This document shows positions 1 to 64,000 of a DNA stretch of 64,000 nt, in pieces. The DNA is from Halobaculum sp. MBLA0143 (GTDB taxonomy: Archaea > Halobacteriota > Halobacteria > Halobacteriales > Haloferacaceae), in contig NZ_JBGKAC010000001.1 in the NCBI RefSeq assembly GCF_041361465.1, forward strand, positions 1,736,001 to 1,800,000. The letters are read 5' to 3'. Positions within the stretch are counted from its first letter, which is position 1; every line of letters begins with the position of its first letter. The position numbers and the translations under genes are program-made. The notes below the pieces were generated by a model, which was not told where the DNA came from, ran no database searches, and saw only the letters and a list, made by a program, of their open reading frames with translations.

Positions 1-995
1 TCGCGGAGGCGGTCGACGACGGCACCGTCGCGGTGGCGGACGCCGCCGAGGAGATCGGGACGGGCACCGAGGACGTCGAGGCGGCCACCGAACAGACGAC
101 GACGGCAGTCGACGACCAACGACACCAGCTCCGCGAGGCGACCAACGAGATGGACGACCTCTCGGCGACGGCAGAGGAGATCGCCGCCACGACCGACGAG
201 GTGGCCCGCGAGACGACCGCGGCCGCGGAGGCGGCCGACGAGGCACAGACGACCGCCGGCGAGGCGATCCAGACGGTCGAGACGGTCCAGTCGGAGATGG
301 CCGACGCCGTCGACCGGATCGAACGGGTCGACGAGCGCACGGCGGAGATCACCGAGGTCGCCGAGATCATCGGCGACATCGCCGAACAGACGAACATGTT
401 GGCGTTGAACGCCTCGATCGAGGCCGCCAGGGCCGGCGGGAACGGCGGTGGCGGCGACGGGTTCGCAGTCGTCGCGAGCGAGGTGAAGAGTCTCGCCGAG
501 GAGACGGCCGAGCAGGCGGACGCCATCGGCGATACGATCGAGGAACTGCGGGCGGAGACGCGCGCCGCGACCGACCAGATCGGGACGACCAGCGAGTCGT
601 TGGCCGGGAGCGTGGAGACGACCCGGAGTGCGGTGTCGGAGATGGAACGGGTCTCCGAGACGGTGGGCCGGATCGACGACGGGGTCGCCGAGATCGCGGA
701 CGCGACCGACGAACAGGCCACCTCGACCCAACGGCTCACGAGCAAGGTGGACGAGGTGGCCGCGGTGGGTGACACGATCGCGGAGAACACGGAGGCGGTC
801 GTCTCGGCGACGGACACGGCTGGCGACGCCGTCGAGGCGGTGCTCGACACGAGCGACGAGCTCCGGGCACGGACGAGCGACCTGACGGGGGAGTTGGCCC
901 GGTTCGACCTGGCGGTCGACGGCCAGCCGTCGCCCGCGACCGGCGACGCGGAGCCGGCGGCCGTGCGGTCCGACGGGGGTGATCGACGGTGGTGA
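1..995 (+). CDS. htrI: Sensory rhodopsin I transducer HtrI, C-terminal part (5' end outside window)
   Basis: Partial gene open from the left edge; the first complete in-frame codon is at position 3. It encodes the cytoplasmic coiled-coil signalling half of a methyl-accepting transducer: long heptad-like helices, then the hairpin signature [18 protein letters not shown] followed by [15 protein letters not shown], the region that docks CheW and CheA. A glycine-rich stretch (GGNGGGGDG) sits at the hairpin turn and looks about three residues longer than usual. The downstream opsin starts inside the stop codon, the htrI-sopI arrangement known from Halobacterium, so the partner is inferred to be SRI. 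N-terminal TM helices and HAMP domains lie outside the window. Confidence 0.9.
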
Positions 996-1747
996 CCGCC
1001 GAGACGGTCTCGTTGTCGCTGGGTGTCGTCGGGATGGCGTTGGGTGCCGTGGTCTGGTACCGGCTGTGGGCAGACAGCGACGCCGCGACCCGCGAGCGCG
1101 GGGCGTTCGTCTGGATCGCGGTGATTCCCGTGGCGGCCGCAGTCGCGTACGCGCTGATGGCGCTGGACGTCGGGTTCGTCTCCGTCGGTGGCGTCACGGT
1201 GCCGGTGCCGCGGTACGTCGACTGGCTCGTCACCACGCCGGTGTTGATCGGCTACACCGCCCACGTCGCTGGCGCGAGTCGGCGGACGACCGGGTGGATC
1301 GTCGCCGTCGACGTGGCGATGGTCGTCGTCGGCTGGGCGGGCGTCGTCACGGGCGGGACGACCCGGCTGGCGGCGTTCGCAACCTCGTCGCTGTGTTACG
1401 TCGGGCTGTTGTACGCGTTGTACGGCGTGTTACCGGACGTGGCCGCCGAGCGGAGCGGCTCCCGTCGACGGTTGTTCGAGGTGCTGCAGAACCACGTCGG
1501 ACTGTTGTGGGTCGTCTACCCGGTCGTCTGGGCGGCTGGCCCGCTCGGGTTGGGCTACGTCGAGACGATCGGCGTCACGCTGCTGATCAGCTTCGTCGAC
1601 GTGATGGCGAAGACGCCGTACGTCTACTTCGTCTCCGTGCACCGGTCGGCGTTCACCGACCCCACCGAGACCGCCGCGACCGAGTCGGCCGAGACGCCGG
1701 CCGGGACGCCCGCGGCCGCCGACGGCGGGGAGGCGACCGCCGACTGA
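989..1747 (+). CDS. sopI: Sensory rhodopsin I (SRI-type opsin)
   Basis: Seven-helix retinal protein of 252 aa that signals through HtrI in phototaxis. The retinal Schiff-base lysine is K208 ([11 protein letters not shown]). The helix C motif [10 protein letters not shown] holds counterion D78, and the bacteriorhodopsin D96 position is Y89, as in SRI rather than in a proton pump. The segment [15 protein letters not shown] and the helix G end closely match my memory of Halobacterium SRI. The residue matching SRI His166 appears to be Y137. GTG codons lie at 989 and 992; both overlap the htrI TGA (993-995), implying coupled translation. A disordered acidic tail of about 28 residues follows the last helix. 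Confidence 0.92.
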
Positions 1748-1867
1748 CCGGCGGCTGCGGGCTCGTCCCCGAGGCGGAGTGTCTCGCGACACCCGACCGG
1801 AGCGGCCCGCACACCGGCCGTCACCACCCCACGGCCGGCCGTGTCTTTCGAAATTCGTAATCTACTT

Positions 1868-1887
1868 CGAATCGCGTCTCAGATTCG
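1868..1887. promoter_or_regulatory. Inverted repeat upstream of carB TATA box
   Basis: CGAATC (1868-1873) and GATTCG (1882-1887) form a 6-bp inverted repeat with an 8-bp spacer directly upstream of the carB TATA box, a suitable place for a regulator site. Another ATTCG lies just upstream at about 1854. No known regulator is assigned. Confidence 0.3.
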
Positions 1888-1892
1888 CGGGT

Positions 1893-1899
1893 CTTATTA
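1893..1899 (+). promoter_or_regulatory. carB TATA box
   Basis: CTTATTA in otherwise GC-rich DNA is centred 28 nt upstream of the carB ATG, which predicts a leaderless transcript beginning at or next to the start codon. Confidence 0.6.
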
Positions 1900-1923
1900 C
1901 GATACACGGACCACCACGGGGTA

Positions 1924-4900
1924 ATGGACGACGGACGGACGATCCTGCTCGTGGGGAGCGGCCCGATCCAGATCGGACAGGCGGCGGAGTTCGACTACTC
2001 CGGGGCACAGGCGTGTCGCGCCCTCCAGGAGGAGGGCGCACGAGTGGTGTTGGTCAACTCCAACCCGGCGACGATCATGACGGACCCGGAGACCGCAGAC
2101 CGGGTGTACATCGAGCCGATCACGCCCGACTCCATCGCGGAGGTGATCGCCGCGGAGGAGCCGGACGGCGTGATCGCCGGGCTCGGCGGCCAGACGGGGT
2201 TGAACGTCACCGCAGAGCTCGCAGAACAGGGGGTGTTAGACGAGTACGGTGTCGAGATCATGGGGACACCCCTGGAGACGATCTACGCGACGGAGGACCG
2301 CGACCGGTTCCGCGACCGGATGGAACGGCTGGGCCAGCCCGTGCCCCGCTCGCAGACGATCACGGACCCGTCGGAACTCGACGACGCGGTCGCGGCCGTC
2401 GGCGGGCTCCCGGTGATCGTCCGGACGACGTACACGCTGGGCGGGCAGGGCTCCAGTGTCGTTCACGACCGCGAGGAACTGGAGGAACGCGCCCGCCACG
2501 GGCTGCGGCTCTCCCGCAACGGCGAGGTGATGGTGACGGAGTCCATCGACGGCTGGGTGGAGCTGGAGTACGAGGTGATGCGGGACGCCGACGACTCCTG
2601 TGTCATCATCTGCAACATGGAGAACCTGGACCCGATGGGGATCCACACCGGGGAGTCGACGGTCGTCACCCCCTCGCAGGTGATCCCGGACGACGGTCAC
2701 CAGGAGATGCGGGACGCGGCCTTGGAGGTGATCCGCGATCTGGGCATCCAGGGTGGGTGTAACATCCAGTTCGCCTGGCACGACGACGGTACCCCGGGCG
2801 GGGAGTACCGGGTCGTCGAGGTGAACCCCCGGGTGTCGCGGTCGTCGGCGCTGGCGTCGAAGGCGACCGGCTACCCGATCGCCCGGGTGACGGCGAAGGT
2901 GGCGCTGGGCAAGCGCCTCCACGAGATCGACAACGAGATCACGGGCGAGACGACGGCGGCGTTCGAGCCGGCGATCGACTACGTCGTGACGAAGGTGCCG
3001 CGGTGGCCCATCGACAAGTTCCCCGAGACGGAGTTCGAACTGTCGACGGCGATGAAGTCGACCGGGGAGGCGATGTCGATCGGCCGGACGTTCGAGGAGT
3101 CGCTGACGAAGGCGCTCCGTTCCAGCGAGTACGAGCCGGCGGTCGACCTGACGGCCGTCGACGACGAGACGCTGCGCGAACAGTACCTCGAGCGCCCGTG
3201 TCCGGAGCGGCCGTACGCGATCTTCGAGGCGTTCGAGCGCGAGTTCGACGTGGCCGACGTCGTGGAGGCGACCGGCATCTACGAGTGGTACGTCGAGCGG
3301 TTCCGGCGTGTCGCGGACGCCCGGGCGACCGCCGCGCAGGGCTCGTTCGGCGACGCCGCCGCGGCCGGGCTGACGAACGACGAGATCGCGGCCGTCGCCG
3401 ACACGGACACGAGCAGCGTGGAGACGACCGTCCCCCGGCGGTCGTTCAAACAGGTGGACACCTGTGCCGGTGAGTTCGCGGCGTCGACGCCGTACTACTA
3501 CTCCGCGCGCCAGCCGGAGTACCTCGTCGACGCCGCCGGAGGAGTGGTTGCCGAAGACGCTGACGCCGCCGGGACGGCAGCCGACGGGGACACCGACACG
3601 CCGTCGTTGGTCGGGCCCGCGGGCGACGAACTCCGGATCGACCGCGACGCGGACAGCGTGCTCGTGGTCGGCGGTGGGCCGATCCGGATCGGCCAGGGGG
3701 TGGAGTTCGACTACTGTGCGGTCCACGCCGTCCAGGCGTTCCGGGCGGCAGGACTGGACGCGCACGTCGTCAACAACAACCCGGAGACGGTGTCGACGGA
3801 CTACGACACCTCCGACGGGCTGTTCTTCGAGCCGCTGACGGCAGAAGAGATCGCCGACGCCGTGGCCGCGACGGACGCCGACGGCGTGGCGGTGCAGTTC
3901 GGCGGCCAGACCTCGGTGGAGGTCGGGGAGCCGTTGGCGGCGGAGTTGGACCGTCGGGGCCTGGACTGTGAGATCCTGGGGACGAGCCCGGAGGCGATGG
4001 ACCTCGCGGAGGACCGCGACCGGTTCAATCGGTTGTTGGACGAGCGGGGGATCGAACAGCCGGAGGGTGGCAGCGCGGAGTCGGTCGACGAGGCGGTCGA
4101 GTTGGCCGCGGAGATCGGCTACCCGGTGCTCACTCGGCCCAGCTACGTCCTCGGCGGGCGGGCGATGGAGATCGTCCACGACGAGGCGGAGCTGCGGGAG
4201 TACGTCGCCGAGGCCGTCCGAGTGTCGCCGGATCGCCCGATCCTGATCGACGAGTTCCTGGACGACGCCGTGGAGTTGGACGTGGACGCCGTCGCCGACG
4301 GCGAGGACGTCCTCTTGGGCGGGATCATGGAGCACGTCGAGTCGGCGGGGGTCCACTCCGGCGACTCCGCGTGTGTGATCCCGCCGCGGTCGCTGTCGGC
4401 GGCGACGGAGGCCCGGGTCCGGGAGGTGGTCGAGGAGATCGCGGACGCGCTGGACACGGTCGGTCTCCTCAACGTCCAGTTGGCCGTCCGGGAGACCGAC
4501 GGCGACGGCGCCGGCGAGGTGTACGTCCTGGAGGCGAACCCGCGTTCCTCGCGGACGGTGCCGTTCGTGTCGAAGGCGACTGGCGTCCCAGTCGCCAGAC
4601 TCGCCGCTCGGGTGATGGCCGGCGAGTCGGTGGCAGAGTTGGACGCGACGGAGCAGGTACCGGAGGCGTACAGCGTCAAGGAGGTCGTGCTCCCGTTCGA
4701 CCGGCTGCCGGACGCCGACCCGCGGCTCGGCCCGGAGATGAAGTCCACCGGCGAGGTGATGGGCACCCACGAGACGTTCGGCCGGGCGTACGACAAAGCC
4801 CAGATCGCCGCCGACGCCGCCGCCCCCGCGGAGGGGACGGCCGTCGTGGAGATCGACGACCCCGAACTGCGCGAGCAGTTCGGCGAACACTACGAACTGT

Positions 4901-5133
4901 TGTCGCCGACAGACACGACGACGGCGATCCGCGAGGGGGAGGTGGACTACCTGGTCTCCGACGAACGGGCGTCGCTGCGGGCGGCCGTCGACGAGGACGT
5001 GCCGTACGTCTCCACCGTCGCCGCCGCGGAGGCGGTGTCGACCGGGCTCGAGCACCGCGACACGGAGCTGAGCACAGTCGCGGTGACGGACCGGCCGCGG
5101 CGTCGCAAGCAGTGGGGCGAGCGAGGGCAGTGA
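1924..5133 (+). CDS. carB: Carbamoyl-phosphate synthase large subunit
   Basis: 1069 aa, the usual length. It makes carbamoyl phosphate from bicarbonate, ammonia (delivered by CarA) and two ATP for arginine and pyrimidine synthesis. The two homologous ATP-grasp halves are plain: the first opens with VGSGPIQIGQAAEFDYSG, the second (about residue 577) with VGGGPIRIGQGVEFDYC. Both contain EVNPR/EANPR-type metal and ATP motifs (VVEVNPRVSRSSALASKATGYP and EANPRSSRTVPFVSKATGVP). A haloarchaeal acidic linker (residues about 540-575) separates the halves, and the last 110 residues form the MGS-like allosteric domain. carA is not in the window. The start is supported by the TATA spacing. Confidence 0.97.
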   Translation: MDDGRTILLVGSGPIQIGQAAEFDYSGAQACRALQEEGARVVLVNSNPATIMTDPETADRVYIEPITPDSIAEVIAAEEPDGVIAGLGGQTGLNVTAELAEQGVLDEYGVEIMGTPLETIYATEDRDRFRDRMERLGQPVPRSQTITDPSELDDAVAAVGGLPVIVRTTYTLGGQGSSVVHDREELEERARHGLRLSRNGEVMVTESIDGWVELEYEVMRDADDSCVIICNMENLDPMGIHTGESTVVTPSQVIPDDGHQEMRDAALEVIRDLGIQGGCNIQFAWHDDGTPGGEYRVVEVNPRVSRSSALASKATGYPIARVTAKVALGKRLHEIDNEITGETTAAFEPAIDYVVTKVPRWPIDKFPETEFELSTAMKSTGEAMSIGRTFEESLTKALRSSEYEPAVDLTAVDDETLREQYLERPCPERPYAIFEAFEREFDVADVVEATGIYEWYVERFRRVADARATAAQGSFGDAAAAGLTNDEIAAVADTDTSSVETTVPRRSFKQVDTCAGEFAASTPYYYSARQPEYLVDAAGGVVAEDADAAGTAADGDTDTPSLVGPAGDELRIDRDADSVLVVGGGPIRIGQGVEFDYCAVHAVQAFRAAGLDAHVVNNNPETVSTDYDTSDGLFFEPLTAEEIADAVAATDADGVAVQFGGQTSVEVGEPLAAELDRRGLDCEILGTSPEAMDLAEDRDRFNRLLDERGIEQPEGGSAESVDEAVELAAEIGYPVLTRPSYVLGGRAMEIVHDEAELREYVAEAVRVSPDRPILIDEFLDDAVELDVDAVADGEDVLLGGIMEHVESAGVHSGDSACVIPPRSLSAATEARVREVVEEIADALDTVGLLNVQLAVRETDGDGAGEVYVLEANPRSSRTVPFVSKATGVPVARLAARVMAGESVAELDATEQVPEAYSVKEVVLPFDRLPDADPRLGPEMKSTGEVMGTHETFGRAYDKAQIAADAAAPAEGTAVVEIDDPELREQFGEHYELLSPTDTTTAIREGEVDYLVSDERASLRAAVDEDVPYVSTVAAAEAVSTGLEHRDTELSTVAVTDRPRRRKQWGERGQ

Positions 5134-5347
5134 ACGGTACGGGGTGAACACCGGGGGAGTGCGACGTAGCAGCGTGCGCGGCGCCGCCGAGTGAGTCGTC
5201 GGGGCCGGGCGAGTCGTCGGCGCTGCCGACGGCCACGGACGGGTCGTGCGAGTTCGGCGTCTAGCCCCCGAGCGGGCCGTCGTCGGACGCCTCGGCGGTC
5301 GACAGCGTTACGTACTTACGGCGGCGACGCGAACCGAGAGGTACCGA

Positions 5348-5824
5348 ATGAGGCGCGACTACTTCGAACTGGAGGTGGACAGCGTCGGTTGGGTCGAGAA
5401 CGACGACGACCCCAGACGCCCCCACGTCTACATCGACTTCCACGGCCCGGAGGACCTACTGCACGACCGCCTGACTGACCCCGGCGGCGATCTGTTGGAC
5501 GCGGCGGAGACGGACGTCGCCTTCCGACTCCAAGAGGCACACGAGAGCAACCCGGAGGCGCCGGGTGTGGTCGGCGTCACCAACCGCGTCACCGGGGAGT
5601 TCATCGTCGAGCTGAACGAGGAGGCCGAGGACGTACTCCAGTTCATCCGCGCGGCCCGCGAGTTCGGCGAGAGCGTCGGCGACGACGACGGCCAGTTCGC
5701 GGTGGAGATCGCCGTCGACGGCGAGGAACTCGTCACCTACGAGAAGGAGACGTTCTTGGTGTACGACGCCGAGGGGAACCTCCTGCGGACGGAGAGTCTG
5801 ATCCCCTCCGGCGTCGAACTCTGA
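5348..5824 (+). CDS. Conserved haloarchaeal protein of unknown function
   Basis: 158 aa, acidic, soluble, with no signal peptide or TM helix. It opens MRRDYFELEVDSV and alternates predicted beta strands with acidic loops; I recognise it only as a type widespread in haloarchaea (possibly the family called DUF5793, from memory). The ATG at 5348 is chosen over upstream starts because the upstream codons read as non-coding arginine-rich sequence. It stands alone between carB and a convergent SDR gene; 5134-5347 holds only its presumed promoter (a weak TTACGTACTTA stretch at about 5308). Confidence 0.75.
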   Translation: MRRDYFELEVDSVGWVENDDDPRRPHVYIDFHGPEDLLHDRLTDPGGDLLDAAETDVAFRLQEAHESNPEAPGVVGVTNRVTGEFIVELNEEAEDVLQFIRAAREFGESVGDDDGQFAVEIAVDGEELVTYEKETFLVYDAEGNLLRTESLIPSGVEL

Positions 5825-5842
5825 CCGGAGCTGTTCTGTCCG

Positions 5843-6544
5843 TCAGCGGCTCGCCCGCTTCCAGACCCGCAGGTCGATCACGTCGCCGCCGTGTTCCTCG
5901 GGGTCGGCCTCCCGGGCGGCCCAGGTGAACATCGCCGCGACACGCTCCGGGTCGCGGCCGCTCTCGTCGCCCGTCAGCTCCGTGGCGACGAGCCCCAGGT
6001 CCAGCACGAACGCGTCGGCGTCGGCGTCGGCGTGGAACTGCCGGACGACCGCCTCCGCGCCGGCCTTCGAGACGGCGTACGCCCCCAGCCCCGGCTTGGC
6101 CTCGCGCGCGACGGCACCCGACGGCACCAACAACCGCGCACCCTCGGCGAGGTGGGGCAGCGACTCACGGAGCGTCCCGAACACGCCTCGGACGTTCGTC
6201 TGGTAGCTGTCGTCGAACCTGCTGTACGACGCCTCGGTGATGGGCGAGTCACCGGGGGACCCGTGGAAGACGGCGGCGTTGGCGACGACCACGTCCACGC
6301 CGGGCGTGCCGTGTTCTGCGGCCGTCTCCAGCAGTCGTTCTAGGTCGTACTCGTCGCGCACGTCCGCCCGCTGGCCGGTCACGCTGCCGGCCGCGTCGGC
6401 GTCCAGTTCCTCTGCCGTCTCCGTCACCCGCTCGGGGTCGCGGGCACAGATCACTACGTCTGCGCCCTCGTCTGCGAACTCCGCGGCGACCGCTCGTCCG
6501 ACACCTCGTGTCGCACCCGTCACGACGACTGTCTGCTCGTCCAT
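5843..6544 (-). CDS. Short-chain dehydrogenase/reductase
   Basis: 233 aa NAD(P)-dependent oxidoreductase of the classical SDR family. Visible features: the Rossmann motif TGATRGVG near the N terminus, ARD at the end of beta-2 (residues about 36-38), NAA at about 90, and the catalytic Ser-Tyr-Lys set in PSGAVAREAKPGLGAYAVSKAG (Y and K three apart). The cofactor loop CARDPER has an arginine after the second strand, which leans toward NADPH. The substrate cannot be told from sequence. It converges on the preceding gene, 18 nt apart, and is transcribed away from the carotenoid operon. Confidence 0.9.
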   Translation of the reverse strand: MDEQTVVVTGATRGVGRAVAAEFADEGADVVICARDPERVTETAEELDADAAGSVTGQRADVRDEYDLERLLETAAEHGTPGVDVVVANAAVFHGSPGDSPITEASYSRFDDSYQTNVRGVFGTLRESLPHLAEGARLLVPSGAVAREAKPGLGAYAVSKAGAEAVVRQFHADADADAFVLDLGLVATELTGDESGRDPERVAAMFTWAAREADPEEHGGDVIDLRVWKRASR

Positions 6545-6663
6545 AGGTGACGGTGGAGCGGGAGGTACTTAGCCGCGGCGTAGACGGACGAGTGTGCGGG
6601 GACACGACTGTCGTCGTGATTCCGTTCGGGACCGTCGTTTGAACTCAGAAGGCGAAGCAGAGT

Positions 6664-7068
6664 GTGACGGTGCAGACACCGGGACGACTCTCACTCGAAC
6701 TCGTCGCTGTGCTCGTTTTCGTCGTCCCGGGACCGATCGGACTCCAGGCGTAGTTCGGGGCGTCACGGCGGTCGCGCGACCTCTCTCGGACGCGACTCGT
6801 CGTCTATAGTGCGGCGATCGGCCTGGCCTCACTTCTCGTCTTGTGACTCCTCTCGGCTCCGTTCCTCTGGGGCACGAGGATGCCGGGTAGGTGGGTGAGC
6901 AGGACACAGTCTGTGGCTTCGGCGGCTGTCCCGACCACACCGGAGACTGAGTTCAGGTTCGTCTCTGTAGTGATACTGTACGCGATTCACCTCCGTCTGG
7001 GCGTGCTCGTCGGAGTGGTCTCCGGACTGGGACGTAACTACGTTCTGGGTCGCGGCGTCTCTCGTGAC
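6664..7068 (+). pseudogene. Decayed small membrane-protein gene (two in-frame stops)
   Basis: The 711-bp stretch 6545-7255 has no intact gene. One plus-strand frame from GTG 6664 reads VTVQTPGRLSLELVAVLVFVV and then further hydrophobic segments (RLVVYSAAIGLASLLVL; FVSVVILYAIHLRLGVLVGVV), broken only by TAG at 6751-6753 and TGA at 6844-6846. Both stops sit where a Trp codon would be natural in a membrane helix or its border. Hydrophobic runs in one frame are what a dead polytopic membrane protein leaves behind. The start VxxVVPGP recalls small PG-motif membrane proteins, but the family is not assigned. The 3' boundary is approximate. Confidence 0.4.
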
Positions 7069-7224
7069 CGCCGTGACCCGTGGGGGTGGCGTTCGAAGAG
7101 GAGACGGCGGAAGGTGTGGAGAGTCTGGCGGGCACGGCGGCCTCGCTTCGACACCTCCGGGTCGAAGACCGCCTGGGGACCCCCACACTGTCACTCGCAA
7201 CCACACCACGTCCGGCGTACCACG

Positions 7225-7231
7225 TTTTATA
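7225..7231 (+). promoter_or_regulatory. crt operon TATA box
   Basis: TTTTATA centred 28 nt before the crtI ATG at 7256. It predicts a leaderless transcript for the carotenoid operon. Confidence 0.65.
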
Positions 7232-7255
7232 CACGCCCCGCTCGTAACCCGTTCT

Positions 7256-8776
7256 ATGTCACGACCAGCCTCCAGTCCCGGACGCGAGCCCCGCGATCTC
7301 TCCGGGGTCGCGGGCGACGACGTGGTCGTCGTCGGGAGCGGCTTCGGTGGTCTCTCGACGGCCTGTTATCTCGCCGACGCCGGGGCGAACGTCACCGTCT
7401 TGGAGAAGAACGAGCAGTTGGGCGGTCGGGCGTCCGTGCTCGAACGGGACGGCTTCCGGTTCGACATGGGGCCGTCCTGGTACCTGATGCCCGACGTGTT
7501 CGAGAACTTCTTCGGCCACTTCGGGAAGTCGCCCGACGACTACTACGAGTTGGAGCGGCTCGACCCCCACTACCGGATGTTCTTCAAGGACGGGGATCGG
7601 GTGGACATGACGCCGGATCTCGAACGCAACAAGGAGCTGTTCGAGTCCTACGAGGACGGCGCCGGCGAGGCCTTCGACGAGTACCTCGAGAAGTCCGAGC
7701 GTAACTACGAGATCGGGATGGAACACTTCGTGTACGAACACCGCGACCGGCTGCGGGACTTCGTCGACACGGACGTGTTGCGCCACTCCTGGGGGTTGTC
7801 GCTGATCGGGTCGATGCAGGACCACGTCGAGGACTACTTCGACAACCCGAAGCTCCAACAGATCATGCAGTACACGCTGGTGTTCCTCGGCGGCTCGCCG
7901 AACAACACGCCGGCGTTGTACAACCTGATGAGTCACGTCGACTTCAACCTCGGCGTGTTCTACCCCGAAGGTGGGACCGGCGCGGTCGTCGACGCGATGG
8001 TCGATCTCGGACGCGAGTTGGGTGTGACCTACCGGACGGACGCCCCGGTGTCGGAGATCGCCGGCCAACGCGGTGGGTTCGCCGTCCGGACGGAGACCGG
8101 CGAGACGCACCTCCCGGACCGTGTCGTCTCGAACGCGGACATGGCCCACACCGAGCGAGAACTGCTGCCGGAACGGAAACGCCAGTACGACGACGACTAC
8201 TGGGACTCCCGGACGTACGCCCCGTCGGCGTACCTGTTGTATCTCGGCGTGGAGGGCGACGTGGACGATCTCGCCCACCACTCGCTGGTGTTGCCGACGG
8301 ACTGGGACCCGCACTTCGACAAGATCTTCGACAACCCGGAGTGGCCCGACGACCCGGCCTACTACCTGTGTGTCCCGTCGAAGACGGACGATACGGTCGC
8401 GCCGGAGGGCCACTCGAACCTGTTCGCGCTCGTCCCGATCGCCGCCGGGTTGGAGGACACCCCCGAACTGCGCGAGGAGTTCCGCGACCTGGTGTTGGAC
8501 GACATCGCCGAGAACACCGGGGTGGACCTCCGGGACCGGATCGTCGTCGAGGAGTCGTTCTCCGTCGAGGACTTCGCCGGACGGTACAACTCCGAGCAGG
8601 GGACGGCGCTGGGAATGGCCCACACGCTCCGCCAGACCGCGCCGTTCCGACCGGGTCACACCTCCTCGGAGGTGGACGGGCTGTACTACACCGGGTCGTT
8701 CACGACCCCCGGTATCGGCGTGCCGATGTGTCTCATCAGCGGACTCCTCACCGCCGAAGTGATGGGTCGCGAGTGA
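7256..8776 (+). CDS. crtI: Phytoene desaturase
   Basis: 506 aa FAD-dependent desaturase that converts phytoene toward lycopene, the precursor of bacterioruberin. The N-terminal dinucleotide-binding motif VVVVGSGFGGLSTACYLADAG is followed by LEKNEQLGGRASV; the C-terminal FAD-binding segment is GLYYTGSFTTPGIGVPMCLISG, typical of CrtI enzymes. The ATG at 7256 is fixed by the TATA box; the reading frame extends upstream but in non-coding-looking sequence. It is the first gene of a crtI-lyeJ-cruF operon, the same gene set as in Halobacterium and Haloarcula C50 carotenoid synthesis. Confidence 0.95.
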   Translation: MSRPASSPGREPRDLSGVAGDDVVVVGSGFGGLSTACYLADAGANVTVLEKNEQLGGRASVLERDGFRFDMGPSWYLMPDVFENFFGHFGKSPDDYYELERLDPHYRMFFKDGDRVDMTPDLERNKELFESYEDGAGEAFDEYLEKSERNYEIGMEHFVYEHRDRLRDFVDTDVLRHSWGLSLIGSMQDHVEDYFDNPKLQQIMQYTLVFLGGSPNNTPALYNLMSHVDFNLGVFYPEGGTGAVVDAMVDLGRELGVTYRTDAPVSEIAGQRGGFAVRTETGETHLPDRVVSNADMAHTERELLPERKRQYDDDYWDSRTYAPSAYLLYLGVEGDVDDLAHHSLVLPTDWDPHFDKIFDNPEWPDDPAYYLCVPSKTDDTVAPEGHSNLFALVPIAAGLEDTPELREEFRDLVLDDIAENTGVDLRDRIVVEESFSVEDFAGRYNSEQGTALGMAHTLRQTAPFRPGHTSSEVDGLYYTGSFTTPGIGVPMCLISGLLTAEVMGRE

Positions 8777-8795
8777 CAGCGACGAGGTGACTCGC

Positions 8796-8933
8796 GTGAG
8801 ACGACACGGCCCCGGTCGAGACGCGAGCGACCGCGCCCCAGAGAGGGGCGCCGAGGCGGACACTGACGCGGACACGGGCACCGAAGCGGGCGCAGACGCG
8901 GACACTGACGCGGCCGCGGAGGTGGCGGCGTGA
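8796..8933 (+). other. Spacer ORF between crtI and lyeJ: 45-codon Asp/Thr/Ala-rich frame with internal repeat
   Basis: The 153 bases between crtI and lyeJ carry an open frame from GTG 8796 to TGA 8931-8933, which overlaps the lyeJ GTG (8930) by three bases. The product would be acidic low-complexity sequence (EADTDADTGTEAGADADTD). A GCGGACACTGACGCGG element occurs twice, 42 nt apart. It may be a translated coupler, or just expanded repeat DNA. No homology recognised. Confidence 0.3.
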
Positions 8934-9811
8934 GCGCAGCGACCACCACCCACGGGGCGGCGTTGCCGCGGCTCCGCTACCTCCTGAAGCTGTCGCGTCC
9001 ACGCTTCTGGCCGTACCTCGCCGGCCCGGTCGTCGTCGGCGTCGCCGGCGCGGCCGCGAGCGTCCCGGAGCTGTTCGCCCCGTTGAACTTCCTGTTGTTC
9101 GGGTTCTTCCTCGTACCCGCGAACGTGCAGTTGTACGGCGTCAACGACGTGTTCGACGCCGACGTCGACGAGGACAATCCGAAGAAGGACGATAAGGAGG
9201 TGCGGTACGGCGGCGACAGGCTCGTCCCCGCGGCCGTCACTCTGACGTCGTTGGCCGGGCTGGCGTTGTTCGCGCTCGTCCCCCGGGTGGCGTGGCCGTA
9301 CCTGGCGGCGTACTTCCTGTTGGCAGTGGAGTACAGCGCGCCGCCGTTCCGGTTCAAGACCACGCCGTTCCTCGACTCCGTCTCCAACGGGCTGTACATC
9401 CTCCCCGGGGCGGTGGCGTACGCGACTGTGACGGGCACACACCCGCCGGCGTCGGCGCTCGTCGGCGGCTGGCTCTGGTCGATGGGGATGCACACGTTCT
9501 CCGCCATCCCGGACATCGAGCCGGATCGGGAGGCGGGCATCCGGACGACCGCGACCGTCCTCGGTGAAGAACGGACGTACGCCTACTGTGCGGCGACGTG
9601 GCTGGCCTCCGGGGTCGCGTTCGCGTTCCTCGACACCCGGATCGCGCTGCCGCTCCTGGCGTACCCAGTGGTCGTGTTCGGCATCTACTGGTCGGACGTT
9701 CCGGTCGACCGGGCGTACTGGTGGTACCCGGCGTTGAACACGCTCGTCGGCGCGCTGCTGACGATGGGGCTGCTCACTCGGATCGTCCCGCCGGAGGCGG
9801 TGTTGCCGTGA
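8930..9811 (+). CDS. lyeJ: Lycopene elongase / UbiA-family prenyltransferase
   Basis: 293 aa integral-membrane prenyltransferase that adds C5 units to lycopene on the way to C50 bacterioruberin. The first UbiA aspartate motif is NDVFDADVDEDNPKKDD (about residues 71-87); the second is DIEPDREAG (about 192-200). Around eight hydrophobic helices alternate with short loops. The GTG at 8930 overlaps the upstream small ORF stop, and the TGA at 9809 overlaps the cruF start. Position between crtI and cruF, rather than the aspartate motifs alone, decides lycopene elongase over other UbiA enzymes. Confidence 0.9.
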   Translation: MSAATTTHGAALPRLRYLLKLSRPRFWPYLAGPVVVGVAGAAASVPELFAPLNFLLFGFFLVPANVQLYGVNDVFDADVDEDNPKKDDKEVRYGGDRLVPAAVTLTSLAGLALFALVPRVAWPYLAAYFLLAVEYSAPPFRFKTTPFLDSVSNGLYILPGAVAYATVTGTHPPASALVGGWLWSMGMHTFSAIPDIEPDREAGIRTTATVLGEERTYAYCAATWLASGVAFAFLDTRIALPLLAYPVVVFGIYWSDVPVDRAYWWYPALNTLVGALLTMGLLTRIVPPEAVLP

Positions 9812-10722
9812 GCACCCGCACCGAGGTGTCGGAGTGGCTGCCAGACTCCCGTCGGGAGGCCGAGCGCCGGTTCGACCGACTGGTTCGGGAGAATCGCTTC
9901 ACCATCTCCGCGTTCTTCCCGCTCAACGGGATCGTCCTGCTGGTCGCCAGCGCCGAAGGCTGGCTCCCGGAGCCGTTGGCGTTCCACGGTCTGTTGATCC
10001 TCTCCGGCACACTCGTCATGCGGTCGCCGCTCGTCGCCGGGGTCGCCCCCGTGGCCAAGCGGAAGACCGTGGCCGCCGTCGGTCTGCTCGCGGCGTACGC
10101 CTACGGCATCGAGTACGTCGGCGTCCACACCGGCTGGCCGTACGGTCGCTTCGAGTACGTCGTCGATCTCGGACCGGCGTTGGCGGGAGTCCCCGTCGGT
10201 CTCCCGGTGTTCTTCATCCCGCTCGTCGTCAACGCCTACCTCCTCGTGTTGCTCCTCTTGGGCGACCGCGCGGACGGCGGGCTCGGGGCCGCCGCGGTCC
10301 GGCTCGGCGCCGTGATCGCGCTCGTGCTCACGATGGACGTGGTGTTGGACCCCGGCGCCGTCGCACTGGGGTTCTGGCGGTACTTCGAGCCGGGCGCGCC
10401 CGTCCTGGGGGGGCTGTTGTCCTCCGCCGGCGGCTTCTACGGCGTCCCACTGTCGAACTACGCCGGCTGGGTGCTGTCGTCGGCTGTCGCCGTCGGCCTC
10501 CTGGACTGGGGGTTCGACCGAAGAGCGCTGCGCGAGCGGATGTCGGAGTGCGAGTTCATGCTCGACGACATGGTGAGCTTCGTACTCCTGTGGGGCGGGC
10601 TGAATCTCTGGTTCGGGAATCTGGTGTCGGTCGCCGTCGCTGGGGTGATCGGCGCCGGGCTGTGGCGGACTGACCGGTTCGACGCCGATCTGATCGCGTC
10701 ACAGTTTGGAGAGGGGTCGTAG
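9808..10722 (+). CDS. cruF: Bisanhydrobacterioruberin hydratase (CruF family)
   Basis: 304 aa multi-pass membrane protein that hydrates bisanhydrobacterioruberin ends to give bacterioruberin. The family pattern is visible in YGIEYVGVHTGWPYGRFEYV, in the helix with FFIPLVVNAYLLVLL, and in MDVVLDPGAVALGFWRYFEPG followed by FYGVPLSNYAGWVLSS. It starts GTGA-overlapped with lyeJ and is the last gene of the operon; the convergent gene ends two bases beyond. The start at 9808 gives an N terminus MSTRTEVSEWLPDSRREAE, with the first helix after the motif RENRFTISAFFPLNG. Confidence 0.92.
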   Translation: MSTRTEVSEWLPDSRREAERRFDRLVRENRFTISAFFPLNGIVLLVASAEGWLPEPLAFHGLLILSGTLVMRSPLVAGVAPVAKRKTVAAVGLLAAYAYGIEYVGVHTGWPYGRFEYVVDLGPALAGVPVGLPVFFIPLVVNAYLLVLLLLGDRADGGLGAAAVRLGAVIALVLTMDVVLDPGAVALGFWRYFEPGAPVLGGLLSSAGGFYGVPLSNYAGWVLSSAVAVGLLDWGFDRRALRERMSECEFMLDDMVSFVLLWGGLNLWFGNLVSVAVAGVIGAGLWRTDRFDADLIASQFGEGS

Positions 10723-10723
10723 C

Positions 10724-11275
10724 TCAGTCGTCTCCCTCCAGCCACTCGACGAACTCTCGGCCGCCCTTCGGCGTGATCCGGAACGGGACGTTCCGTTGCT
10801 TGTCGCTAGTTGGGTCGTTCTTGATCAGCCCGTCCTGTCGGAGCCCGTAGAGGAGCGTCCCACCCCAGTTGTCGATGTCGAGCATCTCGTCTTCGATCAG
10901 GGTCTGCTTCGTCTCCTGATTGTCGAGGTACGGGTCGCCCGTCCGCTCCTTCTCGATCGGGCCGTAGCCCAACAGCGCGTACTTCGGGTCGATCCCCAAC
11001 GGGTCGTCGACGTGCGTGCCCGCGTCGTCGACGTAGAAGTGCTCCGCGAGTGCGACTGGGTCGACGTCGAGAGTGTCTGTGGCCTCTCGGAGTTCGTCTT
11101 CGGTGTCGACTCGCTCTTCGTCGGACGACGACCCCGATTCGAAGTCGTCGAGTTCTGAACTCTCGACCGAGACGTCTTGTCCGAGTTCGTCATCGTTCGT
11201 CTCCTCCGTCCCACACCCCCCAGACGAGCACCAAAATCGACGGTCGTATTCCACTCCAACGACCACACCGCCCAT
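10724..11275 (-). CDS. Acidic protein with C-terminal winged-helix-like segment, function unknown
   Basis: The coding frame is clear from the acidic residues TEETNDDELGQDVSVESSE onward to the stop, but the start is not. In-frame candidates are ATG 11275 (whose bases overlap the divergent trmJ ATG) and GTG 11254; no ATG or GTG occurs between there and the acidic part. The first half is a Ser/Asp/Glu linker. The second half (ALLGYGPIEKERTG, then NWGGTLLYGLRQDGLI and FRITPKGGREFVEWLE) looks like a winged-helix fold with the usual ITPKG wing. A regulatory role is an inference only. The stop lies two bases beyond cruF, and the genes converge. Confidence 0.6.
   Translation of the reverse strand: MGGVVVGVEYDRRFWCSSGGCGTEETNDDELGQDVSVESSELDDFESGSSSDEERVDTEDELREATDTLDVDPVALAEHFYVDDAGTHVDDPLGIDPKYALLGYGPIEKERTGDPYLDNQETKQTLIEDEMLDIDNWGGTLLYGLRQDGLIKNDPTSDKQRNVPFRITPKGGREFVEWLEGDD
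11244..11250 (+). promoter_or_regulatory. TATA box of the TrmJ-like gene
   Basis: TCGTATT, centred 27 nt upstream of ATG 11274. The same bases lie inside the longest version of the divergent minus-strand reading frame, an argument for a shorter form of that gene. Confidence 0.45.
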
Positions 11276-12062
11276 GAGCGAGTACGCCGTCGTCGTCGTG
11301 GAGCCGGAGACGCCGGGCAACGTCGGCACGATCGCGCGGTCGATGAAGAACTTCGGGCTGTACGATCTGAAGCTCGTCGACCCCCCGGAGATCGGCGAGG
11401 GGACGGAGGCGTACGGCTTCGCGGGCCACGCCCGCGAGGACGTGCTCCCGAACGCGGACAGCGTCACCTTCGACGAGGTCGTCGAACGGTACCACACCGT
11501 CGGGTTCACCGGGATCACGGGCGAGGACGCGACGAGCCACACCAGGTTCCCGTACACGACGCCGGCGGAGCTCCGAGACGACCTCGCCACAGTCGAGGCG
11601 GACACGGCGCTCGTGTTCGGCCGGGAGTCGCGCGGGCTGAACAACGACGAACTCGCGCGGCTGGACCAGGTAGCGTCGATCCCAGCCAACCCGGAGTACC
11701 CCGTGTTGAACCTGGGGCAGGCGGCGACGGTGACGCTGTACGAACTTCGAGAGCTGTTCTTAGACGACACCCACCTCCCGGACAGAGAACACGAGCGGGC
11801 GACGGAGGCGGAGATCGAACGGCTGTACGAGCAGTTCGAGCGGTACCTGGACGCGGTCGAGCCGCGGGATCACGTCCGCGCCCGGGCCGGGCGCCTCCTC
11901 CGACGGCTCGTCGGCCGCGCGCACCCGACGGACCGCGAGACGACGACCCTGACGGGGCTGTTCCGGAAGACCGCAGATCGGTGGAACGTCGTCGACGACG
12001 GGGCAGAGGGAGACGAGAGCGACGGGAGTGACGCCGGCAGCGGCGACGACGAGGCTGCCTGA
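11274..12062 (+). CDS. trmJ: TrmJ-type SPOUT tRNA 2'-O-methyltransferase
   Basis: 262 aa SAM-dependent RNA ribose methyltransferase of the SpoU/TrmH superfamily; archaeal TrmJ modifies position 32 of tRNAs. The knotted SPOUT core is visible: VVEPETPGNVGTIARSMKNFG (motif 1, with the N and R of the catalytic region), ALVFGRESRGLNNDELARLD (motif 2) and IPANPEYPVLNLGQAATVTLYEL (motif 3, SAM knot). A helical dimer/tRNA arm follows, and then a poly-acidic tail. The start is set by the TATA box 27 nt upstream. The exact target nucleotide is inferred from family only. Confidence 0.88.
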   Translation: MSEYAVVVVEPETPGNVGTIARSMKNFGLYDLKLVDPPEIGEGTEAYGFAGHAREDVLPNADSVTFDEVVERYHTVGFTGITGEDATSHTRFPYTTPAELRDDLATVEADTALVFGRESRGLNNDELARLDQVASIPANPEYPVLNLGQAATVTLYELRELFLDDTHLPDREHERATEAEIERLYEQFERYLDAVEPRDHVRARAGRLLRRLVGRAHPTDRETTTLTGLFRKTADRWNVVDDGAEGDESDGSDAGSGDDEAA

Positions 12063-12133
12063 CGCGCACTGCGGCACCCGCCGCCCCGACCGGCTCCGTC
12101 GGCTTTTTCTCGGGTGGCCACACCACCCCGGGT

Positions 12134-13192
12134 ATGGACGACGACACCGCGGACGGGAGCGACGACGGGCGCGTGGACGGAGACGACGCGGGTGACACGA
12201 CCGAGACCGACGACACGGCCGAGGGGCTCACCTACGCCGAGGCGGGCGTGGACGTGGGCGCGAGCGAGGCGGCGACGGCGGCGTTGGTGTCGGCCGCGGA
12301 CAGCCAGGGCGCAGACGGGACGTACGCGGGGCTGATCGAGGCGGGCGACGGCTACCTCGGGCTGGCGACGGACGGCGTCGGGACGAAGCTGCTGGTTGCG
12401 GAGGCGCTGTCGGACTACTCCACCGTCGGAATCGACTGCGTGGCGATGAACGCCAACGACCTGGTCGCGGCGGGCGTGGAGCCGGCGGCGTTCGTCGACT
12501 ACCTCGCCGTCGAGGAGCCCGGCGAGGACGTAGCCGAGCAGATCGGCGAGGGGCTGGCGGTCGGTGCCGAGCGGGCGGGCGTCGCGTTGTTGGGCGGCGA
12601 GACGGCGGTGATGCCGGAGGTGATCCGGGACCTGGACCTGGCGGGCACCTGCGCGGGCTTCGCCACGGACGCGGACCTGTTCCCGGGCGTCGCCCAGCCG
12701 GGCGACGCGCTCGTCGGGTGGCCCTCCTCGGGGATCCACTCCAACGGGCTGACGCTGGCCCGCGAGGCGGTGACCCGCGATCACGAGTACACGGATCCGT
12801 GTCCGTTCGGGGACTACGACACGTTGGGCGCGGCGTTGTTGGAGCCGACGCGGATCTACGCGGATCTGTTGGAGCCGATGCGAACCCACGGGGTCCGGGC
12901 GGCCGCTCACGTCACCGGCGGCGGCTGGGGCAACCTCGAGCGGCTGGGCGACCACGCCTACCGCGTGGACGACCCGTGTCCGGCACAGCCCGTCTTCGAG
13001 TTCGTCCGAGAGGCCGGCGGGGTGTCCGACGCGGAGATGCACCGCACGTTCAACGTCGGCACGGGGTTCGTCGCGGCGCTCCCGCCGGCCGAGGCCGACG
13101 ACTTGGCGGCCACAACCGACGGGCGCGTGGTCGGTCGGGTCGCGGAGACGGACGGGGACGCGACCGTGTCGATTCGGGGGTTGGAGCTGTGA
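12134..13192 (+). CDS. purM: Phosphoribosylformylglycinamidine cyclo-ligase (AIR synthase)
   Basis: 352 aa; closes the imidazole ring of FGAM to give AIR with ATP in purine synthesis. Key family segments: LTYAEAGVDV at the start, ATDGVGTKLLVAEAL (ATP-binding DGVGTK), DCVAMNANDLVAAGVEPAAFVDYLA, ALLGGETAVMPEV and GLALVASG-like PSSGIHSNGLTLAR. An N-terminal acidic extension of about 35 residues (DDDTADGSDDG...) precedes the catalytic domain. A T-run at 12103-12107 just upstream may act as a terminator for trmJ or as the core promoter. The stop overlaps the start of the glycosylase gene. Confidence 0.95.
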   Translation: MDDDTADGSDDGRVDGDDAGDTTETDDTAEGLTYAEAGVDVGASEAATAALVSAADSQGADGTYAGLIEAGDGYLGLATDGVGTKLLVAEALSDYSTVGIDCVAMNANDLVAAGVEPAAFVDYLAVEEPGEDVAEQIGEGLAVGAERAGVALLGGETAVMPEVIRDLDLAGTCAGFATDADLFPGVAQPGDALVGWPSSGIHSNGLTLAREAVTRDHEYTDPCPFGDYDTLGAALLEPTRIYADLLEPMRTHGVRAAAHVTGGGWGNLERLGDHAYRVDDPCPAQPVFEFVREAGGVSDAEMHRTFNVGTGFVAALPPAEADDLAATTDGRVVGRVAETDGDATVSIRGLEL

Positions 13193-13833
13193 GCGAGGGG
13201 TTCGATCCGGCAGAGGCCGACCTCCAGTCGGCCGACGCCGCGGACGCGGAGACGGCGGTCGCGGCCGCACGGGCGCTCCACGGGGACGACCGCCTGGGAC
13301 CGCTCGTCGCCGAACACGGTCCGTTGACGCTGGACCCCGCAGACGACGCGTTCGCGCGGCTCGTCGTGTCGATCGTTCGACAACAGGTGTCGACGGACGC
13401 CGCCGCGGCGATCCGGGAACGGGTGTTCGACGCCGTGACGGTCGCGCCGGCGAAGGTGCTCGCGGCCGACCCAGAGGCGCTGAGAGAGGCCGGCCTGTCC
13501 GGCCAGAAGGTTCGGTACGTCCGGGCGGCCGCCGAGGCGTTCCGGGACCACCCGGAGCGGTACGCCCGGGAGACGCTGGCCGAGCAGTCGAACGACGAGG
13601 TTCGGGAACGACTGACTGAGATCACCGGGGTCGGCCGTTGGACCGCCGACATGCAGCTGTTGTTCACGCTCGGTCGGCCGGACGTGTTCCCGGTCGGCGA
13701 CCTCGGGGTCAGACGCGGGGTGGAACGCCTCGTCGACGCGGAGCTGTCGCGGGCGGAGATCCGCGAGCGAGCCCGCCGGTGGGCGCCGTACCGCAGCTAC
13801 GCGAGCTTGCACCTCTGGGCGAACGAGGACTGA
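13189..13833 (+). CDS. AlkA-type DNA-3-methyladenine glycosylase (HhH-GPD)
   Basis: 214 aa base-excision repair glycosylase that removes alkylated purines. The helix-hairpin-helix motif is LTEITGVGRWTADMQLLF, and the downstream PVGDLGVRRGV carries the presumed catalytic aspartate (D of VGDLG). IVRQQVSTDAAAAIRERV is the typical first helix segment of the family, and LSGQKVRYVRAAA the substrate-side helix. There are no iron-sulfur cysteines, so it is AlkA-like rather than EndoIII/MutY-like. GTG 13189 overlaps the purM TGA (GTGA), indicating co-translation. Confidence 0.9.
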   Translation: MSEGFDPAEADLQSADAADAETAVAAARALHGDDRLGPLVAEHGPLTLDPADDAFARLVVSIVRQQVSTDAAAAIRERVFDAVTVAPAKVLAADPEALREAGLSGQKVRYVRAAAEAFRDHPERYARETLAEQSNDEVRERLTEITGVGRWTADMQLLFTLGRPDVFPVGDLGVRRGVERLVDAELSRAEIRERARRWAPYRSYASLHLWANED

Positions 13834-13887
13834 CGACATCTGCCCTGTGACAGTTTCGCACGCTCCCTCGCGACCGAAAGCCTTGAC

Positions 13888-13901
13888 TGACTGGCCAGTC
13901 A
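13888..13901. promoter_or_regulatory. Palindromic operator of the TetR-MATE operon
   Basis: TGACTGGCCAGTCA is a perfect 14-bp palindrome in the region 5' of the TetR gene; an extra TTGAC abuts it on the left and ACTAAC on the right. Perfect palindromes of this size directly upstream of a TetR gene are normally autoregulatory operators. Confidence 0.65.
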
Positions 13902-14013
13902 ACTAACGTGTGAGCGAGTGGTCCCGCGTCGGTCCCCCGCGGGCCACACACGCGGGGCGGCCGACCGGCCGCCCGGACACGACGCTGCGACGATACGAGG
14001 ATACGACGATACG

Positions 14014-14724
14014 ATGACAGAGACCGAGACAGAGACGACGACGGAGACGGACGAGGCCGGTCCGGAGGCGGACCGCGAGACAACGGTAGAGGCGGAGACA
14101 GAGTTCACGGAGGCGCAGGCGGCCATCATGGAGGCGACGTACTGTGCGGTGTGTGAGTACGGTTACGCCGACGTGACGATGCAGGACATCGCCGACCGGA
14201 CGGACCGGAGCAAGGCGGCGCTCCACTACCACTTCGACGGGCGCGACGACCTGTTCCGTCGGTTCCTCTCGTACCTCCACGACGACTTCGTGGCGACGAC
14301 CGCCGACCCGCCGGGCGACACCCCGGCCGAGCGGCTCGTCGCCCTGCTCCAGACGGTGTTGTCGACACCCGACGACGTCGACGACGAGGGTGTGGAGTTC
14401 ACGACCGCGTTCCTGGAGATGAAGGCACAGGCGCCGTACAGCGAACCGCTCCGCGACGGGCTCCACCGCATCGACGAACACCTCGTGGACCAGGTGGCCG
14501 AACTCGTCGCCGCGGGCGTCGACGCGGGCGAGTTCCCGCCGGAGACGGACGCGGAGGCGGTGGCGTCGTTCGTCAGCACGTACCTCCACGGCACTTGGAC
14601 CCGGTCGGTCGCGGCCGGCAGCGACGTGGCCAGCATGCGCGACCGACTCGTGGCGTACGTGACGGAGGACCTCCTCGCGCCGGAGGCGACGGTCCGGACC
14701 GACCTCGTGGAGGTGGGAGAGTGA
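14014..14724 (+). CDS. TetR/AcrR-family transcriptional regulator
   Basis: 236 aa. After an acidic Thr/Glu-rich N-terminal stretch (residues 1-34), the DNA-binding domain reads AQAAIMEATYCAVCEYGYADVTMQDIADRTDRSKAALHYHFDGRDDLFRRFL with the characteristic HTH ending Y-H-F. The C-terminal ligand/dimer domain is all helical. It overlaps the MATE gene by GTGA, so it most likely represses its own efflux operon through the palindrome at 13888-13901. ATG 14014 is chosen; the frame is open from GTG 13918, but those codons read as non-coding arginine/proline-rich sequence. Confidence 0.92.
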   Translation: MTETETETTTETDEAGPEADRETTVEAETEFTEAQAAIMEATYCAVCEYGYADVTMQDIADRTDRSKAALHYHFDGRDDLFRRFLSYLHDDFVATTADPPGDTPAERLVALLQTVLSTPDDVDDEGVEFTTAFLEMKAQAPYSEPLRDGLHRIDEHLVDQVAELVAAGVDAGEFPPETDAEAVASFVSTYLHGTWTRSVAAGSDVASMRDRLVAYVTEDLLAPEATVRTDLVEVGE

Positions 14725-16250
14725 GTCTCCGCGAGCGCGTCGGCGCTCTGTTCAAGGGGCGCGACGAGTTCGACCTGACGAGCGGCGAGATCGGGAAGCC
14801 GTTGTTCTACCTCTCTCTGCCGATCGTCGTGACGAACCTGCTCCAGACGGCGTACAACCTCGCCGACACGTTCTGGCTGGGGCAGTTCAGCACGGAGGCG
14901 CTGGCGGCCATCTCCTTCGCGTTCCCGATGGTGTTCCTGTTGATCGCGTTCGGGATGGGAGTGTCGGTCGCTGGGTCCGTGCTCGTCGCCCAACACACCG
15001 GCGCAGACGAGCCGTCGGCCGCGGAGTACGCCGCTTCACAGACGGTGACGTTCGCCGTGCTCGTCGCGGGAGTGTTCGGGCTGATCGGCTTCCTCGGAGT
15101 GGAGACGTTCGCCGGCGTACTGGGCGCACAGCCGGACGTGGCGCCGTTGGTCGGCGACTACATGCGGGTCATCTCCGCCGGGCTCCCGCTGATGTTCGGG
15201 TTCTTCGTGTTCATCTCCCTGATGCGGGGGTACGGCGACACGATCACGCCGATGCTCGTCATGTTCGGGACGGTCGTCGTCAACATCGTGATCGACCCGT
15301 TCCTCATCTTCGGGTTCGAGAACAACCCCGTGTTCGGGATGGTCGCCGCCCGCGGGCTGGAGGCCCAACTGCTGGCCGCGACGGGCTACACCGGCAGTGG
15401 GGTCGCCGGCGCCGCCTACGCGACCGTCTTCTCGCGAGGTCTCGCGTTCGTCGTCGGCACCGCGATCATGTTCCAGGGGACCCGGGGCGTCCAGATCAAC
15501 CTCGAGGACATGGTGCCGGACTTCTCGTACGCGGTCAAGATCCTGCGGATCGGCGTCCCCGCCTCGATCGAGGGAACCGGCCGGGCGCTGTCCGTCAACC
15601 TCCTCCTGGTCGTCGTCGGCTTCTTCCCGACGACCGTGGTCGCGGGCTACGGGATCGCCGTCCGGGTGTTCTCCGTCGTGTTCCTGCCGGCCATCGCCGT
15701 CGCACGGGGCGTCGAGACGATGACCGGCCAGAACATCGGCGCCGACGAGCCCGACCGGGCCGCGGCCGCCGCCAGGCTCGCGGGGAAGGTGATGTTCGGG
15801 GTCCTGTTGGGCGTCGGCGTCGTCACCTGGGTCGCCGCCGCCCCTATCGCAGCCGTGTTCACGGACGACCCCGCGGTGATTTCCGTCACGGAGGAGTTCC
15901 TGCGGTGGGTCGCGCCCACGTTCGGCTTCATCGGCGTGATGCGGGCCTACACCGGGAGCTTCCGCGGGGCCGGCAAGACGCTCACCGCCGCCGTGATCTC
16001 CATCACGATGCTGGGCGTGATCCGGCTCCCGCTTGCGTACTTCGGGGTCCGGCCGCCCGCCTTCCTCGGGATCGAGTCGCTGGGCACCGTCGGGCTGTGG
16101 GTGGCGTTCGCCGTCTCCAACACCGCCGGCGCGATCATGGCGTACCTCTGGTACCAGCGGGGCACCTGGCGCGACGCGGACGTGCGCGGTGAGCCGGCCG
16201 TCGACGACGACGGCGGCACCGACCCGGACGCCGTCCCTGTCGACGACTGA
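14721..16250 (+). CDS. MATE family efflux transporter
   Basis: 509 aa, 12 predicted TM helices in two six-helix bundles; exports drugs or metabolites in exchange for H+ or Na+. Family features: GKPLFYLSLPIVVTNLLQTAYNLADTFWLGQFSTEALAA at the start, the repeat-related ASIEGTGRALSVNLLLVVVG at the second half, and RGYGDTITPMLVMFG / YTGSFRGAGKTLTAAVIS at equivalent positions of both halves. A short acidic cytoplasmic tail ends the protein. The substrate is unknown. Co-transcribed with the upstream TetR regulator. Confidence 0.95.
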   Translation: MSLRERVGALFKGRDEFDLTSGEIGKPLFYLSLPIVVTNLLQTAYNLADTFWLGQFSTEALAAISFAFPMVFLLIAFGMGVSVAGSVLVAQHTGADEPSAAEYAASQTVTFAVLVAGVFGLIGFLGVETFAGVLGAQPDVAPLVGDYMRVISAGLPLMFGFFVFISLMRGYGDTITPMLVMFGTVVVNIVIDPFLIFGFENNPVFGMVAARGLEAQLLAATGYTGSGVAGAAYATVFSRGLAFVVGTAIMFQGTRGVQINLEDMVPDFSYAVKILRIGVPASIEGTGRALSVNLLLVVVGFFPTTVVAGYGIAVRVFSVVFLPAIAVARGVETMTGQNIGADEPDRAAAAARLAGKVMFGVLLGVGVVTWVAAAPIAAVFTDDPAVISVTEEFLRWVAPTFGFIGVMRAYTGSFRGAGKTLTAAVISITMLGVIRLPLAYFGVRPPAFLGIESLGTVGLWVAFAVSNTAGAIMAYLWYQRGTWRDADVRGEPAVDDDGGTDPDAVPVDD

Positions 16251-16284
16251 GCGAGCGGCACCGACCGATCCGTTCTTCCGACGC

Positions 16285-16785
16285 TCAGCGGTACTCGCGG
16301 TGGATCTCTGCGCCGGCCTCGGGCAACACTGGACCCAGTGACTGCACGGCTGCGCCGGTGCGGTCGTACACGACCCGCGAGGGGAGGGCGTCGTCGTGGC
16401 CCGCCAGCTCGGCGGCCCGCTCGGCGGACACGGAGTGGACGACCGCCGCCAGCCCGGCGCTCCGAATCCCGCCGGCACACATCGGACACGGCTCCGTGCT
16501 CGTGTACATGACCGTCCGCTCACGCACCGCCGGGTCCAGTTCTCGTCCGGCCCACTCCGCGAGGTGCAGCTCCGGGTGTTCCCGCAGGTCGTCGTCGGTG
16601 ACGACCGCGTTGCGTGCCTCGGCGACGACCGTCGGGCCGTCCGGTGCGTCCGGGTCGACCAACAACGAGCCGTACGGATCGTCGCCGCGCTCGGCCGCCT
16701 CGCGGGCTAGTTCGAGTGCGCGCTCCGTGTACCGTTCGTGGTCGAGATTCGGGTAGACCTCCGTCGGGGCCGGTGTCTGTGTCAC
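16285..16785 (-). CDS. Zinc-dependent nucleoside/cytidine-type deaminase
   Basis: 166 aa member of the CDA fold. The zinc site is formed by the histidine of [11 protein letters not shown] (the HPE variant of HxE, with E as proton shuttle) and the two cysteines of [11 protein letters not shown]. The nucleobase or nucleoside substrate (guanine, cytosine or a modified nucleoside) cannot be told from sequence. Start GTG 16785 gives [17 protein letters not shown]; the longer frame upstream runs into the dodecin promoter and antisense sequence. It is convergent with the MATE gene and divergent from dodecin. Confidence 0.85.
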
Positions 16786-16873
16786 GTTCCACGCGTACGT
16801 CGCTCGTCGGCTTGAGTCGTGTGTTCCGAACCCGCCAGCAGAGTTAACCCCCGACGCGGCGACGTGTGTTCCG

Positions 16874-17074
16874 ATGGTGTTCAAGAAGATCACCCTGATC
16901 GGCCGGAGCGCAGAGAGCTTCGACGACGCGACCGACGACGCCGTCGACCGGGCAGAAGAGACGCTCCAGAACGTCCACTGGGTAGAGGTGGACGAGCTCG
17001 GCGTCGAGGTCGCCTCCGTCGAGGATCGGGAGTACCAAGCGGAGGTGACGGTCGCCTTCGAGTTGGAGGAGTGA
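16874..17074 (+). CDS. Dodecin (flavin storage protein)
   Basis: 66 aa, exactly dodecin size. It assembles as a hollow dodecamer that binds riboflavin/FMN between stacked tryptophans. [45 protein letters not shown] matches the known haloarchaeal dodecin closely; W36 in NVHWVEV is the flavin-stacking residue. The beta-alpha-beta-beta order is complete, with a final [13 protein letters not shown] strand. A GTTAACC element at about 16840-16846 is the likely promoter. Confidence 0.95.
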
Positions 17075-17123
17075 GACGCCGAAAGCAACCGTAATTCGGG
17101 CTGCCGTGTCGCGCTTGCTCCGG

Positions 17124-17519
17124 CTATTCGGTCAGTCGGCGCACGGCTTCGTAGCCTCCCGCCGTGAGAAGTCCAGCGAGTACCGTTGCGCTCACCGCTA
17201 GGTCGGACGGGAGGACGCCCAATCCCAACTGGAGGGTGCCGATCGTCACCATCGTGTAGAACCCGACACTGGTCGACGGGCCGTACTGTCGATCGTCGCT
17301 CGTCTGCCCGTCACTTCCAACTGGGGTGGTCGGCTCGGTCGAACGACGTGCCGCGAGAACGACGCTCGATAGAACGACGAGACCGGTTGCTGCCTTCATC
17401 GCTCCGATGCTCGACATTCCCGACGCCGCGTTCACCACTCCAGCACCGACAACTGACAGCCCAGCTACGAGTACAACTGACATTCGAGCTTGTCGACCGT
17501 TAACTATCTCTTTGTTCAT
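17124..17519 (-). CDS. Small membrane protein beside halocin gene (candidate immunity protein)
   Basis: 131 aa with three to four predicted TM helices (about 13-35, 42-60, 88-105 and 106-125) and no recognised domain. ATG 17519 follows a strong TATATAAA box at 17541-17548 with leaderless spacing, so it has its own promoter although it lies directly downstream of the halocin gene on the same strand (61-nt gap). Small hydrophobic proteins in this position commonly protect bacteriocin producers; here that is inference from location only. Its frame is intact although the halocin gene is broken. Confidence 0.7.
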   Translation of the reverse strand: MNKEIVNGRQARMSVVLVAGLSVVGAGVVNAASGMSSIGAMKAATGLVVLSSVVLAARRSTEPTTPVGSDGQTSDDRQYGPSTSVGFYTMVTIGTLQLGLGVLPSDLAVSATVLAGLLTAGGYEAVRRLTE

Positions 17520-17540
17520 GTTTTGCTTTGTTAACGAAAA

Positions 17541-17548
17541 TATATAAA
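17541..17548 (-). promoter_or_regulatory. TATA box of the halocin-adjacent membrane gene
   Basis: Plus-strand TATATAAA lies about 25 nt upstream of ATG 17519 on the minus strand, in an AT-rich pocket. One of the strongest TATA boxes in the window. Confidence 0.7.
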
Positions 17549-17580
17549 GTTTTCTGACCTGTGCGGGTGGCAGACAGAGT

Positions 17581-18411
17581 CTACTCGCAGACGTTACACT
17601 CGATGCTGACGAGCCCGATAGCAGCACCGACACAGCAGACACACGCGGTTCCTGCGGATGCGGCTGCACCGATGGCCGACGAACAGCTCCCGCAACACCC
17701 GATTGTCGCCCCTCCAGCGGCAGCGATCGACCCGACGCAGGAGGTGTTCCAGGTGCAGAACGGCCACGTACCGGGAACCTCATAGTCGGCAGAGACATCC
17801 GACACTGCCTCTCTGAGGTCGTCACGAGTCACGGTCTGGTGATTGACTGTCACTTGACCCCGCTCGAACTCGTACCGTGTAAACTTCTGTGCGTTGTCGG
17901 TCTGCTCGCCGAACACGGCGAAGGAGTCGTCGTCGCCGTTGGATGTCCAGATGAGACCGCCCTTCCCGGACTCGTACTGTAGCGTGTACGTGTACTGAAC
18001 GTCGTCCCCGTCGACGACGGTCTTCACGAACGCCTCGCTGTCAGAGGACAAGCCCTCGCGGCTCGGGCGTCGTCGGATCGTCTCGAACTCGTCTGCACCC
18101 CGTGCGCGCTGACGGATCGACTTCTTCAGTTCGCCGTCAGTGACGTTCACGATGTCGGCGGTTACGTCACTACCGGAGATCTCGGAGCTCTCTCCGGCTA
18201 GCGTGCTGCCCGACCCGACGCCGATGCCCGTGAGACCAACGGCAACCGCCGAGAGAGCACGCCGTCGCGTAGCAGAGGCCTCGGTGTCGTCTTCGCGCTC
18301 TGCACTGAGTGCCTCTCAGGCCTCTGAGCAGCCACCACCGTCGGCGACTTGATCGCTCAGTTCCTTCTGATGCGCCTCGACATCGATGTCCTGTTGGCTA
18401 CTACCAGACAT
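17581..18411 (-). pseudogene. Halocin C8-like bacteriocin precursor interrupted by in-frame TGA
   Basis: From ATG 18411 the frame reads MSGSSQQDIDVEAHQKELSD..., then TGA at codon 32 (18318-18316), and continues open to 17581: 276 codons in all. After the stop come a Tat signal (TRRRALSAVAVGLTGIGVGS), a middle domain, and a C-terminal core starting near WPFCTW with ten cysteines in about 60 residues, ending IECNVCE. Tat signal, pro-region and a ten-Cys C terminus are the plan of halocin C8. The sequence SEA-TGA-EAL suggests a TGG (Trp) to TGA change. The next start codon in frame is GTG 18150, beyond the Tat signal, so a downstream start would give a non-exported protein. Confidence 0.75.
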
Positions 18412-18432
18412 CAGGTCGTTGTGTATCTAGAA

Positions 18433-18439
18433 TTTAATA
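18433..18439 (-). promoter_or_regulatory. Halocin gene TATA box
   Basis: Plus-strand TTTAATA (minus TATTAAA) centred 25 nt upstream of ATG 18411. The promoter looks intact, which supports ATG 18411 as the original start and a recent inactivation. Confidence 0.6.
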
Positions 18440-18540
18440 CTCCTGCAAAATCTTCTCTAGTACAACTATGACTAATCCCGATAATCGCGCGGTCATATAC
18501 TCCTTTCCGAAGGCCGGTGCAACTCGGACGTGGATAAACT

Positions 18541-18547
18541 GTTATAC
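18541..18547 (+). promoter_or_regulatory. TATA box of trmB-type gene
   Basis: GTTATAC centred 27 nt upstream of GTG 18571. It is divergent from the halocin promoter across about 100 bp of AT-rich DNA that could hold shared operators. Confidence 0.55.
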
Positions 18548-18570
18548 CCCGCCGGGACGGAGACTGTGGT

Positions 18571-19608
18571 GTGACAGACGAACTTCGCACCACGATGGAG
18601 CGGGTCGGGGAGCGGTTCAACCTCGGTGAGTACGAGATCGACGCCTACCTGGCCGTGCTCGAACACGGTGAGCTGACGGCCAGTGAGATCGCCGCCGAGA
18701 CGGACATTCCCCAGCCACGAGTGTACGACACGGTCAGGAGCCTCTCGGACCGTGGACTCGTCGAACTCCGGGAGTCACGCCCGATGAAGATCGTCGCCGT
18801 CGACCCCGGCGACGCCTTCGGCGACATCCGGTCGTCGCTCGCGGAGATGGTCGACGAGCTGGAGGCACGCTACACTGCGCCGGCCCGGGACACGGAGGCC
18901 GTCTCGCTCGTCAAGTCCCGGTCGACGATCCTCCGGTACCTGGAGGAGATCGTCGCCGACGCCGAGTACGAACTGGCCTTGTCGCTCACGCCGGACCTGT
19001 TGCGTCGGTTCCGCGACAGCTTAGAGGAACGAGTCGCCGCGGGGGTGAGCGTGGAGCTGCTCGTCACGCCCGCCTCGCGGGCCCCCTCGCCCGAGGAGTT
19101 CGACTACGAGTCCGTCGCCACGGAGGCGCGGGCCCGCCGCGGGATCACGACGCCCGTGATCGCCGTCGCCGACGGCGAGTACTCCATCTACGCCACCCAG
19201 GACGCGCTGCGGGACGACCGCGACCGCTACGGCGTGATCTTCAACCGGTCGGCCCTCGGCTTCTTGGTGTCCGGCTTCTACGGCACCGTCCTGTGGACGA
19301 CTGCCGAGACGCTGGCCACGGACGGAGAGTCACGCCCGTTCCCGCGGACCTACGCCTCCATCCGACGGGCAGTCAAAGACGTCCACGAGCTGAGCGGAGA
19401 GTTCCACGTCGAGGTACGAGGCCGGGACGTGGCGACTGGCAACGAGATCCACCTGGAGGGTCCCGTGCTCGCCCACGAGTTCGACGCCTCCGAACAGGTG
19501 GCCTCCTTCTCCGTCGCCGGCGAGGACGGCGACCCGGTCAGTGTCGGCGGGCTCGTCGCGGCACTCGAAGACGTCGAGGCCCAGGAGATCGTTCTCGACA
19601 GGTCCTGA
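18571..19608 (+). CDS. TrmB-family transcriptional regulator
   Basis: 345 aa. The N-terminal winged helix reads [50 protein letters not shown], the classic TrmB DNA-binding domain; a coiled helix (about 88-105) follows, then the C-terminal sugar-binding-type domain ([33 protein letters not shown] and later [18 protein letters not shown]). TrmB proteins usually control sugar metabolism genes. Here it is divergent from the halocin gene and tail-to-tail with a secreted hydrolase, with no sugar operon in view. GTG 18571 is supported by the TATA box. Confidence 0.92.
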
Positions 19609-19614
19609 CGACGC

Positions 19615-20550
19615 TCACCACTGTGCGACGAGCTGATCGACGATCCCCTCCTCCTCTTTGTAGTAGTTGCGGTGACACTCGACCTCGCTGGTCACGTCGA
19701 AGTCCGTGTAGTTGTCCGGCGCCTCGTACTGGATTCCCACCTCGCCGACCGCCTCCTCCGTCTCCCGCAGCCGGAACACGTTGTTGAGGATACCGTCCTC
19801 GTACGAGTGGAAGTTGTCGAGTCGGCCGACCGCGAACTCGATGTGGTCGCCGAACTCCTCGTCGAGCCAGCCGGCGTCCATCGACGGGGAGTCTTTCTCC
19901 ACCGCCGCGCCGACCAACGAGACGGACGCCAACAGGTCGCGGGCGCCGTACGCCTCCTCCAACGTCTGGAGCGCGTACATCACGGTCCGGCCGCCCAGCG
20001 AGTGGGCGATCAGCCGGACGGTCGCGTCGTACTCCCCGGCGTACCACTGACAGAAGTTGGCGAGCTTCTTGCCGTTGCGCTCGGCGATGTCCTTCGCCGA
20101 CGCCCAGCCGAGGTCGATGCTGTCTCCCTTGTCGGAGTCCCAGGAGTACACCGCCGTCGCACCGTCGTAGCCGGCCGCCCGGAGCGCGTTCGTGCACTCC
20201 TGGCCGGCGTCGATCGGCTCGTCGTCGTCGTCGGACGACCGCCACCCGTGGACGAACAGCGTCAGCTCGTCTCCCCACTGTGGCCACGACCCCTCCACGT
20301 CGTAGCTCCACTCCGTCTCCCCGTTGATGAGGTCGGCGTCCCCGTCGAAGTGGTCGCGAGTCGACACCCGCGGGAAGTCGTCGGGCGCCGCGACGTTCTC
20401 TGCGCCACACCCCTTGTTGCCGGCAGCGGCCGTCCCCGCTCCGCCGACGATCAGCCCGCCGCCGACCGCCGTCGCCGAGGCCGCACGCAGGAACGTCCGC
20501 CGCGTCTGTCTCCGTCCGCTGTGCCCCTGTGGGTCGTTGTCGTCACCCAT
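19615..20550 (-). CDS. Tat-exported alpha/beta hydrolase
   Basis: 311 aa. The Tat signal RRQTRRTFLRAASATAVGGGLIVGG (twin Arg before TFL) has its A-x-A cleavage region at about TAAAG. The mature enzyme has LFVHGW (oxyanion/His-Gly), the nucleophile elbow AHSLGGRT (Ser at about 180) and a late His in CHRN. It resembles haloarchaeal secreted lipase/esterase-like proteins of unknown substrate. The promoter is AATAAAA at 20575-20581 (plus), 28 nt before ATG 20550. The gene converges with the TrmB gene, six bases apart. Confidence 0.85.
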   Translation of the reverse strand: MGDDNDPQGHSGRRQTRRTFLRAASATAVGGGLIVGGAGTAAAGNKGCGAENVAAPDDFPRVSTRDHFDGDADLINGETEWSYDVEGSWPQWGDELTLFVHGWRSSDDDDEPIDAGQECTNALRAAGYDGATAVYSWDSDKGDSIDLGWASAKDIAERNGKKLANFCQWYAGEYDATVRLIAHSLGGRTVMYALQTLEEAYGARDLLASVSLVGAAVEKDSPSMDAGWLDEEFGDHIEFAVGRLDNFHSYEDGILNNVFRLRETEEAVGEVGIQYEAPDNYTDFDVTSEVECHRNYYKEEEGIVDQLVAQW

Positions 20551-20607
20551 ACCCGGTCGAAATCACTGCACACGAATAAAACTAATCCAAAAACGTGAAA
20601 TAGCCGG

Positions 20608-21669
20608 TCAGCGAGGCGCCTCGAACGGGGCGGCGGCAGGTGCGGCGAGGACGGCTTCCGCGAGTAGGTCCGCGGCGGCGACGAGGTCAGTCGTGTCGAT
20701 CACCTCGACGGGGGTGTGCATGTAGCGATTCGGCAGCCCGACGTTGAGCGCGGGCGTGCCGCCGCGGGCGGTGAAGAAGGCGTCCGCGTCCGTCCCGGTG
20801 GCGGAGCCAGTCGCCTGGAGTTGGTAGTCGACGCCCGCCGTCTCGGCGGCCTCGCGGGCCAACGACACGAGCGCCGGGTGGTTGGCGGAGCCGCGGGAGA
20901 CGACCGGACCGTCCGCCAGTTCGACGGGACCGCTCGCGGTCTGGGACACGTCCGGGTTGTCCGTCGCGTGTGTCACGTCCACTGCGACGATCGCGTCCGG
21001 GTCGAGATCGTAGCCCACCATCTCTGCCCCCTTCAGGCCGAGCTCCTCTTGCACGGTGGCGACGGCGTACACGGTCGCGTCGGCGTCACGCCGGCTGGCT
21101 CGGCGGAGCGTCTCGGCGGCCGTCCAGGTGCCGACCCGGTTGTCGACCCCGCGAGCCGCCAGCCGGTCGTCGGCCAGCTCCGCCGTCGTCGTGGCGAAGG
21201 TGACCGGGTCGCCGATCTCCACGAGCTCGCGGGCCGCCTCGCCGCTGTCGACGCCCACGTCCACGAACTGGGCGTCGATCTCCTCGTACTCCTCGTCGCC
21301 GTCCCGGAGGTGGATCGCCGTCTGACCGATCACGCCCGCGACCGGCTCGTCGGCGTGGACAGTGACGTGTTGTCCCTTCGACACCGTGCGGTCGGAGCCG
21401 CCGACGGCCGTGATTCGGAGGAACCCGTCCTCGGTCACGTCGCGTACCATGAACCCGATCTCGTCGGCGTGGCCCGCGACGGCGATCTCCGTATCGACGC
21501 TCGGGTCCCCTTCGTGGACGGCGACGGCGTTGCCGTAGGCGTCCGTCGAAACCTCGTCTGCGAACGACGCGACGTACTCCGTCCAGACCCGGCGACCCGG
21601 GCCCTCGAACCCCGACGGGGACGGTGTCTCCAACAGTTCCTCCAAGAACGCGCGTGGGTCGGATTCCAT
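20608..21669 (-). CDS. M42-family metallo-aminopeptidase (TET/FrvX type)
   Basis: 353 aa dinuclear zinc aminopeptidase; M42 enzymes form tetrahedral dodecamers that trim peptides. Metal-site segments: VAGHADEIGFMV (first His-x-Asp), AARGVDNRVG (bridging Asp), VATVQEELGLKGAEM (Glu-Glu pair), VAVDVTHATD (Asp) and NRYMHTPVEVI (last His). The PA-like insert domain lies between the first two. ATG 21669 is chosen because residues before MESDPRAFLEELLETPSPSG are not conserved-looking. No linked peptidase or transporter gene. Confidence 0.92.
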   Translation of the reverse strand: MESDPRAFLEELLETPSPSGFEGPGRRVWTEYVASFADEVSTDAYGNAVAVHEGDPSVDTEIAVAGHADEIGFMVRDVTEDGFLRITAVGGSDRTVSKGQHVTVHADEPVAGVIGQTAIHLRDGDEEYEEIDAQFVDVGVDSGEAARELVEIGDPVTFATTTAELADDRLAARGVDNRVGTWTAAETLRRASRRDADATVYAVATVQEELGLKGAEMVGYDLDPDAIVAVDVTHATDNPDVSQTASGPVELADGPVVSRGSANHPALVSLAREAAETAGVDYQLQATGSATGTDADAFFTARGGTPALNVGLPNRYMHTPVEVIDTTDLVAAADLLAEAVLAAPAAAPFEAPR

Positions 21670-21774
21670 AGATACACTCCGGTAGCCGACAGTTTCAACG
21701 ACACGGTGTCGGCCGGGCGCCGTGGTGGCTCGCACCACGGCGGTGTTCAAGACCCCTGCACGCGTAGTACGAGT

Positions 21775-22167
21775 ATGGTAGAACTGACACTACTCGAGCT
21801 GCACGTGCACGACGGCGTCGACTTCTCCCCGCGCGGCGTGATCGGGGGCGACGACGGGGGCCACAGCGCACTGGCCGACGAGACGAGCGAGACCGACACC
21901 GACGCGATGGACGAGACGAGCGAGACCGACACCGACGCGATGGACGAGACGAGCGAGACCGACACCGACGCGATGGACGAGACGAGCGAGACCGACACCG
22001 ACGCGACGAACCAGCGCTCCAGTCTGCTCCGACGGGGCGCCCGGACGGCAGTCGGGGTCGCGGCGGTCGGCACCGCGGCGTACGTCGTGCGACGGCGCCG
22101 CGCCGGGGACGACGAGGAGACGGACGTGGAAGTCGAGATCGAAGAGTCCGAGCCCGTCGCAGAGTAG
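21775..22167 (+). CDS. Small protein with four 11-residue repeats and one TM helix
   Basis: 130 aa. It begins MVELTLLELHVHDGVDFSPR, then carries four copies of the 11-residue unit DETSETDTDAM (last copy ending DAT), then a basic stretch (RSSLLRRGAR), one hydrophobic helix (TAVGVAAVGTAAYVV), RRRR and an acidic tail. The acidic repeat would face the opposite side from the basic tail or form a disordered linker. The N terminus and the TM-RRRR end look like genuine haloarchaeal coding sequence; function unknown. It is convergent with the downstream gene: both stops lie at 22167/22168 with no spacer. Confidence 0.7.
   Translation: MVELTLLELHVHDGVDFSPRGVIGGDDGGHSALADETSETDTDAMDETSETDTDAMDETSETDTDAMDETSETDTDATNQRSSLLRRGARTAVGVAAVGTAAYVVRRRRAGDDEETDVEVEIEESEPVAE
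21877..22008 (+). repeat. 33-bp coding tandem repeat, four copies
   Basis: Units at 21877-21909, 21910-21942, 21943-21975 and 21976-22008. The first three are identical at every base and the fourth differs only near its end, so the expansion is recent and copy number may vary between strains. Confidence 0.95.
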
Positions 22168-22971
22168 CTACGACAACGACCCCAACCGGCTGGCGGCGTA
22201 GCCGAACACGTTCGTGTAGCCGTTCGCGGACATCAACACCGGGTAGAACTCCTCGTCTGCGGTGAACTCCTGGCCGTCGGCGACGGCGAACGTCTGCCCG
22301 GGCGCGACCCGTTCGAAGTTGTGGGCGAGCACTTCGTAGCTGTCGGCCGGCGGCTTCCCGATCTGCTCGACGAGCCGGAACACTCCCACGTCGTCCGTGC
22401 CGCGGGAGTGGATACGGTCGTCCGTCGTCGGCTCCGGGAGGACGTTCGTCGCCGACAGGAACGCCCGGATCAGCCAGTAGGCGTTCTCCGCGGCTGCCTC
22501 GCTCTTCTGGAGCCCACACTCCACCTCCAGCGTGTGTGCCTGTTCGATGAACCGTCCCTGTGAGAACGGCCCCGACTCGACGAGCTGTGTCACCGGGAGC
22601 CGTGGGACGACCGCCTGCGTAATCTCGTCGACGACGGACGTGATGGCGAACGGCTCCGCGTACGACTGTGTGGAGTGGAGCGACAGCGTGGTACACCCTT
22701 CCAGCTCCTGGCGCAGCGCCGCCGCCAGCCGCCCCTCGTGGGAGTCCGCGTCCGAGTCGCCGGGGTACGCCCGGTTGAGGTCCTCGTCGACGTACCGCAC
22801 GTCCCGCTCGGCGGCCGCCTCGTTGGCGACGACGAACTTCACCGGTCGGTCGACGTCCGGCTCGTCGGCCAGGAGTCGGTCGATCGCGCGGCGGCCACAC
22901 GGCTCGTCGCCGTGAATCCCGCCGACGACCGCGACCGCTGGCGCGCCTTCGCCGAGCTGGTACACCTGCAC
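22168..22971 (-). CDS. Succinylglutamate desuccinylase/aspartoacylase-family zinc hydrolase
   Basis: 267 aa M14-like zinc hydrolase. GGIHGDEPCGRRAIDRLL has the H-x-x-E zinc motif; DLNRAYPG supplies the Asn-Arg substrate-binding pair; TLSLHSTQSYAEPF carries the third zinc His, and EVECG the catalytic Glu. The family deacylates N-acyl amino acids; the exact substrate is not visible. The C-terminal beta domain ends GYTNVFGYAASRLG. Start GTG 22971 (MQVYQLGEG). The 228 bases upstream to 23199 hold the divergent protease promoter and a short direct repeat AACTGTGT (about 23085-23104). Confidence 0.85.
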   Translation of the reverse strand: MQVYQLGEGAPAVAVVGGIHGDEPCGRRAIDRLLADEPDVDRPVKFVVANEAAAERDVRYVDEDLNRAYPGDSDADSHEGRLAAALRQELEGCTTLSLHSTQSYAEPFAITSVVDEITQAVVPRLPVTQLVESGPFSQGRFIEQAHTLEVECGLQKSEAAAENAYWLIRAFLSATNVLPEPTTDDRIHSRGTDDVGVFRLVEQIGKPPADSYEVLAHNFERVAPGQTFAVADGQEFTADEEFYPVLMSANGYTNVFGYAASRLGSLS

Positions 22972-23167
22972 GCTCGGTTTCTCCGCAGCCCGTCTACTTC
23001 AGCTACACGGTCCACGGCAGCCGTCCCCCGACCGGAAGTAGACGACTCCACGTACCACAAAATGACCCGTAGATCGGACATAGAACTGTGTCAAACTGTG
23101 TGTATTCGCAGACCTTCCGTGTTAGCCTCGTAACAGAGATCCAAAATGAGTTACCGTTTGCAACAGA

Positions 23168-23174
23168 TTTAATT
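23168..23174 (+). promoter_or_regulatory. Subtilisin gene TATA box
   Basis: TTTAATT centred 29 nt upstream of ATG 23200; it picks ATG 23200 over the GTG at 23194. Confidence 0.55.
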
Positions 23175-23199
23175 CCTGGCTGTTCCACTCACCGTGTGC

Positions 23200-24483
23200 A
23201 TGTCCGACACACGACGGGAGTTCCTGCGGCTGAGCGGCGGGGCACTGGGCGGGTTGTTCGTCGGTAGTTCGGTGACGGCAGCCGAACGGACGGATCGGTT
23301 CGTCGTGACGGGCGAGCAGGTGCCCGGTGACTTGGAGGTCGTCCACGAGATGCCGGGCGTGTCCGTGAGCGTCGTTCGGGGCACCGAGTCGGCGGTATCC
23401 GCCTCGAAGGACGTGAAGCAGTACGCGCCGGACGTGGAGATCAGCATCGACGAGCCGACCGCGGAGCCGACCGCGGCGCCCGCGGCCGCCGAACTGGAGG
23501 AGCCGTTGGCCGCGCTCCAGTGGGACAAACAGGTCCAGAACCTCGGAGCGGTCCACGAGCGCACCCGGGGTGAGGGGAGCCGCACGGCGATTCTCGACAC
23601 CGGAATCGACGAGAACCACCCGGACTTCGGCAACCTCAACGAGGACCTGTCGCGCAACTTCGCGGCCGACGACGGCGACCACAGCCCGCCGGGAACGCGC
23701 TATCACGGCACACACGTCGGCGGAATCGCGGCTGCGACGGACGACGGCGTCGGGGTCGTCGGCACGGCGCCGGCGACGGACCTGGTCGACCTGCGGGTGT
23801 TCGGTCCCTCCGGCGGCGCCTCCTTCGGCGCGATCCTGGCTGCCGTCACCTACGCCGCGAACGTCGGCTGTGACGTCGCCAACCTCTCGCTGGGCGCGTA
23901 CCCGTTCCCGCGGAAGGGCAACGGGAAGTTCTACGGTGGTGTCCTGAACGAGACGATGACGTACGCCAACGCCCAGGGGACGCTGTTGGTGATCGCCGCC
24001 GGCAACGACGGCGCCGACCTCCAGCACGACGGCAAGGTCATGTCTATCCCCGCGGAGGGGGCACAAGGGCTCGCGGTGTCTGCCACCACCTCCGTCGACT
24101 TCGATCCGTTCACGGGGACCGCGGACAACCCCGGCACGCAGCCGGCGAGCTACACCAACTACGGCACGAACGCGGTCACGTTGGGGGCCCCCGGCGGGGG
24201 CACTCCCCCCGGCGGCGGCGTCAGCGACCTCGTGTACAACGCCATCCCGTTGGCGACCGCCGAGGCGTTCGGCTTCCCGCAGCCGTACGCCTACCTCGCC
24301 GGCACCTCGATGGCGGCTCCACAGGTTGCCGGGGCGGCCGCGCTCGTCGCCGCCGAGAACCCGGACTACGACGCCAACCAGGTGGAGGCGGCGCTGAAGC
24401 AGGCGGCGTCCGTCCCGTCGGACTTCGACAAGGCGTACTACGGGGCCGGGTTCCTGGACGTCGAGGCCGCACTCGACGGGTAG
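23200..24483 (+). CDS. Tat-exported subtilisin-like (S8) serine protease, halolysin type
   Basis: 427 aa. The Tat signal is MSDTRREFLRLSGGALGGLFVG. The propeptide runs to about residue 100, with an Ala/Pro/Thr/Glu-rich hinge (EPTAEPTAAPAAAELEE). The catalytic triad is D in TAILDTGID, H in RYHGTHVGG and S in LAGTSMAAPQVAGAAAL, with oxyanion Asn in AAGNDG. The chain ends soon after the catalytic domain (YYGAGFLDVEAALDG), so there is no C-terminal PPC-like extension, unlike longer halolysins. Likely an extracellular protease activated by autoprocessing. Convergent with yhbY. Confidence 0.93.
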   Translation: MSDTRREFLRLSGGALGGLFVGSSVTAAERTDRFVVTGEQVPGDLEVVHEMPGVSVSVVRGTESAVSASKDVKQYAPDVEISIDEPTAEPTAAPAAAELEEPLAALQWDKQVQNLGAVHERTRGEGSRTAILDTGIDENHPDFGNLNEDLSRNFAADDGDHSPPGTRYHGTHVGGIAAATDDGVGVVGTAPATDLVDLRVFGPSGGASFGAILAAVTYAANVGCDVANLSLGAYPFPRKGNGKFYGGVLNETMTYANAQGTLLVIAAGNDGADLQHDGKVMSIPAEGAQGLAVSATTSVDFDPFTGTADNPGTQPASYTNYGTNAVTLGAPGGGTPPGGGVSDLVYNAIPLATAEAFGFPQPYAYLAGTSMAAPQVAGAAALVAAENPDYDANQVEAALKQAASVPSDFDKAYYGAGFLDVEAALDG

Positions 24484-24732
24484 CTACCGGCTGAACACCG
24501 CGGTGTTGCCGCGGGTACGGTACAGTTCCGCGCCCGCCGCCGCCGCGAGTTCGTCCGCGAGCGTCTCCGTGTCCGTCCCGCCGCGGGCAGACCGGAGGAA
24601 CTTCACTTTCACCAGCTCCGCGTCGCCCAGCTGTCGGTCCAGTTCGTCGGCGACGCTCTCGACCCCCTTCTTGCCGACGCGGATCGTCGCGTCCAGTTCG
24701 TGTGCGCGTCGTGCAGTGTCGTCGTCGCTCAC
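24484..24732 (-). CDS. YhbY-type CRM-domain RNA-binding protein
   Basis: 82 aa single CRM domain: ARRAHELDATIRVGKKGVESVADELDRQLGDAELVKVKFL with the GKKG loop, then ELAAAAGAELYRTRGNTAVFSR. The family binds the large ribosomal subunit or its precursors. Start GTG 24732 is chosen (MSDDDTARRAHELD); the longer frame crosses the gap to rnp4 and reads unlike coding sequence. It follows rnp4 by 53 nt, an archaeal gene pairing linked to RNA processing. Confidence 0.88.
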   Translation of the reverse strand: MSDDDTARRAHELDATIRVGKKGVESVADELDRQLGDAELVKVKFLRSARGGTDTETLADELAAAAGAELYRTRGNTAVFSR

Positions 24733-24785
24733 GCTCGCCGTACCCCGAGCACCGTGTTGAAGCCTGCGGTCCACGGCCTCACCGA

Positions 24786-25064
24786 TCAGTACGGGTACCG
24801 ATCCGTCGCTCCACAGTCACACCGGATCACGACGTGGCTCCCCTCCTGGAGTCGCACCCTGGCGTTCGCTCCGGGGACGAGGTAGGCGTCACACCGGTCA
24901 CAGGCGAAGCGGTCCAACCGACGGGGGAGTGACAGCCGTTCCCGCTGTGCCAGCCGGCGGGCGGTGGCGACGTACGTCCGGCTCCGGTCTACTTCGCCCG
25001 CGCGGGTCGCCTCCGCCGCCAGCGCGGCCAGTCGCTCGATCCGTTCGGCCGCGATGCTCGCCAT
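24786..25064 (-). CDS. rnp4: Ribonuclease P protein component 4 (Rpp21/Rpr2)
   Basis: 92 aa; a protein subunit of archaeal RNase P, which trims tRNA 5' leaders. Two N-terminal helices (IAAERIERLAALAAEATRAGEVDRSRTYVATARRLAQRERLSLPRRLDRF) precede a zinc ribbon with cysteines in CDRCDAY and IRCDCGATDRYPY. That helix-pair-plus-ribbon layout is the Rpr2 family. ATG 25064 is chosen; the frame upstream belongs to the promoter area of the divergent FAH-family gene. Probably co-transcribed with yhbY. Confidence 0.9.
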   Translation of the reverse strand: MASIAAERIERLAALAAEATRAGEVDRSRTYVATARRLAQRERLSLPRRLDRFACDRCDAYLVPGANARVRLQEGSHVVIRCDCGATDRYPY

Positions 25065-25145
25065 AGCCGGGTCTCGGGGGCGACCGCCCGAAAGCGGTTG
25101 CGGTTCGACCACTGCGTTCAAGCCCGCCGCCGCCGACCACGCGGT

Positions 25146-25886
25146 ATGCGACACGCACGCATCCGCGACCCCGCCGGCACCGTCCGCACGGGCGTCTACC
25201 ACGGCGACAGTGTCGTCGCCGCCGGCCGCGAGTACGACCTCTCGGCCGCGGACGTCGACCTCCTGGCGCCGTGTGAGCCGGAGAAGATCGTCTGTGTCGG
25301 CCGCAACTACGTCGCTCACGCCGAAGAACGGTCCGAGGCCGTCCCGGACCGACCGCTGTTGTTCCTGAAGCCCCCCAACTGCGTCGCCTCGCCGGGCGCG
25401 ACCGTCCCGCTCCCGGCCGGCAAGACGATCGAACACGAGGCCGAGCTCGCGGTCGTGATCGGCCGTGAGGCACGGAACGTCGCCGCCAGCGACGCCGCCG
25501 ACTACGTCGCCGGCTACACCTGTCTCGACGACCTCTCCAACCGCGACGACCAGGACCGCGAGACCAACTGGGTCCGAGGGAAGGCGTTCGACGGCGCCGC
25601 ACCCCTGGGACCGTGTGTCGCCGACCCGGAACACGTCCCCGCGGACGCCGCCGTCGAGCTCCGAGTGAACGGTGACCGCCGCCAGTCCGGCTCCCGCGAT
25701 CAGTTCGTCTTCTCCGTGCCGGCCCTGCTCGCCGAGGTGACGAGCTACCTCACGCTCTCGCCCGGCGACGTGATCTCGACGGGGACACCCGCCGGTGTCG
25801 CCCCCGTGACGGACGGCGATACTGTAGCGGTCGACGTGGAAGGTGTCGGAACCTTGGAGCACGGCGTCGCCCGCGTGGACGACTGA
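25146..25886 (+). CDS. Fumarylacetoacetate hydrolase-family protein
   Basis: 246 aa. FAH fold hydrolase/decarboxylase/isomerase. EKIVCVGRNYVAHAEE opens the catalytic domain, and metal ligands lie in IEHEAELAVVIGREARNV (E-x-E) and in the later Asp of YTCLDDLSNRDDQ. FKPPNCV-like LFLKPPNCVASPG and the end GDVISTGTPAGVAPVTDGDTV are typical of the bacterial 5-oxopent-3-ene-tricarboxylate / acylpyruvase branch. An acylpyruvate or oxaloacetate-type substrate is the family expectation, not shown here. ATG 25146 lies at MRHARIRDPAG. Confidence 0.88.
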   Translation: MRHARIRDPAGTVRTGVYHGDSVVAAGREYDLSAADVDLLAPCEPEKIVCVGRNYVAHAEERSEAVPDRPLLFLKPPNCVASPGATVPLPAGKTIEHEAELAVVIGREARNVAASDAADYVAGYTCLDDLSNRDDQDRETNWVRGKAFDGAAPLGPCVADPEHVPADAAVELRVNGDRRQSGSRDQFVFSVPALLAEVTSYLTLSPGDVISTGTPAGVAPVTDGDTVAVDVEGVGTLEHGVARVDD

Positions 25887-25916
25887 GACGCTCGCCGTGA
25901 GCCCCCTCGCCCGGCG

Positions 25917-26633
25917 TCACCTGGAGCCGGAGGGTGTCGCCGGCGGGCGCTCCCCGTCTGCAATCGCCCGGAGGTCCCGTTCGAAGCGAGCGATCGTCTC
26001 CTCGCGGCCGGAGGAGGCGAAGAACTCGTGACCGCCGTCGTACAGTCGGACGCGGTCGGCGGGCGCGTGGTCGCCGATTGCGCCCAGTCCGACCACCGTC
26101 TCCGACAGCGAGCAGTACACGACGCTCCCGTCGCGGAACGACGGCAGCGTCCGTTGGCCCTCGCGGACGGCACCGAGCCACGCCGGCGACAGCCCGCGGT
26201 CGGCCGCCCCCTCCTCGTCGGCCGGCTTCAGGTCGCCGAGCGCCGCCGGATCCGACTCCGACGGGACGATCCGGCGCGAGATCGGGAGCCGGGCGAGGGC
26301 CGGCGCCGCCAGCCCGGCCACGCCCGCCCGGTTCAGCCCCCAGAAGGGGCTGGAGTACACCCTTGGCTCCTCACCGGGGACGTGTGCCAGCGCCAGCCCG
26401 CCGAGACTGTGTGCCGCCGCCGCGTCCGGCTCGATCCTCTCGTGGATCCGGGTCAGCGGCGCCCGGTAGTCGCGGTCGAACACCGTGCCGTTCTCCGGCA
26501 CGACGACGGCGTGGACCGCCCAGTCGTCGAACTGCGACACCAGCCAGTCGACCGGCTCGTGACCCGGGCGATTGCCCCACCCGAGCACGAACAGGAGGTC
26601 ACGCTCCCCGTCGCCGTACGTGTGCCGTCGCAC
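25917..26633 (-). CDS. Alpha/beta hydrolase-like protein, BioH-type
   Basis: 238 aa. It starts with YGDGERDLLFVLGWGNRPGHEPVDWLV, has the nucleophile-elbow form AAAHSLGGLALAH (Ser at about 78), an Asp in the DHAPADRVRLYDGGHEFF stretch and the matching late His (GGHEFF, about 205-210). The length and the H-G-x replacement by LGWGN recall pimeloyl-ester-hydrolase-like proteins, but the substrate is unknown. GTG 26633 lies three bases after the grpE stop, so it is very likely translated together with grpE. Confidence 0.75.
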   Translation of the reverse strand: MRRHTYGDGERDLLFVLGWGNRPGHEPVDWLVSQFDDWAVHAVVVPENGTVFDRDYRAPLTRIHERIEPDAAAAHSLGGLALAHVPGEEPRVYSSPFWGLNRAGVAGLAAPALARLPISRRIVPSESDPAALGDLKPADEEGAADRGLSPAWLGAVREGQRTLPSFRDGSVVYCSLSETVVGLGAIGDHAPADRVRLYDGGHEFFASSGREETIARFERDLRAIADGERPPATPSGSR

Positions 26634-26636
26634 GGC

Positions 26637-27269
26637 TCACTCCGAGTCGCCGCCGTCGCTCTCTTCGCTGTCGCCGTCGTCGCCGCTGCCGTCACTCACC
26701 GTCACCTTCGCCGCCTCGATCACGGTGTCGTCCGTCTCGTAGCCGGGATCGTACACCTCGGCGACGGTGTCTTCGGGCTCCGGCGACGCCACGCGCACCA
26801 TCACCTCGTGGCGCTCCGGGTCCACCTCCGTCCCAGGCTCCGGCTCGATGGGCGTGACCCCCTCCTCCTCCAGCACGCGGTCGAACGTCTCCAGCGTCGA
26901 CTCGACACCCGGGCGGATGTCCGCGTCCGCCTCCTGGTCCAGCGCCCGCAGGAGGTTGTTGCGTACGTCTGTCAGCTTCTCCACGAGGTCGGCGGTCGCA
27001 CGCGTCGCGGCCTGCTCGCGTCGCTTCTCGGCACGATCCTTGTAGTTCTCGAAGTCCGCGCGGGTGCGGGCCAGCGACGACTCCAGCTCCTCTGCCCGCT
27101 CGCGGGCGTCGTCCGCGGCCGTCTCCGCCTCCGTGATCCGGTCTTCCACCGCGGTCGCCAGCTCCTCGTCGTGTGCCGCCACGCGGGCGACCAGCTCCGA
27201 CCGCTCGTCCTGCTCGTCGCCGTCTGCCTCTCGCTCGGTGTCCTGCTCCGTGCCGGCGTTCTCGCTCAT
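26637..27269 (-). CDS. grpE: GrpE nucleotide exchange factor for DnaK
   Basis: 210 aa. Long N-terminal coiled coil (residues about 25-90, ending LARTRADFENYKDRAEKRREQ), then the four-helix part with LVEKLTDVRNNLLRALDQ and the beta-wing domain VDPERHEVMVRVASPEPEDTVAEVYDPGYETDDTVIEAAKVTVSDG, the GrpE signature. It ends in an acidic Ser/Asp/Glu tail. It is usually next to dnaK in haloarchaea; here a hydrolase gene follows instead. ATG 27269 lies 44 nt after the stop of the upstream histidine kinase gene. Confidence 0.95.
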   Translation of the reverse strand: MSENAGTEQDTEREADGDEQDERSELVARVAAHDEELATAVEDRITEAETAADDARERAEELESSLARTRADFENYKDRAEKRREQAATRATADLVEKLTDVRNNLLRALDQEADADIRPGVESTLETFDRVLEEEGVTPIEPEPGTEVDPERHEVMVRVASPEPEDTVAEVYDPGYETDDTVIEAAKVTVSDGSGDDGDSEESDGGDSE

Positions 27270-27313
27270 ACTCGAGTACAGCCGGCGGGGAGACATAAGC
27301 GTTGTAAACTCGC

Positions 27314-29218
27314 TCACTCGGCGACGCCGCCGAAAGCGTCCGTCGCGGCGTCCTCGTCGGCCCGCGACAGCCGCACCTCGAACACCGCTCCCCGGGGGTC
27401 GGCGTCCGTGACCGTGATCTCACCGTCGTAGCTGTCGACCAGCACTCCGACGAGGTAGAGCCCGAGCCCGGTCCCGGAGCTCGTCGATCCCTTCTGGCCG
27501 CGCTCGAACACCGTCTCCTTCTGTCTGTCCGGGATTCCAGGGCCGTCGTCGGCGACCCGGACGACGGCCGTCTCCTCGTCGACCTCGACGCTCACCTCGA
27601 CGTGTGGCTCGTCCGTGTCGTTGTGCTGGACGGCGTTGTTGAGGAGGTTCCGGAAGACCGAGTCCAGCATCTCCGTCGCCCAGACGGAGACGGCCGGCGG
27701 CTCGGCGTCGATCTCGACGGTCGCGTGCGGGAACGACGACCGAGCGTTCGACAGCGCGTCGACGAGCACACCGTCCAACCGCACCGGCACCGTCTCCAGG
27801 TCGTCGCCGGACTCCACGGACATCGTCTCCGTGATGTTGCGCGCGGTGTGAGTCAGCTCGACGACGTGGTCCGCCCGCTCTCGCAGCGTGTCGAGGTGTG
27901 TCTGGCCGGCTTCGTCGACGTGCGGCTCCACCAGGTCCAGGTTGCCGCCGATCACCGCCATGTCGTTGCGGATGTCGTGTCGCAGGAGCTGGTTGAGCAC
28001 CTCCATCCGTTCCGTCCGCCGCTCTAACGACTGTTCGTAGGCGACCCGCTCGGAGACGTCTTGGATCAGCCCGTCGAACACGGCCCCGTCGTCCGTCCCC
28101 GTCCGGATCGCCGAGACAGACGCCCAGAACGACTCCCCGTCGAGTCGGCGCAGCTCCACCTCGTGTTCCTCTACGACACCCGTCTCGAGCAGTTCCGCCG
28201 AGAACGCCGCTCGGTCGTCCGGGTCGACGTACAGATCGACGGGGGTGTGATCGAGCAACTCCGCCCGCGAGTCGGCACCGAACATCGACACCATCGCGGG
28301 GTTCACCTCGTCGAACTGTCCCTCCGGCCCCGGCCGAGAACGGAACAGTCCGACGGGGACGTTCTCGAACAGGTCGCCGTACCGCTCCAGCTCCGTCTCG
28401 TACTCCACCTGCTCGGTCACGTCGTGGATGACGGAGAACAACACCGGGCCGTCGGACAACGGAACCGGCGTCGAGTGAACCTCTACGGTCCGACGCTCGC
28501 CGGAGGCGAGCTCGTGTTCGAACAGGAAGTAGTTGCGTTCCTCCCAGCGGGCGAGACTCCGTTCGTCGGCCACCGCCTCGTCGGACGCGACGTTGATCGA
28601 CTGGATGGACGTCCCGATCAGCTCCGAGGCGTCGTAGCCGTAGAACGTCATCGCGGCGTCGTTCGCGTCGACGATCTCTCCCGTCTCCGGGTCGATCAAC
28701 AGCATCACCGCGTCGTGTCGGGCGAAAGCCGTCTGAAATCGGCCGTCGAACCCCTCCGGGCCGTCGTCCGCCAGAGCCCGGTGACGTCCGAGACTCCGAG
28801 CGGCCGTCACCAACGCCCGTTCGTCTGCCGACGTCGGGTCGGCGGCGTAGCCGACGGCGACGCCGTCCGGGCGGTCCGGCGTCTCGGCGTCCGGCTCCGG
28901 CTCCCAGAACGGGGCCACGAGCGTCGTAGTCGCCGTGTCGTCGACCCCCTCCGGGGCCGTCTCCGAACGGGCGACTTCCCCGGTCGTGACCGCGTCCGGG
29001 ACGGCGCCGGCCGTCGACAACGACACCGTCCGACCCGACGGCGACACCGCTCCCGCCGCCGCCAGTTCGACGACGTGATCGCCGCTGACGGCACCGACCC
29101 ACGCCGCCCGGAACTCGTCGGCGACGAGGTCCCGACAGATCCCTCGCTCCACCGCGAGACCACCGTCCGGGCAGAGGCGTCCGGAGCCGACAGCGCCATC
29201 GCGTTCGGGTCCCTGCAT
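27314..29218 (-). CDS. GAF/PAS sensor histidine kinase
   Basis: 634 aa, no TM helices, cytoplasmic. Residues about 20-160 resemble a haloarchaeal GAF-like sensor; two PAS domains follow, at about 165-285 (DAVMLLIDPETGEIVDANDAAMTFYGYDASELIG) and 290-410 (LFRSRPGPEGQFDEVNPAMVSMFG). The kinase core has the H-box LLRHDIRNDMAVIGGNLD, N-box VFRNLLNNAVQHND, G1 VADDGPGIPD and G2 GTGLGLYLVGVLVD. The H-box with RHDIRN is the archaeal HKR form. No response regulator is adjacent. It is followed by grpE on the same strand. Confidence 0.93.
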   Translation of the reverse strand: MQGPERDGAVGSGRLCPDGGLAVERGICRDLVADEFRAAWVGAVSGDHVVELAAAGAVSPSGRTVSLSTAGAVPDAVTTGEVARSETAPEGVDDTATTTLVAPFWEPEPDAETPDRPDGVAVGYAADPTSADERALVTAARSLGRHRALADDGPEGFDGRFQTAFARHDAVMLLIDPETGEIVDANDAAMTFYGYDASELIGTSIQSINVASDEAVADERSLARWEERNYFLFEHELASGERRTVEVHSTPVPLSDGPVLFSVIHDVTEQVEYETELERYGDLFENVPVGLFRSRPGPEGQFDEVNPAMVSMFGADSRAELLDHTPVDLYVDPDDRAAFSAELLETGVVEEHEVELRRLDGESFWASVSAIRTGTDDGAVFDGLIQDVSERVAYEQSLERRTERMEVLNQLLRHDIRNDMAVIGGNLDLVEPHVDEAGQTHLDTLRERADHVVELTHTARNITETMSVESGDDLETVPVRLDGVLVDALSNARSSFPHATVEIDAEPPAVSVWATEMLDSVFRNLLNNAVQHNDTDEPHVEVSVEVDEETAVVRVADDGPGIPDRQKETVFERGQKGSTSSGTGLGLYLVGVLVDSYDGEITVTDADPRGAVFEVRLSRADEDAATDAFGGVAE

Positions 29219-29296
29219 CTACTGGCTCCCGGCACCGCCAACGGGTAAAGAATACCGGAAACCCCGACGAACGCCGTTCGAGGCCGGCGAGTCGCC

Positions 29297-29944
29297 TCAG
29301 GGGACGCCGCTCGCCAGGTCCCGGAGGACGGCTCGCGGGTCGTCCGCCTTCGCTACCGCGGAGGCCAGCAGGACGCCGGTGGCACCCAGGTCGGCGGCCG
29401 CGGCCACGTCTTCGCCCGTCGACACGCCGGCGCCACAGTAGAGGTCGACCTCGTCGTCGACCGCTTCGACGGCGTCGACGGCGCTCGTGACGATCTCCGG
29501 GTCCGCGCTCGCGACGGACACGTCACCGCCGATCAGCGCCGGGGGCTCGACGGCGACCGCGTCCGGGCCCAGCGCCGCCGCCGCGCCGGACTGTCCCGGG
29601 TCGTTCGCGCAGACGACCGTCTCCAACCCGGCCGTGCGGGCGGCGTCCAGTCCTCCGTCGATGTCGGCCAGCCTGAGCCGTTCTTCCGAGTGGTTGAGGA
29701 GCGTTCCGGTCGCGCCAGTGTCGGCGACTGCGCCGGCGTGGACGCTCCCGGTGTGACTGCCGTGGTCGATGGCGTCGACGTGTTGCCCCCAGGTCTCGAC
29801 GCCGGTATCGGCGACGCGGTCGAGGTGTGCCGGCTGGGGGGCGACGGCGATCCGGACGCCGGTCTCTTCGGCGACCTCGGCGGCGGCCGTCGCGATCTCG
29901 ACGGGGTCACAGTCGTACGCCTTCAGATTCACCAAGACGAACAT
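29297..29944 (-). CDS. tpiA: Triosephosphate isomerase (archaeal type)
   Basis: 215 aa, the short archaeal form. It interconverts dihydroxyacetone phosphate and glyceraldehyde 3-phosphate. Catalytic Lys in VLVNLKAYD, electrophilic His in [12 protein letters not shown], catalytic Glu in [10 protein letters not shown], and the phosphate-binding [30 protein letters not shown] 29944 gives [10 protein letters not shown], the family N terminus. It lies 47 nt downstream of mbf1 and 78 nt upstream of the kinase on the same strand. Confidence 0.96.
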
Positions 29945-29991
29945 ACCCGGTGGCGGAGCGCAGACACAAAGAGCCCACCGATGGCGACCGG

Positions 29992-30516
29992 TCAGCCGTC
30001 GTCTCGCTTCACCACGTCGCCGAGCGTCATCGACCCGGAGGAGTCGGACGACCACTCCTCTTCGTCGGCGCTGTCACCCTCCGTCAGAGAGACCTCGAGC
30101 GCCCCCTCCAGCTTCTGTTGGACGTCGTCGCTCGGGAGCACGTCGCCACGCTCCAGCTTGCGGATCAGACTCCGCTTCTCGTTGAGTTCGTTCGCCAGGT
30201 CCTCCTGGCTGAGCCCGCGGTCCTCGCGGGCCGATCGAATCCGTTCGTCGTAGTCGCTCGCCACGGTGTCCATCTCGTCGAACATGTCGTGTCGACGCGA
30301 GGAGGAAGAAGACGAGGAGCTAGAGGAAGACGACGACCCCGAAGACTCACCGGAGGACGACGAGGTCGAGTACTTCGTGCTCGTGGAGGACGACTCCGTC
30401 TGCCGCACCTCCGTCCCGAACTCCGTGCAGTCGTCACACAGCTCCAGCTCGGCACCTTCGACCTTCGTCGTGGTGAGCGAGGGCTTGTCCGCGCCGCACA
30501 TCTCACACTGGGGCAT
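29992..30516 (-). CDS. Multiprotein bridging factor 1-type HTH protein
   Basis: 174 aa. An N-terminal zinc ribbon ([34 protein letters not shown]) and a C-terminal Xre-type HTH ([50 protein letters not shown]) are joined by a long serine-rich linker (about residues 40-75). MBF1 bridges TBP and DNA-bound regulators. The linker is almost pure serine. ATG 30516 lies 26 nt after a TATA box (plus AGATAAATT at about 30540). A C-terminal acidic tail of about 30 residues follows the HTH domain. Confidence 0.93.
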
Positions 30517-30653
30517 ACTCCGCTGTAGCGGAGGCGACCAGATAAATTGTGCGCCCCCCGCCGAGCGGTCGTGACGGCGATCGTACACGACCCTGCACAG
30601 ATCCTCCCGTGTAGAGAGCAAGACTTACACCCTCGTGTGTACCGCCTCCGAAC

Positions 30654-31940
30654 GTGACAGAGACAGTCCTGTTGGTCGGCGGCGGCGGCCGGGAGCACGC
30701 GGTCGCTCGCGCGCTGGCGGACGACACGGAGCTGTACGCCTGTGCGAGCAACCGCAACCCCGGGATCGCACGGCTCGCGGCCGACACGGCCGAGGTGACG
30801 GAGACGGACGCCGACGCGGTCGTCGACTACGCCGAGCGCGTCGGCGCGGACCTGGCCGTGATCGGCCCGGAAGCGGCGTTGGCGGCCGGCGTCGCGGACG
30901 CGCTGGACGCCGCAGGCGTGTACGCCTTCGGCCCGCACGCAGAGCAGGCGCGGGTCGAGACGGACAAGCAGTTCCAACGGGAGTTCATGCGCCGGGAGTC
31001 GATCCCGGGCTGTCCGGCGTTCGAGACGTTCGACGACGCGGACGACGCCGCCGACTACGTCGCCGAGACGGACCACGACGTGGCCGTCAAGCCGGCCGGC
31101 CTCACCGGCGGGAAGGGCGTCCGCGTCACCGGGGACCAGGTCACGACGAGCGAGGCCGTCGACTACGTCCGGAGCGCCGACTACGACGAGTGGGTGATCG
31201 AGGAACGACTCGTCGGCGAGGAGTTCACCGTCCAGGCGTTCGTCGCCGACGGCGAGGTTCGGGCGACGCCGGCGGTCCAGGACCACAAGCGCGCCTACGA
31301 GGGCGACGAAGGCCCCAACACCGGCGGGATGGGGAGCTACAGCGCCGCCGAGCGGGCGCTCCCGTTCACGACGGACGCCGACTACGAGCGGGCCGTGGAG
31401 ATCTTGGAGGCCGTCGTCGACGCCATGCCGGCCTACGAGGGCGTGTTGTACGGCCAGTTCATGCTGACCGCAGAGGGGCCGAAGGTGGTGGAGTTCAACG
31501 CCCGCTTCGGCGATCCGGAGGCGACCAACACGCTGCCGGTGATGGAGACGCCGCTGATCGACGTGCTCACGGCCGCACGCGACGGGGAGTCGTTGCCGGA
31601 GCTGTCGTTCGAGCCGGCTGCGACCGTCTGCAAGTACGCCGTCCCGGAGGGGTACCCGACGGATCCGGACGGGGGGACCAGAGTTGAGGTGGACGAGTCG
31701 TCTGCGGGCGAGGCGCTGTTGTTCTACGCCAGCGTCGACGAGCGCGACGACGGGATCTACACCACGACCTCCCGGGCGTTGGCCGTGGTGGGGACGGGCG
31801 CGGAGATCGCGGAGGCGGAACGTGTGGCGAGTGACGCACTGGCCGCGGCGGGCGAGGGGCTGCGCTACCGCTCGGACGTGGGGACGGCGGAACTGGTCCA
31901 GCAACGGATCGACCACGTGGCGGAGTTGCGTGGGGAGTAG
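30654..31940 (+). CDS. purD: Phosphoribosylamine-glycine ligase (GAR synthetase)
   Basis: 428 aa ATP-grasp enzyme; joins glycine to phosphoribosylamine in purine synthesis. VLLVGGGGREHAVARAL opens the N domain; the ATP-grasp region includes VAVKPAGLTGGKGVRV and VIEERLVGEEFTVQAFVADG; the GARS signature QDHKRAYEGDEGPNTGGMGSY is complete, as is VEFNARFGDPEATN. GTG 30654 lies 24 nt after a TTACA element, and no other start fits the N-terminal motif. It stands alone, divergent from mbf1. Confidence 0.96.
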   Translation: MTETVLLVGGGGREHAVARALADDTELYACASNRNPGIARLAADTAEVTETDADAVVDYAERVGADLAVIGPEAALAAGVADALDAAGVYAFGPHAEQARVETDKQFQREFMRRESIPGCPAFETFDDADDAADYVAETDHDVAVKPAGLTGGKGVRVTGDQVTTSEAVDYVRSADYDEWVIEERLVGEEFTVQAFVADGEVRATPAVQDHKRAYEGDEGPNTGGMGSYSAAERALPFTTDADYERAVEILEAVVDAMPAYEGVLYGQFMLTAEGPKVVEFNARFGDPEATNTLPVMETPLIDVLTAARDGESLPELSFEPAATVCKYAVPEGYPTDPDGGTRVEVDESSAGEALLFYASVDERDDGIYTTTSRALAVVGTGAEIAEAERVASDALAAAGEGLRYRSDVGTAELVQQRIDHVAELRGE

Positions 31941-32060
31941 CGAGCAGGCGACACCTCGACACCGTGGCCGGTCGTCGGGCTCGCGGCGGCGGTGTCGCGC
32001 GACCGCTGCCCGCCGCGAGTCGTAGAGCGTGCGACGGGGGGCTTGGTCCCGTCCCGGTAG

Positions 32061-32065
32061 AAAAA
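32061..32065 (-). terminator. Oligo-T terminator after the 115-aa gene
   Basis: Plus-strand AAAAA gives a T-run on the minus strand directly after the stop codon (32067-32069), flanked by a short GTAG/CTAC pairing. Oligo-T is the usual archaeal termination signal. Confidence 0.4.
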
Positions 32066-32066
32066 G

Positions 32067-32414
32067 CTACTGTGCGGCGTCGGCCGCGAGTTCTTCCGCG
32101 ACCGTCTCGGCGTCCAACAGCCGCGGGTCGACAGCTAGATCCGTGATCGGCTGTGCGAACTCCGGGAGCGTCTCGTCGGCGTACACCACCGCTCGAACGT
32201 CCGGGTTGCGTTCCTTGGCGACCGGGATCGAGGTGGCCTCGGCCGTGTCCGTGAGCACGTACAACACCGCGTCGTCGATGCCGGCCGCCGTCAGCGACTC
32301 ACCCGTCGGAACACCGTCGACGTGCGTCACCGCGATCCCCTCGGCCGCGAGCGCGTCACCCAACCCCTCGGCGTCTGGGCCGGCGAGAACCGCGGTCGTC
32401 TGTGTCTCGGTCAT
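32067..32414 (-). CDS. Conserved haloarchaeal protein, Rossmann-like, unknown function
   Basis: 115 aa, acidic. TTAVLAGPDAEGLGDALAAEGIAVTHVDG resembles the first strand, loop and helix of a TrkA-N type fold, and later segments (AVLYVLTDTAEATSIPVAKERNPDVRAVVYADE) keep the alternating strand/helix pattern. There is no complete GxGxxG nucleotide motif. It sits on the same strand beyond guaA, from which it is separated by a methyltransferase pseudogene on the opposite strand. The family label DUF7126 comes to mind but is unverified. Confidence 0.75.
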   Translation of the reverse strand: MTETQTTAVLAGPDAEGLGDALAAEGIAVTHVDGVPTGESLTAAGIDDAVLYVLTDTAEATSIPVAKERNPDVRAVVYADETLPEFAQPITDLAVDPRLLDAETVAEELAADAAQ

Positions 32415-32453
32415 ACCGTCGACTCCGTGGCTCCGGGGTTAAAGCGTGTCGTG

Positions 32454-32921
32454 AGCCGTTCGCCGACAGACACCGGGAGCAATACACTCGTCGCGGCCGA
32501 CGAGCGTGCCGTCGGGCTCGACTTCTCCCGCAGGCAGTTGGCGCTCGCTCGACGGCGGGTCGCCGGGAGTCTCGCGCAGGGGGACGAACCCCCCGTTCGT
32601 CGACGACAGCTCCGACGCGGTCGGCGCGACCCACTCGCTGATCCACGTCCCCTTGGACGACCACCGGACCGCCCTTGTGGAGTTCGCGCGAGTGCTCCGG
32701 CCGGGCGGGACGCTGTTGGTGACGGAGGGCGGCGTGGAGTGGCAGGGGTCGAACCCGACTGGCTCGGCAGCGGGACGGAGGTGCGCTGGTCCATCGCGGG
32801 TCGGGAGGCGACGGAACGACACCTCCGCGAGGCCGGGTTCACGCTCCGAGAAGTGTGGGGGATGCCCGACGACACGACAGAGGACAGCACGAAGCCGTTC
32901 TTCCTCGCGGAACTCGGGTGA
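32454..32921 (+). pseudogene. Remnant of a SAM-dependent methyltransferase, 5'-truncated, two frameshifts
   Basis: Pieces of a class I methyltransferase follow one another in different frames. First AVGLDFSRRQLALARRRVAGSL (motif I/II region; the upstream DLGCGTG part is missing), then, after a shift near 32580-32600, PFVDDSSDAVGATHSLIHVP and VEFARVLRPGGTLLVTEGGVEW (motifs II-III), then, after a second shift near 32756 where a run of C seems one base short (NP|DW), WLGSGTEVRWSIAGREATERHLREAGF to the stop at 32921. No single frame could give a working enzyme. Confidence 0.75.
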
Positions 32922-32952
32922 GACGGGCGAGGCTGTCTCGCCCGCGCCGCGT

Positions 32953-33870
32953 TCACTCGTACTCGATCGTCGCCGGCGGCTTGTGAGTCACGTCGTACAC
33001 CACACGAGCCACGTTCTCGTTGCTCCCCGTGATCCGCGACTGGATGCGCTGGAGCGTCTCCCACGGCAGATCCTGCGCTCGGGCGGTCATCCCGTCGCGG
33101 GACTCCACCGACCGCACCGAGACGATCCAGCCGTGGACGCGGTTGTCACCCTTCACGCCGGTACCCTTCCCGATCACCGCGGCGAACGCCTGCCACGGGT
33201 CGTGGTCGGCGGTCTCGTCTTCCACGACGTGACACGCCTCGCGGGCGACCGCCAGCTTCTCCTCGGTCACCTCACCCAGCACGCGGACGGCGAGCCCGGG
33301 ACCGGGGAACGGCATCCGCTCGGAGACGACTTCGTCCAGTTCTAGTGCGCGAGCGACCTCCCGGACCTCGTCTTTGTACAGGTCCCGGACGGGCTCGACG
33401 ATCCCGTCGAAGTCGATCGCCTCCGGCAGCCCGCCGACGTTGTGGTGGGACTTGATGTTCCCCTCCGACTCGATCCGGTCGGGGTAGATCGTCCCCTGGA
33501 CGAGGTAGTCGGCGTCCGTCTCCCGGGCCTCGCGTTCGAACTCTCGGATGAACTGCTCGCCGATGACGTGCCGTTTCTCCTCGGGGTCGGTGACGCCCGA
33601 CAGCGCGTCGAGGAACCGGTCGCGGGCGTCGACCACCCGCAGCGAGTCCATGTACGAGAACGTCTCTCGGATCTGTTCCGTCTCTCCTTTCCGCATCAGT
33701 CCGGTGTCGACGTAGACGGGAGTGAGCTGGTCGCCGACGGCGCGGTACGCCAGCGCCGCCGCGACCGAGGAGTCCACGCCGCCCGACAGCGCGATGATCG
33801 CGTTCGCGTCGCCCAGCTCCGACTCGATCTCGGCGGTCGCCTCCGTCAGGAACGACTCTCGGTCGACCAT
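32953..33870 (-). CDS. guaA: GMP synthase subunit B (ATP pyrophosphatase)
   Basis: 305 aa; amidates XMP to GMP with ammonia supplied by a separate glutaminase subunit. The PP-loop is [18 protein letters not shown] (residues about 24-41). [28 protein letters not shown] and [20 protein letters not shown] are GuaA-specific, as is the dimerisation end [27 protein letters not shown]. The lack of a glutaminase domain is the normal archaeal split form; the A subunit is not in the window. The ATG shares its first base with the pyrG stop codon (TGATG). Confidence 0.96.
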
Positions 33871-35534
33871 CAGGCCGTCACCTCCGTCTGGTCGTCGACG
33901 TCGCCGTCGTGGACCCCGGTTTCCTCGATCACGGTCTCGATCAGGCCGACGAACGGCGGCGACGCCCGGTCCGGTCGCGACCGGAACTCGGGGTGGAACT
34001 GTGTCCCGAGGAAGAACGGGTGGTCCTCGTGTTCCAGAATCTCCATCCGACGCCCGGCGCTGCCGGAGAACCGGAGCGATCCGGACTCCAGGTCGTCGAT
34101 GTACGTCGGATTCACCTCGTATCGGTGGCGGTGACGCTCCGTACACCGGGTGTCACCGTACACCTCGGCCGCGAGTGTGTTCGCCTCGATCTCCGTGACG
34201 TGTGCGCCCAGCCGCATCGTCCCACCCATGTCCTCGCGGTCCGTCTGGTCCGGCAGGAGGTCGATCACCGGGTGCGGGGTGTCCTCGTCGATCTCGGCGG
34301 AGTGGGCGTCGTCCAAGTCGAGTACGTTCCGGGCGTACTCCACGACGGCCATCTGGAAGCCGAGACACAGTCCGAGGTACGGCACGTCGTGTTCCCGGGC
34401 GTAGCGGACGGCCTCGATCTTCCCCTCGGTCCCGCGAGAGCCGAAGCCGCCGGGGACGACCACGCCGTCGGCGTCCCGCAGTCGCTCGGCGTGGCGGTCC
34501 AGCATCTCGTCAGAGTCGACCCACGAGACGGAGACGTTGACCCCGCACTTCTGGCCGGCGTGTTTCAGCGCCTCGTGGACGGACATGTACGCGTCCTCCA
34601 GGTCGTACTTCCCGACGAGTGCGATCTCGACCTCGCCGGTCCGGTCGCGCGTGACGAGTTCCCGCCAACTGTCGTCGCGCTCGGCGGTCGGCAGCGCCGC
34701 CTCGGCCAGCCCCAACTGCTCCATCACGTACTGGTCTAGCCCCTCCTCTTCGACCATCAACGGGACATGGTAGATGTCCTCCACGTCCGGGTTCGAGAAG
34801 ACGGCGTCCGTCGGCACGTCGCAGAACAGGGCAATCTTCTCGCGAGTGCTGTCCGCCAGCGAGTCGGTACACCGCCCGACGAGCACGTCCGGCTGGAGCC
34901 CGATCGACCGCAGTTCCTTCACGGAGTGTTGGGTCGGTTTCGTCTTCTGTTCCCCGTTCTTCGAGTACGGGACGAGCGTGACGTGGGTGAACAGGATGTC
35001 CTCGTCGTCCTCCTCGTGGGCGAACTGCCGCAGCGCCTCCAGGTACTGCATCCCCTCGATGTCGCCGACGGTGCCGCCCACCTCCACGATACACACGTCC
35101 GTCCCGGCGGCCGCCTCGCGGATGCGCCGCTTGATGTCGTCCGTGACGTGCGGGATGATCTGGACGGTGTCACCGAGGTAGTCGCCGGAGCGCTCCCGTT
35201 CGATCACCTCCTCGTACACCTTCCCGGTGGTGACGTTGTGGTCGGAGGTCATGTCGACACCGAGGAACCGCTCGTAGTTCCCCAGATCTAGGTCCACCTC
35301 GCCGCCGTCCTTCAACACGTACACTTCCCCGTGTTGGTAGGGGTTCATCGTCCCCGCGTCCACGTTGAGGTACGGGTCGATCTTCACCGCCGTCACGTCG
35401 AAGCCGGCGTCGGCGAGCAGCCGCCCGGTGGAGGCCGCGGTGATCCCCTTCCCCAGTCCGGACATCACCCCGCCGGTGACGAAGATGAACTTCCGACCGA
35501 GTGACGGGTCGTACCCCGTATCGGGTGTTGGCAT
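33870..35534 (-). CDS. pyrG: CTP synthase
   Basis: 554 aa; converts UTP to CTP with glutamine. The synthetase domain begins [26 protein letters not shown] (P-loop-like) with [37 protein letters not shown] and the ATP/UTP sites in [14 protein letters not shown]. The C-terminal class I glutaminase domain has the oxyanion [10 protein letters not shown], nucleophile Cys in [13 protein letters not shown] and the His-Glu pair in [17 protein letters not shown] 35534 precedes [20 protein letters not shown]. The stop is fused to the guaA start, so the two are one operon. Confidence 0.97.
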
Positions 35535-35765
35535 ACCGACGGTGCGACAGGAATCCAGAAGAACGTTTCGGAGCCGACGGCGCTCGTGCGGGTCCACCGT
35601 CGACCGCTGTCGTCCGGCGTCGAGGGCTGGTCGCTCACGCCGTCGGTGAGGGCGCGGTGAGGGAGACTGACCGGGCGTCGTCGGCAGCGTGTCGCGTCGG
35701 GCCCGTCACTCCGCGGCCGCCTACCGTCCGTACCATTTAGGTTCACCCCTCCACTCCGCCGAGGT

Positions 35766-36692
35766 ATGGACGTACTCGTCGCCGGTGGAACCGGCTTCGT
35801 CGGGTCGTACCTCTGTCGAGAGCTGTCGGACCGCGGGCACGACGTGACGGCCGCCTCGCGGTCGCCCGGAGACGCGGACCTCCCGAGCGGGGTCGGCACC
35901 GTCAAACTGGACGTGACCGACGAGACGACGGTTCACGAGATCGTGCCCGGTCACGACGTGGTCGTGAACCTGGTCGCGTTGTCGCCGTTGTTCAAGCCGG
36001 ACGGCGGTGACCGGATGCACGACGTGATCCACCGCGGCGGAACGGAACACCTGGTCGAGGCGGCCGAACAGTCGGACGTGGAGCGGTTCGTTCAGCTGTC
36101 GGCCCTGGGTGCGGACTCGGACGGTGACACGGCGTACATCCGCGCGAAGGGTACTGCCGAGGAACGCCTCCGGGAGTCGTCCGTCCCGGGGGTGATCTAC
36201 CGCCCGTCCGTCGTCTTCGGCGACGGCGGGGAGTTCGTCGGCTTCACGAAGAAGCTGAAGGGGTGGTTCGCGCCCGGGCTCCCGCTGTACCCCCTGCCCG
36301 GCGGCGGGAAGACCCGTTTCCAACCGATCTGGATCGGCGACCTGGCGCCGATGGTGGCCGACGGGGTCGAAGACGCGAGCCACGAGGGAGAGACGTACGA
36401 ACTCGGGGGGCCGGCGGTGTTGACGCTCCGAGAGGTCACGGAGAAGGTGTACGAGGCCGAGGGTCGGTCGGTCGGCATCGTCCCGCTGCCGATGGGGCTC
36501 GCCAAGGTCGGACTGAGCGTGATGGGCGCCGTCGGGGGGCCGATGGGCGCAGACCAGTACCGTTCGCTCCAGTTCGACAACACCACACGCAGCAACGACG
36601 TGGGCGCGTTCGGCGTCGAGGAGTCGGAGCTACGCACGCTGGGCGACTACCTGGGGCTGGCCGGCGCGGGCGCCACCGCGGCGCCAGCCTGA
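35766..36692 (+). CDS. NDUFA9-like NAD(P)-binding protein (atypical SDR)
   Basis: 308 aa. Rossmann motif VLVAGGTGFVGSYLCRELSDRGHDV at the N terminus. VERFVQLSALGADSDGDTAYIRAKGTAEERLRESSVPGVIYRPSVVFG shows the atypical-SDR layout in which the active-site Tyr-x-x-x-Lys is YIRAK. FQPIWIGDLAPMVADGVED and the rest match the NDUFA9/NmrA-like group found beside complex I or isoprenoid genes. Function in haloarchaea is undefined. ATG 35766 lies 29 nt after CATTTAG (35734-35740). Confidence 0.85.
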   Translation: MDVLVAGGTGFVGSYLCRELSDRGHDVTAASRSPGDADLPSGVGTVKLDVTDETTVHEIVPGHDVVVNLVALSPLFKPDGGDRMHDVIHRGGTEHLVEAAEQSDVERFVQLSALGADSDGDTAYIRAKGTAEERLRESSVPGVIYRPSVVFGDGGEFVGFTKKLKGWFAPGLPLYPLPGGGKTRFQPIWIGDLAPMVADGVEDASHEGETYELGGPAVLTLREVTEKVYEAEGRSVGIVPLPMGLAKVGLSVMGAVGGPMGADQYRSLQFDNTTRSNDVGAFGVEESELRTLGDYLGLAGAGATAAPA

Positions 36693-37026
36693 CCGGGCGA
36701 GCACACTCTCGGACTCGAGGAGTCGTTCTCGAACTCGATAACTGGATCCCGCGCGAGCCGCGGGCGAGTGACCGTCGGGAGGCTTGCAGCCAGCCTTCAC
36801 GTGAACGAAGCGACTGATAACGTCCACTGATACACGAGGTATTTAAACTTCTCCTATTCGTCCGATTCGTGTGAGAGGCTCACGCAGCCGAGCAGTCGAC
36901 GGAGAATCCGTCGCCGTCTGTCGGTTTCTCGGAACACCGACGGACGGGCGTCGGACACTCGTCGTTCGGTCAACACAATCCTTTTATCTGTGGTCCGACT
37001 GGTTCCCCACCAATGGCGGGAGACGC
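36693..37026. other. Regulatory interval upstream of cetZ1 (334 bp)
   Basis: No separate full-length gene seen. It holds two TATA boxes: TATTTAAAC (36840-36848), 27 nt before a GTG at 36871 that is in frame with cetZ1, and TTTTATC (36982-36988), 28 nt before ATG 37013 of a five-codon ORF. The bases 36693-36830 show nothing recognisable. Confidence 0.6.
36982..36988 (+). promoter_or_regulatory. Proximal cetZ1 TATA box
   Basis: TTTTATC centred 28 nt upstream of ATG 37013, predicting transcription from the start of the five-codon ORF, 14 nt before the cetZ1 ATG. Confidence 0.6.
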
Positions 37027-37030
37027 ATGA
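37013..37030 (+). other. Five-codon leaderless mini-ORF overlapping the cetZ1 start
   Basis: ATG GCG GGA GAC GCA TGA (Met-Ala-Gly-Asp-Ala). The stop overlaps the cetZ1 start as ATGA. The predicted transcription start falls on its ATG. The GGGAG within it could also act as a weak Shine-Dalgarno for cetZ1. Whether it is translated is unknown. Confidence 0.4.
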
Positions 37031-38214
37031 AACTGGCACTGATCGGGTTCGGACAGGCGGGGGGGAAGATCGTCGACCAGTTCGTCGAGTACGACGAACG
37101 GCAGGGAACCGACATCGTCCGCGCCGCGGTCGCCGTCAACACGGCGAAGGCGGACCTGATGGGGTTGGAACACATCCCGGAGAACAACCGGGTCCTCATC
37201 GGTCAGTCTCGCGTGAAAGGTCACGGCGTGGGCGCAGACAACGAACTCGGCGCGGAGATCGCCGAGGAGGACATCGACGAGGTACAGGGCGCGATCGACT
37301 CGATTCCGGTCCACGAGGTGGACGCGTTCTTAGTGGTCGCGGGGCTCGGCGGTGGGACCGGGTCCGGCGGCTCGCCGGTGTTGGCGAAACACCTCAAACG
37401 CATCTACACGGAGCCGGTGTACGGGCTGGGGATCCTGCCGGGCTCCGACGAGGGTGGGATCTACACCCTCAACGCCGCACGGTCGTTCCAGACGTTCGTG
37501 CGTGAAGTGGACAACCTCCTCGTGTTCGACAACGACGCCTGGCGGAAGACTGGGGAGTCCGTCTCCTCCGGCTACGAGGAGATCAACGAGGAGATCGTCA
37601 GGCGGTTCGGCATCCTCTTCGGTGCCGGCGAGATCGAGGAGGGCGGCGAGGTCGCAGAGAGCGTCGTGGACAGCTCCGAGATCATCAACACGTTGTCGGG
37701 CGGGGGTGTCTCCACCGTCGGCTACGCCAGCGAGGAGGTGGAGGCACCCTCCAACAACGGCGGTGGCGGAATCCTCTCTCGACTCAAAGGTGACGACGAC
37801 GACGACGAACTCGACAGCGCACACACCACCAACCGGATCACGTCGTTGGTTCGGAAGGCCGCCCTCGGGCGGCTGACGCTGCCGTGTGAGATCGACGGCG
37901 CCGAACGCGCCCTGCTCGTGATGGCCGGTCCGCCACAACACCTCAACCGGAAGGGGATCGAACGCGGACGGAAGTGGCTCGAAGAGCAGACCGGGTCGAT
38001 GGAGGTCCGGGGCGGTGACTACCCCGTCCGCGGCTCCGGCTTCGTCGCCAGCGTGATCCTCCTGTCGGGCGTGACGAACGTCCCGCGGATCAAGGAGCTC
38101 CAGCAGGTGGCGATCGAGGCCCAGGACAACATCGACGAGATCCGTGAGGAGAGCGAAGACAACTTGAACGATCTGATACAGGATGACGACGACGAGCTGG
38201 AATCACTCTTCTAG
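37027..38214 (+). CDS. cetZ1: Tubulin/FtsZ-superfamily protein CetZ1
   Basis: 395 aa, the length I recall for Haloferax volcanii CetZ1, and nearly colinear with it. GTPase features: GFGQAGGKIVDQF (T1), the tubulin signature LGGGTGSGGSPV (T4), and T7-region residues near VYGLGILPGSDEGGIYTLNAARSF. CetZ1 controls rod-cell development and swimming in Haloferax. The variable acidic insert GILSRLKGDDDDDELD and the conserved end DDDDELESLF are present. ATG 37027 gives MKLALIGFGQAGG; a longer in-frame form from GTG 36871 is possible but basic and unlike the family. The 3' end overlaps the next gene by 32 nt. Confidence 0.97.
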   Translation: MKLALIGFGQAGGKIVDQFVEYDERQGTDIVRAAVAVNTAKADLMGLEHIPENNRVLIGQSRVKGHGVGADNELGAEIAEEDIDEVQGAIDSIPVHEVDAFLVVAGLGGGTGSGGSPVLAKHLKRIYTEPVYGLGILPGSDEGGIYTLNAARSFQTFVREVDNLLVFDNDAWRKTGESVSSGYEEINEEIVRRFGILFGAGEIEEGGEVAESVVDSSEIINTLSGGGVSTVGYASEEVEAPSNNGGGGILSRLKGDDDDDELDSAHTTNRITSLVRKAALGRLTLPCEIDGAERALLVMAGPPQHLNRKGIERGRKWLEEQTGSMEVRGGDYPVRGSGFVASVILLSGVTNVPRIKELQQVAIEAQDNIDEIREESEDNLNDLIQDDDDELESLF

Positions 38215-38977
38215 ACTGACGGCCGCACTCGCGGTCTGTCTGTTGGTAGCGGCGGCCGTCGCGCCCGCCGCGGCCGTCTCCGTCGCGGAGACGGACGCCC
38301 CGGACAGCGCCGCAGTCGGCGAGGAGGTGTCGCTCACGATCACACTGTCTCAGCTGTACCAGGAACCCTCCTTGGAAGAGTGGGAGCTGGCCGGCGAGAC
38401 GGCGCTGGAGACCCCCACGTGGACGGTAGTCTACTACGATCAGACGGGCTCGAAGGTGGGCCAGGAGTCGTTCGGCGGCCAGACGTTCGACGACGCGAGC
38501 GTCGTCGCCGACGACGACATCTCGGAGATAGAGGTACAGCTCACCGGGGTCGTGCCGGAGGTGTCGGAATACACGTACGACCCACAACAGACGTTCACCG
38601 CCGCCACGCTCCGGCAGGTGCCGCCGGGTGGCGGCAGCAACCAGCTGGCTACGGTGGAGCCGGCGTACTTCACCGACGCCTCCGACTCAGCCCGGGACGC
38701 ACTGGACGCGGCGGCGACGGAAGTCGAGGCGGCCGGCAGCCCGCAGGCCGCGAGTGACAAGTTCGACCAGGCCGTCCAGGCGTACGAGAGCGGCGAGTTC
38801 GAGCTGGCGACGACGCTGGCCAACGAGGCCGAGAGCCAGGCCGAGCAGGTCCAGAGCAACCAGAACCGCAACCAACTCCTGCTGATGGGCGCCGGGGCGT
38901 TGCTCGTCGTCGGGGGCGCCGTGGGCGGCTTCTTCTACTGGCGGTCCCAGCAGGACAGCACGGACCGGCTGGGCTGA
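38183..38977 (+). CDS. Exported single-pass membrane protein with helical stalk
   Basis: 264 aa. N-terminal signal peptide (LTAALAVCLLVAAAVAPAAAVSVAETDA, cleavage near AAA-VSV), an extracellular beta-rich domain (about 35-150), an Ala-rich helical stretch (DSARDALDAAATEVEAAG...), then a C-terminal TM helix (LLLMGAGALLVVGGAVGGFFYW) and short RSQQDSTDRLG tail inside. The start ATG 38183 overlaps the last 32 nt of cetZ1, suggesting translational coupling, so a cell-envelope partner role for CetZ1 is possible but only inferred. No known domain recognised. Confidence 0.8.
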   Translation: MTTTSWNHSSRLTAALAVCLLVAAAVAPAAAVSVAETDAPDSAAVGEEVSLTITLSQLYQEPSLEEWELAGETALETPTWTVVYYDQTGSKVGQESFGGQTFDDASVVADDDISEIEVQLTGVVPEVSEYTYDPQQTFTAATLRQVPPGGGSNQLATVEPAYFTDASDSARDALDAAATEVEAAGSPQAASDKFDQAVQAYESGEFELATTLANEAESQAEQVQSNQNRNQLLLMGAGALLVVGGAVGGFFYWRSQQDSTDRLG

Positions 38978-38988
38978 TCCCGGTTCCG

Positions 38989-39621
38989 ATGGAGGCCCTC
39001 GTCCCGTTCGCGGCCGACCGGCCGAAGACCCGTCTCGCGGACGTGCTGTCGTCGGCCGAGCGGCGGTCGTTCGCGGCCGCGATGCTGACCGACGTGCTCG
39101 CGGCCGTCCGCGGCGCCGGCCACACGCCGGTCGTCGTGACGACGGCGCCGTTGGAACGCGACGCCGCACAGGTCGTCGACGAACGACCGCTGGGGGAGGC
39201 AGTCGACGGCCTGCTGGCCGCCCGTGAGCCGGACCACGACAGCCCGCTGGCGGTGGTGATGGCGGACCTCGCGCTGGCGACGCCGTCGGCACTGACCCGA
39301 CTGACGGCGCCACCGGACGACGGCCCAGCCGACCTGGTGTTCGCCCCCGGGCTCGGCGGCGGGACGAACGCCGTCGTCGTCAGAGACGCACGCTTCCGGA
39401 CGGACTACCACGGCGTGTCGATCGGCGACCACCGGGCGCTCGCCCGCGAGCTGGGTGCCAGCGTCAGGGAAGTCGACTCTCGACTGTTGGCCACGGATGT
39501 CGACACCCCCGCGGACCTGGCGGAACTGCTCGTCCACGGCGACGGCGCCGCCCGCGACTGGCTGGAGGACGCCGGCTTCGAGCTCGACACGAGCGGCGGC
39601 CGGGTGACGGTCGACCGGTAG
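38989..39621 (+). CDS. cofC: 2-phospho-L-lactate guanylyltransferase (coenzyme F420)
   Basis: 210 aa nucleotidyltransferase that activates phospholactate with GTP during F420 biosynthesis. It begins ALVPFAADRPKTRLADVLSSAERRSFAAAML (the PKTRL nucleotide-binding motif), continues with PLAVVMADLALATPSALTRL (metal Asp), and ends with FAPGLGGGTNAVVVRD, DYHGVSIGDHRALARELGA and LLATDVDTPADLAELL. ATG 38989 lies 11 nt after the preceding stop. In Haloferax cofC also lies near cetZ1 (from memory). Confidence 0.92.
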   Translation: MEALVPFAADRPKTRLADVLSSAERRSFAAAMLTDVLAAVRGAGHTPVVVTTAPLERDAAQVVDERPLGEAVDGLLAAREPDHDSPLAVVMADLALATPSALTRLTAPPDDGPADLVFAPGLGGGTNAVVVRDARFRTDYHGVSIGDHRALARELGASVREVDSRLLATDVDTPADLAELLVHGDGAARDWLEDAGFELDTSGGRVTVDR

Positions 39622-39669
39622 CCCCACGCGGTCGCCGGGCTCAAGCCGCTCGGACGCCTCTGCGCGACC

Positions 39670-41082
39670 GTGCAGGTCCGGCTCTGGTTCGCGGACGGCG
39701 GTATCAGACTCACCGTCGACGGCGGCGACGCGTGTGTCGGCGAGGTCGACACGAGCGGCGACGCAGGCGTCGACTTCGATCCGACGGCGCTCCCGGGCGT
39801 CGAGGCAGACGACCGCACCCCCGGCTACCGCGCGCCGGCGTACCGGTACGCCGCCGTCCGCGACGGCCTGGCCGACCGCCGTGTCGGCTCTGCCGCTACG
39901 ACCGTCGACGACGACATCGCCGCCGGCTTCCCCGACCTGAGTCCGCTCGCGACCCGGTACGACCTCCGGCCGTACCAACGCGAGGCGCTGTCGGCCTGGC
40001 GTGACGACGACTGCCGTGGCGTCGTCGAACTGCCGACCGGCTCCGGCAAGACCGTGATCGGGCTGGCGGCGATCGCAGGCCGGGAGACTGCGACCCTCGT
40101 GGTCGTCCCGACGCTGGACCTCCTGGATCAGTGGCGCCGGGAACTGGCGTCGGAGTTCGACGTCGAAGTCGGCCAGTTCGGCGGGGGCGTTCAACAGCAG
40201 GCCCCGATCACGGTGGCGACGTACGACTCCGCGTACCTCCGTGCCGACGACGTCGGCGGCGACTTCGGGCTCGTCGTGTTCGACGAGGTCCACCACCTCG
40301 GCGGCCAGGGGTTCCGCGACGCCGCCAGACTGGTGGCCGCGCCCGCCCGACTCGGACTGACGGCCACCTTCGAACGCCCGGACGGGGCCCACGAGGTCGT
40401 CACGGAGCTGCTCGGACCGGTCGTCGCCCGAGCGAGCGTCGACGACCTCGCCGGCGACTACCTCGCCGAGTACGACGTGCGCCGGATCGAGGTGGCGTTG
40501 TCGGCGTCGGAACGCGAGACGTACGAGACCGCACAGGGCACCTTCGTCGACTACGTCCGCGAGAACGGCATCAGCTTCGACTCCGGGAGCGACTACCAGA
40601 AGCTCGTGAAACGGTCCGGCCGCGACCCCGCCGCCAGAGAGGCGTTGCTGGCCAAGCAACGAGCCCGCGAGGTGATGATGAACGCCGACGCCAAGCTCCG
40701 GGAGCTGGGTCGCATCCTGGAGCGACACGCCGACGACCGGGTCGTCGTGTTCACCGCCCACACCGACCTCGTCTACCGTATCTCCGAGCGGTTCCTGATC
40801 CCGGCGATCACCGCCGAGACCGGGGCGAGTGAGCGCCGCGAGATCCTCGACCGGTTCCGGGACGGCACCTACTCCAGAGTCGTCGCCGCGAACGTCTTAG
40901 ACGAGGGGGTAGACGTGCCCGACGCCTCCGTCGGGGTCGTCCTCTCCGGCTCCGGCTCCTCCCGGGAGTTCACTCAACGGCTCGGCCGACTCCTGCGTCC
41001 TGGCGAGTCCGAACACGCCGTGTTGTACGAGCTCGTCGCCGCAGACACGGCCGAAGAACGGGTCGCCGACCGTCGGCGCTGA
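39670..41082 (+). CDS. XPB/Rad25-type DNA helicase (SF2)
   Basis: 470 aa. N-terminal damage-recognition-like domain (about 1-95), then YDLRPYQREALSAWRDDDCRGVVELPTGSGKTVIGL (Q-like motif and Walker A), motif II VVFDEVHHLGG (DEVH), motif III LGLTATFERPDGAHE (including the R-D/E arrangement of XPB), and the helicase C domain FTAHTDLVYRISERF...NVLDEGVDVPDASVGVVLSGSGSSREFTQRLGRLLRP. Archaeal XPB usually works with the nuclease Bax1 encoded next door; here no bax1 follows. GTG 39670 gives MQVRLWFADGG; it starts 48 nt after cofC. Confidence 0.92.
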   Translation: MQVRLWFADGGIRLTVDGGDACVGEVDTSGDAGVDFDPTALPGVEADDRTPGYRAPAYRYAAVRDGLADRRVGSAATTVDDDIAAGFPDLSPLATRYDLRPYQREALSAWRDDDCRGVVELPTGSGKTVIGLAAIAGRETATLVVVPTLDLLDQWRRELASEFDVEVGQFGGGVQQQAPITVATYDSAYLRADDVGGDFGLVVFDEVHHLGGQGFRDAARLVAAPARLGLTATFERPDGAHEVVTELLGPVVARASVDDLAGDYLAEYDVRRIEVALSASERETYETAQGTFVDYVRENGISFDSGSDYQKLVKRSGRDPAAREALLAKQRAREVMMNADAKLRELGRILERHADDRVVVFTAHTDLVYRISERFLIPAITAETGASERREILDRFRDGTYSRVVAANVLDEGVDVPDASVGVVLSGSGSSREFTQRLGRLLRPGESEHAVLYELVAADTAEERVADRRR

Positions 41083-41085
41083 GCC

Positions 41086-41484
41086 TCACCCCTCGCCCGC
41101 CAGCCGCAGGTTCAGCGAGCCGTCGTTCAGGAACTCCTGGAACGAGACGCTCAGCCGGATCTCCACGCTCGCGGACTCGCCGGCCGGCACCCGCACCTCG
41201 CGTCGCACCGTCACCGACTCGTTGCCGACCTCCGCCTCGACTATCACCGCCCTGTCGCCGGCGGTCGGACCCTGGTTCTTCACCGTCACCGGGACGATCA
41301 GCCGGCCGTCCGTCCCGTTCGCCACGTCCCACGTCTCGACGACGATGCCGGTCGCCGGCGTCGCCGTCGGCGTCGGCGAGCCCGGCGGGCCGGTCGGTCC
41401 GGTCGGCTCCGACGAGGCGGTACAGCCGGCCAGGAGGACGAGCCCGACGACGGCGAGCCCGACGAGGAGTCCACGGCGTTGCAC
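41086..41484 (-). CDS. Lipoprotein with CARDB-like domain
   Basis: 132 aa. Signal peptide with lipobox GLAVVGLVLLAGC (Cys at about 21), then a Thr/Pro/Gly-rich spacer (SSEPTGPTGPPGSPTPTATP) and one immunoglobulin-like beta domain (VETWDVANGTDGRLIVPVTVKNQGPTAGDRAVIVEAEVGNESVTVRREVRVPAGESASVEIRLSV) of the FxLYD/CARDB kind. Anchored outside the membrane; function unknown. GTG 41484 is chosen because MQRRGLLVG begins the signal peptide. It converges tightly on the helicase gene. Confidence 0.82.
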   Translation of the reverse strand: MQRRGLLVGLAVVGLVLLAGCTASSEPTGPTGPPGSPTPTATPATGIVVETWDVANGTDGRLIVPVTVKNQGPTAGDRAVIVEAEVGNESVTVRREVRVPAGESASVEIRLSVSFQEFLNDGSLNLRLAGEG

Positions 41485-41573
41485 ACCACACCGAACACCG
41501 GCGGTCGCCGAAAGCCTTGTCACTCCGGGCGGAGGGAACGACCGAAGAGAGTAACCGGAGGACCGAAGCGCCG

Positions 41574-42815
41574 TCAGTCGAGTCGCGCTTCGATCTCCGT
41601 CTGGAGATCCTCGCGGAGCTCTTCGACCTCGACTTCCTCCAAGACGGGGACGAAGAACCCCTCGACGAGCATGTTGCGCGCCTGCTCGGGGTCGATCGAC
41701 CGAGAGGTCATGTAGAACAGCTCCTCGGCGTCCACCTGCCCCACGGTCGCGGAGTGTGACGCCTCCGTGTCGTGGTTGTTGATGATGAGCTTCGGCGAGG
41801 CGTCCGCCTCCGACTCGTCGGACAGCATCAGCGTGTTCTCGCGCTGGTAGGAGTTGGTGTCCCAGGCGCCACGACCGACGTCCTGGACCCCCTCGTAGAC
41901 GGAGCGGGCCTCGTCGTCCAACACGCCGCGCGTGACGAGGTCGGCGGTGGTGTGTTCGCCGTGGTGCCACACTCGCGCGTTCAGATCGAGGTGCTGGTCG
42001 TTGTGACCGAAGAACGCCCCGACGATCTTCGTCTCCGAGGCGTCACCCTCCAGCTCCGTCTCGATGTCCGCACGGGTGAGCCGGGAGCCGAGGTTGCCCT
42101 CGATCCAGTCGACGGTGGCGTACGCCTCCGTCACGCCGCGCTTCAGCGAGAAGTTGTACACGTCCTCGTCCAACGTCTGGAGCGAGCCGTACTGGACGTA
42201 GGAGTTCTCGCCGGCGGACACCTCGACGAGGTTGCTGAAGTACCGGTCGCCGTCGACTTCGGCGGCTTCGCCGCCTCCGGAGGCGCTTCGCGCCTCACCG
42301 TTCTCGATCCGTTCGAGGATCGTGACGGAGCTGTTCTGCTCCGTGACGACCAGCGTCTGGGAGAACAGCGAGCGGCTGTTCATCTCCGCGCGGATCGTCA
42401 CGTCCTCGGCGTCGACACCCTCGGGGACGTAGACGAACGTGCCCGTGGTGAACAACGCCGCCGACAGCGCCGTGAGGTAGTCGGTCTCCGGGTCCGTGAC
42501 GGCGCCGAACTCCGCCTCGACGAGCTCGGGGAACTCCTCGATGGCCGTCTGGAAGTCCGTCACCGTCACCTCGTCGGGGCCGACCCGCTCCGTCTCGTCG
42601 GACTGGTTGTCCGGGTCGACGAGCGTCTCGTAGTCGAGCGCCTCCAGGTTCGTCCAGCGACGACCCGGGGTCTCGATCACGTCCGGCAGCTCCAGGTCGT
42701 CCAACGCGTCCAACGCGTCGAGACGCGTCTGGCGGAGCCACTCCGGCTCGTCGCGTGCGTCCGAAATCTCCCGGACCGTCTCCGGCGAGATCGTGAGTGG
42801 GACCTGCGTGCTCAT
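41574..42815 (-). CDS. sufD: Fe-S assembly protein SufD
   Basis: 413 aa. Forms the SufB-SufC-SufD scaffold on which Fe-S clusters are built. It has the right-handed beta-helix core: FVYVPEGVDAEDVTIRAEMN, VVTEQNSSVTILERIENG, AGENSYVQYGSLQTLDEDVYNFSLKRG, then GAFFGHNDQHLDLNARVWHHGEHTTADLVTRGVLDDEARSVYEGV (conserved His) and SHSATVGQVDAEELFYMTSRSID. A 10-12 residue insertion (EARSASGGGEAA) at about residues 172-183 is encoded by a compound palindrome. Starts one base after sufB stops; last gene of the suf operon. Confidence 0.95.
   Translation of the reverse strand: MSTQVPLTISPETVREISDARDEPEWLRQTRLDALDALDDLELPDVIETPGRRWTNLEALDYETLVDPDNQSDETERVGPDEVTVTDFQTAIEEFPELVEAEFGAVTDPETDYLTALSAALFTTGTFVYVPEGVDAEDVTIRAEMNSRSLFSQTLVVTEQNSSVTILERIENGEARSASGGGEAAEVDGDRYFSNLVEVSAGENSYVQYGSLQTLDEDVYNFSLKRGVTEAYATVDWIEGNLGSRLTRADIETELEGDASETKIVGAFFGHNDQHLDLNARVWHHGEHTTADLVTRGVLDDEARSVYEGVQDVGRGAWDTNSYQRENTLMLSDESEADASPKLIINNHDTEASHSATVGQVDAEELFYMTSRSIDPEQARNMLVEGFFVPVLEEVEVEELREDLQTEIEARLD
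42261..42295. repeat. Compound palindrome inside sufD
   Basis: GGCGGC-TTC-GCCGCC (42261-42275), then TCCGGA (42276-42281), then AGGCGC-TTC-GCGCCT (42281-42295); the junction GCCTCCGGAGGC (42273-42284) is itself a perfect 12-bp palindrome. It codes for the extra Gly/Ala/Ser/Glu loop in SufD without breaking the frame. Confidence 0.9.
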
Positions 42816-42816
42816 G

Positions 42817-44247
42817 TTACCCGAGGCTCCCTTCCATCTCCAGCTCCACGAGCCGGTTGAGCTCCACCGCGTACTCGATGGGCAGCTCCTCCGTGATCGG
42901 CTCGATGAAGCCGCTCACGATCATCTGCTTGGCGTCGTCGTCGTCGAGACCACGCGACTGGAGGTAGAACACGTCCTCGTCGCCGATCTTGCCGACGGTC
43001 GCCTCGTGGGCCACGTCCACCTTCGACTCGTTGATCTCCATGTACGGCATGGTGTCGGAGGTGGACTCGTTGTCGAACATCAGCGCGTCACACTCGACGG
43101 CCGTCGAGGAGTTCTCGGCGCCGTCGGCGATGTGGACGAGCCCGCGGTAGTTCGTGCGGCCGCCGTCCTTGCTGATCGACTTCGACTCGATGGTCGACTT
43201 CGTCTCCGGCGCGTTGTGGTACACCTTCGCCCCGGTGTCGATGTTCTGCCCCTCGCCCGCGAAGGCGATGGTGATGTGGTTGTCGGAGGCGCCGCGACCC
43301 TTCAGCATGGTCGACGGGTACAGCATCGTCGCCTTCGACCCCATCGAACCGGAGATCCACTCCATCCGGCCGTTCTTCTCGGCGATGGCGCGCTTCGTGT
43401 TCAGGTTGTACGTGTTCTTCGACCAGTTCTGGACCGTGGAGTACTGGACGTGGGCGTTCTCGCCGACGAACACCTCGACACCACCACAGTGGAGGTTGAA
43501 CGCCGAGTACTTCGGCGCGGAACAGCCCTCGATGTAGTGCACCTCGGAGTTCTCCTCGGCGACGATGAGCGTGTGCTCGAACTGGCCCATCCCCTCGGAG
43601 TTCATCCGGAAGTACGCCTGCACCGGCATCTCCACCGTCGTGTCCTCCGGGACGTAGACGAACGACCCGCCGGACCACACGGCGCCGTGCAGCGCGGCGA
43701 ACTTGTTGTCGCTGGGCGGCACTGCCTTCGTCATGAAGTGCTCGCGGACGATCTCCTCGTGCTCCTGGACCGCCTTGTCCATGTCACAGAAGATGACGCC
43801 CTTGTCCTCCCAGCGCTCCTGCATGTTCTGGTAGACGACCTCCGACTCGTACTGAGCACCGACTCCCGAGAGGGCGTTCTTCTCCGCCTCCGGGATTCCC
43901 AGCTTGTCGAAGGTGTCCTGGATCTCCTCCGGGAGATCCTCCCAGTTCTCCGCGCCGCCGCGGGCTTCGACGTCCGGCCGGATGTACGGGACGATCTCGT
44001 CCACGTCCACCTCGGAGAGGTCCGGCTGACCCGGCCAGTCCGTCGGCATCGGCATCTCGTGGAACTGCTGGAGCGCACGCAGGCGCCGCTCCAGCATCCA
44101 GTCCGGTTCGTCCTTGTCCTCGGAGATGAGCCGGATCGTCTCTTCCGTCAGGCCCTTCTCCGTCTGGAACGCCGACTTCTCCTCCTTCTTGAAGTCGAAA
44201 CGTGCCTCGGTGTCAGTCTGCTTGAGTTCGTCTTGTTCGGAGCTCAT
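42817..44247 (-). CDS. sufB: Fe-S assembly protein SufB
   Basis: 476 aa. Core scaffold subunit of the SufBCD complex. Recognisable segments: KKEEKSAFQTEKGLTEETIRLISEDKDEPDWMLERRLRALQQF, KLGIPEAEKNALSGVGAQYESEVVYQNM, VPPSDNKFAALHGAVWSGGSFVYVPEDTTVEMPVQAYFRMNSEGMGQFEHTLIVAEENSEVHYIEGCSAP (cluster-site Cys in EGCSAP), and DEDVFYLQSRGLDDDDAKQMIVSGFIEPI. It lies between sufC and sufD, with one base before sufD and 51 nt after sufC. Full length. Confidence 0.97.
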   Translation of the reverse strand: MSSEQDELKQTDTEARFDFKKEEKSAFQTEKGLTEETIRLISEDKDEPDWMLERRLRALQQFHEMPMPTDWPGQPDLSEVDVDEIVPYIRPDVEARGGAENWEDLPEEIQDTFDKLGIPEAEKNALSGVGAQYESEVVYQNMQERWEDKGVIFCDMDKAVQEHEEIVREHFMTKAVPPSDNKFAALHGAVWSGGSFVYVPEDTTVEMPVQAYFRMNSEGMGQFEHTLIVAEENSEVHYIEGCSAPKYSAFNLHCGGVEVFVGENAHVQYSTVQNWSKNTYNLNTKRAIAEKNGRMEWISGSMGSKATMLYPSTMLKGRGASDNHITIAFAGEGQNIDTGAKVYHNAPETKSTIESKSISKDGGRTNYRGLVHIADGAENSSTAVECDALMFDNESTSDTMPYMEINESKVDVAHEATVGKIGDEDVFYLQSRGLDDDDAKQMIVSGFIEPITEELPIEYAVELNRLVELEMEGSLG

Positions 44248-44298
44248 GTGTGTTGATGTGTGTCTCTACGCTCTTGTACCTGTGCCAACCGTTCGTGG

Positions 44299-45231
44299 TT
44301 ACGCCGCTTCGTACACTTCCTCACGGACCCAGTCGTACCCCTGGTCTTCCAGCTTCTCTGCGAGTTCCGCTCCGCCGCTCATGGCGACCTCACCGTCCAG
44401 CATCACGTGGACGTGGTCGGGGTCGACGTAGTCGAGGATCCGCTGGTAGTGCGTGATCTGGAGGACACCGGTGCCCTGCTCGTCGCGCAGCGCCTCGATC
44501 CCCTCGGAGACGTCCTGGAGCCGGTCGATGTCCAGCCCGGAGTCGATCTCGTCGAGCACGGCGATCGACGGCTCCAGCACCGCCGCCTGGAGCACCTCGT
44601 TCTGCTTCTTCTCCCCGCCGGAGAAGCCCGCGTTGAGGTACCGCTCGGCGAACTCCGCGTCCATGTCCAACTGCTCCATCTTCTCCTGGAGGAGCTGTTG
44701 GAACTCCGCGACGCCGACCTCACCGTCGTCGGCGGGCCCCTCCATCGGGGAGGACTCGTAGCCGGCGGCGTCCTCGTTGGTGTCGTCGCCCTCGGCCGTC
44801 TCCTCGTCGGCCTCCTCGTCTTCGAACAGCTCCTCGCGCTCCTCCAGCTTGGCGTTCAGCGCCTGGCGGAGGAAGTTCACCATCGTCACGCCCTCGATCT
44901 CCGCGGGGTACTGGAACGCGAGGAAGATCCCGAGTGCGGCCCGCTCGTTCGGCTCCAGATCGAGCAGCTCCCACTCGTAGTCGTCCTCGTCCAGGTCCTC
45001 GTCGACGTCCGCGACGTCCGCCTCGTCCAGGTGGAGCGTCACGTCACCCTCGGTGACCTCGTAGGCCGGGTGACCGGCGATCACTTTAGCGGTCGTCGAC
45101 TTCCCGGAGCCGTTGGGGCCCATCAGGGCGTGGATCTCGCCGCTCGCCACTTCCAAGTCGACGCCACGGAGGATCGACTCCCCCGTCTCGGCCACTTCCG
45201 CGTGTACGTTCGACAGTTCTATTGTTGCCAT
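44299..45231 (-). CDS. sufC: Fe-S assembly ATPase SufC
   Basis: 310 aa ABC-type ATPase driving SufBD. Walker [20 protein letters not shown]-loop [24 protein letters not shown], signature [17 protein letters not shown], Walker [23 protein letters not shown]-loop QITHYQRIL. It carries two acidic inserts: [21 protein letters not shown] (before the Q loop) and a longer run [26 protein letters not shown] (about residues 151-180), common in halophile SufC. ATG 45231 gives [13 protein letters not shown]. First gene of the suf operon on this strand. Confidence 0.96.
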
Positions 45232-45348
45232 GATTGGTATCCCTCGTACTCTCACAGTGGGCGTTTCCACGCATAATGGTTTCGCATCCGCCCGAGTCCG
45301 GTTTCACAGAGGTGAAGATATCTTCCGCTTCTCACAAACGAGGGGGGC

Positions 45349-48174
45349 TCAGCCCCACTGACCGAGCCCGGTCTGTGTCTGGCCGCTCTCGATCTCGTCC
45401 CACGACAGCCCCAGCGACTCGGTGATCCGCTCGATGGGGCCTTTCAGCGTCTTCTCCAGCATCTTGTCGTAGTCCACGTCGAACTCCGGGGGGATCTCGT
45501 CGGCGAACTCGTAACAGATCACGTCCGGGTCGCGCTTGAACTCCGTGTAGAGGGCGTCGTCCTGGTCGCCCCCGTTCGGCTCCAGCCCCAGCTCCGACTC
45601 GATACGGTCGTAGAAGTCCGGGTGGACGTTGTCGAGGTACAGTCGTTTCGGCTTCGAACCGGACTGGAAGTTGGTGCCCAACAGGAGGTTGGCGTACTTC
45701 GCTCCGCGGACCTGGGCGGTGTCCGTCTCGTAGTTGTCGAGACTCTTCCCGATCCCGCCCGGGATGCCGATCTCGTCGACGTCTACGTCGCCCGCCTGGA
45801 ACGCTTGGATCTCCTCGTGGAGGAACTCCTTCACGTCGTCGAGGTCTTCGCCGGTGACGATCATCTCGATCACGCGCTTCTGAACCCGTTTCGTGATCGG
45901 CGCGATGTCCGACCGGGTGTACTCGAACCCCGTGATGTCGATGTCGTCGACGTGTTTCCCCTCCTTCCAGACGATGTGGCCCGCGTAGCGCTTCTTCTTG
46001 CCCGCCTGGAAGAACCGCCGGTACAGCTTCTCGAACTCGATCTGGAACCGGTGTTCCTCGGCGTCCAACTCCTCGCTGGCGAACTCGTCGTAGCGGTCGT
46101 TGATGTACGACTCGATCTCCTCGCTGGCGTCGATCGCCGCTGCCAGCGTCTGTAACTCCGACTCCGACATTTCCGGGTGGGCCTCCCGGACCGGGTCGGG
46201 GACTTCGACCCCAGTTGTTTCCACATCTGAAAGAGATAACATTATAGAATCGGTATCTCCGTACGTAATATCGTAGTCAATTTCGGCGGCCGCCTCCTCC
46301 GTGAACTCGATTACGCGCCGGCCCATCGCCGTGATCGCCGCGGCGTTGTCCTTGTCGTACAACCGGAACTGCTCCCACCCCGACACCCCATACAAAGAGT
46401 TCATGATTACTTTTATTGAAGATTGTTGTCTGTCGAATTTTTCGTAGGCTTCGGTGTCGGGATCGTGTTCGTTGCGCTGTTGTTTCTTCTGTTCGCGCTC
46501 CGTCAGCAGCGCGTCCACCATCTCCCGCATCATCCCGTCCGGTTCCTTCCGGAACCGGGTACCGTTCGGGGCGCGGTACGTCTCCCCGTCGTACGCCTCC
46601 GGGTCGTCGACGATCGTCTCCGGGGAGGCGTTGATCGTCACCATACACATCGGGTAGAGGCTCTTCAGGTCGAGCACCGAGACGTTCTCCGCGACCCCGG
46701 AGATCGGCTCGAACACGGCCCCGCCCTCGAACTCCTCGCCGGCCTGTTGGCCCTTCGTCGGCAGGACGAACTCCCCGTACGCCTCGTGGAGGACGTACAT
46801 GTCCACCACGTCGCCGGGGGTGGGGGCGTCCTCCAGCTGACAGCCGACGAACTTCCGGGTGTCGTCCCAGAAGTCGATCAGATTCTGCTGGCGGTCGATC
46901 TCGACACACAGCTCCACGTCCCGGAGGTTGTACTCCAGGAGACGCGTCGGGTCGTCCTCCCAGAGGTCGCCGATGTCGCCGGTGTACCGTTCCTTCCCGA
47001 CGCCCAGTTCCAGCTCCGCGACCGCGTCCAGTCGGTACGAGTCCAACTCGGAGAACTGCGTCCGTTGGTAGGCGTACAACAGGTCGAACACGACACGGCC
47101 CTTCACGTCCGGGCCACCCCAGCCCGAGCGCCAGGTCTCCCCGACCCGGGAGGCACGGTCCGGCGCGAGGTCGTAGTCGCTGGCGCCGTTGAGCTCCTCC
47201 ATCCGGTCGAGAAGGTACGGGGCGTCGAAATCCTCAAAATTCCAACCAGTTGTAACGTCCGGATTAGTCTTTTCCAAGTACGCAATAAATGCGTCCAGCA
47301 TCGCGTCCTCCGCCGTGAACTGCTCGACACGGACACTCGCCCCTTCGGAGATGAACTCGTAGTCGTCGAAGGAGTCGTCGACGACGCCGTCGCCGACGGG
47401 GGCGTCGTACAGCCACAACACGTACTCGTCGCGGTAGGAGTCGTGACTCGTCAGACAGACGATGGGCTCGTCGCCGTCTTCCGGGAAGCCGTTGCGGTCG
47501 TCCACCTCGATGTCGAACGTGTTCACCCGGAGGTCGGCGTCCACGTCGGCGGCCTCCAGGTGGTCGGCGGTCACCTGGATCGGGGCGTCCGGGTCGTCGT
47601 CGACGCGGCGGGGCTCGACCCTGATCCCGGAGGTGACGCCGTGGTCGATCAGGAAGCGGTTCGGAAACAGAATGTCCGCCTCGTAGGTGGTCCGGAAGTC
47701 GTCGCGGATCTGCCCCACGTCCCGGGGGGTGCGGGCGGCGACCTTGGTGACGGGCTCGCCACGGATGCTCTCGAACCGGTCGTTGTCGGGGTCGCCGTGA
47801 GGGTGTTCGCGGGTGTCGACGACGACGTCGTACTCGGAGGTGAGGTCGCGGTCGGCGACGTGGTCCGTCGGGACGTAGAAGTACGGCTCCACGCCGACGA
47901 CGCGGACGTGCTCCAGTTCGTTCTCCGGGGTCCGACCGAACACGTGGACGACCGGGTACTCGTCGCTGCCGCGCCCCTCGACGGAGTAGTCGACGGCGGT
48001 CACCATGATCTCGACTGTCGTCTCCGCGCGCGGGTCCGGCACCCGCACGTCGTCGCCCTCGATCACCTCGCTGACGTGTGTCCCGGTCTCCCCGGCGACG
48101 GCGACCGCCTCCGCGTCCGGTCGCTCCCCGCCGTCGTCGGAGACGGCGAGGTCGTCGAACGTCGTCTGATCCAT
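45349..48174 (-). CDS. polB: Family B replicative DNA polymerase
   Basis: 941 aa. Exonuclease domain: Exo I FDIEV, Exo II NFEDFD (N312-D317), Exo III YNLRD. Polymerase: motif A LDLKSLYPM, motif B SSIKVIMNSLYG (N592-G596), motif C YGDTDS (Y638-S643, catalytic Asp pair). There is no intein: the extein motifs are continuous. The codons over Exo II, motif B and motif C abruptly become AT-rich (three patches listed separately) while the protein stays conserved. ATG 48174 gives MDQTTFDDLAV. The start of the frame further upstream is not conserved-looking. It lies downstream of an unrelated divergent gene. Confidence 0.96.
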   Translation of the reverse strand: MDQTTFDDLAVSDDGGERPDAEAVAVAGETGTHVSEVIEGDDVRVPDPRAETTVEIMVTAVDYSVEGRGSDEYPVVHVFGRTPENELEHVRVVGVEPYFYVPTDHVADRDLTSEYDVVVDTREHPHGDPDNDRFESIRGEPVTKVAARTPRDVGQIRDDFRTTYEADILFPNRFLIDHGVTSGIRVEPRRVDDDPDAPIQVTADHLEAADVDADLRVNTFDIEVDDRNGFPEDGDEPIVCLTSHDSYRDEYVLWLYDAPVGDGVVDDSFDDYEFISEGASVRVEQFTAEDAMLDAFIAYLEKTNPDVTTGWNFEDFDAPYLLDRMEELNGASDYDLAPDRASRVGETWRSGWGGPDVKGRVVFDLLYAYQRTQFSELDSYRLDAVAELELGVGKERYTGDIGDLWEDDPTRLLEYNLRDVELCVEIDRQQNLIDFWDDTRKFVGCQLEDAPTPGDVVDMYVLHEAYGEFVLPTKGQQAGEEFEGGAVFEPISGVAENVSVLDLKSLYPMCMVTINASPETIVDDPEAYDGETYRAPNGTRFRKEPDGMMREMVDALLTEREQKKQQRNEHDPDTEAYEKFDRQQSSIKVIMNSLYGVSGWEQFRLYDKDNAAAITAMGRRVIEFTEEAAAEIDYDITYGDTDSIMLSLSDVETTGVEVPDPVREAHPEMSESELQTLAAAIDASEEIESYINDRYDEFASEELDAEEHRFQIEFEKLYRRFFQAGKKKRYAGHIVWKEGKHVDDIDITGFEYTRSDIAPITKRVQKRVIEMIVTGEDLDDVKEFLHEEIQAFQAGDVDVDEIGIPGGIGKSLDNYETDTAQVRGAKYANLLLGTNFQSGSKPKRLYLDNVHPDFYDRIESELGLEPNGGDQDDALYTEFKRDPDVICYEFADEIPPEFDVDYDKMLEKTLKGPIERITESLGLSWDEIESGQTQTGLGQWG
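46220..46290 (-). other. AT-rich codon patch over polB motif C
   Basis: Codons such as ATT, ATA, TTA, TCT, CTT, TCA, ACA and ACT, rare elsewhere in this gene, encode Ile-Asp-Tyr-Asp-Ile-Thr-Tyr-Gly-Asp-Thr-Asp-Ser-Ile-Met-Leu and the next few residues. The known PolB intein site c lies in the Asp-Thr-Asp motif. Confidence 0.85.
46387..46450 (-). other. AT-rich codon patch over polB motif B
   Basis: AAA, AGA, CAA, CAA, TCT, TCA, ATA, AAA, GTA, TCT, TTG and TAT codons encode Lys-Phe-Asp-Arg-Gln-Gln-Ser-Ser-Ile-Lys-Val-Ile-Met-Asn-Ser-Leu-Tyr. The known PolB intein site b lies in the Asn-Ser-x-Tyr-Gly motif. Confidence 0.85.
47230..47295 (-). other. AT-rich codon patch over polB Exo II
   Basis: TTT, ATT, ACT, AAT, GTT, ACA, ACT, GGT, AAT and TTT codons cover the stretch from Ala-Phe-Ile-Ala-Tyr to Thr-Gly-Trp-Asn-Phe-Glu-Asp-Phe-Asp, centred on the Exo II motif at W311-D317. 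Flanking codons return to G/C-ending at both sides. Confidence 0.85.
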
Positions 48175-48296
48175 GTGTTCGACTCCGTCTGCCGCGGTGA
48201 AGAACCCTCCCCTCTCGCCGCCCCGTCCGTCGGTCGGCAGGCACCGCCACGACGGCAAGAGCTTTACCTTGTGACGAATTACCAAACGCTGGAGAC

Positions 48297-48473
48297 ATGA
48301 CCCACTCGACCGACCCCTCTACGGGCGCTCGGACGTCTGAGGCCGCCGAGAGTGACATCGCCGAGTCGATCGAGATGTACGAGGACGACGGTCGAGTCGT
48401 CCTCTTCGACGGCGAGAACCCGCTCGCGTGGCTGGAGGCCTCGCGCACGGTCACGCTCACCGACCTCGCTTAG
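48297..48473 (+). CDS. Short acidic protein, unknown function
   Basis: 58 aa, opens MTHSTDPSTGARTSEAAESDIAES and ends IEMYEDDGRVVLFDGENPLAWLEASRTVTLTDLA. The second half looks like a compact conserved unit (a strand pair, a W, and a helix), and haloarchaea have many proteins of this size and ending. ATG 48297 is divergent from polB; a TTTACC element at about 48263-48268 and AATTACC at about 48277 are possible promoter parts. The proportion of acidic residues and G/C at third positions supports a real gene. Confidence 0.65.
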   Translation: MTHSTDPSTGARTSEAAESDIAESIEMYEDDGRVVLFDGENPLAWLEASRTVTLTDLA

Positions 48474-48532
48474 GCTGCCGCAGTCGCGGCACGATCAGTC
48501 CCTTTTAACAGTCGCTCGTCGTAGCCTGCACC

Positions 48533-48994
48533 GTGAGTGACGGCGACGAGGAGACGGCCGGGCCGAACGAGGAGGAGACGGCGGCCGCGACCGGCGACCG
48601 CCTCTCCCGGAAGTTCGGCGAGCCCGCGGAGTTCGACCCCGCAGAGCGGTTCGGCGACCCCGAGGGTGAGGCGCCGACGACGGAGCCGCCGGACAGCCCC
48701 GCCGACCGACTCCCCGACCCCTCCGAGGTGGACAGCGACGTACAGAACGCCTTCTGGAGGGCAGTGCTGTGGACGAACGTCGCCGTCGCGGGCCTGACTC
48801 TCGGCCCGGCGTACGCGGTTCTCGACGGGGGAACCCGGGTCGGCGCCGCCGCGACCGTGATCGGCGGGGTCGCCGGCGTCCGGGTGTACCAGACCGTCCG
48901 AGCGTTCGAGCAGCGCGACCGCGACGGCGACGCAGACTACGACACGAGTCCCGACGACGGAGACACGGATGCCACGGACGAGCCGACGCCGTGA
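48533..48994 (+). CDS. Two-helix membrane protein, haloarchaeal
   Basis: 153 aa. A disordered acidic N-terminal half (DGDEETAGPNEEETAAATGDRLSRKFGEPAEFDPAERFGDPEGEA) is followed by two closely spaced TM helices (AVLWTNVAVAGLTLGPAYAVL and AAATVIGGVAGVRVYQTV, about residues 80-120) and an acidic tail. The segment ending DRLSRKFGEPAEFDPAERFGDPEGE and the helix pair are the only conserved-looking parts. Start GTG 48533; a TTTTAACA element at 48502-48509 lies at promoter distance. Function unknown. Confidence 0.75.
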   Translation: MSDGDEETAGPNEEETAAATGDRLSRKFGEPAEFDPAERFGDPEGEAPTTEPPDSPADRLPDPSEVDSDVQNAFWRAVLWTNVAVAGLTLGPAYAVLDGGTRVGAAATVIGGVAGVRVYQTVRAFEQRDRDGDADYDTSPDDGDTDATDEPTP

Positions 48995-49038
48995 GCCGAC
49001 TCCCACGGGCTTAAACTCGCGGACCGGCACGGCCGGAC

Positions 49039-49572
49039 ATGGACGAGACACCGGGTGGCCTCCGTTCCGGGCCAGCCTCGCCGAACGACGGCGACGACAC
49101 GGTCTCACTGGCGGAGTCGTACACGGAGATGACGGAACTGCTGCTCCCGAACGACACGAACAACCTGGGACGCGCGCTGGGTGGCGCCGTACTCCACTGG
49201 ATGGACATCTGTGGCGCGATCGCCTCCATGCGGTTCTCCTCGAAGCAGTGTGTGACGGCGTCGATGGACCACGTCGACTTCATCAGCCCCATCGACCTCG
49301 GCGAGGTGGCCGTCATCGAGGGGTACGCGTTCGGCACCGGACGGACGAGCATCGACGTGAAGGTGGACGTACGCGCAGAGAACCCCCAGACCGGCGAGGT
49401 TCGAGAGACGACCAGCTCCTTCTTCAGCTTCGTCGCCTTGGGCGAGGAGGGTCGCCCGGCGGAGGTGCCGGAACTCGGCTGTCCGACCGCCGAGGAGGCG
49501 GCGCTCCGCGAGGAGGCCATCGAAGAGCGCCGCAGCCGACTGGAGGACGTGGCCGACCGACTCGACGACTGA
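49039..49572 (+). CDS. Hotdog-fold acyl-CoA thioesterase
   Basis: 177 aa. After an acidic N-terminal tail, TEMTELLLPNDTNNLGRALGGAVLHWMDICGAIASMRFSSKQCVTASMDHVDFISPIDLGEVAVIEGYAFGTGRTSIDVKVDVRAENP is the BFIT/YciA-type acyl-CoA thioesterase signature: the N-x-x-G-x-x-x-G-G helix motif and the catalytic Asp of WMD. It hydrolyses acyl-CoA to free acid and CoA. A C-terminal helix (AALREEAIEERRSRLEDVADRL) follows. Single gene; the downstream region is non-coding repeats. Confidence 0.93.
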   Translation: MDETPGGLRSGPASPNDGDDTVSLAESYTEMTELLLPNDTNNLGRALGGAVLHWMDICGAIASMRFSSKQCVTASMDHVDFISPIDLGEVAVIEGYAFGTGRTSIDVKVDVRAENPQTGEVRETTSSFFSFVALGEEGRPAEVPELGCPTAEEAALREEAIEERRSRLEDVADRLDD

Positions 49573-49597
49573 GCCTCGTTCCCGTTCGAGCCGACGA

Positions 49598-49657
49598 CTG
49601 GCGGCGCTCGACTGACCGAGTCGGGGGCTGGTGCCACTCGACTGATCGAGTCGGCGA
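49598..49657. repeat. 30-bp direct repeat with internal dyad, two copies
   Basis: Copies at 49598-49627 and 49628-49657, imperfect. Each contains an inverted repeat: CGACT/AGTCG in copy one, ACTCGA/TCGAGT in copy two. Confidence 0.7.
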
Positions 49658-49948
49658 CTGATCTCTCTCCTTCCTCCACCGCGTCGCTTCCGAGATTTGA
49701 CCACCCCCTACCGAGATCTGGTATCCCCCTCCGAATCTGACTACCGGGTGGCGAGAACGACTGTCCGTTTCCCGTTCGTCGTCTATTACCGAGACGACAG
49801 TCCCATAATGAAAGCGGTCGTCTGTAGGGATGCGAAGAACTACGAGGCAGAAGACGACTGGTTGGACACCCCGAACGCGAGGAGAGTCGACGCGGACGCG
49901 GCCCCGTCGTGTGACTCGGTCTGTCGAACGGTCCGCGTCACCCCGACT

Positions 49949-50065
49949 CGCCCGGTCGCCGTCGCCCCACGGCGACCGGGCGCCGCCTGCGTCGGCGGTC
50001 CGTCGCCCCACGGACCGCCGCTCCGACAGGTTCGTGGCTCGGCCGCCGTCGCCCCACGGCGGCCG
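49949..50065. repeat. Array of three perfect hairpins with identical CGCCCC loops
   Basis: Hairpin 1: stems 49949-49962 and 49969-49982 (14 bp). Hairpin 2: 49993-50003 and 50010-50020 (11 bp). Hairpin 3: 50040-50049 and 50056-50065 (10 bp). The core CCGT-CGCCCC-ACGG is invariant, while the outer stem bases differ between hairpins yet remain fully paired. Centre-to-centre distances are 41 and 46 bp. Confidence 0.92.
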
Positions 50066-50092
50066 TGTTCTCTCTCAGATCAGCTCTCCGAG

Positions 50093-51232
50093 CTACGGCT
50101 GCGGTCGACGGCCGAGCGTCACGTCTACCGTCACCCGTTGGCCGTCGCGGACGACCGTCAGCGGGACGGTGTCTCCCGGGTCGGTCTCCAGTGCGAGGTA
50201 GTTCGAGAGGTCCGCCTGTGTCTCGACGTCTCGGTCCCCGATTCCGACGAGCACGTCCCCGCCGGTGGGGACCGCGACACCGCGGCGCACCTGGCGGTCG
50301 GTCGCCGGCTCCAGACTGCCGCCGGTGGGCCCGCCGGAGACGACTCTGGTGACGATCAGCCCGGCCACGTCGGAGAGCCCGTACACCTCGGCCGCGGTAG
50401 GGGTCACCTCCACGATCCCGACGCCGAGGTAGGCGTGTCGGAACTCCCCGTCGGCGATCAGTCTGGGGACGACCCGCTTCGAGAGCGCCGCGGAGATGCC
50501 GAAGCCGATGTTCTCCCCCCCGGCGGAGGAGGCGACCGCGGCCACCTCGCCGCCGGCGGTGACGATCGGACCGCCGCTGTTGCCGGGGTTCAACGCGGCG
50601 TCCGTCTGGACCGCGTCCGGAATCGAGAAGTTGTTGGGCGCGGGCAGCAGTCGGTCGACGCCGCTGACGATCCCGCGGGAGGCCGATCCGCCGAGGTCGA
50701 ACGGCGAGCCGATGGCGAGCACCTCCGTGCCGACCGGCGGCTCCGGGTCCGTCTCCACCCACGGCAGCGGCGTCGCGGGGTCCGGGCGACTGGCGGGCCG
50801 CAGCACCGCCAGGTCGGAGTACACGTCCGTGCCGACGAGCGTCGCCGACCGCCACTCGTTGCCGCGAAAGCGGAGTCGGTACCGATCGCCGGGCGCCACG
50901 ACGTGTTGGTTCGTCACGACGTGTGGTCCGCCGGGACCGAGTCCGGTGACGAACCCCGAGCCGCTGGCCGCCTGCCCGCCCGGGTCGTACACGAGCACCC
51001 CGACGACGGAGGGAACGGCCTGCTGGTACACCTCGGAGGCGGAGCCGGTCTCGGGCGCTGCCGAGTCGAACGCCGGGCCGGTGTCGCCTCCGGACGCCCC
51101 CGGCGCGTCGGCATCGCCCGTAGTGTCGGCCGCGCCGACGCCGGCGAGCCCGTCACGCTCCATCGCCGCGCAGCCGGCGGTACCGCCGAGGAGTCCCGCC
51201 CCCGCGGCCGCCAGGAACTGTCGTCGTCTCAC
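50093..51232 (-). CDS. HtrA/DegP-like serine protease, Tat lipoprotein
   Basis: 379 aa. N terminus MRRRQFLAAAGAGLLGGTAGC has the twin Arg and a lipobox Cys (about 21), so it is probably a Tat-exported membrane-anchored lipoprotein. Trypsin-like domain: His in HVVTNQHVV, Asp in DVYSDLAVL, Ser in ALNPGNSGGPIV. It is followed by one PDZ domain (AYLGVGIVEVTPTAAEVYGLSDVAGLIVTRV...GDVLVGIGDRDVETQADLSNYL). Extracytoplasmic protein quality control is the family role. GTG 51232. The Ser/Asp/Gly/Ala linker at about 25-65 is acidic. Confidence 0.92.
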   Translation of the reverse strand: MRRRQFLAAAGAGLLGGTAGCAAMERDGLAGVGAADTTGDADAPGASGGDTGPAFDSAAPETGSASEVYQQAVPSVVGVLVYDPGGQAASGSGFVTGLGPGGPHVVTNQHVVAPGDRYRLRFRGNEWRSATLVGTDVYSDLAVLRPASRPDPATPLPWVETDPEPPVGTEVLAIGSPFDLGGSASRGIVSGVDRLLPAPNNFSIPDAVQTDAALNPGNSGGPIVTAGGEVAAVASSAGGENIGFGISAALSKRVVPRLIADGEFRHAYLGVGIVEVTPTAAEVYGLSDVAGLIVTRVVSGGPTGGSLEPATDRQVRRGVAVPTGGDVLVGIGDRDVETQADLSNYLALETDPGDTVPLTVVRDGQRVTVDVTLGRRPQP

Positions 51233-51299
51233 GTCCGGTCCAGGGCGGCCACGAGCCTAAAACCCGCGCCGGTTGCCCGCTCGCCCGCCCTCTCGTCAG

Positions 51300-51306
51300 A
51301 AATAAA
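51300..51306 (+). promoter_or_regulatory. TATA box of the OpuAC-like gene
   Basis: AAATAAA centred 27 nt upstream of GTG 51330. Confidence 0.55.
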
Positions 51307-51329
51307 CTGTAGCAAACGGACGTATTAGT

Positions 51330-52292
51330 GTGATTCAATCGCGCCGGCGTGTCCTGGAGGCCGGTGGCACACTCCTGACCACGGGGTTGGCGGGGTGTTC
51401 CGTCGAGAGTCGGTCGTCGGGAGCCGCCGGGCGACGGGGAGCGGACGCGACGGTGACCGTCGGCGCCAAGAACTTCGTAGAGAACCGAATTCTGGGCCAC
51501 ATCGCCGCGGTCGCTCTGTCGGAACTGACGGACACTCACGTCCTGCCGGACGTGCCGTCGAGTTACGAGCGGCGCAACTGGACCGTGCTCCAGTCCGGGC
51601 CGTTGGACGTGTACTGGGAGTACACCGGGACGATCTACACCAGCTTCGCGCCGACACACGAGACGCTCCCGGCGGACCCACAGGCGCTACACGACGCCGT
51701 CGTTCGGGAGGCGGAGGAGTTCGGCGTCGTCGTGTTCCCGCGGGCCCCGTTCGACAACTCCTTCGTGCTCGTGGCCGACCGGGCGTGGAGCGAGGCGACC
51801 GGCGTCCGGTCGCTGAGTGACCTCGCAGCCCACGTCTCCGCGGGCAACACTGGCTTCGGCGTCGCCGTCGGTAACGACTTCCGCGACCGTCCGGACGGCT
51901 GGCCGGGGTTGACGACCCACTACGGGTTCGACGCCGCGAAGTTGGACGCGCTCGAGGCCAACGTCCAGACGGTCCCGATCGGGATCACCTACGAGCTGGT
52001 GGCGCGAGACGACGCCAGCGTCGCGATGGGGTTCCGGACGGACCCACAGTTGGGCCGCGACTCGTTGGTCGTCCTCCGGGACGACCGCGACTTCTTCCCG
52101 ACGTACAACCCCGTACCCGTCGCGGACGCGGCGACGGTGACCCGGGACTCGCCCGTCGGCGAGGTGCTGGCGCGGCTCGGCGGCCGCGTCGGCGACGAGG
52201 AGACGATCCGACGGCTGAACGGGCGTGTCGCCGACGGCACTCCCCCGGCACAGGTCGCCAGGGAGTTTCTAGAGGCACAGCGCGTGATCTGA
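51330..52292 (+). CDS. OpuAC-type glycine betaine/choline-binding lipoprotein
   Basis: 320 aa. Signal with lipobox TTGLAGC (Cys at about 23). The mature domain is periplasmic-binding-type II of the OpuAC/ProX family: VTVGAKNFVENRILGHIAAVALSELT, LQSGPLDVYWEYTGTIYTSF (aromatic box Trp/Tyr residues), and IGITYELVARDDASVAMGFRTDPQ. It would deliver compatible solutes such as betaine to an ABC importer. No ATPase or permease gene is adjacent, so its partner lies elsewhere or it acts alone. GTG 51330 is supported by the TATA box. Confidence 0.9.
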   Translation: MIQSRRRVLEAGGTLLTTGLAGCSVESRSSGAAGRRGADATVTVGAKNFVENRILGHIAAVALSELTDTHVLPDVPSSYERRNWTVLQSGPLDVYWEYTGTIYTSFAPTHETLPADPQALHDAVVREAEEFGVVVFPRAPFDNSFVLVADRAWSEATGVRSLSDLAAHVSAGNTGFGVAVGNDFRDRPDGWPGLTTHYGFDAAKLDALEANVQTVPIGITYELVARDDASVAMGFRTDPQLGRDSLVVLRDDRDFFPTYNPVPVADAATVTRDSPVGEVLARLGGRVGDEETIRRLNGRVADGTPPAQVAREFLEAQRVI

Positions 52293-52330
52293 CCGGGGCC
52301 GCGGGTCGACGGCCGCCGACGGAGACGACG

Positions 52331-52400
52331 CCCGCAGGCAGACACCCGTTGACGACGACGCCCGCAGGCAGACACCCGTTGACGACGACGCCCGCGTGCA
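52331..52400. repeat. 30-bp tandem repeat between convergent genes
   Basis: Two identical 30-bp units at 52331-52360 and 52361-52390 and a degenerate third beginning at 52391, in the 148-bp gap between the OpuAC-like gene and the convergent kinase gene. Confidence 0.9.
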
Positions 52401-52440
52401 GACAAGAACACTCGTAGACAGAGACGACGCCCGTGGACGG

Positions 52441-54399
52441 CTACAGTGTTCCGACGCCACCCTCGGGAGTCGCTCTGTCGCTGTCGTCCCCCTCGTTGCC
52501 GGAGTCCCCGTCCCCACTGTCCGTCTCGCCGCCGTCGACACGCGGGAGTCGGACGACGGCGACAGTGCCGCGGGGGTCGCGGTCGTCGAACCGGAGCTGC
52601 CCGTCGAGCTCGGAGACGACCCAGTTGGTCACCCACAGCCCGATTCCGCTGGCGTGGCTGACGGCGGTCTCGTACCCGGCAGACAGCGTCTCCACCTCCG
52701 CGTCCGGGATCCCCGGGCCGTCGTCGGCGATCCGGACGCGGACGGCGTCGCCGTCGGCGGTCGCCCGCACCTCGACGGTCGGCGTCTCGCGGTCGTTGTG
52801 GACGACGGCGTTCTCCAGGAGGTTCTCGAACACGACCGCGAGGGTGTCGTGGCCCCGGACGAACAGGTCCTCGTCGACCGAACGGTGGACGGTCGCGTCC
52901 TCGAACGTCGACTCCAGGTGGTCCACCTCCGTCTGGAGGAGTTCGCCGGCGTCGATCCGCTCGCGGGCGGTGTCGTCGGTCGCCAGCGACTCGACGTACC
53001 GGGCCTTGTCCGCCTTCGTCAACAGCCCACGCAGTGTGTCCCGAATCTGTTGGCGGCGCCGCGAGCGCTCGTCGGGGGCGACGCCCGCCTCCAGGAGCTC
53101 GAGGTGTCCGATCACGACGTTGAGTCGGTTGCGGAGGTTGTGTCGGAGGAACCGGTTGAGCACGGAGATCATCGCCTTCTGGTTCTCGACGGCCTCGTTG
53201 CGGCGTTCCAGCTCCGCCCGGGCCGCCTGTGCGGTGGCGCCGGCGTCTTCCGCCACCCGGATCTGTTCGACCAGTCGGTCGCGCATCCGTCGGACGGCGG
53301 TGAACAGCTCGCCGATCTCGTCGTCGCGGTCGTTGTCCAGCCGCACGTCGTAGTCGCCGGCCTCGATCGCCTCCGCTCGCCGCGAGAGGGTGCGGACGGC
53401 AGAGACGGTGTCGCGGCCGGCGACGCCGCCGATGACGACGACACCCACGAGGGTGAGCACGACCAACAGGCCGATTCCGCGGGTGACAGTGCGCTCCAGT
53501 CGGTAGGCCTGGGCCGTCGGAGCGTGTTTCACCAGCACCCAGTCCGTCCCACTGACCGGAGCGTACGCCTGGACGTAGTCACCCTCGAGCGTCCGTTCCC
53601 TGGCGCCGTCGTCGACGATCCCCGACTCACCGTCGCGGCCGCGGGCGACGACCGGCGCGGTCGCGTTCGTCGCCATCTGGTACGGCCGGCCGGTCGCGGC
53701 GGCGTCACCGGCGACCACCACTCGTCCGTTGGCGGCGACGACTCGAGTGAAGCCGTCCTGGGTGACGGCCTGGAACGTCTCGTCGACGCTGTCGGCGCGG
53801 ACGGTGAGGATCAACAGCGTCTCGGGCGACGCCGACACCGGGGAGACGAACCCGATCACCCGGGTCCCACGGGGGTTCTGGAACGGGTCCGTCACGTAGC
53901 TGTCCGTGAACCCGTCGAACGCGACCGTTCCGAGTCGGACGGCGGGGCCGAGCGGCTCACCGCGCGCGAGCCGGTCGTCCGTCGTGGCGACGACAGTCCC
54001 GTCTCGGACGGACACGAGGTGGAGGTTCGCGGTCGACGCCGGCAGCTTCGACAGCTTGTCGCTCAACAGCCGCGAGAGCCGGGCGGGGTCGCCGGAGAGT
54101 CCGGCGGTGTCGGACACCAACACGGCCTGTGACCGGCCGGCGGCGACGAACTCCGACAGCTCGTCGGCCTCCGACTCCGTCTGTGTCAGCAGTCGTTCGT
54201 CCACGTCCGCCTCCAACACGGACGACAGCTGTGCCTGGACGAGGACGCCACTGACCGCGACCACGACGACGATCAACAACAGGGCCACCAACAGCTTCGC
54301 CGAGTACGACTCCCGAACGCGGGCCGGCAGTAGTCTGACGACTACTCGGACGGCCCCGACGGCGCGCTCGCCACCCGGTCTGTCGTCACCCCCCGCCAC
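52441..54399 (-). CDS. Membrane sensor histidine kinase with extracellular domain and HAMP
   Basis: 652 aa. TM1 (LLVALLLIVVVVAVSGVLVQ, about 36-55), a large extracellular dCACHE-like domain (about 56-300), TM2 (GIGLLVVLTLVGVVVIGGVAG), HAMP (TVSAVRTLSRRAEAIEAGDYDVRLDNDRDDEIGELFTAV), and a helix leading to the H-box NRFLRHNLRNRLNVVIGHLELLE. N-box AVVFENLLENAVVHND, G1 IADDGPGIPD, and G2 reduced to ASGIGLWVTNWVV. Extracellular ligand sensing feeding an unknown regulator. The GTG 54399 start leaves about 30 residues before TM1; a shorter start is possible. Confidence 0.9.
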   Translation of the reverse strand: MAGGDDRPGGERAVGAVRVVVRLLPARVRESYSAKLLVALLLIVVVVAVSGVLVQAQLSSVLEADVDERLLTQTESEADELSEFVAAGRSQAVLVSDTAGLSGDPARLSRLLSDKLSKLPASTANLHLVSVRDGTVVATTDDRLARGEPLGPAVRLGTVAFDGFTDSYVTDPFQNPRGTRVIGFVSPVSASPETLLILTVRADSVDETFQAVTQDGFTRVVAANGRVVVAGDAAATGRPYQMATNATAPVVARGRDGESGIVDDGARERTLEGDYVQAYAPVSGTDWVLVKHAPTAQAYRLERTVTRGIGLLVVLTLVGVVVIGGVAGRDTVSAVRTLSRRAEAIEAGDYDVRLDNDRDDEIGELFTAVRRMRDRLVEQIRVAEDAGATAQAARAELERRNEAVENQKAMISVLNRFLRHNLRNRLNVVIGHLELLEAGVAPDERSRRRQQIRDTLRGLLTKADKARYVESLATDDTARERIDAGELLQTEVDHLESTFEDATVHRSVDEDLFVRGHDTLAVVFENLLENAVVHNDRETPTVEVRATADGDAVRVRIADDGPGIPDAEVETLSAGYETAVSHASGIGLWVTNWVVSELDGQLRFDDRDPRGTVAVVRLPRVDGGETDSGDGDSGNEGDDSDRATPEGGVGTL

Positions 54400-54549
54400 G
54401 AACGCTTACCACCCCGTGTGCCCCCGCCGCTCGTCTGGCCCCAGTGACATATCGACGCAACTCAGTGTGGTTCGCCGTGGTTCATGAACCTTCGGTCACG
54501 TCCGTCGGCGACCCACGGGATTCTTCGGCTGTCCCGACGTTGTCCGGGT

Positions 54550-55320
54550 ATGCGCCTGGCAGAGCAGACCTGGCCGGAGCTGCGCGACAGCTTGGACGGG
54601 GAGTCGCTCGCGGTCGTCCCCACGGGGTCGACGGAGCAACACGGGCCACACCTCCCGCTGGCGACGGACTACCTGATCGCGGAGTCGTTGGCCGAGGCGG
54701 CGACCGAGGAGACGGGTGCCGTGCTCACGCCGCCGGTCCGGATCGCAGTGTCGGAACACCACCGACAGTTCCACGGGACGATGTGGGTCGAGCCGGAGCT
54801 GTTCCGCGACTACGTCGAGAGCTTCGTCCGGAACCTCACCTACCACGGCTTCGACCGCGTGTTGTTCGTCAACGCTCACGGGGGCAACGTCCAACACCTC
54901 CGCGAGGTGGGTCGCCGACTCCGCCGCGACCGAACCGCCTACGCGATCGAGTGGATGTGGGACGAGTCGATTCCGGATCTGGTCGACGGCCTGTTCGAAC
55001 AGAACGGCCCCCACGGCGGCCCAAAAGAGACGTCGATGATAATGCACGTCGCCCGGGAGCTCGTCCGCGAGGATCGGCTCGCAGACGCCCGGGACGGCGG
55101 GCTGACGGAGATGACGGCCGCCGACGCCCGGCAGTTCGGCGCGCGGACGTTCTACGAGTCGGTGGACAACTCCGACAACGGCGTGTTCGGCGACCAGACG
55201 GACGCCACCCCGGAGAAGGGCGCCCAGTTGTTCGAGGCGGCGACGGAACAGCTCGTCCACCTGATCGAGTGGCTGGACGACCAGCCGTTCGACGCGCTGA
55301 TGCCGGATCCACACAAGTGA
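54550..55320 (+). CDS. Creatininase-family hydrolase (ArfB-like)
   Basis: 256 aa metal-dependent amidohydrolase of the creatininase family. Metal ligands lie in VPTGSTEQHGPHLPLATDYLIAE (Glu, His, Asp) and LFVNAHGGNVQ; ETSMIMH supplies another Glu/His. In archaea this family includes ArfB, a deformylase of the riboflavin/F420 precursor pathway; it also includes creatininase proper. The sequence alone does not separate them. ATG 54550 gives MRLAEQTWPELR. The stop overlaps the start of the following PurM-like gene (GTGA). Confidence 0.82.
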   Translation: MRLAEQTWPELRDSLDGESLAVVPTGSTEQHGPHLPLATDYLIAESLAEAATEETGAVLTPPVRIAVSEHHRQFHGTMWVEPELFRDYVESFVRNLTYHGFDRVLFVNAHGGNVQHLREVGRRLRRDRTAYAIEWMWDESIPDLVDGLFEQNGPHGGPKETSMIMHVARELVREDRLADARDGGLTEMTAADARQFGARTFYESVDNSDNGVFGDQTDATPEKGAQLFEAATEQLVHLIEWLDDQPFDALMPDPHK

Positions 55321-56420
55321 CGTCCGAGGACGACGCGCCGGACGGTCGACCCGACGGGTCGGGCGAGGAACCCGCCGAGACGGAACGGCTCGGGAAGGTC
55401 GACGACGACTTCTTCGCCGACCTGATCGCGCCCGACCTCGGTGCCGACCGCGAGGACGTGTCGCTCGGCCCCGCACACGGTGTCGACTTCGGTGTGGTGG
55501 ACGTGGGCGACCAGGCGCTCGTGACGGCGACGGACCCCCTTTCGGTCCTGCCCGCACTGGGGTTCGAGCGCGCCGGCCGGTTCGCCGTCTCGTTCGCGCT
55601 GTCGGATGTGGCCGTCTCCGGGATCGCCCCCTCGCACGTCGCCGTCTCGCTGTCGCTCCCGACCGAGATGGACCGCTCGGAGTTCGCGGCGTTCTGGGAC
55701 GGACTCACGGCGGAGTGTGCCGACCTCGGCGTTGCGGTCGTCACGGGCCACACGGCACAGTACCCCGCAGCGTCGTACCCCTGGGTCGGCGCGACGACCG
55801 TCTTCGGCGTCGGCGACCACGCGGACGTGATCCGCCCGGACGGCGCTCGTCCGGGCGACGATCTCGTCGTCACGGAGGGGCCGGCCGTCGAGACTGCCGG
55901 ACTCCTGTCGACGTTGTTCCCCGAGGAATTCGCCGCGTTGGGTGCCGAGACGGTCGCGGACGCGCAGGCGTGTCTCGACCGGACGGGCGTCACCCGCGAC
56001 GCTCGGGCCGCCGTGACTGCCGCTCGGGAGGCGCACGGAGACACACTCGCTGCGCCGATCTCCGCGATGCACGACGCCACCGAGGGCGGACTGCGCGGCG
56101 CGCTGTGTGAGACCGCCGCCGCTAGCGGGGTCCGGCTCGACGTGACCCGCGAGCGGGTGCCGACCGATCCGGCGGCACTCGCCGTCGCGGACCACCTCGG
56201 GATCGACCCCTGGGCGTGTACGACGGCCGGGAGTCTCCTCCTGGCCGTCGACCCCGCCGCGACGGAGACTGTCGTCGCGGCGCTGGAGGATCGCGGGACG
56301 GCCGCCGCGGCCGCGGGGAGTGTGCGGGAGGGTGAAGGCGTCCGGATCGACGGCGAGCGTGTCGAGCCGCCCGACGAAGACCCGTCGTGGGACGCCTGGG
56401 CGACGCTCGACGGAGCGTAG
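55317..56420 (+). CDS. AIR synthase-related (PurM/HypE-like) protein
   Basis: 367 aa with an acidic N-terminal tail (about 35 residues), then the PurM-type ATP-binding half (DFGVVDVGDQALVTATDPLSVLPALGF...FAVSFALSDVAVSGIAPSHVAVSLSLP) and the C-terminal half with GDDLVVTEGPAVETAGLLS and AMHDATEGGLRGALCE. The HypE/ThiL/PurM superfamily shares an ATP-phosphoryl-transfer fold; the substrate is unknown. It shares a GTGA overlap with the creatininase-like gene, so the two probably act in one pathway. Not the true purM, which is at 12134. Confidence 0.85.
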   Translation: MTSEDDAPDGRPDGSGEEPAETERLGKVDDDFFADLIAPDLGADREDVSLGPAHGVDFGVVDVGDQALVTATDPLSVLPALGFERAGRFAVSFALSDVAVSGIAPSHVAVSLSLPTEMDRSEFAAFWDGLTAECADLGVAVVTGHTAQYPAASYPWVGATTVFGVGDHADVIRPDGARPGDDLVVTEGPAVETAGLLSTLFPEEFAALGAETVADAQACLDRTGVTRDARAAVTAAREAHGDTLAAPISAMHDATEGGLRGALCETAAASGVRLDVTRERVPTDPAALAVADHLGIDPWACTTAGSLLLAVDPAATETVVAALEDRGTAAAAAGSVREGEGVRIDGERVEPPDEDPSWDAWATLDGA

Positions 56421-57392
56421 TCAGAGTCGAGCGTCCACGTCTGCGAGGACGGCGTCGGAGGCTCGCTCGGCAGCCGGCACACCCGTCTCTTCTTCGCTCG
56501 CGTCGTCCGCGAACGAGACGAACCCGTGTGGCAGTCCCTCGGCGACGGTCTCGTCGACCGCCACGCCGGCAGCGCGCAGGCGGCGCGCGTACGCCACCGC
56601 CTCGGAACGCAGCGGGTCGTGACTCCCGACGGCGACGACCGCGGGCGCGACGCTCGACAGCACCCTCTCGTCGGCCTGCAACGGCACGGCGTAGGGGTTC
56701 GCGGCGTCCGCCGGGTTCGCCAGGTACGTCCGCCAGAACTCCCGCACGTCCCGGACGGTCAGCAACGGCCCGTCGGCGTGTTCCTGCCGCGAGTCGCCGT
56801 CGAAGCCGGGCGCGAGCATCGGGTAGAACAACGCCTGCACCGCCAGGTCCACGTCCAGATCGAAGCCGAGCGGGCGGTCGGCGGCGGCCGCGAGCGCGAC
56901 CGCCGCCGCGAGGTTCCCCCCGGCGCTCGTGCCCGCGACGCCGACGCTGCCGTCGCCGCCCAGATCCGCCACGACGCCGTCGACCCACTCGACGGCCGCG
57001 ACCGCGTCCGCGACGGCCGCCGGGAACGGGTGCTCGGGCGCGAGGCGGTAGTCCACGCTCACGACGACCGCGCCGAGCCGGCGGCAGAGCCGGCGACAGA
57101 TCCCATCGGCGGAGTCGAGCGTGCCGAGCTGCCAGCCGCCGCCGTGGTAGAAGACCAGCGTCGGCGCGGGCGTCTCCTCGGGGCGGTACACCCGTACCGG
57201 GACGCGGCCGCCCGGGCCGTCGAACCCCAGGTCCGTCGCCCGCGCGACCGGGAGGTGCGCGTCCGTGGAGAACAGTTCGTCCTCGACGCGCCTGGCGTCC
57301 GCCGTGGCGAGCGCGTGCCACTCCGGGACGCCGAGGGCCTCGATCTCCGCGACCGCCTCGGCGAACGCCGGGTCGAGTGCTGCACGAGTCAC
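56421..57392 (-). CDS. HSL-family alpha/beta esterase
   Basis: 323 aa. The HGGG oxyanion motif is FYHGGGWQLG, the nucleophile elbow GVAGTSAGGNLAAAVAL (Ser at about 157), Asp in VAVGSHDPLRSE and His in EGLPHGFVSF: the full hormone-sensitive-lipase set. VVSVDYRLAPEHPFPAAVADAVAAVEWV is the family core. Likely acts on short acyl esters. GTG 57392 is chosen (MTRAALDPAFAEAVAEIEALG); further upstream the frame enters the AT-rich promoter zone of the next gene. Its stop abuts that of the AIR-synthase-like gene (convergent, no gap). Confidence 0.92.
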   Translation of the reverse strand: MTRAALDPAFAEAVAEIEALGVPEWHALATADARRVEDELFSTDAHLPVARATDLGFDGPGGRVPVRVYRPEETPAPTLVFYHGGGWQLGTLDSADGICRRLCRRLGAVVVSVDYRLAPEHPFPAAVADAVAAVEWVDGVVADLGGDGSVGVAGTSAGGNLAAAVALAAAADRPLGFDLDVDLAVQALFYPMLAPGFDGDSRQEHADGPLLTVRDVREFWRTYLANPADAANPYAVPLQADERVLSSVAPAVVAVGSHDPLRSEAVAYARRLRAAGVAVDETVAEGLPHGFVSFADDASEEETGVPAAERASDAVLADVDARL

Positions 57393-57461
57393 TGTCTGTC
57401 GGTTTGTTTGGTGGGTGGAAAGGGTGTGTGGTGTGGGTGGGTGTGATTGGGTGACTGGTGG

Positions 57462-57470
57462 TATTATATT
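57462..57470 (+). promoter_or_regulatory. TATA box of first pentapeptide gene
   Basis: TATTATATT centred 26 nt before ATG 57492 in an AT-rich border zone. Confidence 0.65.
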
Positions 57471-57491
57471 TGCTCGAATGTGATATGTGGT

Positions 57492-59336
57492 ATGGGTAAA
57501 GTACCGGCAGAGTACTGTGGGTACGAGTGGCCGAGTGATTGTGACCGAGTTAATCACACAGAGCGGTCAGATTCGGACGAGAGAGACGTTCACAAACAGA
57601 CGACTTGTATCCGAGAGCCACTTCCCGATAGTTCTCATTGTCCGTGGCACGCACTCCCCAGTGAGACAGACAAGGAAATCGAAACTAAACTATACAGTTC
57701 CAAAGCCACCAAGGAGCCGGGCACAGAGAACGATTACACCGAGGCTCTAGATGGAGCGACGGCTGTCGGTAAGGTGTTTAGTGACACGTTAGACCTCAGC
57801 AGAATGCGTCTTCGAGGCGCAAATTTTTCCGGAGCAAGTTTTCAGAATACTGACCTGTCAGAATCGAATCTCCGAAATGCGGACTTATCTGGTACAGATT
57901 TTAACAATGTAGACCTTTCTGGTGCAGATCTCTCTGGGTCAGACCTTCGAGAATGTAACTTATCCAAGTCCAAGCTTCAACACAGTGATCTATCCAGAGC
58001 CTACCTCCCAAAAGCTAAAATTTCTGAGTCCAAAGTACACGAGACAAATTTTCTCGATTCCAACTTAGAGAGAGCAGACCTCAGTCAGACAGAGGTCGAC
58101 AAGACCAATTTCACGGACGCGAATTTACATGACGCAGATCTTACCGGAACTCAATTTTCAAGTACAGTATTTAAAGGTATAGATCTTTCGGAGGCAGATC
58201 TCATGTACGCTGATCTATCTAATCTAGATCTGTCACACATAAACCTACGTGGTTGCGATTTGTCACACGCCAAATTAATAGGAGCAGATTTGTCTAACTC
58301 TAATATTTCAGGTTCAAAAATTTGTAATGCAAAGCTTGTGAATGCTACGCTGAGAGATGCTTCTTTACAAGAAAGTGATCTGTGGAATACCACATTCCAC
58401 AATGCCAATATGCAAGGAGCAGCCCTCTCATCTTCTGATCTTCCTCGATCAGATTTTTCTAGTGCTAACCTAAAAAGTGCTAAATTTGTCGATTCCAACT
58501 TACCGTATTGTGACTTTCGGTGTGCCAACCTCTCGGATGCAGATTTAGAAAAGTGTTCACTCTGGAAGGCCGATTTTCGGGTTGCTACTGTAAGGAATAC
58601 GGACTTTCGAAGGGCTGATCTCTCGAAGGCGAGCCTTCGGAAATCTGATCTTTCACAAGCCCATCTCCGTTATGCGGACCTCTCGAAGGCGAATCTCGAG
58701 AACGCCAATCTTTCAAGCCGAGATCTCCGCGGAGTAGAATTCGATGATACGAACCTTGCTGGAGCAATACTCTCTGGCTTGAGTGTAAATAGCACTACAA
58801 GTGTTGAACGGTTAGCGGAGCCGAATTCGCCTCTTTCGATCAAGGTTCGACAAACCATATTTTTCCTAGAAAGCACAAAAGAAAATTACTGGGAACCGGA
58901 CGACTGGGACCGCACAGCACAAGCATACCACGATCTTAAAACTGAATTTCACGACAATGGTTTCATTAGGCAAGCGCGCCGTCTGCACATTTGGGAGCGT
59001 CAGGCGCGTCGTCAGGAGACGGTTGTTGATTCGGGTTGGCTTGCGAGCCGGCAGCTCACTCAGTTCGTCTCGGGACTGTTCACCGACTATGGAGTCGGAG
59101 TACTGAAGCTTTTAAAAACGATGATTGCACTGTACACTGTTTCAGTGGTCATCTACGCCGCTGCCGGCGTCGCCGACCCTCTCACCTACAGCACAATCAC
59201 GTTCGTCACCGCGCCACCAAAGGGAGCCGATAAACTCCCACTCTGGGCGCGCTTCGTCGCCAACGTCGAGACGTTCTTCGGCACACTCCTGATCGTCTCG
59301 CTGGGCTTCGTGCTCGGCAACCGCGAGCAGTTCTGA
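57492..59336 (+). CDS. Pentapeptide-repeat protein with N-terminal Cys module and channel-like C terminus
   Basis: 614 aa. Residues 1-60 form a Cys/His module (C9 and C17 in CGYEWPSDC, C39 in TTCIR, C50 and H53 in CPWHA), a possible zinc site. Residues about 100-435 are some 65 pentapeptide repeats of the A(D/N)LSx type, giving a quadrilateral beta-helix. A helical linker (ARRLHIWERQARRQ) leads to two TM helices (about 541-560, 588-608) flanking a pore-helix-like TYSTITFVT, as in two-TM potassium channels, but the GYG filter is replaced by APPKG. Codon use is AT-rich up to about 59030 (24 of 60 bases G/C at 58201-58260), then GC-rich: foreign or mosaic origin. Function unknown. Confidence 0.9.
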   Translation: MGKVPAEYCGYEWPSDCDRVNHTERSDSDERDVHKQTTCIREPLPDSSHCPWHALPSETDKEIETKLYSSKATKEPGTENDYTEALDGATAVGKVFSDTLDLSRMRLRGANFSGASFQNTDLSESNLRNADLSGTDFNNVDLSGADLSGSDLRECNLSKSKLQHSDLSRAYLPKAKISESKVHETNFLDSNLERADLSQTEVDKTNFTDANLHDADLTGTQFSSTVFKGIDLSEADLMYADLSNLDLSHINLRGCDLSHAKLIGADLSNSNISGSKICNAKLVNATLRDASLQESDLWNTTFHNANMQGAALSSSDLPRSDFSSANLKSAKFVDSNLPYCDFRCANLSDADLEKCSLWKADFRVATVRNTDFRRADLSKASLRKSDLSQAHLRYADLSKANLENANLSSRDLRGVEFDDTNLAGAILSGLSVNSTTSVERLAEPNSPLSIKVRQTIFFLESTKENYWEPDDWDRTAQAYHDLKTEFHDNGFIRQARRLHIWERQARRQETVVDSGWLASRQLTQFVSGLFTDYGVGVLKLLKTMIALYTVSVVIYAAAGVADPLTYSTITFVTAPPKGADKLPLWARFVANVETFFGTLLIVSLGFVLGNREQF

Positions 59337-59447
59337 CGGGCTCGCTCACCACCCGATTCGCTGTCACCTCGATCTCGACGATCCGGTCGGAAAGAACGTC
59401 TAGACGGACGCGAGACGGTCAGCGCCCCCGGCGCCCGCCGCTACGCG

Positions 59448-60011
59448 TCACTCCGGCCCGGCGTACCCCGCCGCTTCGAAGCTGCGGCCTGTGTCGGCGT
59501 TCGAGGCGTCTGCGTCGCCGTCGCTGGCGCGAGTCTCGCTATCGTCGCCGTTGCGACCGCTGTCGCCGTCGTGGCTCTCGCCGCCACTCACCCGCCGTCG
59601 ATCCGCCTGCGTCGGCGTCTCGACGACGGTGAACAGCAGTTCGATCAACACGCCCGTGATCTCCTCCTGCTCCGCGGCCGTGACCTCGTAGGCCGCGCCG
59701 GTGTCGCCCGCGCCGGGCACCGCCGCGGACAGATCCCGCCCATCGGGCTCCGCGACGACCGCCGCGCCCCGCACGTCTGCCAGCGCCTCCGTCACCACGG
59801 ACAACAGCCGCTGGAGCTGGCCCGCGCCGGCGACCCCCTCGCCCGCGAGCGAGCCGCGCACCGCCTCGACCCGGGCGCGCAGTTCGTCCGCGCGGTAGCC
59901 CGGCAGCGGCTGTTCGTCGATGTCCAGTAGAAACTCCTCGTAGTCTGCCGCGAGCGTCGCTGCGTCCGTCGTGCCGTCAGGTTTTACTGACGGTGAAGCG
60001 TTCGAACACAT
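59448..60011 (-). CDS. Acidic protein of unknown function beside pentapeptide genes
   Basis: 187 aa, soluble, no known domain. MCSNASPSVKPDGTTDAATLAADYEEFLLDIDEQPLPGYRADELRARVEAVRGSLAG is followed by LQRLLSVVTEALADVRGAA, a stretch to VTAAEQEEITGVLIELLFTVV, and a disordered C-terminal tail rich in Asp, Ser and Gly (about 60 residues). Mostly helical by inspection. ATG 60011 is chosen; the first 25 codons of the longer frame look non-coding. Codon and residue composition is typical of the host, unlike the neighbouring AT-rich gene. It converges with the first pentapeptide gene. Confidence 0.6.
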   Translation of the reverse strand: MCSNASPSVKPDGTTDAATLAADYEEFLLDIDEQPLPGYRADELRARVEAVRGSLAGEGVAGAGQLQRLLSVVTEALADVRGAAVVAEPDGRDLSAAVPGAGDTGAAYEVTAAEQEEITGVLIELLFTVVETPTQADRRRVSGGESHDGDSGRNGDDSETRASDGDADASNADTGRSFEAAGYAGPE

Positions 60012-60301
60012 GTCGTGTGATGGACCGCACGACACTGCGATGGGAGGGCGTTCCAGCGCCCTGCCGTTTTTCACGGCGCCCACCACAGCGTCGTAGTTCG
60101 ATGTGTGGAGAGTGCGGGTACTAAATGTTACGGCGGCGTTGAACTAGTGACAATTCGTGAACATAGAGTTATTGATAGTTTGAAACGAACAGGCCGAAGA
60201 CAGTCCGCGACGAGCGAGCAATCGAGAAGCCCCAATCCGTCGCCGGGTGGCGTGGCGTGCGCCAGGGGCCACCGTTGTCGCCGTCGGCAACTGCCCTCGG
60301 C
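60012..60301. other. Gene-free interval with AT-rich patch
   Basis: Nothing intact. The stretch from about 60110 to 60190 is markedly AT-rich (for example TTATTGATAGTTTG) like the first pentapeptide gene, with GC-rich sequence on both sides. It leads into the channel-domain relic at 60302-60358, with which it may form one decayed segment. Confidence 0.5.
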
Positions 60302-60358
60302 GGGACACTGCTACTCGTCTCACTGGTGTTCGTGTTCCACAGCAGCGGGCGGTTCTGA
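60302..60358 (+). pseudogene. Relic of a channel-domain C terminus from a third pentapeptide-type gene
   Basis: This frame reads GTLLLVSLVFVFHSSGRF and stops. The last 18 residues of the intact protein at 57492 are GTLLIVSLGFVLGNREQF: 11 of 18 are identical and both end at the stop codon. Upstream in this frame the similarity fades after PL/PLS. It suggests the 3' tip of a third, deleted copy. Confidence 0.5.
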
Positions 60359-60367
60359 CCCGACGGC

Positions 60368-60766
60368 TCACCGTGCTTTACTCAGACTCGTCAGATTCAG
60401 TAGTTCCGCGAGAACCGTCGTCTCGAAGTCGTCGTCCGTGACGACGAGTTCGTCCCCCGTGGATCGCGCAGTCGCAGCGACGATCAGATCCCGTGGTGCC
60501 ATCCGTTCGCCGGCACTCATCAGTCGGTCCTGAATCCGCCCCGCCTCCAGAGCGATCCGCTCGTCGCAGTCGATCGCTCGAACGCCGTCGAACTCCTGTC
60601 GAACCCCGACGACATCCGTCTCCCCGCCGCCGACCCGCCCGTTCACCACCTCGAAGACGCATATCACTGAAGTGAAGTACGGCTGTCCACGGTCCTCCAC
60701 GTAGCGAACCACCTCTGGAACGTCTTCGATCATGTCGACGATGACCGACGTGTCGAGGAACGTCAC
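60368..60766 (-). CDS. vapC: VapC-type PIN-domain toxin
   Basis: 132 aa PIN ribonuclease. Acidic active-site residues: D in VTFLDTSVIVDMIED, E in ICVFEVVNGR, D in MAPRDLIVAATA and DDD in LVVTDDDFETT. Likely cleaves tRNA or rRNA when free of antitoxin. GTG 60766 overlaps the vapB stop by four bases (GTGA), the normal toxin-antitoxin coupling. Residues upstream of this start are the vapB gene in another frame. It sits in the accessory island between the two pentapeptide genes. Confidence 0.93.
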   Translation of the reverse strand: MTFLDTSVIVDMIEDVPEVVRYVEDRGQPYFTSVICVFEVVNGRVGGGETDVVGVRQEFDGVRAIDCDERIALEAGRIQDRLMSAGERMAPRDLIVAATARSTGDELVVTDDDFETTVLAELLNLTSLSKAR

Positions 60767-60957
60767 CGTTCGAAACTCTCCCGAGAACGCTGGATCGACT
60801 CGCGGACGCGGTCTGCCTCCTCCTCGCTCCACGCGCCGACGTTGATCGGCTCTTCGACTTCCATCAGACGAGTCAGCAACTCGTCGAACGTCTCGCCGTC
60901 CTCTTTCAACAGTTCGAGTGACTGCTTCGTGTCCTCCGAGACCTGAATCGTGCTCAC
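60763..60957 (-). CDS. vapB: VapB-type antitoxin
   Basis: 64 aa: MSTIQVSEDTKQSLELLKEDGETFDELLTRLMEVEEP is a ribbon-helix-helix DNA-binding N terminus, and INVGAWSEEEADRVRESIQRSRESFER the acidic toxin-wrapping tail. GTG 60957. It precedes vapC on the same strand and should autoregulate the pair. Very short; identified by context as well as by the RHH pattern. Confidence 0.88.
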   Translation of the reverse strand: MSTIQVSEDTKQSLELLKEDGETFDELLTRLMEVEEPINVGAWSEEEADRVRESIQRSRESFER

Positions 60958-61050
60958 GGGTGTACGATCCGCTTGCACCAACAATCACCTTTCGGTGGTA
61001 ATCGTTGCACCGCGGACCAAACGCCACGCCAGCCACACCAGCCGGTAGTC

Positions 61051-61058
61051 GTTTTATC
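61051..61058 (+). promoter_or_regulatory. TATA box of second pentapeptide gene
   Basis: GTTTTATC centred 28 nt upstream of GTG 61083; it selects this start over ATG 61005. Confidence 0.65.
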
Positions 61059-61082
61059 CGTCTCAACGCCGAACCCACCGCC

Positions 61083-62792
61083 GTGGACGGAGCGCCAGCA
61101 GGACGCTGCGGCTACGAGTGGCCCGCAGACTGTCCGTCGTTCGACTACGACGACTACTGGCTCCTCCAGCCGGGCGCCAGCCACGGCCAGACGACCTGCA
61201 TTCGCGCGTCGCTGCCGGACACCGACCGCTGCGTGTGGCACGCCCGCCCCGACGAGACGAGCCGGAAGACCGCCGACCGACTGCGGGACAGTCGCGCAGC
61301 CACGTCGCCCGAGACGGATCACGCTCCGACACTCGACGGCGCGGTGCTCGCCGGCGTCGCGGTCGACGGCCCCCTGGACCTCCGCGGCGCGTCGCTCCGA
61401 GACGCCGACTTCTCGGGGGCGACGCTGACGAACGTCGACCTCGCCGACGCGAATCTCCGGAGCGCCGACCTGTCGGGGGCGACACTCGCGGACACGACCC
61501 TCGCGGGCGCGAATCTCCAGTCTGCCGACTTCTCGCGGGCGACGTTCGTGAACGCCGACCTCTCGGAGGCAGCGCTTCTCGCCGCCGACTTCTCCGAGGC
61601 GGAGACCGCTCGGAGCGGGGCCAGCCAGAGCGACACCGACGGAGACGACACCGACGGAGACGACACCGACAGGAGCGACACCGACAGGAGCGACACCAGT
61701 CGCGCCAGTGACGACACGAGCCGCCAGAACGGCGACCCCTCACCTCTGACACTCACTGGGGCGAGTATGTCGAACGTGGACCTCCAGTCGGCCGATCTCT
61801 CGAGAGCCGACCTGTCGGACGCGACCCTCACCGAGGCGAAGCTGTTCCGGACGACACTCGCGGGGGCGACTCTCCGCGGGGCCGACCTGTCGCGAGCGAC
61901 GGTCGGCGAGGGCCGGTACGTCGCCGGGCTGGCCGTCGAGTACCCGAACCCGAACCCCCAGACTGTCGACCTGTCGGGGGCGGACCTCCGGGACGCAGAT
62001 CTCGTGGAGGCGGATCTCCGACGCGCCGACCTCTCGGACGCGCGACTCCAACGCGCGAACCTCTCGCTGGTGGAGCTCCCGGGCGCGGATCTCGCTGGCG
62101 CGGCACTCGGCGACACCGACCTCTCGGGGACGAACCTCCAGGGGGCCAGCCTCCGCGAGACAGCCTTCGCGGCGACCGACCTCTCCGGTGCGGATCTCTC
62201 CGAGACGGACCGCTCGGGGGTGAGTTTCCGCGGCGCGGAACTCGCTGGGGTGGATCTGTCCGGCGCGGATCTCTCAGAGACGGATCTCTCGGGGGTCGTC
62301 CTCCAACGCGCCACCCTCTCGGGAGCGACACTCCACGGAGCCGACCTCTCGGAGGCGACCCTCACGAGAACGGATCTCTCCGACCTGGATCTCTCGACGA
62401 CGGCGTTGTCCGGTGCCGACCTCTCCGAGACTGATCTCCGGGACACAGATCTCTCCGGGTGTGACCTGTCTGGGGTCGCACTCGACGGCGCGAATCTCGC
62501 CGGCACGGATCTCTCGGGCGTTACGGTCGACGACACGACGACCGCCGGCGGGGTCGTGGAACAGCCCACAGCCGCGGCGTGGGGGGAGCTGGCCGACGCC
62601 TACGCCGACCTCGCTGCGGCGTGCCGTGCGGCCGGCTCCGAGGAGGCGGCGCGTCGACTGGCGACGAGTGAACGTCGGGCCCGGCGCCGCGAGGCGGCCG
62701 CCGCAGACGGGTGGCTCTCGCGGCGACACCTCTCCTCGTTCGCTCGCGATCGACTCGCCGCGTGTCGGGCGACCGTCCGTCGTCGCCTCTGA
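61083..62792 (+). CDS. Pentapeptide-repeat protein, paralogue lacking the channel domain
   Basis: 569 aa from GTG 61083. The first 60 residues repeat the Cys module of its neighbour with every key residue at the same position (C9, C17, C39, C50, H53; CGYEWPADC, TTCIR, CVWHA). Pentapeptide repeats (LSGADLRDADLVEADLRRADL and similar) fill about 95-465, interrupted at about 176-225 by a Ser/Asp/Thr low-complexity insert. The C-terminal helical part (ARRLATSERRARRREAAAADGWLSRRHLSSF) aligns with the other protein but stops at RATVRRRL, where TM1 would begin. Codons are typical GC-rich for the host. Soluble; role unknown. Confidence 0.9.
   Translation: MDGAPAGRCGYEWPADCPSFDYDDYWLLQPGASHGQTTCIRASLPDTDRCVWHARPDETSRKTADRLRDSRAATSPETDHAPTLDGAVLAGVAVDGPLDLRGASLRDADFSGATLTNVDLADANLRSADLSGATLADTTLAGANLQSADFSRATFVNADLSEAALLAADFSEAETARSGASQSDTDGDDTDGDDTDRSDTDRSDTSRASDDTSRQNGDPSPLTLTGASMSNVDLQSADLSRADLSDATLTEAKLFRTTLAGATLRGADLSRATVGEGRYVAGLAVEYPNPNPQTVDLSGADLRDADLVEADLRRADLSDARLQRANLSLVELPGADLAGAALGDTDLSGTNLQGASLRETAFAATDLSGADLSETDRSGVSFRGAELAGVDLSGADLSETDLSGVVLQRATLSGATLHGADLSEATLTRTDLSDLDLSTTALSGADLSETDLRDTDLSGCDLSGVALDGANLAGTDLSGVTVDDTTTAGGVVEQPTAAAWGELADAYADLAAACRAAGSEEAARRLATSERRARRREAAAADGWLSRRHLSSFARDRLAACRATVRRRL
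61632..61691 (+). repeat. 15-bp coding tandem repeat in the second pentapeptide gene
   Basis: Four units in two identical pairs (61632-61661 and 61662-61691), followed by a partial fifth. They encode Asp-Thr-Asp-Gly-Asp, then Asp-Thr-Asp-Arg-Ser, a loop inserted in the pentapeptide array. Confidence 0.9.
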
Positions 62793-62838
62793 GCTCCCGT
62801 TCGACGACCGCGGGTGACGCCGACTACACTGTCCCGGC

Positions 62839-63561
62839 TCAGTCCGGCCCAGACACCGCGTCGGTCGGCTCTCTCGCCTCACTCGCCGCAGTGTACTCCG
62901 GCGGGCTGGGGGCGGCGACGCCCGACAGCTCCGAGAAGTCCGGGACTCGGTAGTCCGCCCGCACACAGCGCCCGCGGCGGGCGTGCCCGTGCCGTTCGAC
63001 GTGGACGGCGTCCAAGCCGGCGTTCCAGGCGGCGCCCACGTCGCTCTGGCCGTCGCCGAGCAGCACGCCGTCGACGTCACCCTCGAATCCCAGCTCCGAG
63101 AGCACCTGGCGGACGGGCGCGGGGTCGGGCTTGTACCCCGTCTCCCGGTCACACGAGAGGAAGGCGTCGAACCACTCGTCGATCTCCAGCGTCTCGACGA
63201 CGGGGTACGCCAGGAACGCGGCGCAGTGGGTGACGACACCCACCGGCACGTTGGCCTCGCGGAGTCGACGGATCAGTCGGGCGGCGTCGTCGTAGACGTA
63301 CGACGCCGCGGCGCGGGCCTGGGGGTCCTCCGCGTCGTGGAACACCTCCCAGAAGCGCTCCGGGTCGATCCCCCACTCCCGGAGGTGTTCGTTCCGGGTT
63401 CGCGTCAGCCCGTGCCAGAGGTCCTCGGCCTGGCGGTCGGTGAACTCGTAGTCGAGTCGGTCGCCGGTGCGGTCGAAGACGGCCCGCGTGTACGCCCACT
63501 CCGCGTCGACGACCGTCCCGTCCAGGTCGAACAGCCACACGTCGTACTCCTCTGGGCCCAT
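62839..63561 (-). CDS. HAD-superfamily hydrolase
   Basis: 240 aa haloacid-dehalogenase-like phosphatase. Motif I is VWLFDLDGTVVDAEW (nucleophile and acid/base Asp), motif II the Thr in VGVVTHCAAFL, motif III the Lys in ETGYKPDPAPVRQVLSELG, and motif IV GVLLGDGQSDVGAAWNAG. A helical cap lies between motifs I and II. It resembles phosphoglycolate-phosphatase/pyrophosphatase-like HADs; the substrate is unknown. ATG 63561. The pentapeptide gene converges on it, 46 nt apart. Confidence 0.92.
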   Translation of the reverse strand: MGPEEYDVWLFDLDGTVVDAEWAYTRAVFDRTGDRLDYEFTDRQAEDLWHGLTRTRNEHLREWGIDPERFWEVFHDAEDPQARAAASYVYDDAARLIRRLREANVPVGVVTHCAAFLAYPVVETLEIDEWFDAFLSCDRETGYKPDPAPVRQVLSELGFEGDVDGVLLGDGQSDVGAAWNAGLDAVHVERHGHARRGRCVRADYRVPDFSELSGVAAPSPPEYTAASEAREPTDAVSGPD

Positions 63562-63661
63562 CGGAACGACGAGTAGACGGTCCGTGTGGGTAAACCCCCG
63601 GACCGTGTCTGGGGGTGTGACTGTCTCGGGGTGTGACCGTGCCGACGTGCGACGGTCCCAC

Positions 63662-64000
63662 TCAGGTCTCGAAGTGGAACGCCGCGCCGCCGGCCGACGA
63701 CTCGTCGAGGTCGACACTCCAGCCGTGAGCCTCGGCGATTCGGCGGACGATGGGCAGCCCGAACCCGGTGCCGTCCTCGCTGTGGGTGACGCCGGCGTCG
63801 AACACCTCGTCGCGCTCTTCTTCCGGCACCCCGGGACCGTCGTCGGCGACGACGAACCCCGACTCCGTCCGGGCGACCCGGACGGCCACGTCCGGCCCAC
63901 CGTGTTCGACGGCGTTGCGGTAGAGGTTCTCGAACAGCTCCGACAGCCGGTCGGCGTCCGCTTCGACCGTCAGCCCGTCGGTGTCGCCGGTGTCGAGCGT
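63662..64000 (-). CDS. Histidine kinase C-terminal ATPase domain (continues past right edge)
   Basis: Partial: the 3' 339 bases of a minus-strand gene. It shows ADRLSELFENLYRNAVEHGG (N-box), FVVADDGPGVPEEERDEVFDAG (G1) and DGTGFGLPIVRRIAEAHGW (G2) of a HATPase_c domain, ending FHFET. The sensor and HisKA parts lie outside the window, so the signal cannot be inferred. Confidence 0.9.
   Translation of the reverse strand, partial: TLDTGDTDGLTVEADADRLSELFENLYRNAVEHGGPDVAVRVARTESGFVVADDGPGVPEEERDEVFDAGVTHSEDGTGFGLPIVRRIAEAHGWSVDLDESSAGGAAFHFET

What the first reader, a model, noticed from the sequence alone, without database searches (positions are those of the whole stretch)
17581..18411. Halocin C8-like precursor with a single in-frame TGA but intact promoter and core
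Seen: from ATG 18411 one frame runs 276 codons, with only TGA at codon 32 (18318-18316) interrupting it; Tat signal and ten-Cys core follow. The TATA box is in place. Inference: a recent TGG-to-TGA change silenced production, or the stop is read through. The product would be a new member of the HalC8 class (I see little residue identity to HalC8 beyond the cysteine count and plan).
Basis: partly seen in the sequence, partly recalled or inferred. Interest (0 to 1): 0.75.

Follow-up and report, generated by a model that had tools for sequence, protein, structure and literature searches.

The report
Broken halocin-type precursor in imported cassette
A salt-loving archaeon carries an imported two-gene cassette for a secreted, cysteine-rich, probably antimicrobial peptide, whose precursor gene is cut by one stop codon at a nearly invariant tryptophan while its membrane-protein neighbour is intact; the damaged front part belongs to a widespread haloarchaeal module that marks such precursors.

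Summary
In detail: from ATG 18411 one minus-strand frame runs 276 codons, broken only by TGA at codon 32, then a Tat signal, a Cys-free pro-region and a ten-Cys end. Codon 32 lies in a conserved pre-Tat prefix (DGGGCxExWE). Of 58 other motif matches held, 54 have Trp (one a spurious match), 2 Met, 2 Leu, none a stop. An intact full-length relative exists (G214, 38% identity). No tRNA among 43 loci has anticodon UCA; nonsense inactivation is likeliest, assembly error and leaky read-through stay open. The gene and an intact small membrane-protein gene form a ~1.4-kb low-GC3 insertion between dodecin and TrmB genes that adjoin in two congeners. 'HalC8 class' is partly right: TIGR04449 and PF22862 are not met and cores do not align, but the pro-domain is remotely related (hhalign 93.6%) and some TIGR04449 precursors carry the prefix. 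New point: all 22 intact prefix-plus-Tat precursors end in an 8-14-Cys core, against 3 of 20 Tat controls. Antimicrobial activity is inferred, not shown.

The parts
17581..18411 (-). Precursor frame, 276 codons plus TAG, interrupted at codon 32
   Evidence: intact full-length relative in G214
18316..18318 (-). In-frame TGA at the column of the near-invariant prefix Trp
   Evidence: of 58 other matches 54 Trp, 2 Met, 2 Leu, 0 stops; 0 UCA anticodons in 43 tRNA loci
18277..18411 (-). Pre-Tat prefix, about codons 1-45 (acidic stretch, DGGGCxExWExxSxxR)
   Evidence: alignment A1; order-wide profile search
18196..18276 (-). Tat signal, about codons 46-72 (RR at 49-50)
   Evidence: invariant RR in A1; read from the sequence
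17776..18189 (-). Cys-free pro-domain, about codons 75-212
   Evidence: hhalign 93.6%, E 2.1e-7 to pro-domains of HalC8-type precursors; reversed control 0.10%
17584..17772 (-). Ten-Cys hydrophobic core, about codons 214-276
   Evidence: aligned by eye and MAFFT with cores of G214, G139, G222 and others; does not align with TIGR04449-type cores (0.16%)
17124..17519 (-). Intact 131-aa small membrane protein, candidate immunity protein
   Evidence: no curated family over cut-off; weak similarity to the G214 neighbour
18431..18439 (-). TATTAAATT, TATA-like, 28-20 nt before the ATG
   Evidence: read from the sequence; function not tested
17073..18514 (.). Approximate extent of the inserted cassette, absent in congeners G001 and G003
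   Evidence: low GC3 of both genes
16874..17074 (+). Dodecin gene, left flank of the insertion
   Evidence: PF07311, E 3.3e-21
18571..19608 (+). TrmB-family regulator gene, right flank, divergent
   Evidence: NF047392, 569 bits over cut-off 500

Best explanation
The window holds an imported two-gene cassette: a precursor for a secreted Cys-rich peptide of the halocin kind, and a small multi-span membrane protein that probably protects the producer. When intact, such a precursor would be made with a helical prefix ahead of a Tat signal, exported, and cut between a Cys-free pro-domain and a Cys-rich core that acts on rival haloarchaea (inferred from HalC8). In this genome a nonsense codon at the prefix's conserved Trp stops translation after 31 codons, before the Tat signal, with no restart codon available; the strain is therefore probably a non-producer that still carries the intact membrane protein. 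Shown: frame, stop, conservation of the Trp, existence of an intact relative, insertion, intact neighbour. Inferred: antimicrobial activity, immunity role, loss of production.
For: Trp in 54 of 58 other matches and no other stop at that column. Intact full-length relative in G214. 22 of 22 intact prefix-plus-Tat precursors end in 8-14 Cys against 3 of 20 Tat-only controls. Pro-domain related to HalC8-type precursors. Decayed copies are common: 4 of 26 other fetched prefix-plus-Tat frames are broken or core-less. Insertion between dodecin and TrmB genes, empty in G001 and G003, with low GC3. In G115 the core part is deleted while the neighbouring membrane protein is intact, dN/dS 0.16. No UCA tRNA.
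Against: No raw reads and no second strain seen. The membrane protein has no clear homologue (best other E 0.0013 in 392 genomes) and its likeness to the G214 neighbour is weak (E 0.001 in a single pair; 0.009-0.017). HalC8 itself is described as carrying immunity in its own precursor, so a separate immunity gene would be a difference. The order of import and break is not known. No activity data for any member of this core group.
Confidence: 0.68

Rival explanations
1. Assembly or base-call error: the gene is intact in the organism and the peptide is made.
For: The rest of the 276-codon frame is undamaged, the neighbour is intact, and only one base distinguishes this frame from an open one at a conserved Trp.
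Against: The assembly is in 2 contigs, 97.2% complete, 0.29% contaminated; a lone substitution is a less usual kind of assembly error than an indel (general knowledge). Related copies are often broken.
Confidence: 0.15
2. The stop is read through at some level (near-cognate reading by the Trp tRNA, or programmed), so full-length precursor is still made.
For: One tRNA-Trp (CCA) is present; near-cognate reading of UGA by tRNA-Trp is known in bacteria (recalled), and would put Trp at the position where relatives have Trp.
Against: No relative has a stop at this column (0 of 58); no UCA anticodon in 43 tRNA loci; TGA ends 5 of 10 checked window ORFs. The 23 stop-bearing hits are natural ends of short proteins as far as traced.
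Confidence: 0.07
3. The family is not antimicrobial: these are other secreted Cys-rich proteins (surface, redox or signalling peptides).
For: The prefix also occurs on ~40-60-aa standalone proteins and on a ~228-aa protein with a Cys-rich end, both without a Tat signal; no activity data exist here; no curated bacteriocin family is matched by the window.
Against: Patchy presence, a plasmid and transposase setting in H. trapanicum, variable cores, decay, adjacent small membrane proteins and a pro-domain shared with HalC8-type precursors fit a bacteriocin-like arms race better.
Confidence: 0.25
4. The cassette was imported already broken and is a passenger; the membrane protein does nothing here.
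For: Nothing dates the break after the import; no close allele was found.
Against: The frame has only one lesion and the neighbour none; the G115 neighbour shows purifying selection after loss of the core (small counts).
Confidence: 0.2

Closest known systems
Halocin C8 (ProC8 giving HalI and HalC8); NCBIfam TIGR04449 halocin_C8_dom; Pfam PF22862 Hac8_like_N
   Same: Plan: Tat signal, Cys-free pro-domain, C-terminal Cys-rich core of ~60-76 residues with ten Cys; remotely related first half of the pro-domain; small membrane-protein ORF close by in many cases; some TIGR04449 precursors carry the same prefix (L131, L132, L137, L139, L146).
   Different: Neither model matches the window protein; the cores do not align; Cys spacing differs; three named halocin C8-like precursors lack the prefix. 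HalC8 precursor length and processing are from review PMC11509114 (passages).
Unnamed core group of G214, G139, G222 (second locus), G161, G260, G187, G015
   Same: Same core pattern C..C..C-x2-C..C-x2-C..C-x2-C; G214 is 38% identical over the whole length.
   Different: Intact frames; extra Cys and other pro-domains in several; no curated family above cut-off and no experiment known to me.
HmHapP (HFX_0892) with halolysin HlyR4, Haloferax mediterranei (PMC12893001)
   Same: Secreted latent precursor activated by proteolysis; a subtilase gene lies in this window (23194-24483, PF00082).
   Different: HmHapP releases an active N-terminal helical fragment (passages); no sequence comparison was made; a link to the window subtilase is speculation.

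Membership tests
TIGR04449 halocin C8-like domain | Core reaches the curated cut-off of 24 bits | tested here: not met
   0 families at E<=10 for the window protein; own-genome search with TIGR04449 finds only C1:330049-330258
TIGR04449 halocin C8-like domain | Core profile alignable with TIGR04449-type cores | tested here: not met
   hhalign 0.16%, reversed control 0.31%
PF22862 Halocin 8-like N-terminal domain | Pro-domain reaches the curated cut-off of 27 bits | tested here: not met
   not listed for P0001 at E<=10; own-genome search finds only C1:329605-329871, below cut-off
HalC8-type precursors (wider sense) | Related pro-domain | tested here: met
   hhalign 93.6%, E 2.1e-7 over 65 columns, reversed control 0.10%; 64.4% against three named records; hand-picked sequences and borders
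HalC8-type precursors (wider sense) | Tat signal followed by a Cys-free pro-region and a ten-Cys C-terminus | tested here: met
   (frame read through the stop)
Halocins | Secreted product that inhibits other haloarchaea | not testable with these tools
   needs culture or expression
Halocins | Immunity function in the locus | not testable with these tools
   candidate membrane protein only by position and by the G115 parallel
Recoded (read-through) gene | Stop conserved at the same codon in relatives, or a cognate UCA tRNA | tested here: not met
   0 of 58 other matches with a stop; 0 UCA anticodons in 43 tRNA loci, genome 97.2% complete

The most novel reading that the evidence does not exclude
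The pre-Tat GGGCxExWE prefix is a general address or handling module for a large, mostly unannotated superfamily of haloarchaeal halocin-like precursors: a shared prefix and variable pro-domains serve interchangeable Cys-rich cores (HalC8-type and at least one other core group), the same element exists as a very widespread standalone microprotein, and producers repeatedly lose the precursor while keeping a neighbouring membrane (immunity) protein, as in this window and in G115.
Probability: 0.45. Interest if true: 0.75.

Novelty: new variant of a known kind. Interest (0 to 1): 0.5.

Why it matters
Few halocins are known at sequence level; a sequence signature that finds Cys-rich precursors outside TIGR04449 would widen the list considerably. 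The locus and its G115 counterpart also look like two separate cases of precursor loss with the neighbouring membrane protein kept, a pattern that makes producer, resistant and sensitive dynamics of archaeal communities testable.

Tried and rejected
Programmed TGA read-through as a conserved trait: 23 hits reported in-frame stops, which first looked like a conserved recoding. I fetched the 20 not yet held and read them with the others (one of the remaining three, L034, on the right strand): the stops lie after the motif, at the natural end of short proteins or in frames beyond it, not at the Trp column.

Weak hits (L002-L007): four (L002, L004, L005, L006) have as a main frame long proteins that look like CBS-domain repeats (recalled label); L003 showed only one long frame of doubtful coding; L007 was not inspected. 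Dropped as not relatives.

Single-sequence AlphaFold2 model: mean pLDDT 36.5, pTM 0.24; not used, and no fold search was made. One PDB hit at E 0.83 ignored; none for L137.

Membrane protein as a recognisable family: no Pfam or NCBIfam family over cut-off, best other hit E 0.0013.

Terminal repeats marking the insertion: none convincing.

Literature: searches listed no paper that I could recognise from title or abstract as describing the prefix or this core group; most subscription papers are not held, so this is weak evidence of absence. The HalI helix-loop-helix paper is not held and was not read.

Full report
Observation. The frame is as described: 18411-17581 on the minus strand, 276 codons, one internal TGA at codon 32 (18318-18316), terminal TAG, Tat signal, ten Cys in the last ~60 residues. 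No ATG, GTG or TTG lies in frame between the TGA and codon 88 (GTG 18150), beyond the Tat signal, so an internal restart cannot give an exported product. First-order Markov sequences of the same make-up give <=1 stop in 109 of 20,000 cases: composition alone is only moderately surprising, and homology has to carry the case.

Relatives. The part after the stop gave no convincing relative in 99 near genomes, the plasmid collection, viral contigs or the genome collection. Reading the stop as Trp and searching 392 genomes of the order gave matches at E<=1e-3 in 61 genomes. The best other is full length, without stops, in G214: E 1.1e-50, 38% identity by BLASTP. Many others match mainly residues ~5-95, that is, before and at the Tat signal; some match only residues ~71-211 and were not followed up. 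So the part cut by the TGA is the most widely conserved.

The prefix. An alignment of 17 N-termini, the window's among them (A1), shows M1, G25, G27, E30 and the twin Arg invariant, and C28, W32 and R39 at 90% or more. A profile of it matches 352 of 392 genomes at E<=1e-3; this number includes Tat-only matches and many ~40-60-aa standalone proteins ending soon after the motif (...GCGCTEIWEHLSEER-stop), as well as a ~228-aa protein with a Cys-rich end. In the loci held (tRNA loci left out), 59 distinct matches have a residue at the Trp column: 54 Trp (all TGG; one of these, L110, is a Tat-only match with a chance Trp), 2 Met, 2 Leu and the window's TGA. No other stop occurs there. The loci held are a selection (best hits and stop-bearing hits), not all 352 genomes.

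What follows the prefix. The 28 best places (E<=1.2e-15) have prefix plus Tat. I analysed 27: the window and 26 fetched ones; the 28th (G051:C32) reads the same as L146. Of the 26, four are broken or core-less: L133 (in-frame TAG and a deletion), L126 (frameshift), L141 (truncated) and L140 (165 aa, no core). The other 22 places (21 distinct proteins; L145 repeats one in L122) all have 8-14 Cys in the last 110 residues and none between the Tat signal and that stretch. Control: of 20 Tat-only matches from the window's own genome, 3 have >=8 Cys in the last 110 residues (L220, L222, L232). Of 20 of the 22 intact precursors scanned, 4 reach TIGR04449's cut-off, one exactly at it; L146's locus does so. 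One of 10 scanned passes PF22862. The others have no curated family above cut-off, and the two on Halorubrum trapanicum pCBA1232-01 that I looked up are annotated 'hypothetical protein'.

HalC8 or not. The window protein matches neither TIGR04449 nor PF22862. Profile-profile comparison of cores gives 0.16% (reversed control 0.31%); of pro-domains 93.6%, E 2.1e-7 over 65 columns (reversed control 0.10%) (sequences and borders chosen by hand). Against three named 'halocin C8-like domain-containing' records the pro-domain gives 64.4%, E 6.4e-5 (reversed 0.17%); those three records lack the prefix. A plain BLASTP of the window protein with the TIGR04449 protein of the same genome shows nothing significant (best E 0.07). 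The window core lines up instead with those of G214, G139, G222 (second locus), G161, G260, G187 and G015 in a pattern C..C..C-x2-C..C-x2-C..C-x2-C. So: the HalC8 plan and a remotely related pro-domain, with a different core. The same genome does hold a TIGR04449 gene at C1:330049-330258, with a 132-aa membrane protein behind it.

Neighbour and cassette. Sixty-one bases behind the precursor lies an intact 131-aa membrane protein (17519-17124). Small ORFs with two or more hydrophobic segments lie within 450 nt of 22 of 30 precursors by script; the script's longest-start rule missed the window's own and L121's, which I see by hand. The count of such ORFs is 23 in the 0-450 nt bin and 2-7 in each later bin of equal size. 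ORFs were called mechanically, so some are spurious. In congeners G001 and G003 the stretches matching the dodecin and TrmB flanks are 40 and 66 nt apart, against 1442 nt here; G002 (74% complete) has no match. GC3 is 0.725 (precursor) and 0.644 (membrane protein) against 0.89, 0.914 and 0.943 for three other window genes. The pair is therefore most simply a lineage-specific import; that the break came after the import is likely but not shown.

A parallel case. G115, of G214's genus, has the same locus with 90% identical flanks, a gap of ~600 bp that removes pro-domain and core, and an in-frame TAG near the start; its divergent 127-aa membrane protein is intact, 92% identical to G214's over 118 residues, dN/dS 0.16 (25 substitutions), against 0.52 on 70 codons of the precursor remnant (10 substitutions). 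Small numbers, but they point the same way: precursor lost, membrane protein kept.

Decoding. The genome shows 43 tRNA loci; ARAGORN finds one Trp (CCA) and no UCA anticodon. Completeness is 97.2%, so a missed tRNA cannot be ruled out. TGA ends 5 of 10 checked window ORFs. Read-through has no positive support.

Mechanism, with status. Import of the pair: supported by the two empty sites. Export by Tat: predicted. Cleavage between pro-domain and core: inferred from HalC8 (review PMC11509114, passages read; its protease is unidentified according to a discussion passage of PMC12893001). Inhibition of other haloarchaea: inferred. Immunity by the membrane protein: inferred. Loss of production in this strain: follows from the stop unless the assembly is wrong or the codon leaks.

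Noticed in passing
G000:C1:329452-330264 (L147:3453-4265): A true TIGR04449 halocin C8-like precursor (270 aa, no prefix) elsewhere in the same genome, with a 132-aa membrane protein 11 nt behind it.
   Followed up: partly
G000: L149:647-1354, L220, L222, L232: Further Tat proteins of the same genome with many Cys in the last 110 residues (16, 10 and 8 in L220, L222, L232; L149 ends in a hydrophilic Cys-rich stretch) and no prefix.
   Followed up: no
L029, L027, L037 and L195:3408-4100: A ~228-aa protein that carries the prefix without a Tat signal and ends in a Cys-rich, zinc-ribbon-like stretch is related (E 4e-16) to the ORF behind a halocin C8-like gene on Haloferax lucentense pSVX82-2.
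   Followed up: partly
L044-L063; G000:C1:784264-784377: Very widespread ~40-60-aa haloarchaeal proteins consisting of little more than the GCGCTEIWEHLSEER motif; the ones scanned match no curated family over cut-off.
   Followed up: partly
window 23194-24483 (+): Subtilase (PF00082, E 8.5e-42) with a Tat-like N-terminus about 5 kb from the precursor; whether it processes such precursors is unknown.
   Followed up: no
G000 tRNA loci: ARAGORN calls one tRNA with anticodon CUA ('Pyl'); possibly an intron-bearing tRNA misread, not checked.
   Followed up: no
G111:C1:2044857-2044958 (L144): A remnant of 34 residues, 59% identical to the end of the window core, in a 45-codon frame: another decayed copy.
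   Followed up: partly
G161:C2 = Halorubrum trapanicum pCBA1232-01 (L122, L146): Three prefix-Tat-Cys precursors on one plasmid contig; in the stretch looked up, two of them lie among transposases, each with a divergent regulator.
   Followed up: partly

What the first reader, a model, noticed from the sequence alone, without database searches (positions are those of the whole stretch)
46220..47295. Three AT-rich codon patches in polB sit exactly on Exo II, motif B and motif C
Seen: polB is G/C-ending throughout except in three short windows (46220-46290, 46387-46450, 47230-47295), where codons such as ATA, TTA, TCT, AAA and ACA dominate while the protein stays conserved. They centre on YGDTDS, NSLYG and TGWNFEDFD. 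Known: PolB inteins insert at the first two motifs (sites c and b); I am unsure whether Exo II is also a described site. Inference: inteins, with flanking DNA co-converted from a low-GC haloarchaeal donor, were acquired and later lost precisely, leaving extein scars. Alternatively the synonymous changes were selected to block homing-endonuclease cleavage. Motif A, another known site, is not patched.
Basis: partly seen in the sequence, partly recalled or inferred. Interest (0 to 1): 0.88.

Follow-up and report, generated by a model that had tools for sequence, protein, structure and literature searches.

The report
AT-rich recoding at empty intein sites
In salt-loving archaea, essential replication genes that lack a parasitic intein often carry a short, dense run of silent AT-rich codon changes exactly where the intein would insert, which looks like a footprint of repeated attack by the intein's DNA-cutting enzyme, most likely silent changes that hide the target.

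Summary
PolB in the window has GC3 0.93 outside the patches and 0.33-0.38 inside three patches at Exo II, motif B and motif C. Relatives carry inteins there; a congener has inteins at all three plus motif A. Across 119 high-GC haloarchaeal polB genes, 53 of 59 significant GC3 dips lie within 15 codons of the four insertion points (13% of the gene), 50 of them at empty sites. MCM and PolD large subunit behave alike; named genomes added 8 of 8. Patches span a median -33 to +30 bp, arose about 35 times in polB, match no sampled donor, and retain the relatives' remaining GC codons, so they evolved in place. Conserved serines beside the sites switch TCN/AGY far above control columns, but not in pairs where both alleles are occupied. 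Patched Exo II sites keep native Phe, whereas inteins there leave Cys. The co-conversion-then-precise-loss reading is therefore unlikely. I favour homing-endonuclease-driven silent recoding of the empty target (evasion), with error-prone break repair as main rival. Motif A here is unpatched but carries AGC at the +1 serine, where occupied alleles use TCN. I found no description of this in the literature searched.

The parts
45352..48174 (-). polB, family B DNA polymerase, 941 aa, no intein
   Evidence: Pfam DNA_pol_B 1.2e-43 and DNA_pol_B_exo1 2e-22; matches in all same-family genomes searched
47230..47292 (-). AT-rich patch at the Exo II intein site (I call it d; insertion point between 47239 and 47238, Asn^Phe)
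   Evidence: GC3 0.38 against 0.93, segment LLR 15.7; congener G003 has a 450-aa intein here
46390..46494 (-). AT-rich patch at the motif B intein site (b; insertion point between 46399 and 46398, Asn^Ser of NSLYG); dense core 46390-46452
   Evidence: GC3 0.38 in core, segment LLR 17.0; inteins here in 48 of 134 sampled genes
46204..46284 (-). AT-rich patch at the motif C intein site (c; insertion point between 46255 and 46254, YGD^TDS)
   Evidence: GC3 0.33, segment LLR 23.4; inteins here in 34 of 134 sampled genes
46660..46662 (-). +1 serine codon of the unpatched motif A intein site (a; insertion point between 46663 and 46662), AGC
   Evidence: occupied alleles use TCN 13 of 13, empty alleles AGY 47 of 121, p=0.004; congener G002 has an AT patch here

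Best explanation
The patches are local, silent re-coding of empty intein target sites driven by homing endonucleases of inteins that circulate in related haloarchaea. The proposed steps are as follows. (1) An intein endonuclease from mating partners cuts the empty site (shown by others for haloarchaeal polB and mcm inteins; inferred here). (2) In these polyploid cells, copies with enough nucleotide changes around the cut escape cleavage or homing and replace cut copies (inferred). (3) The site encodes catalytic motifs, so nearly all surviving changes are synonymous (shown). Mutation supply in a GC-rich genome pushes them to A/T (inferred), and endonucleases tolerate single silent changes, so many are needed (literature). 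(4) If an intein does invade, it re-imports target-like GC-rich flanks, so occupied sites look unpatched (pattern shown, cause inferred). The window's polB would be an uninvaded, camouflaged allele at three sites, with a serine codon switch at the fourth.
For: Location: 53 of 59 polB GC3 dips lie within 15 codons of four insertion points covering 13% of the gene, robust to window size (p 2e-29 to 6e-47 treating dips as independent). The same holds in MCM and PolD large subunit and in added named genomes, 8 of 8 dips. 49 of 51 segments span the insertion point. Empty versus occupied: Mantel-Haenszel OR 4.1, chi2 11.9 over ten sites. Recurrence: about 35 changes of patch state in polB on the tree (6, 7, 5, 17). 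Pressure: genera with patched motif A sites are those with occupied congeners, 5 of 6 against 0 of 12 (p=0.0007); motif B 5 of 8 against 0 of 8 (p=0.026). In place, not imported. Serine TCN/AGY switches among close pairs: both-empty 24/178, 29/117, 67/156; both-occupied 1/41; control columns 7/1565. Fitch changes are 25, 10 and 38 against 0-8 elsewhere. Occupied +1 serines are nearly all TCN. Same genome: mcm (L222) has a 524-aa intein at one site and AT dips at its empty sites (p 6e-11, 1e-9).
Against: Median patch length (75 bp) exceeds the 14-40 bp targets of such enzymes (PMC3024317) and the 34-35 bp shown to suffice for cleavage in mcm (PMC10643990), though 21-codon scanning favours long patches. 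Those mcm enzymes also cut targets with several synonymous changes. G-to-C swaps at third positions would evade equally well but are barely raised (0.29 against 0.24). Site c and d patches do not track occupied congeners. Three of 12 dips at polB site b and 5 of 11 at the first MCM site are at occupied sites. Uniform TCN at occupied sites could be co-conversion. No cleavage assay exists.
Confidence: 0.55

Rival explanations
1. Error-prone repair: repeated endonuclease cuts at empty sites are repaired by resection and mutagenic fill-in or end joining, which deposits AT-directed changes about 30-40 bp either side. Purifying selection leaves the silent ones. No selection for resistance is needed.
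For: Segments centre on the insertion point with similar arms (-33 and +30 bp median), longer than an endonuclease footprint. Changes are AT-directed rather than any-change. Amino-acid identity to the nearest relative is slightly lower in patched windows than in unpatched ones at d, a and c.
Against: Transition share in patches (0.59) equals background (0.61), so there is no special signature. Serine box switches need two or three simultaneous changes in invariant codons. The MCM patch is shared by congeners, i.e. long maintained.
Confidence: 0.22
2. Short-tract gene conversion: cut sites are repaired from divergent alleles, including AT-rich ones from low-GC haloarchaea or mobile elements that the endonuclease cannot cut.
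For: Serine box switching is easy by recombination. Some close pairs have 0.55-0.6 identity at site c against 0.83-0.91 codon identity elsewhere. Such breaks are recombinogenic.
Against: No sampled donor for the window's motif C patch in 392 genomes; best hit is a congener at 77%. The best polB hits among viruses and plasmids are below 60% identity. Retained GC codons match host relatives, not low-GC genes (76% against 48%, import expectation 52%).
Confidence: 0.13
3. One reading: inteins from a low-GC donor were acquired with co-converted AT-rich flanks and later lost precisely, leaving extein scars.
For: Intein gain and loss at these sites is frequent (occupancy changes 8, 13, 29, 27 on the tree), and co-conversion is an established part of homing.
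Against: Occupied alleles have mostly unpatched flanks. Patched Exo II sites have Phe, not the Cys that precise excision leaves. No donor; retained codons are native.
Confidence: 0.05
4. Functional codon or DNA feature of the catalytic motifs (slow codons for folding, regulatory element, relaxed codon selection).
For: The sites are in conserved motifs; the linker after motif C is variable.
Against: Most orthologues lack patches. The rest of polB gives 3 dips more than 30 codons from a site in 119 genes. The pattern recurs at unrelated motifs of MCM and PolD.
Confidence: 0.02

Closest known systems
Intein insertion sites of haloarchaeal polB, mcm and PolD large subunit (polB-a to d, cdc21/MCM-a to d, pol-II a and b; Soucy et al. 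2014, PMC4071816; Turgeman-Grott et al. 2023, PMC10643990)
   Same: The patched positions are these insertion points, shown by inteins in relatives. I could not map the published letters of the polB alleles onto my four letters.
   Different: Those papers track presence and absence; the passages I read report no AT-rich silent recoding of empty sites.
Invasion-resistant empty alleles (MCM-d sites with proline at +1, PMC10643990)
   Same: Empty alleles that resist an intein persist among invaded relatives.
   Different: There resistance is a +1 amino acid that blocks splicing while the enzyme still cuts; here the protein is unchanged and the DNA is altered over about 75 bp.
Degenerate homing-endonuclease targets (yeast VDE; from memory, not checked)
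   Same: Target sequence drift that abolishes recognition.
   Different: Here it is dense, AT-directed, recurrent across genera and in three genes.
Exonic co-conversion tracts as footprints of lost group I introns (organelles; from memory)
   Same: Short anomalous tracts flanking an insertion point.
   Different: There the tract comes from the intron donor; here it looks native and sits mainly at empty sites.

Membership tests
Homing-endonuclease-resistant target allele | Lies at a known insertion point and is empty | tested here: met
Homing-endonuclease-resistant target allele | Nucleotide sequence departs from that flanking occupied alleles beyond background | tested here: met
   within 30 bp of sites b, c, d: 15-17 of 60 mismatches to the intein-bearing congener (25-28%) against 15% elsewhere
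Homing-endonuclease-resistant target allele | Not cleaved or invaded by the cognate enzyme | not testable with these tools
   needs a plasmid-protection or homing assay
Homing-endonuclease-resistant target allele | Found where the intein circulates | tested here: inconclusive
   met for sites a and b at genus level (p 0.0007, 0.026), not significant for c and d
Co-conversion scar of a lost intein | Flanks match those of intein-bearing donors | tested here: not met
Co-conversion scar of a lost intein | +1 residue required for splicing retained after excision (Exo II site) | tested here: not met
   patched alleles Phe 6 of 6, occupied Cys 8 of 8
Intein at the same sites in the congener G003 | Splicing and endonuclease domains present | tested here: met
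   four Intein_splicing stretches; LAGLIDADG_3 and Hom_end hits in the polB of L031; not every one of the four inteins was shown to have its own endonuclease hit

The most novel reading that the evidence does not exclude
Haloarchaea repeatedly evolve silent camouflage at intein target sites: dense AT-rich synonymous rewriting of catalytic-motif codons makes essential genes unrecognisable to, or non-recombinogenic with, homing inteins. GC3 dips and serine TCN/AGY switches would then be a genome-readable record of past intein pressure, able to predict unseen insertion sites.
Probability: 0.5. Interest if true: 0.88.

Novelty: new variant of a known kind. Interest (0 to 1): 0.8.

Why it matters
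It would turn an arms race between selfish inteins and their host genes, so far read from presence and absence, into something visible in intein-free genomes. It bears on an open question, how empty alleles survive next to efficient homing elements. It also warns that synonymous sites in conserved genes can be under strong, mobile-element-driven change, which affects codon-usage and dS analyses. The scan is simple (GC3 dips, serine box switches) and could find other homing targets.

Tried and rejected
Low-GC donor: motif C patch DNA against 392 order genomes, polB against phage and plasmid records, and window-wise best matches among sampled polB genes gave no donor. Cytosine-deamination signature: transition share equals background. 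Generic any-change recoding: G/C swaps barely raised. Codon usage of low-GC haloarchaea: patches match neither them nor background cleanly, e.g. TCT and AGA over-used. Genus association: significant only for sites a and b. Strict 'only empty sites' rule: weakened by MCM site 334, 6 of 22 empty against 5 of 20 occupied. Whole-genome scan of the host: file not available, so 20 samples of 20 kb plus the window were used. PolD analysis failed three times on frame choice.

Full report
The observation. The polB gene of the window (45352-48174, minus) has GC3 0.93 outside the sites and 0.33-0.38 in three patches of 63-105 bp. The protein is a normal family B polymerase. Relatives give the insertion points by direct alignment: WN^F at Exo II (d), K^S at motif A (a), N^S at motif B (b) and D^T at motif C (c); the letters are mine. 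A congener, G003, carries inteins of 450, 401, 421 and 437 aa at all four, with intein splicing and LAGLIDADG/Hom_end domains.

Generality. I collected 134 distinct polB genes from this family and order. In the 119 GC-rich ones, 21-codon GC3 dips (p<1e-4) number 59; 53 lie within 15 codons of an insertion point, which is 13% of the gene, and the rest of the gene is almost free of dips. Window sizes of 9 to 31 codons give the same result. MCM (four sites) and PolD large subunit (two sites) repeat it. A further set of named genomes (Haloarcula, Haloarchaeobius, Halobaculum and others, partly overlapping the first) gave 8 dips, all near sites and all empty; Halobaculum gomorrense and Haloarchaeobius iranensis are named examples. 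The window's own genome repeats it outside polB: its mcm has an intein at one site and AT-rich dips at two empty regions.

Empty versus occupied. Over ten sites, dips are about four times as likely at empty sites (Mantel-Haenszel OR 4.12, chi2 11.9; site c 28 of 95 against 0 of 24). Exceptions exist, chiefly the first MCM site (6 of 22 against 5 of 20). In G003 the inner flanks of occupied sites are GC-rich while some outer codons remain AT-rich, as if the intein had brought target-like flanks into a patched gene (sequences; a reading by eye).

Anatomy. Segments have median length 75 bp and run -33 to +30 bp; 49 of 51 span the insertion point. Four-fold sites in patches end in A/T in 52% of cases against 4.7% in background, two-fold sites 56% against 5.1%; among four-fold codons still ending in G or C, swaps are 29% against 24%. 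The transition share is unchanged. Scanning with 21-codon windows biases the length upward, but the unselected profile at site c also shows the deficit from about -30 to +45 bp.

Origin. Retained GC-ending four-fold codons match the nearest unpatched relative 76% of the time, against 52% expected if the tract came from low-GC genes. The window's motif C patch has no near match in 392 genomes. Patched Exo II sites keep Phe at +1 although occupied sites carry Cys, so they are not precise excisions. On a tree built outside the sites, patch state changes 6, 7, 5 and 17 times at d, a, b and c.

A second signal, not used to find the patches. Conserved serines next to the sites switch between TCN and AGY, which no single silent mutation can do. 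Rates between nearest relatives are 22% near polB sites against 2.3% far from them. In close pairs, both-empty pairs switch in 24/178, 29/117 and 67/156 cases, both-occupied pairs in 1/41, and control columns in 7/1565 (pairs are not independent). Fitch changes are 25, 10 and 38 against 0-8 at other conserved serines. Occupied alleles keep TCN at +1 (motif A 13 of 13, motif B 47 of 48, MCM 27 of 27), while empty ones often have AGY. The window's motif A site, unpatched, has AGC. MCM (20% against 8%) supports this less strongly and PolD does not show it.

Mechanism. A cause tied to intein endonucleases is, in my judgement, close to certain. Which step leaves the mark is open. Evasion explains the bias to empty sites, silent-only change, multi-step serine switches, long maintenance within a genus and, for sites a and b, occurrence in genera where the intein circulates. 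Published work shows these enzymes tolerate single silent changes (PMC3024317) and several in mcm (PMC10643990), so many changes would be needed. Mutagenic repair explains the symmetry, the AT direction and a length beyond the recognition site. Both may act together.

Literature. Nine full-text searches of the held library found intein distribution, homing and +1-residue resistance papers but no report of AT-rich silent recoding at empty intein sites. Subscription papers are largely not held, so absence is not proof.

Noticed in passing
L222 (G000:C1:2689000-2694500): The window's genome carries a 524-aa intein in mcm at site 361; its empty sites 334 and 400/414 are AT-rich, the latter shared with congeners L223 and L224.
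   Followed up: yes
L259 (G000:C1:2900600-2905300): The PolD large subunit of the same genome has a 197-aa intein, too short for a full endonuclease, at site 901 and a weak dip near the empty site 930.
   Followed up: partly
polB motif C region (about codons 600-680), genera g13 and g5, e.g. L105 against L069, L094 against L099: Close relatives (codon identity 0.87-0.91 elsewhere) have only 0.55 nucleotide identity at site c, as if distinct allele classes are being exchanged there.
   Followed up: partly
L075 codons 820 and 879; L173 (mcm) codons 639-690: Deep GC3 dips far from any known intein site; they could mark unknown insertion sites, recombination tracts or frame errors.
   Followed up: no
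MCM site 400 in L162-L258: The +1 residue at empty sites varies widely (Pro, Ala, Ser and others) while occupied sites always have Ser, agreeing with PMC10643990.
   Followed up: partly
window 42817-45270: Next to polB lie ORFs on the same strand that look like SufB and SufC (iron-sulfur assembly), named from sequence by eye only.
   Followed up: no

What the first reader, a model, noticed from the sequence alone, without database searches (positions are those of the whole stretch)
49949..50065. Tandem array of three perfect hairpins sharing a CGCCCC loop with covarying stems
Seen: three palindromes (14, 11 and 10 bp stems) with identical CCGT-CGCCCC-ACGG cores; the outer stem bases differ but always pair, the pattern expected when structure rather than sequence is kept. 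Spacing is 41 and 46 bp. They lie between convergent genes, so could end or stabilise either transcript, or be protein- or RNA-binding elements or a palindromic mobile repeat. No coding frame explains them.
Basis: seen in the sequence. Interest (0 to 1): 0.72.

Follow-up and report, generated by a model that had tools for sequence, protein, structure and literature searches.

The report
Three-hairpin array between convergent archaeal genes
A salt-loving archaeon carries three perfect hairpins with the same loop but different stems between two genes that face each other; a sister species keeps two of them while the DNA around has decayed, so the structure seems to be kept by selection, most likely as a transcript-end or transcript-stabilising element.

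Summary
H1 (49949-49982), H2 (49993-50020) and H3 (50040-50065) are perfect hairpins of 14, 11 and 10 bp with one core, CCGTCGCCCCACGG, and loop CGCCCC. They lie between a convergent thioesterase gene (+) and an HtrA-like protease gene (-), 27 bases past the protease stop codon. The array is unique in this genome: the 12-base core occurs 17 times, but only these three have stems over 5 bp, so it is not a dispersed or mobile repeat. A same-genus genome (G002) has two copies at the same junction, aligned with H1 and H3: cores 28 of 28 identical, intergenic DNA left of the array 185 of 366, stem changes partly compensatory. No further copy was found in 170 family, 392 order or 391 class genomes. 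On the + strand H3 is followed by a pyrimidine tract and AGATC; its G002 partner by a similar tract and GATC. Best reading, moderate confidence: an RNA 3'-end element (terminator and/or stabiliser) of a + strand transcript that limits read-through into the protease gene, with the invariant loop as a recognition site. Transcription, partner and function are not shown. Template-switch repair of palindromes is the main rival.

The parts
49949..49982 (.). Hairpin H1, 14 bp perfect stem, loop CGCCCC (+) / GGGGCG (-); orthologue G002a in the sister genome
49993..50020 (.). Hairpin H2, 11 bp perfect stem, same loop, with a further imperfect pairing of its flanks in the 151-nt fold; no counterpart in G002
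50040..50065 (.). Hairpin H3, 10 bp perfect stem, same loop; orthologue G002b, which has a T.G wobble on the + strand
50066..50082 (+). Pyrimidine-rich tail TGTTCTCTCTC followed by AGATC after H3, terminator-like; G002b is followed by TCTCAGTTTCTCGATC
50093..51232 (-). HtrA-like serine protease (Trypsin_2 + PDZ_2), convergent; 27 bases between its stop codon and H3
49039..49572 (+). 4HBT thioesterase-superfamily gene, convergent, 376 bases from H1

Best explanation
The array is a locus-specific 3'-end element of the convergent junction. Transcribed on the + strand (thioesterase read-through, or a short intergenic transcript), it folds into three very stable hairpins. The last one, followed by a U/C-rich tail just before the protease stop codon, pauses or ends transcription and protects the RNA 3' end, so that the + strand transcript does not run antisense into the protease gene. 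Shown: the hairpins, their position, stem compensation, loop invariance and the tail in two species. Inferred: that it is transcribed, that it terminates or stabilises, and that the invariant loop is recognised by a protein or another RNA.
For: Perfect stems in an intergenic convergent junction. The 151-nt region folds at z = -5.2 on the + strand and -3.8 on the - strand. Two copies sit at the same place in sister genome G002, with cores 28 of 28 identical against 185 of 366 in the intergenic DNA left of the array. Stem compensation: 7 of 14 pairs change on both sides, covariation score 0.450 vs 0.179 in shuffles, 0 of 500 reaching either. The terminator-like scan of 49500-50200 found three overlapping matches, all on the + strand at H3 (tail TGTTCTCTCT), against 0.3 in shuffles; G002b has TCTCAGTTTCTCGATC. 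The one imperfect copy, G002b, keeps a full helix as + strand RNA (U.G) but has a mismatch as - strand RNA. In Haloferax volcanii, hairpins were found upstream of 503 3' ends and one tested hairpin ended 59% of transcripts in vivo; T stretches and a downstream AGATC motif were also found (PMC7237163, passages read).
Against: No uninterrupted T tract follows any hairpin, and H1 and H2 have no such tail; one terminator does not need three hairpins or a fixed loop. Of 14 genomes with the same convergent pair, 12 lack the array, several with gaps of only 12-71 bp, so the junction works without it. The AGATC motif in that paper was from coding regions. The strand evidence rests on one wobble and one tail. 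No RNA data.
Confidence: 0.42

Rival explanations
1. The perfect stems are made by mutation, not selection: replication template switching at quasi-palindromes rewrites one arm from the other, giving compensated changes. The array is then a decaying local duplicate of a GC-rich palindrome without function.
For: Narrow distribution (2 of 4 genus genomes, copy number 3 vs 2, spacing not kept). Stems inside this genome are perfect rather than wobble-tolerant. The template-switch mechanism is recalled, not tested.
Against: It explains stems but not the non-palindromic loop, identical in 5 of 5 copies and unchanged between species while the neighbouring DNA fell to about 51% identity. One copy is imperfect and was not rewritten.
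Confidence: 0.23
2. The array is the body of a small RNA or a 3'-UTR element whose exposed loops (CGCCCC or GGGGCG) bind a protein or base-pair with other RNAs.
For: Invariant loop with changing stems is the pattern of a recognised loop. A CTATTA box about 25 bases before an ATG at 49808 could start a + strand RNA through the array (read by eye). On the - strand the array begins 27 bases after the protease stop, in its likely 3' UTR.
Against: No Rfam match above a gathering score, no promoter data, no partner identified, and the hairpin has not spread to any other locus.
Confidence: 0.22
3. A DNA-level element: a site for a DNA-binding protein or a hairpin-recognising nuclease, possibly as an extruded cruciform.
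For: Three repeated palindromes in a non-coding junction; inner arms and loop are fixed in the core. DNA folding was not computed.
Against: Compensated outer stem changes are not needed by a protein that reads double-stranded DNA, and no second site exists in the genome. No HUH, Rep or transposase gene was sought.
Confidence: 0.1
4. A palindromic mobile repeat (REP-like).
For: Several palindromes with one core in an intergenic region.
Against: Only this locus has stems over 5 bp around the core in the genome; no dispersed copies in relatives.
Confidence: 0.03

Closest known systems
Haloarchaeal hairpin-associated transcript 3' ends (Haloferax volcanii; PMC7237163, passages read)
   Same: Hairpin at a 3' end in a haloarchaeon; pyrimidine/T-containing tail; a GATC-type sequence downstream
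   Different: In the passages read the example is a single hairpin and no shared loop is described; here three hairpins with one invariant loop, and no T stretch
Bacterial intrinsic terminators with compensatory stem evolution (PMC5381666, start of abstract seen in a search listing)
   Same: Stem pairs change in a compensated way; position at a gene end
   Different: Such terminators need a U tract and leave the loop free (recalled); here the loop is fixed and the tail is mixed U/C
REP/BIME palindromic repeats (recalled)
   Same: Palindromes in clusters between genes
   Different: Those are dispersed in many copies; this array is at one locus
Type III toxin-antitoxin antitoxin repeats (recalled)
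   Same: Tandem structured RNA units of about 40 nt
   Different: No toxin gene of that kind adjoins; neighbours are a thioesterase and a protease

Membership tests
Intrinsic-type transcription terminator | GC-rich hairpin at a gene end | tested here: met
Intrinsic-type transcription terminator | Uninterrupted U tract directly after the stem | tested here: inconclusive
   Only H3 has a T-rich tail (TGTTCTCTCT, 6 T in 10, mixed with C); H1 and H2 have none
Intrinsic-type transcription terminator | Transcript 3' ends map to it | not testable with these tools
   no RNA data available
REP/BIME or other mobile palindromic repeat | Many dispersed copies in the genome | tested here: not met
   3 of 17 core sites have stems over 5 bp, all in this array
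CRISPR array | Identical repeats of some 23-47 bp with regular unique spacers (definition recalled) | tested here: not met
   Identical part is 14 bp, start-to-start spacing 41 and 46, flanking arms differ
Type III toxin-antitoxin locus | ToxN/AbiQ-type toxin gene next to the repeats (definition recalled) | tested here: not met
   Pfam: thioesterase and Trypsin_2/PDZ_2 protease
Described structured RNA family (Rfam 15) | Covariance-model match above the gathering score | tested here: not met
   One sub-threshold match, c4-a1b1, 14.5 bits against 46.7 needed

The most novel reading that the evidence does not exclude
A new archaeal structured-RNA motif: a cluster of hairpins with an invariant GC-rich loop, bound by a dedicated protein or RNA partner, that controls the fate of two overlapping convergent mRNAs and so sets HtrA-like protease expression.
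Probability: 0.2. Interest if true: 0.55.

Novelty: new variant of a known kind. Interest (0 to 1): 0.36.

Why it matters
How haloarchaea end transcripts at convergent junctions without long U tracts is not well understood, and a hairpin cluster with a fixed loop and changing stems is a ready test piece: stem and loop can be mutated separately in a Haloferax volcanii reporter. The caution is that the element is narrow in distribution and most relatives with the same gene pair do without it.

Tried and rejected
Dispersed repeat: rejected. Wider family: model R1, built from the five copies, was run on the own genome (29 matches at E up to 10), 170 family genomes (13 with a match at E up to 0.01) and 392 order genomes (2 with a match at E up to 5e-4). 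In one search, 5 of the 18 matches are the arrays of G000 and G002; the other 13 (11 in other genomes, 2 in G000) are single sites inside open frames of at least 265 codons, most with other loops or broken stems. Open frames are long everywhere in such GC-rich DNA, the array itself included, so that point is weak. The 2 of 392 are G000 and G261, whose two sites have other loops. A 16-base core was sought in 391 class genomes: 22 genomes matched, 24 sites; the 22 sites outside the array have stems of 5-6. G002 is not in the list and gave no match, so it was evidently not in those two samples.

Plasmids: four weak partial matches, all in bacteria. Coding explanation: open frames cross the array, but the frame from 49808 has no Pfam match. 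Literature: the 13-letter core occurs in one paper, on mycobacterial infection of macrophages, which I did not open. Searches for tandem hairpins, bidirectional terminators or palindromic repeats in archaea or haloarchaea listed no such element (listings with starts of abstracts only). In one search some loci were read in the wrong orientation; one search repeats that check with the strands.

Full report
Check of the observation. Each folds alone at -20.8 to -31.1 kcal/mol on the + strand with no shuffle of 200 as stable. The 151-nt region folds at z = -5.16 (+) and -3.80 (-). Single perfect hairpins of 9 bp or more are common here (15 in the window including these, 68 in a 400 kb sample; Markov sequence 3-10 per 64 kb). 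What is unusual is the shared loop in a cluster: in 464 kb it is the only such cluster at stem 7 or more, and none arose in 460 kb of Markov sequence.

Surroundings. Left is a + strand thioesterase-superfamily gene (4HBT, 49039-49572). Right is a - strand Trypsin_2/PDZ_2 protease (50093-51232). There are 27 bases between the protease stop codon and H3, and 376 between the thioesterase stop codon and H1. The intergenic region is 520 bp.

Distribution in the genome. The 12-base core CGTCGCCCCACG occurs 17 times in G000 (3,580,614 bases), and 0 times when read backwards. Only the three sites here have stems of 10 or more; the other 14 have 3-5 paired bases. Thus the core alone is a fairly common string in this GC-rich genome and is not the element. 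The covariance model R1 gives the three copies 44.7-52.3 bits and the next site 31.9; the three copies are part of the model, so their scores are no independent test.

Relatives. In the same-genus genome G002 (contig C45, of the same length as JAHENP010000045.1, a Haloferacaceae MAG found independently) two copies lie at the same junction. Alignment pairs them with H1 and H3; H2 has no counterpart. The two 14-base cores are identical at 28 of 28 positions and the outer stems at 23 of 32. The intergenic DNA left of the array is identical at 185 of 366, and that between and around the hairpins at 13 of 30. H1/G002a differ by two compensated pair changes, but of the three outermost pairs of H1 two are broken and one is a wobble in G002a, so its stem is 11 bp. 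H3/G002b differ by one change that leaves a U.G pair on the + strand and a mismatch on the - strand. Across the five copies 7 of 14 pairs change on both sides; 0 of 500 shuffles reach this or the covariation score, 4 of 500 reach the number of such cells and 15 of 500 the number of further pair types, and slid pairings score lower on every measure. With five related rows this is supportive, not a probability.

The other two genus genomes lack the array. G001 has the same convergent pair with a gap of about 160 bp that holds a 23-bp C-rich tandem repeat instead. In G003 the two genes lie on different contigs and are followed by other genes. By my reading of the tables, the two genes lie convergent within 530 bp in 14 of 99 genomes, with gaps of 12 to 526 bp between match ends. 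Downstream of the protease the core was found in 2 of 30 loci read, G000 and G002. Ten of the 14 convergent pairs are among those 30; the remaining four (G005, G011, G032, G075) have gaps of 16-71 bp, too short for the array. Searches of 170 family, 392 order and 391 class genomes gave no further array.

Mechanism. Loop kept as sequence and stem kept as pairing point to a folded single strand with a recognised loop. On the + strand, H3 is followed by TGTTCTCTCTC and AGATC, and G002b by TCTCAGTTTCTCGATC. A terminator-like scan found three overlapping matches in 49500-50200, all on the + strand at H3, against 0.3 in shuffles. In Haloferax volcanii, T stretches with a TC, a downstream AGATC motif (in coding regions) and hairpins are linked to 3' ends, and one hairpin terminated 59% of transcripts (PMC7237163, passages). 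I therefore favour an RNA 3'-end element of the + strand transcript that limits antisense read-through into the protease gene, at 0.42. Not shown: transcription, 3' ends, any binding partner, or why three hairpins are needed. The tail is not a true U tract and only H3 has it. The strongest rival is that template switching keeps palindromes perfect; it does not explain the fixed loop.

Verdict. A real, locus-specific structured element, conserved in one sister species, absent from most relatives with the same gene pair, and not found in Rfam or in the paper searches made. Moderate interest.

Noticed in passing
49690-49760; L056 4463-4517; L063 2091-2178: C-rich 20-23 bp tandem repeats (GACCACCCCCTACC-like) in the same intergenic region: two to three degenerate units here (by eye; TRF finds none), 2.8 units in G002, 3.8 units of GTCACCACACCGAACGCGGCTCG in G001. 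The window copy has no second match in its genome.
   Followed up: partly
L258 14400-14476: Another C-rich tandem repeat of roughly 24 bp (GGACCACGGTCACTCCGCTCCC) seen by eye elsewhere in the same genome, near what looks like a tRNA gene; such arrays may be a habit of this genus.
   Followed up: no
L258 14576-14610: Perfect 16-bp hairpin tccttgggtgcgcgccTGCggcgcgcacccaagga, with a T run on its left and an A run on its right, the longest stem in the 400 kb sample.
   Followed up: no
49786-49830: CTATTA about 25 bases before ATGAAAGCGGTC, a possible promoter of a leaderless small gene or of a + strand RNA running into the array; the frame has no Pfam match and is not clearly conserved in G002.
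   Followed up: partly
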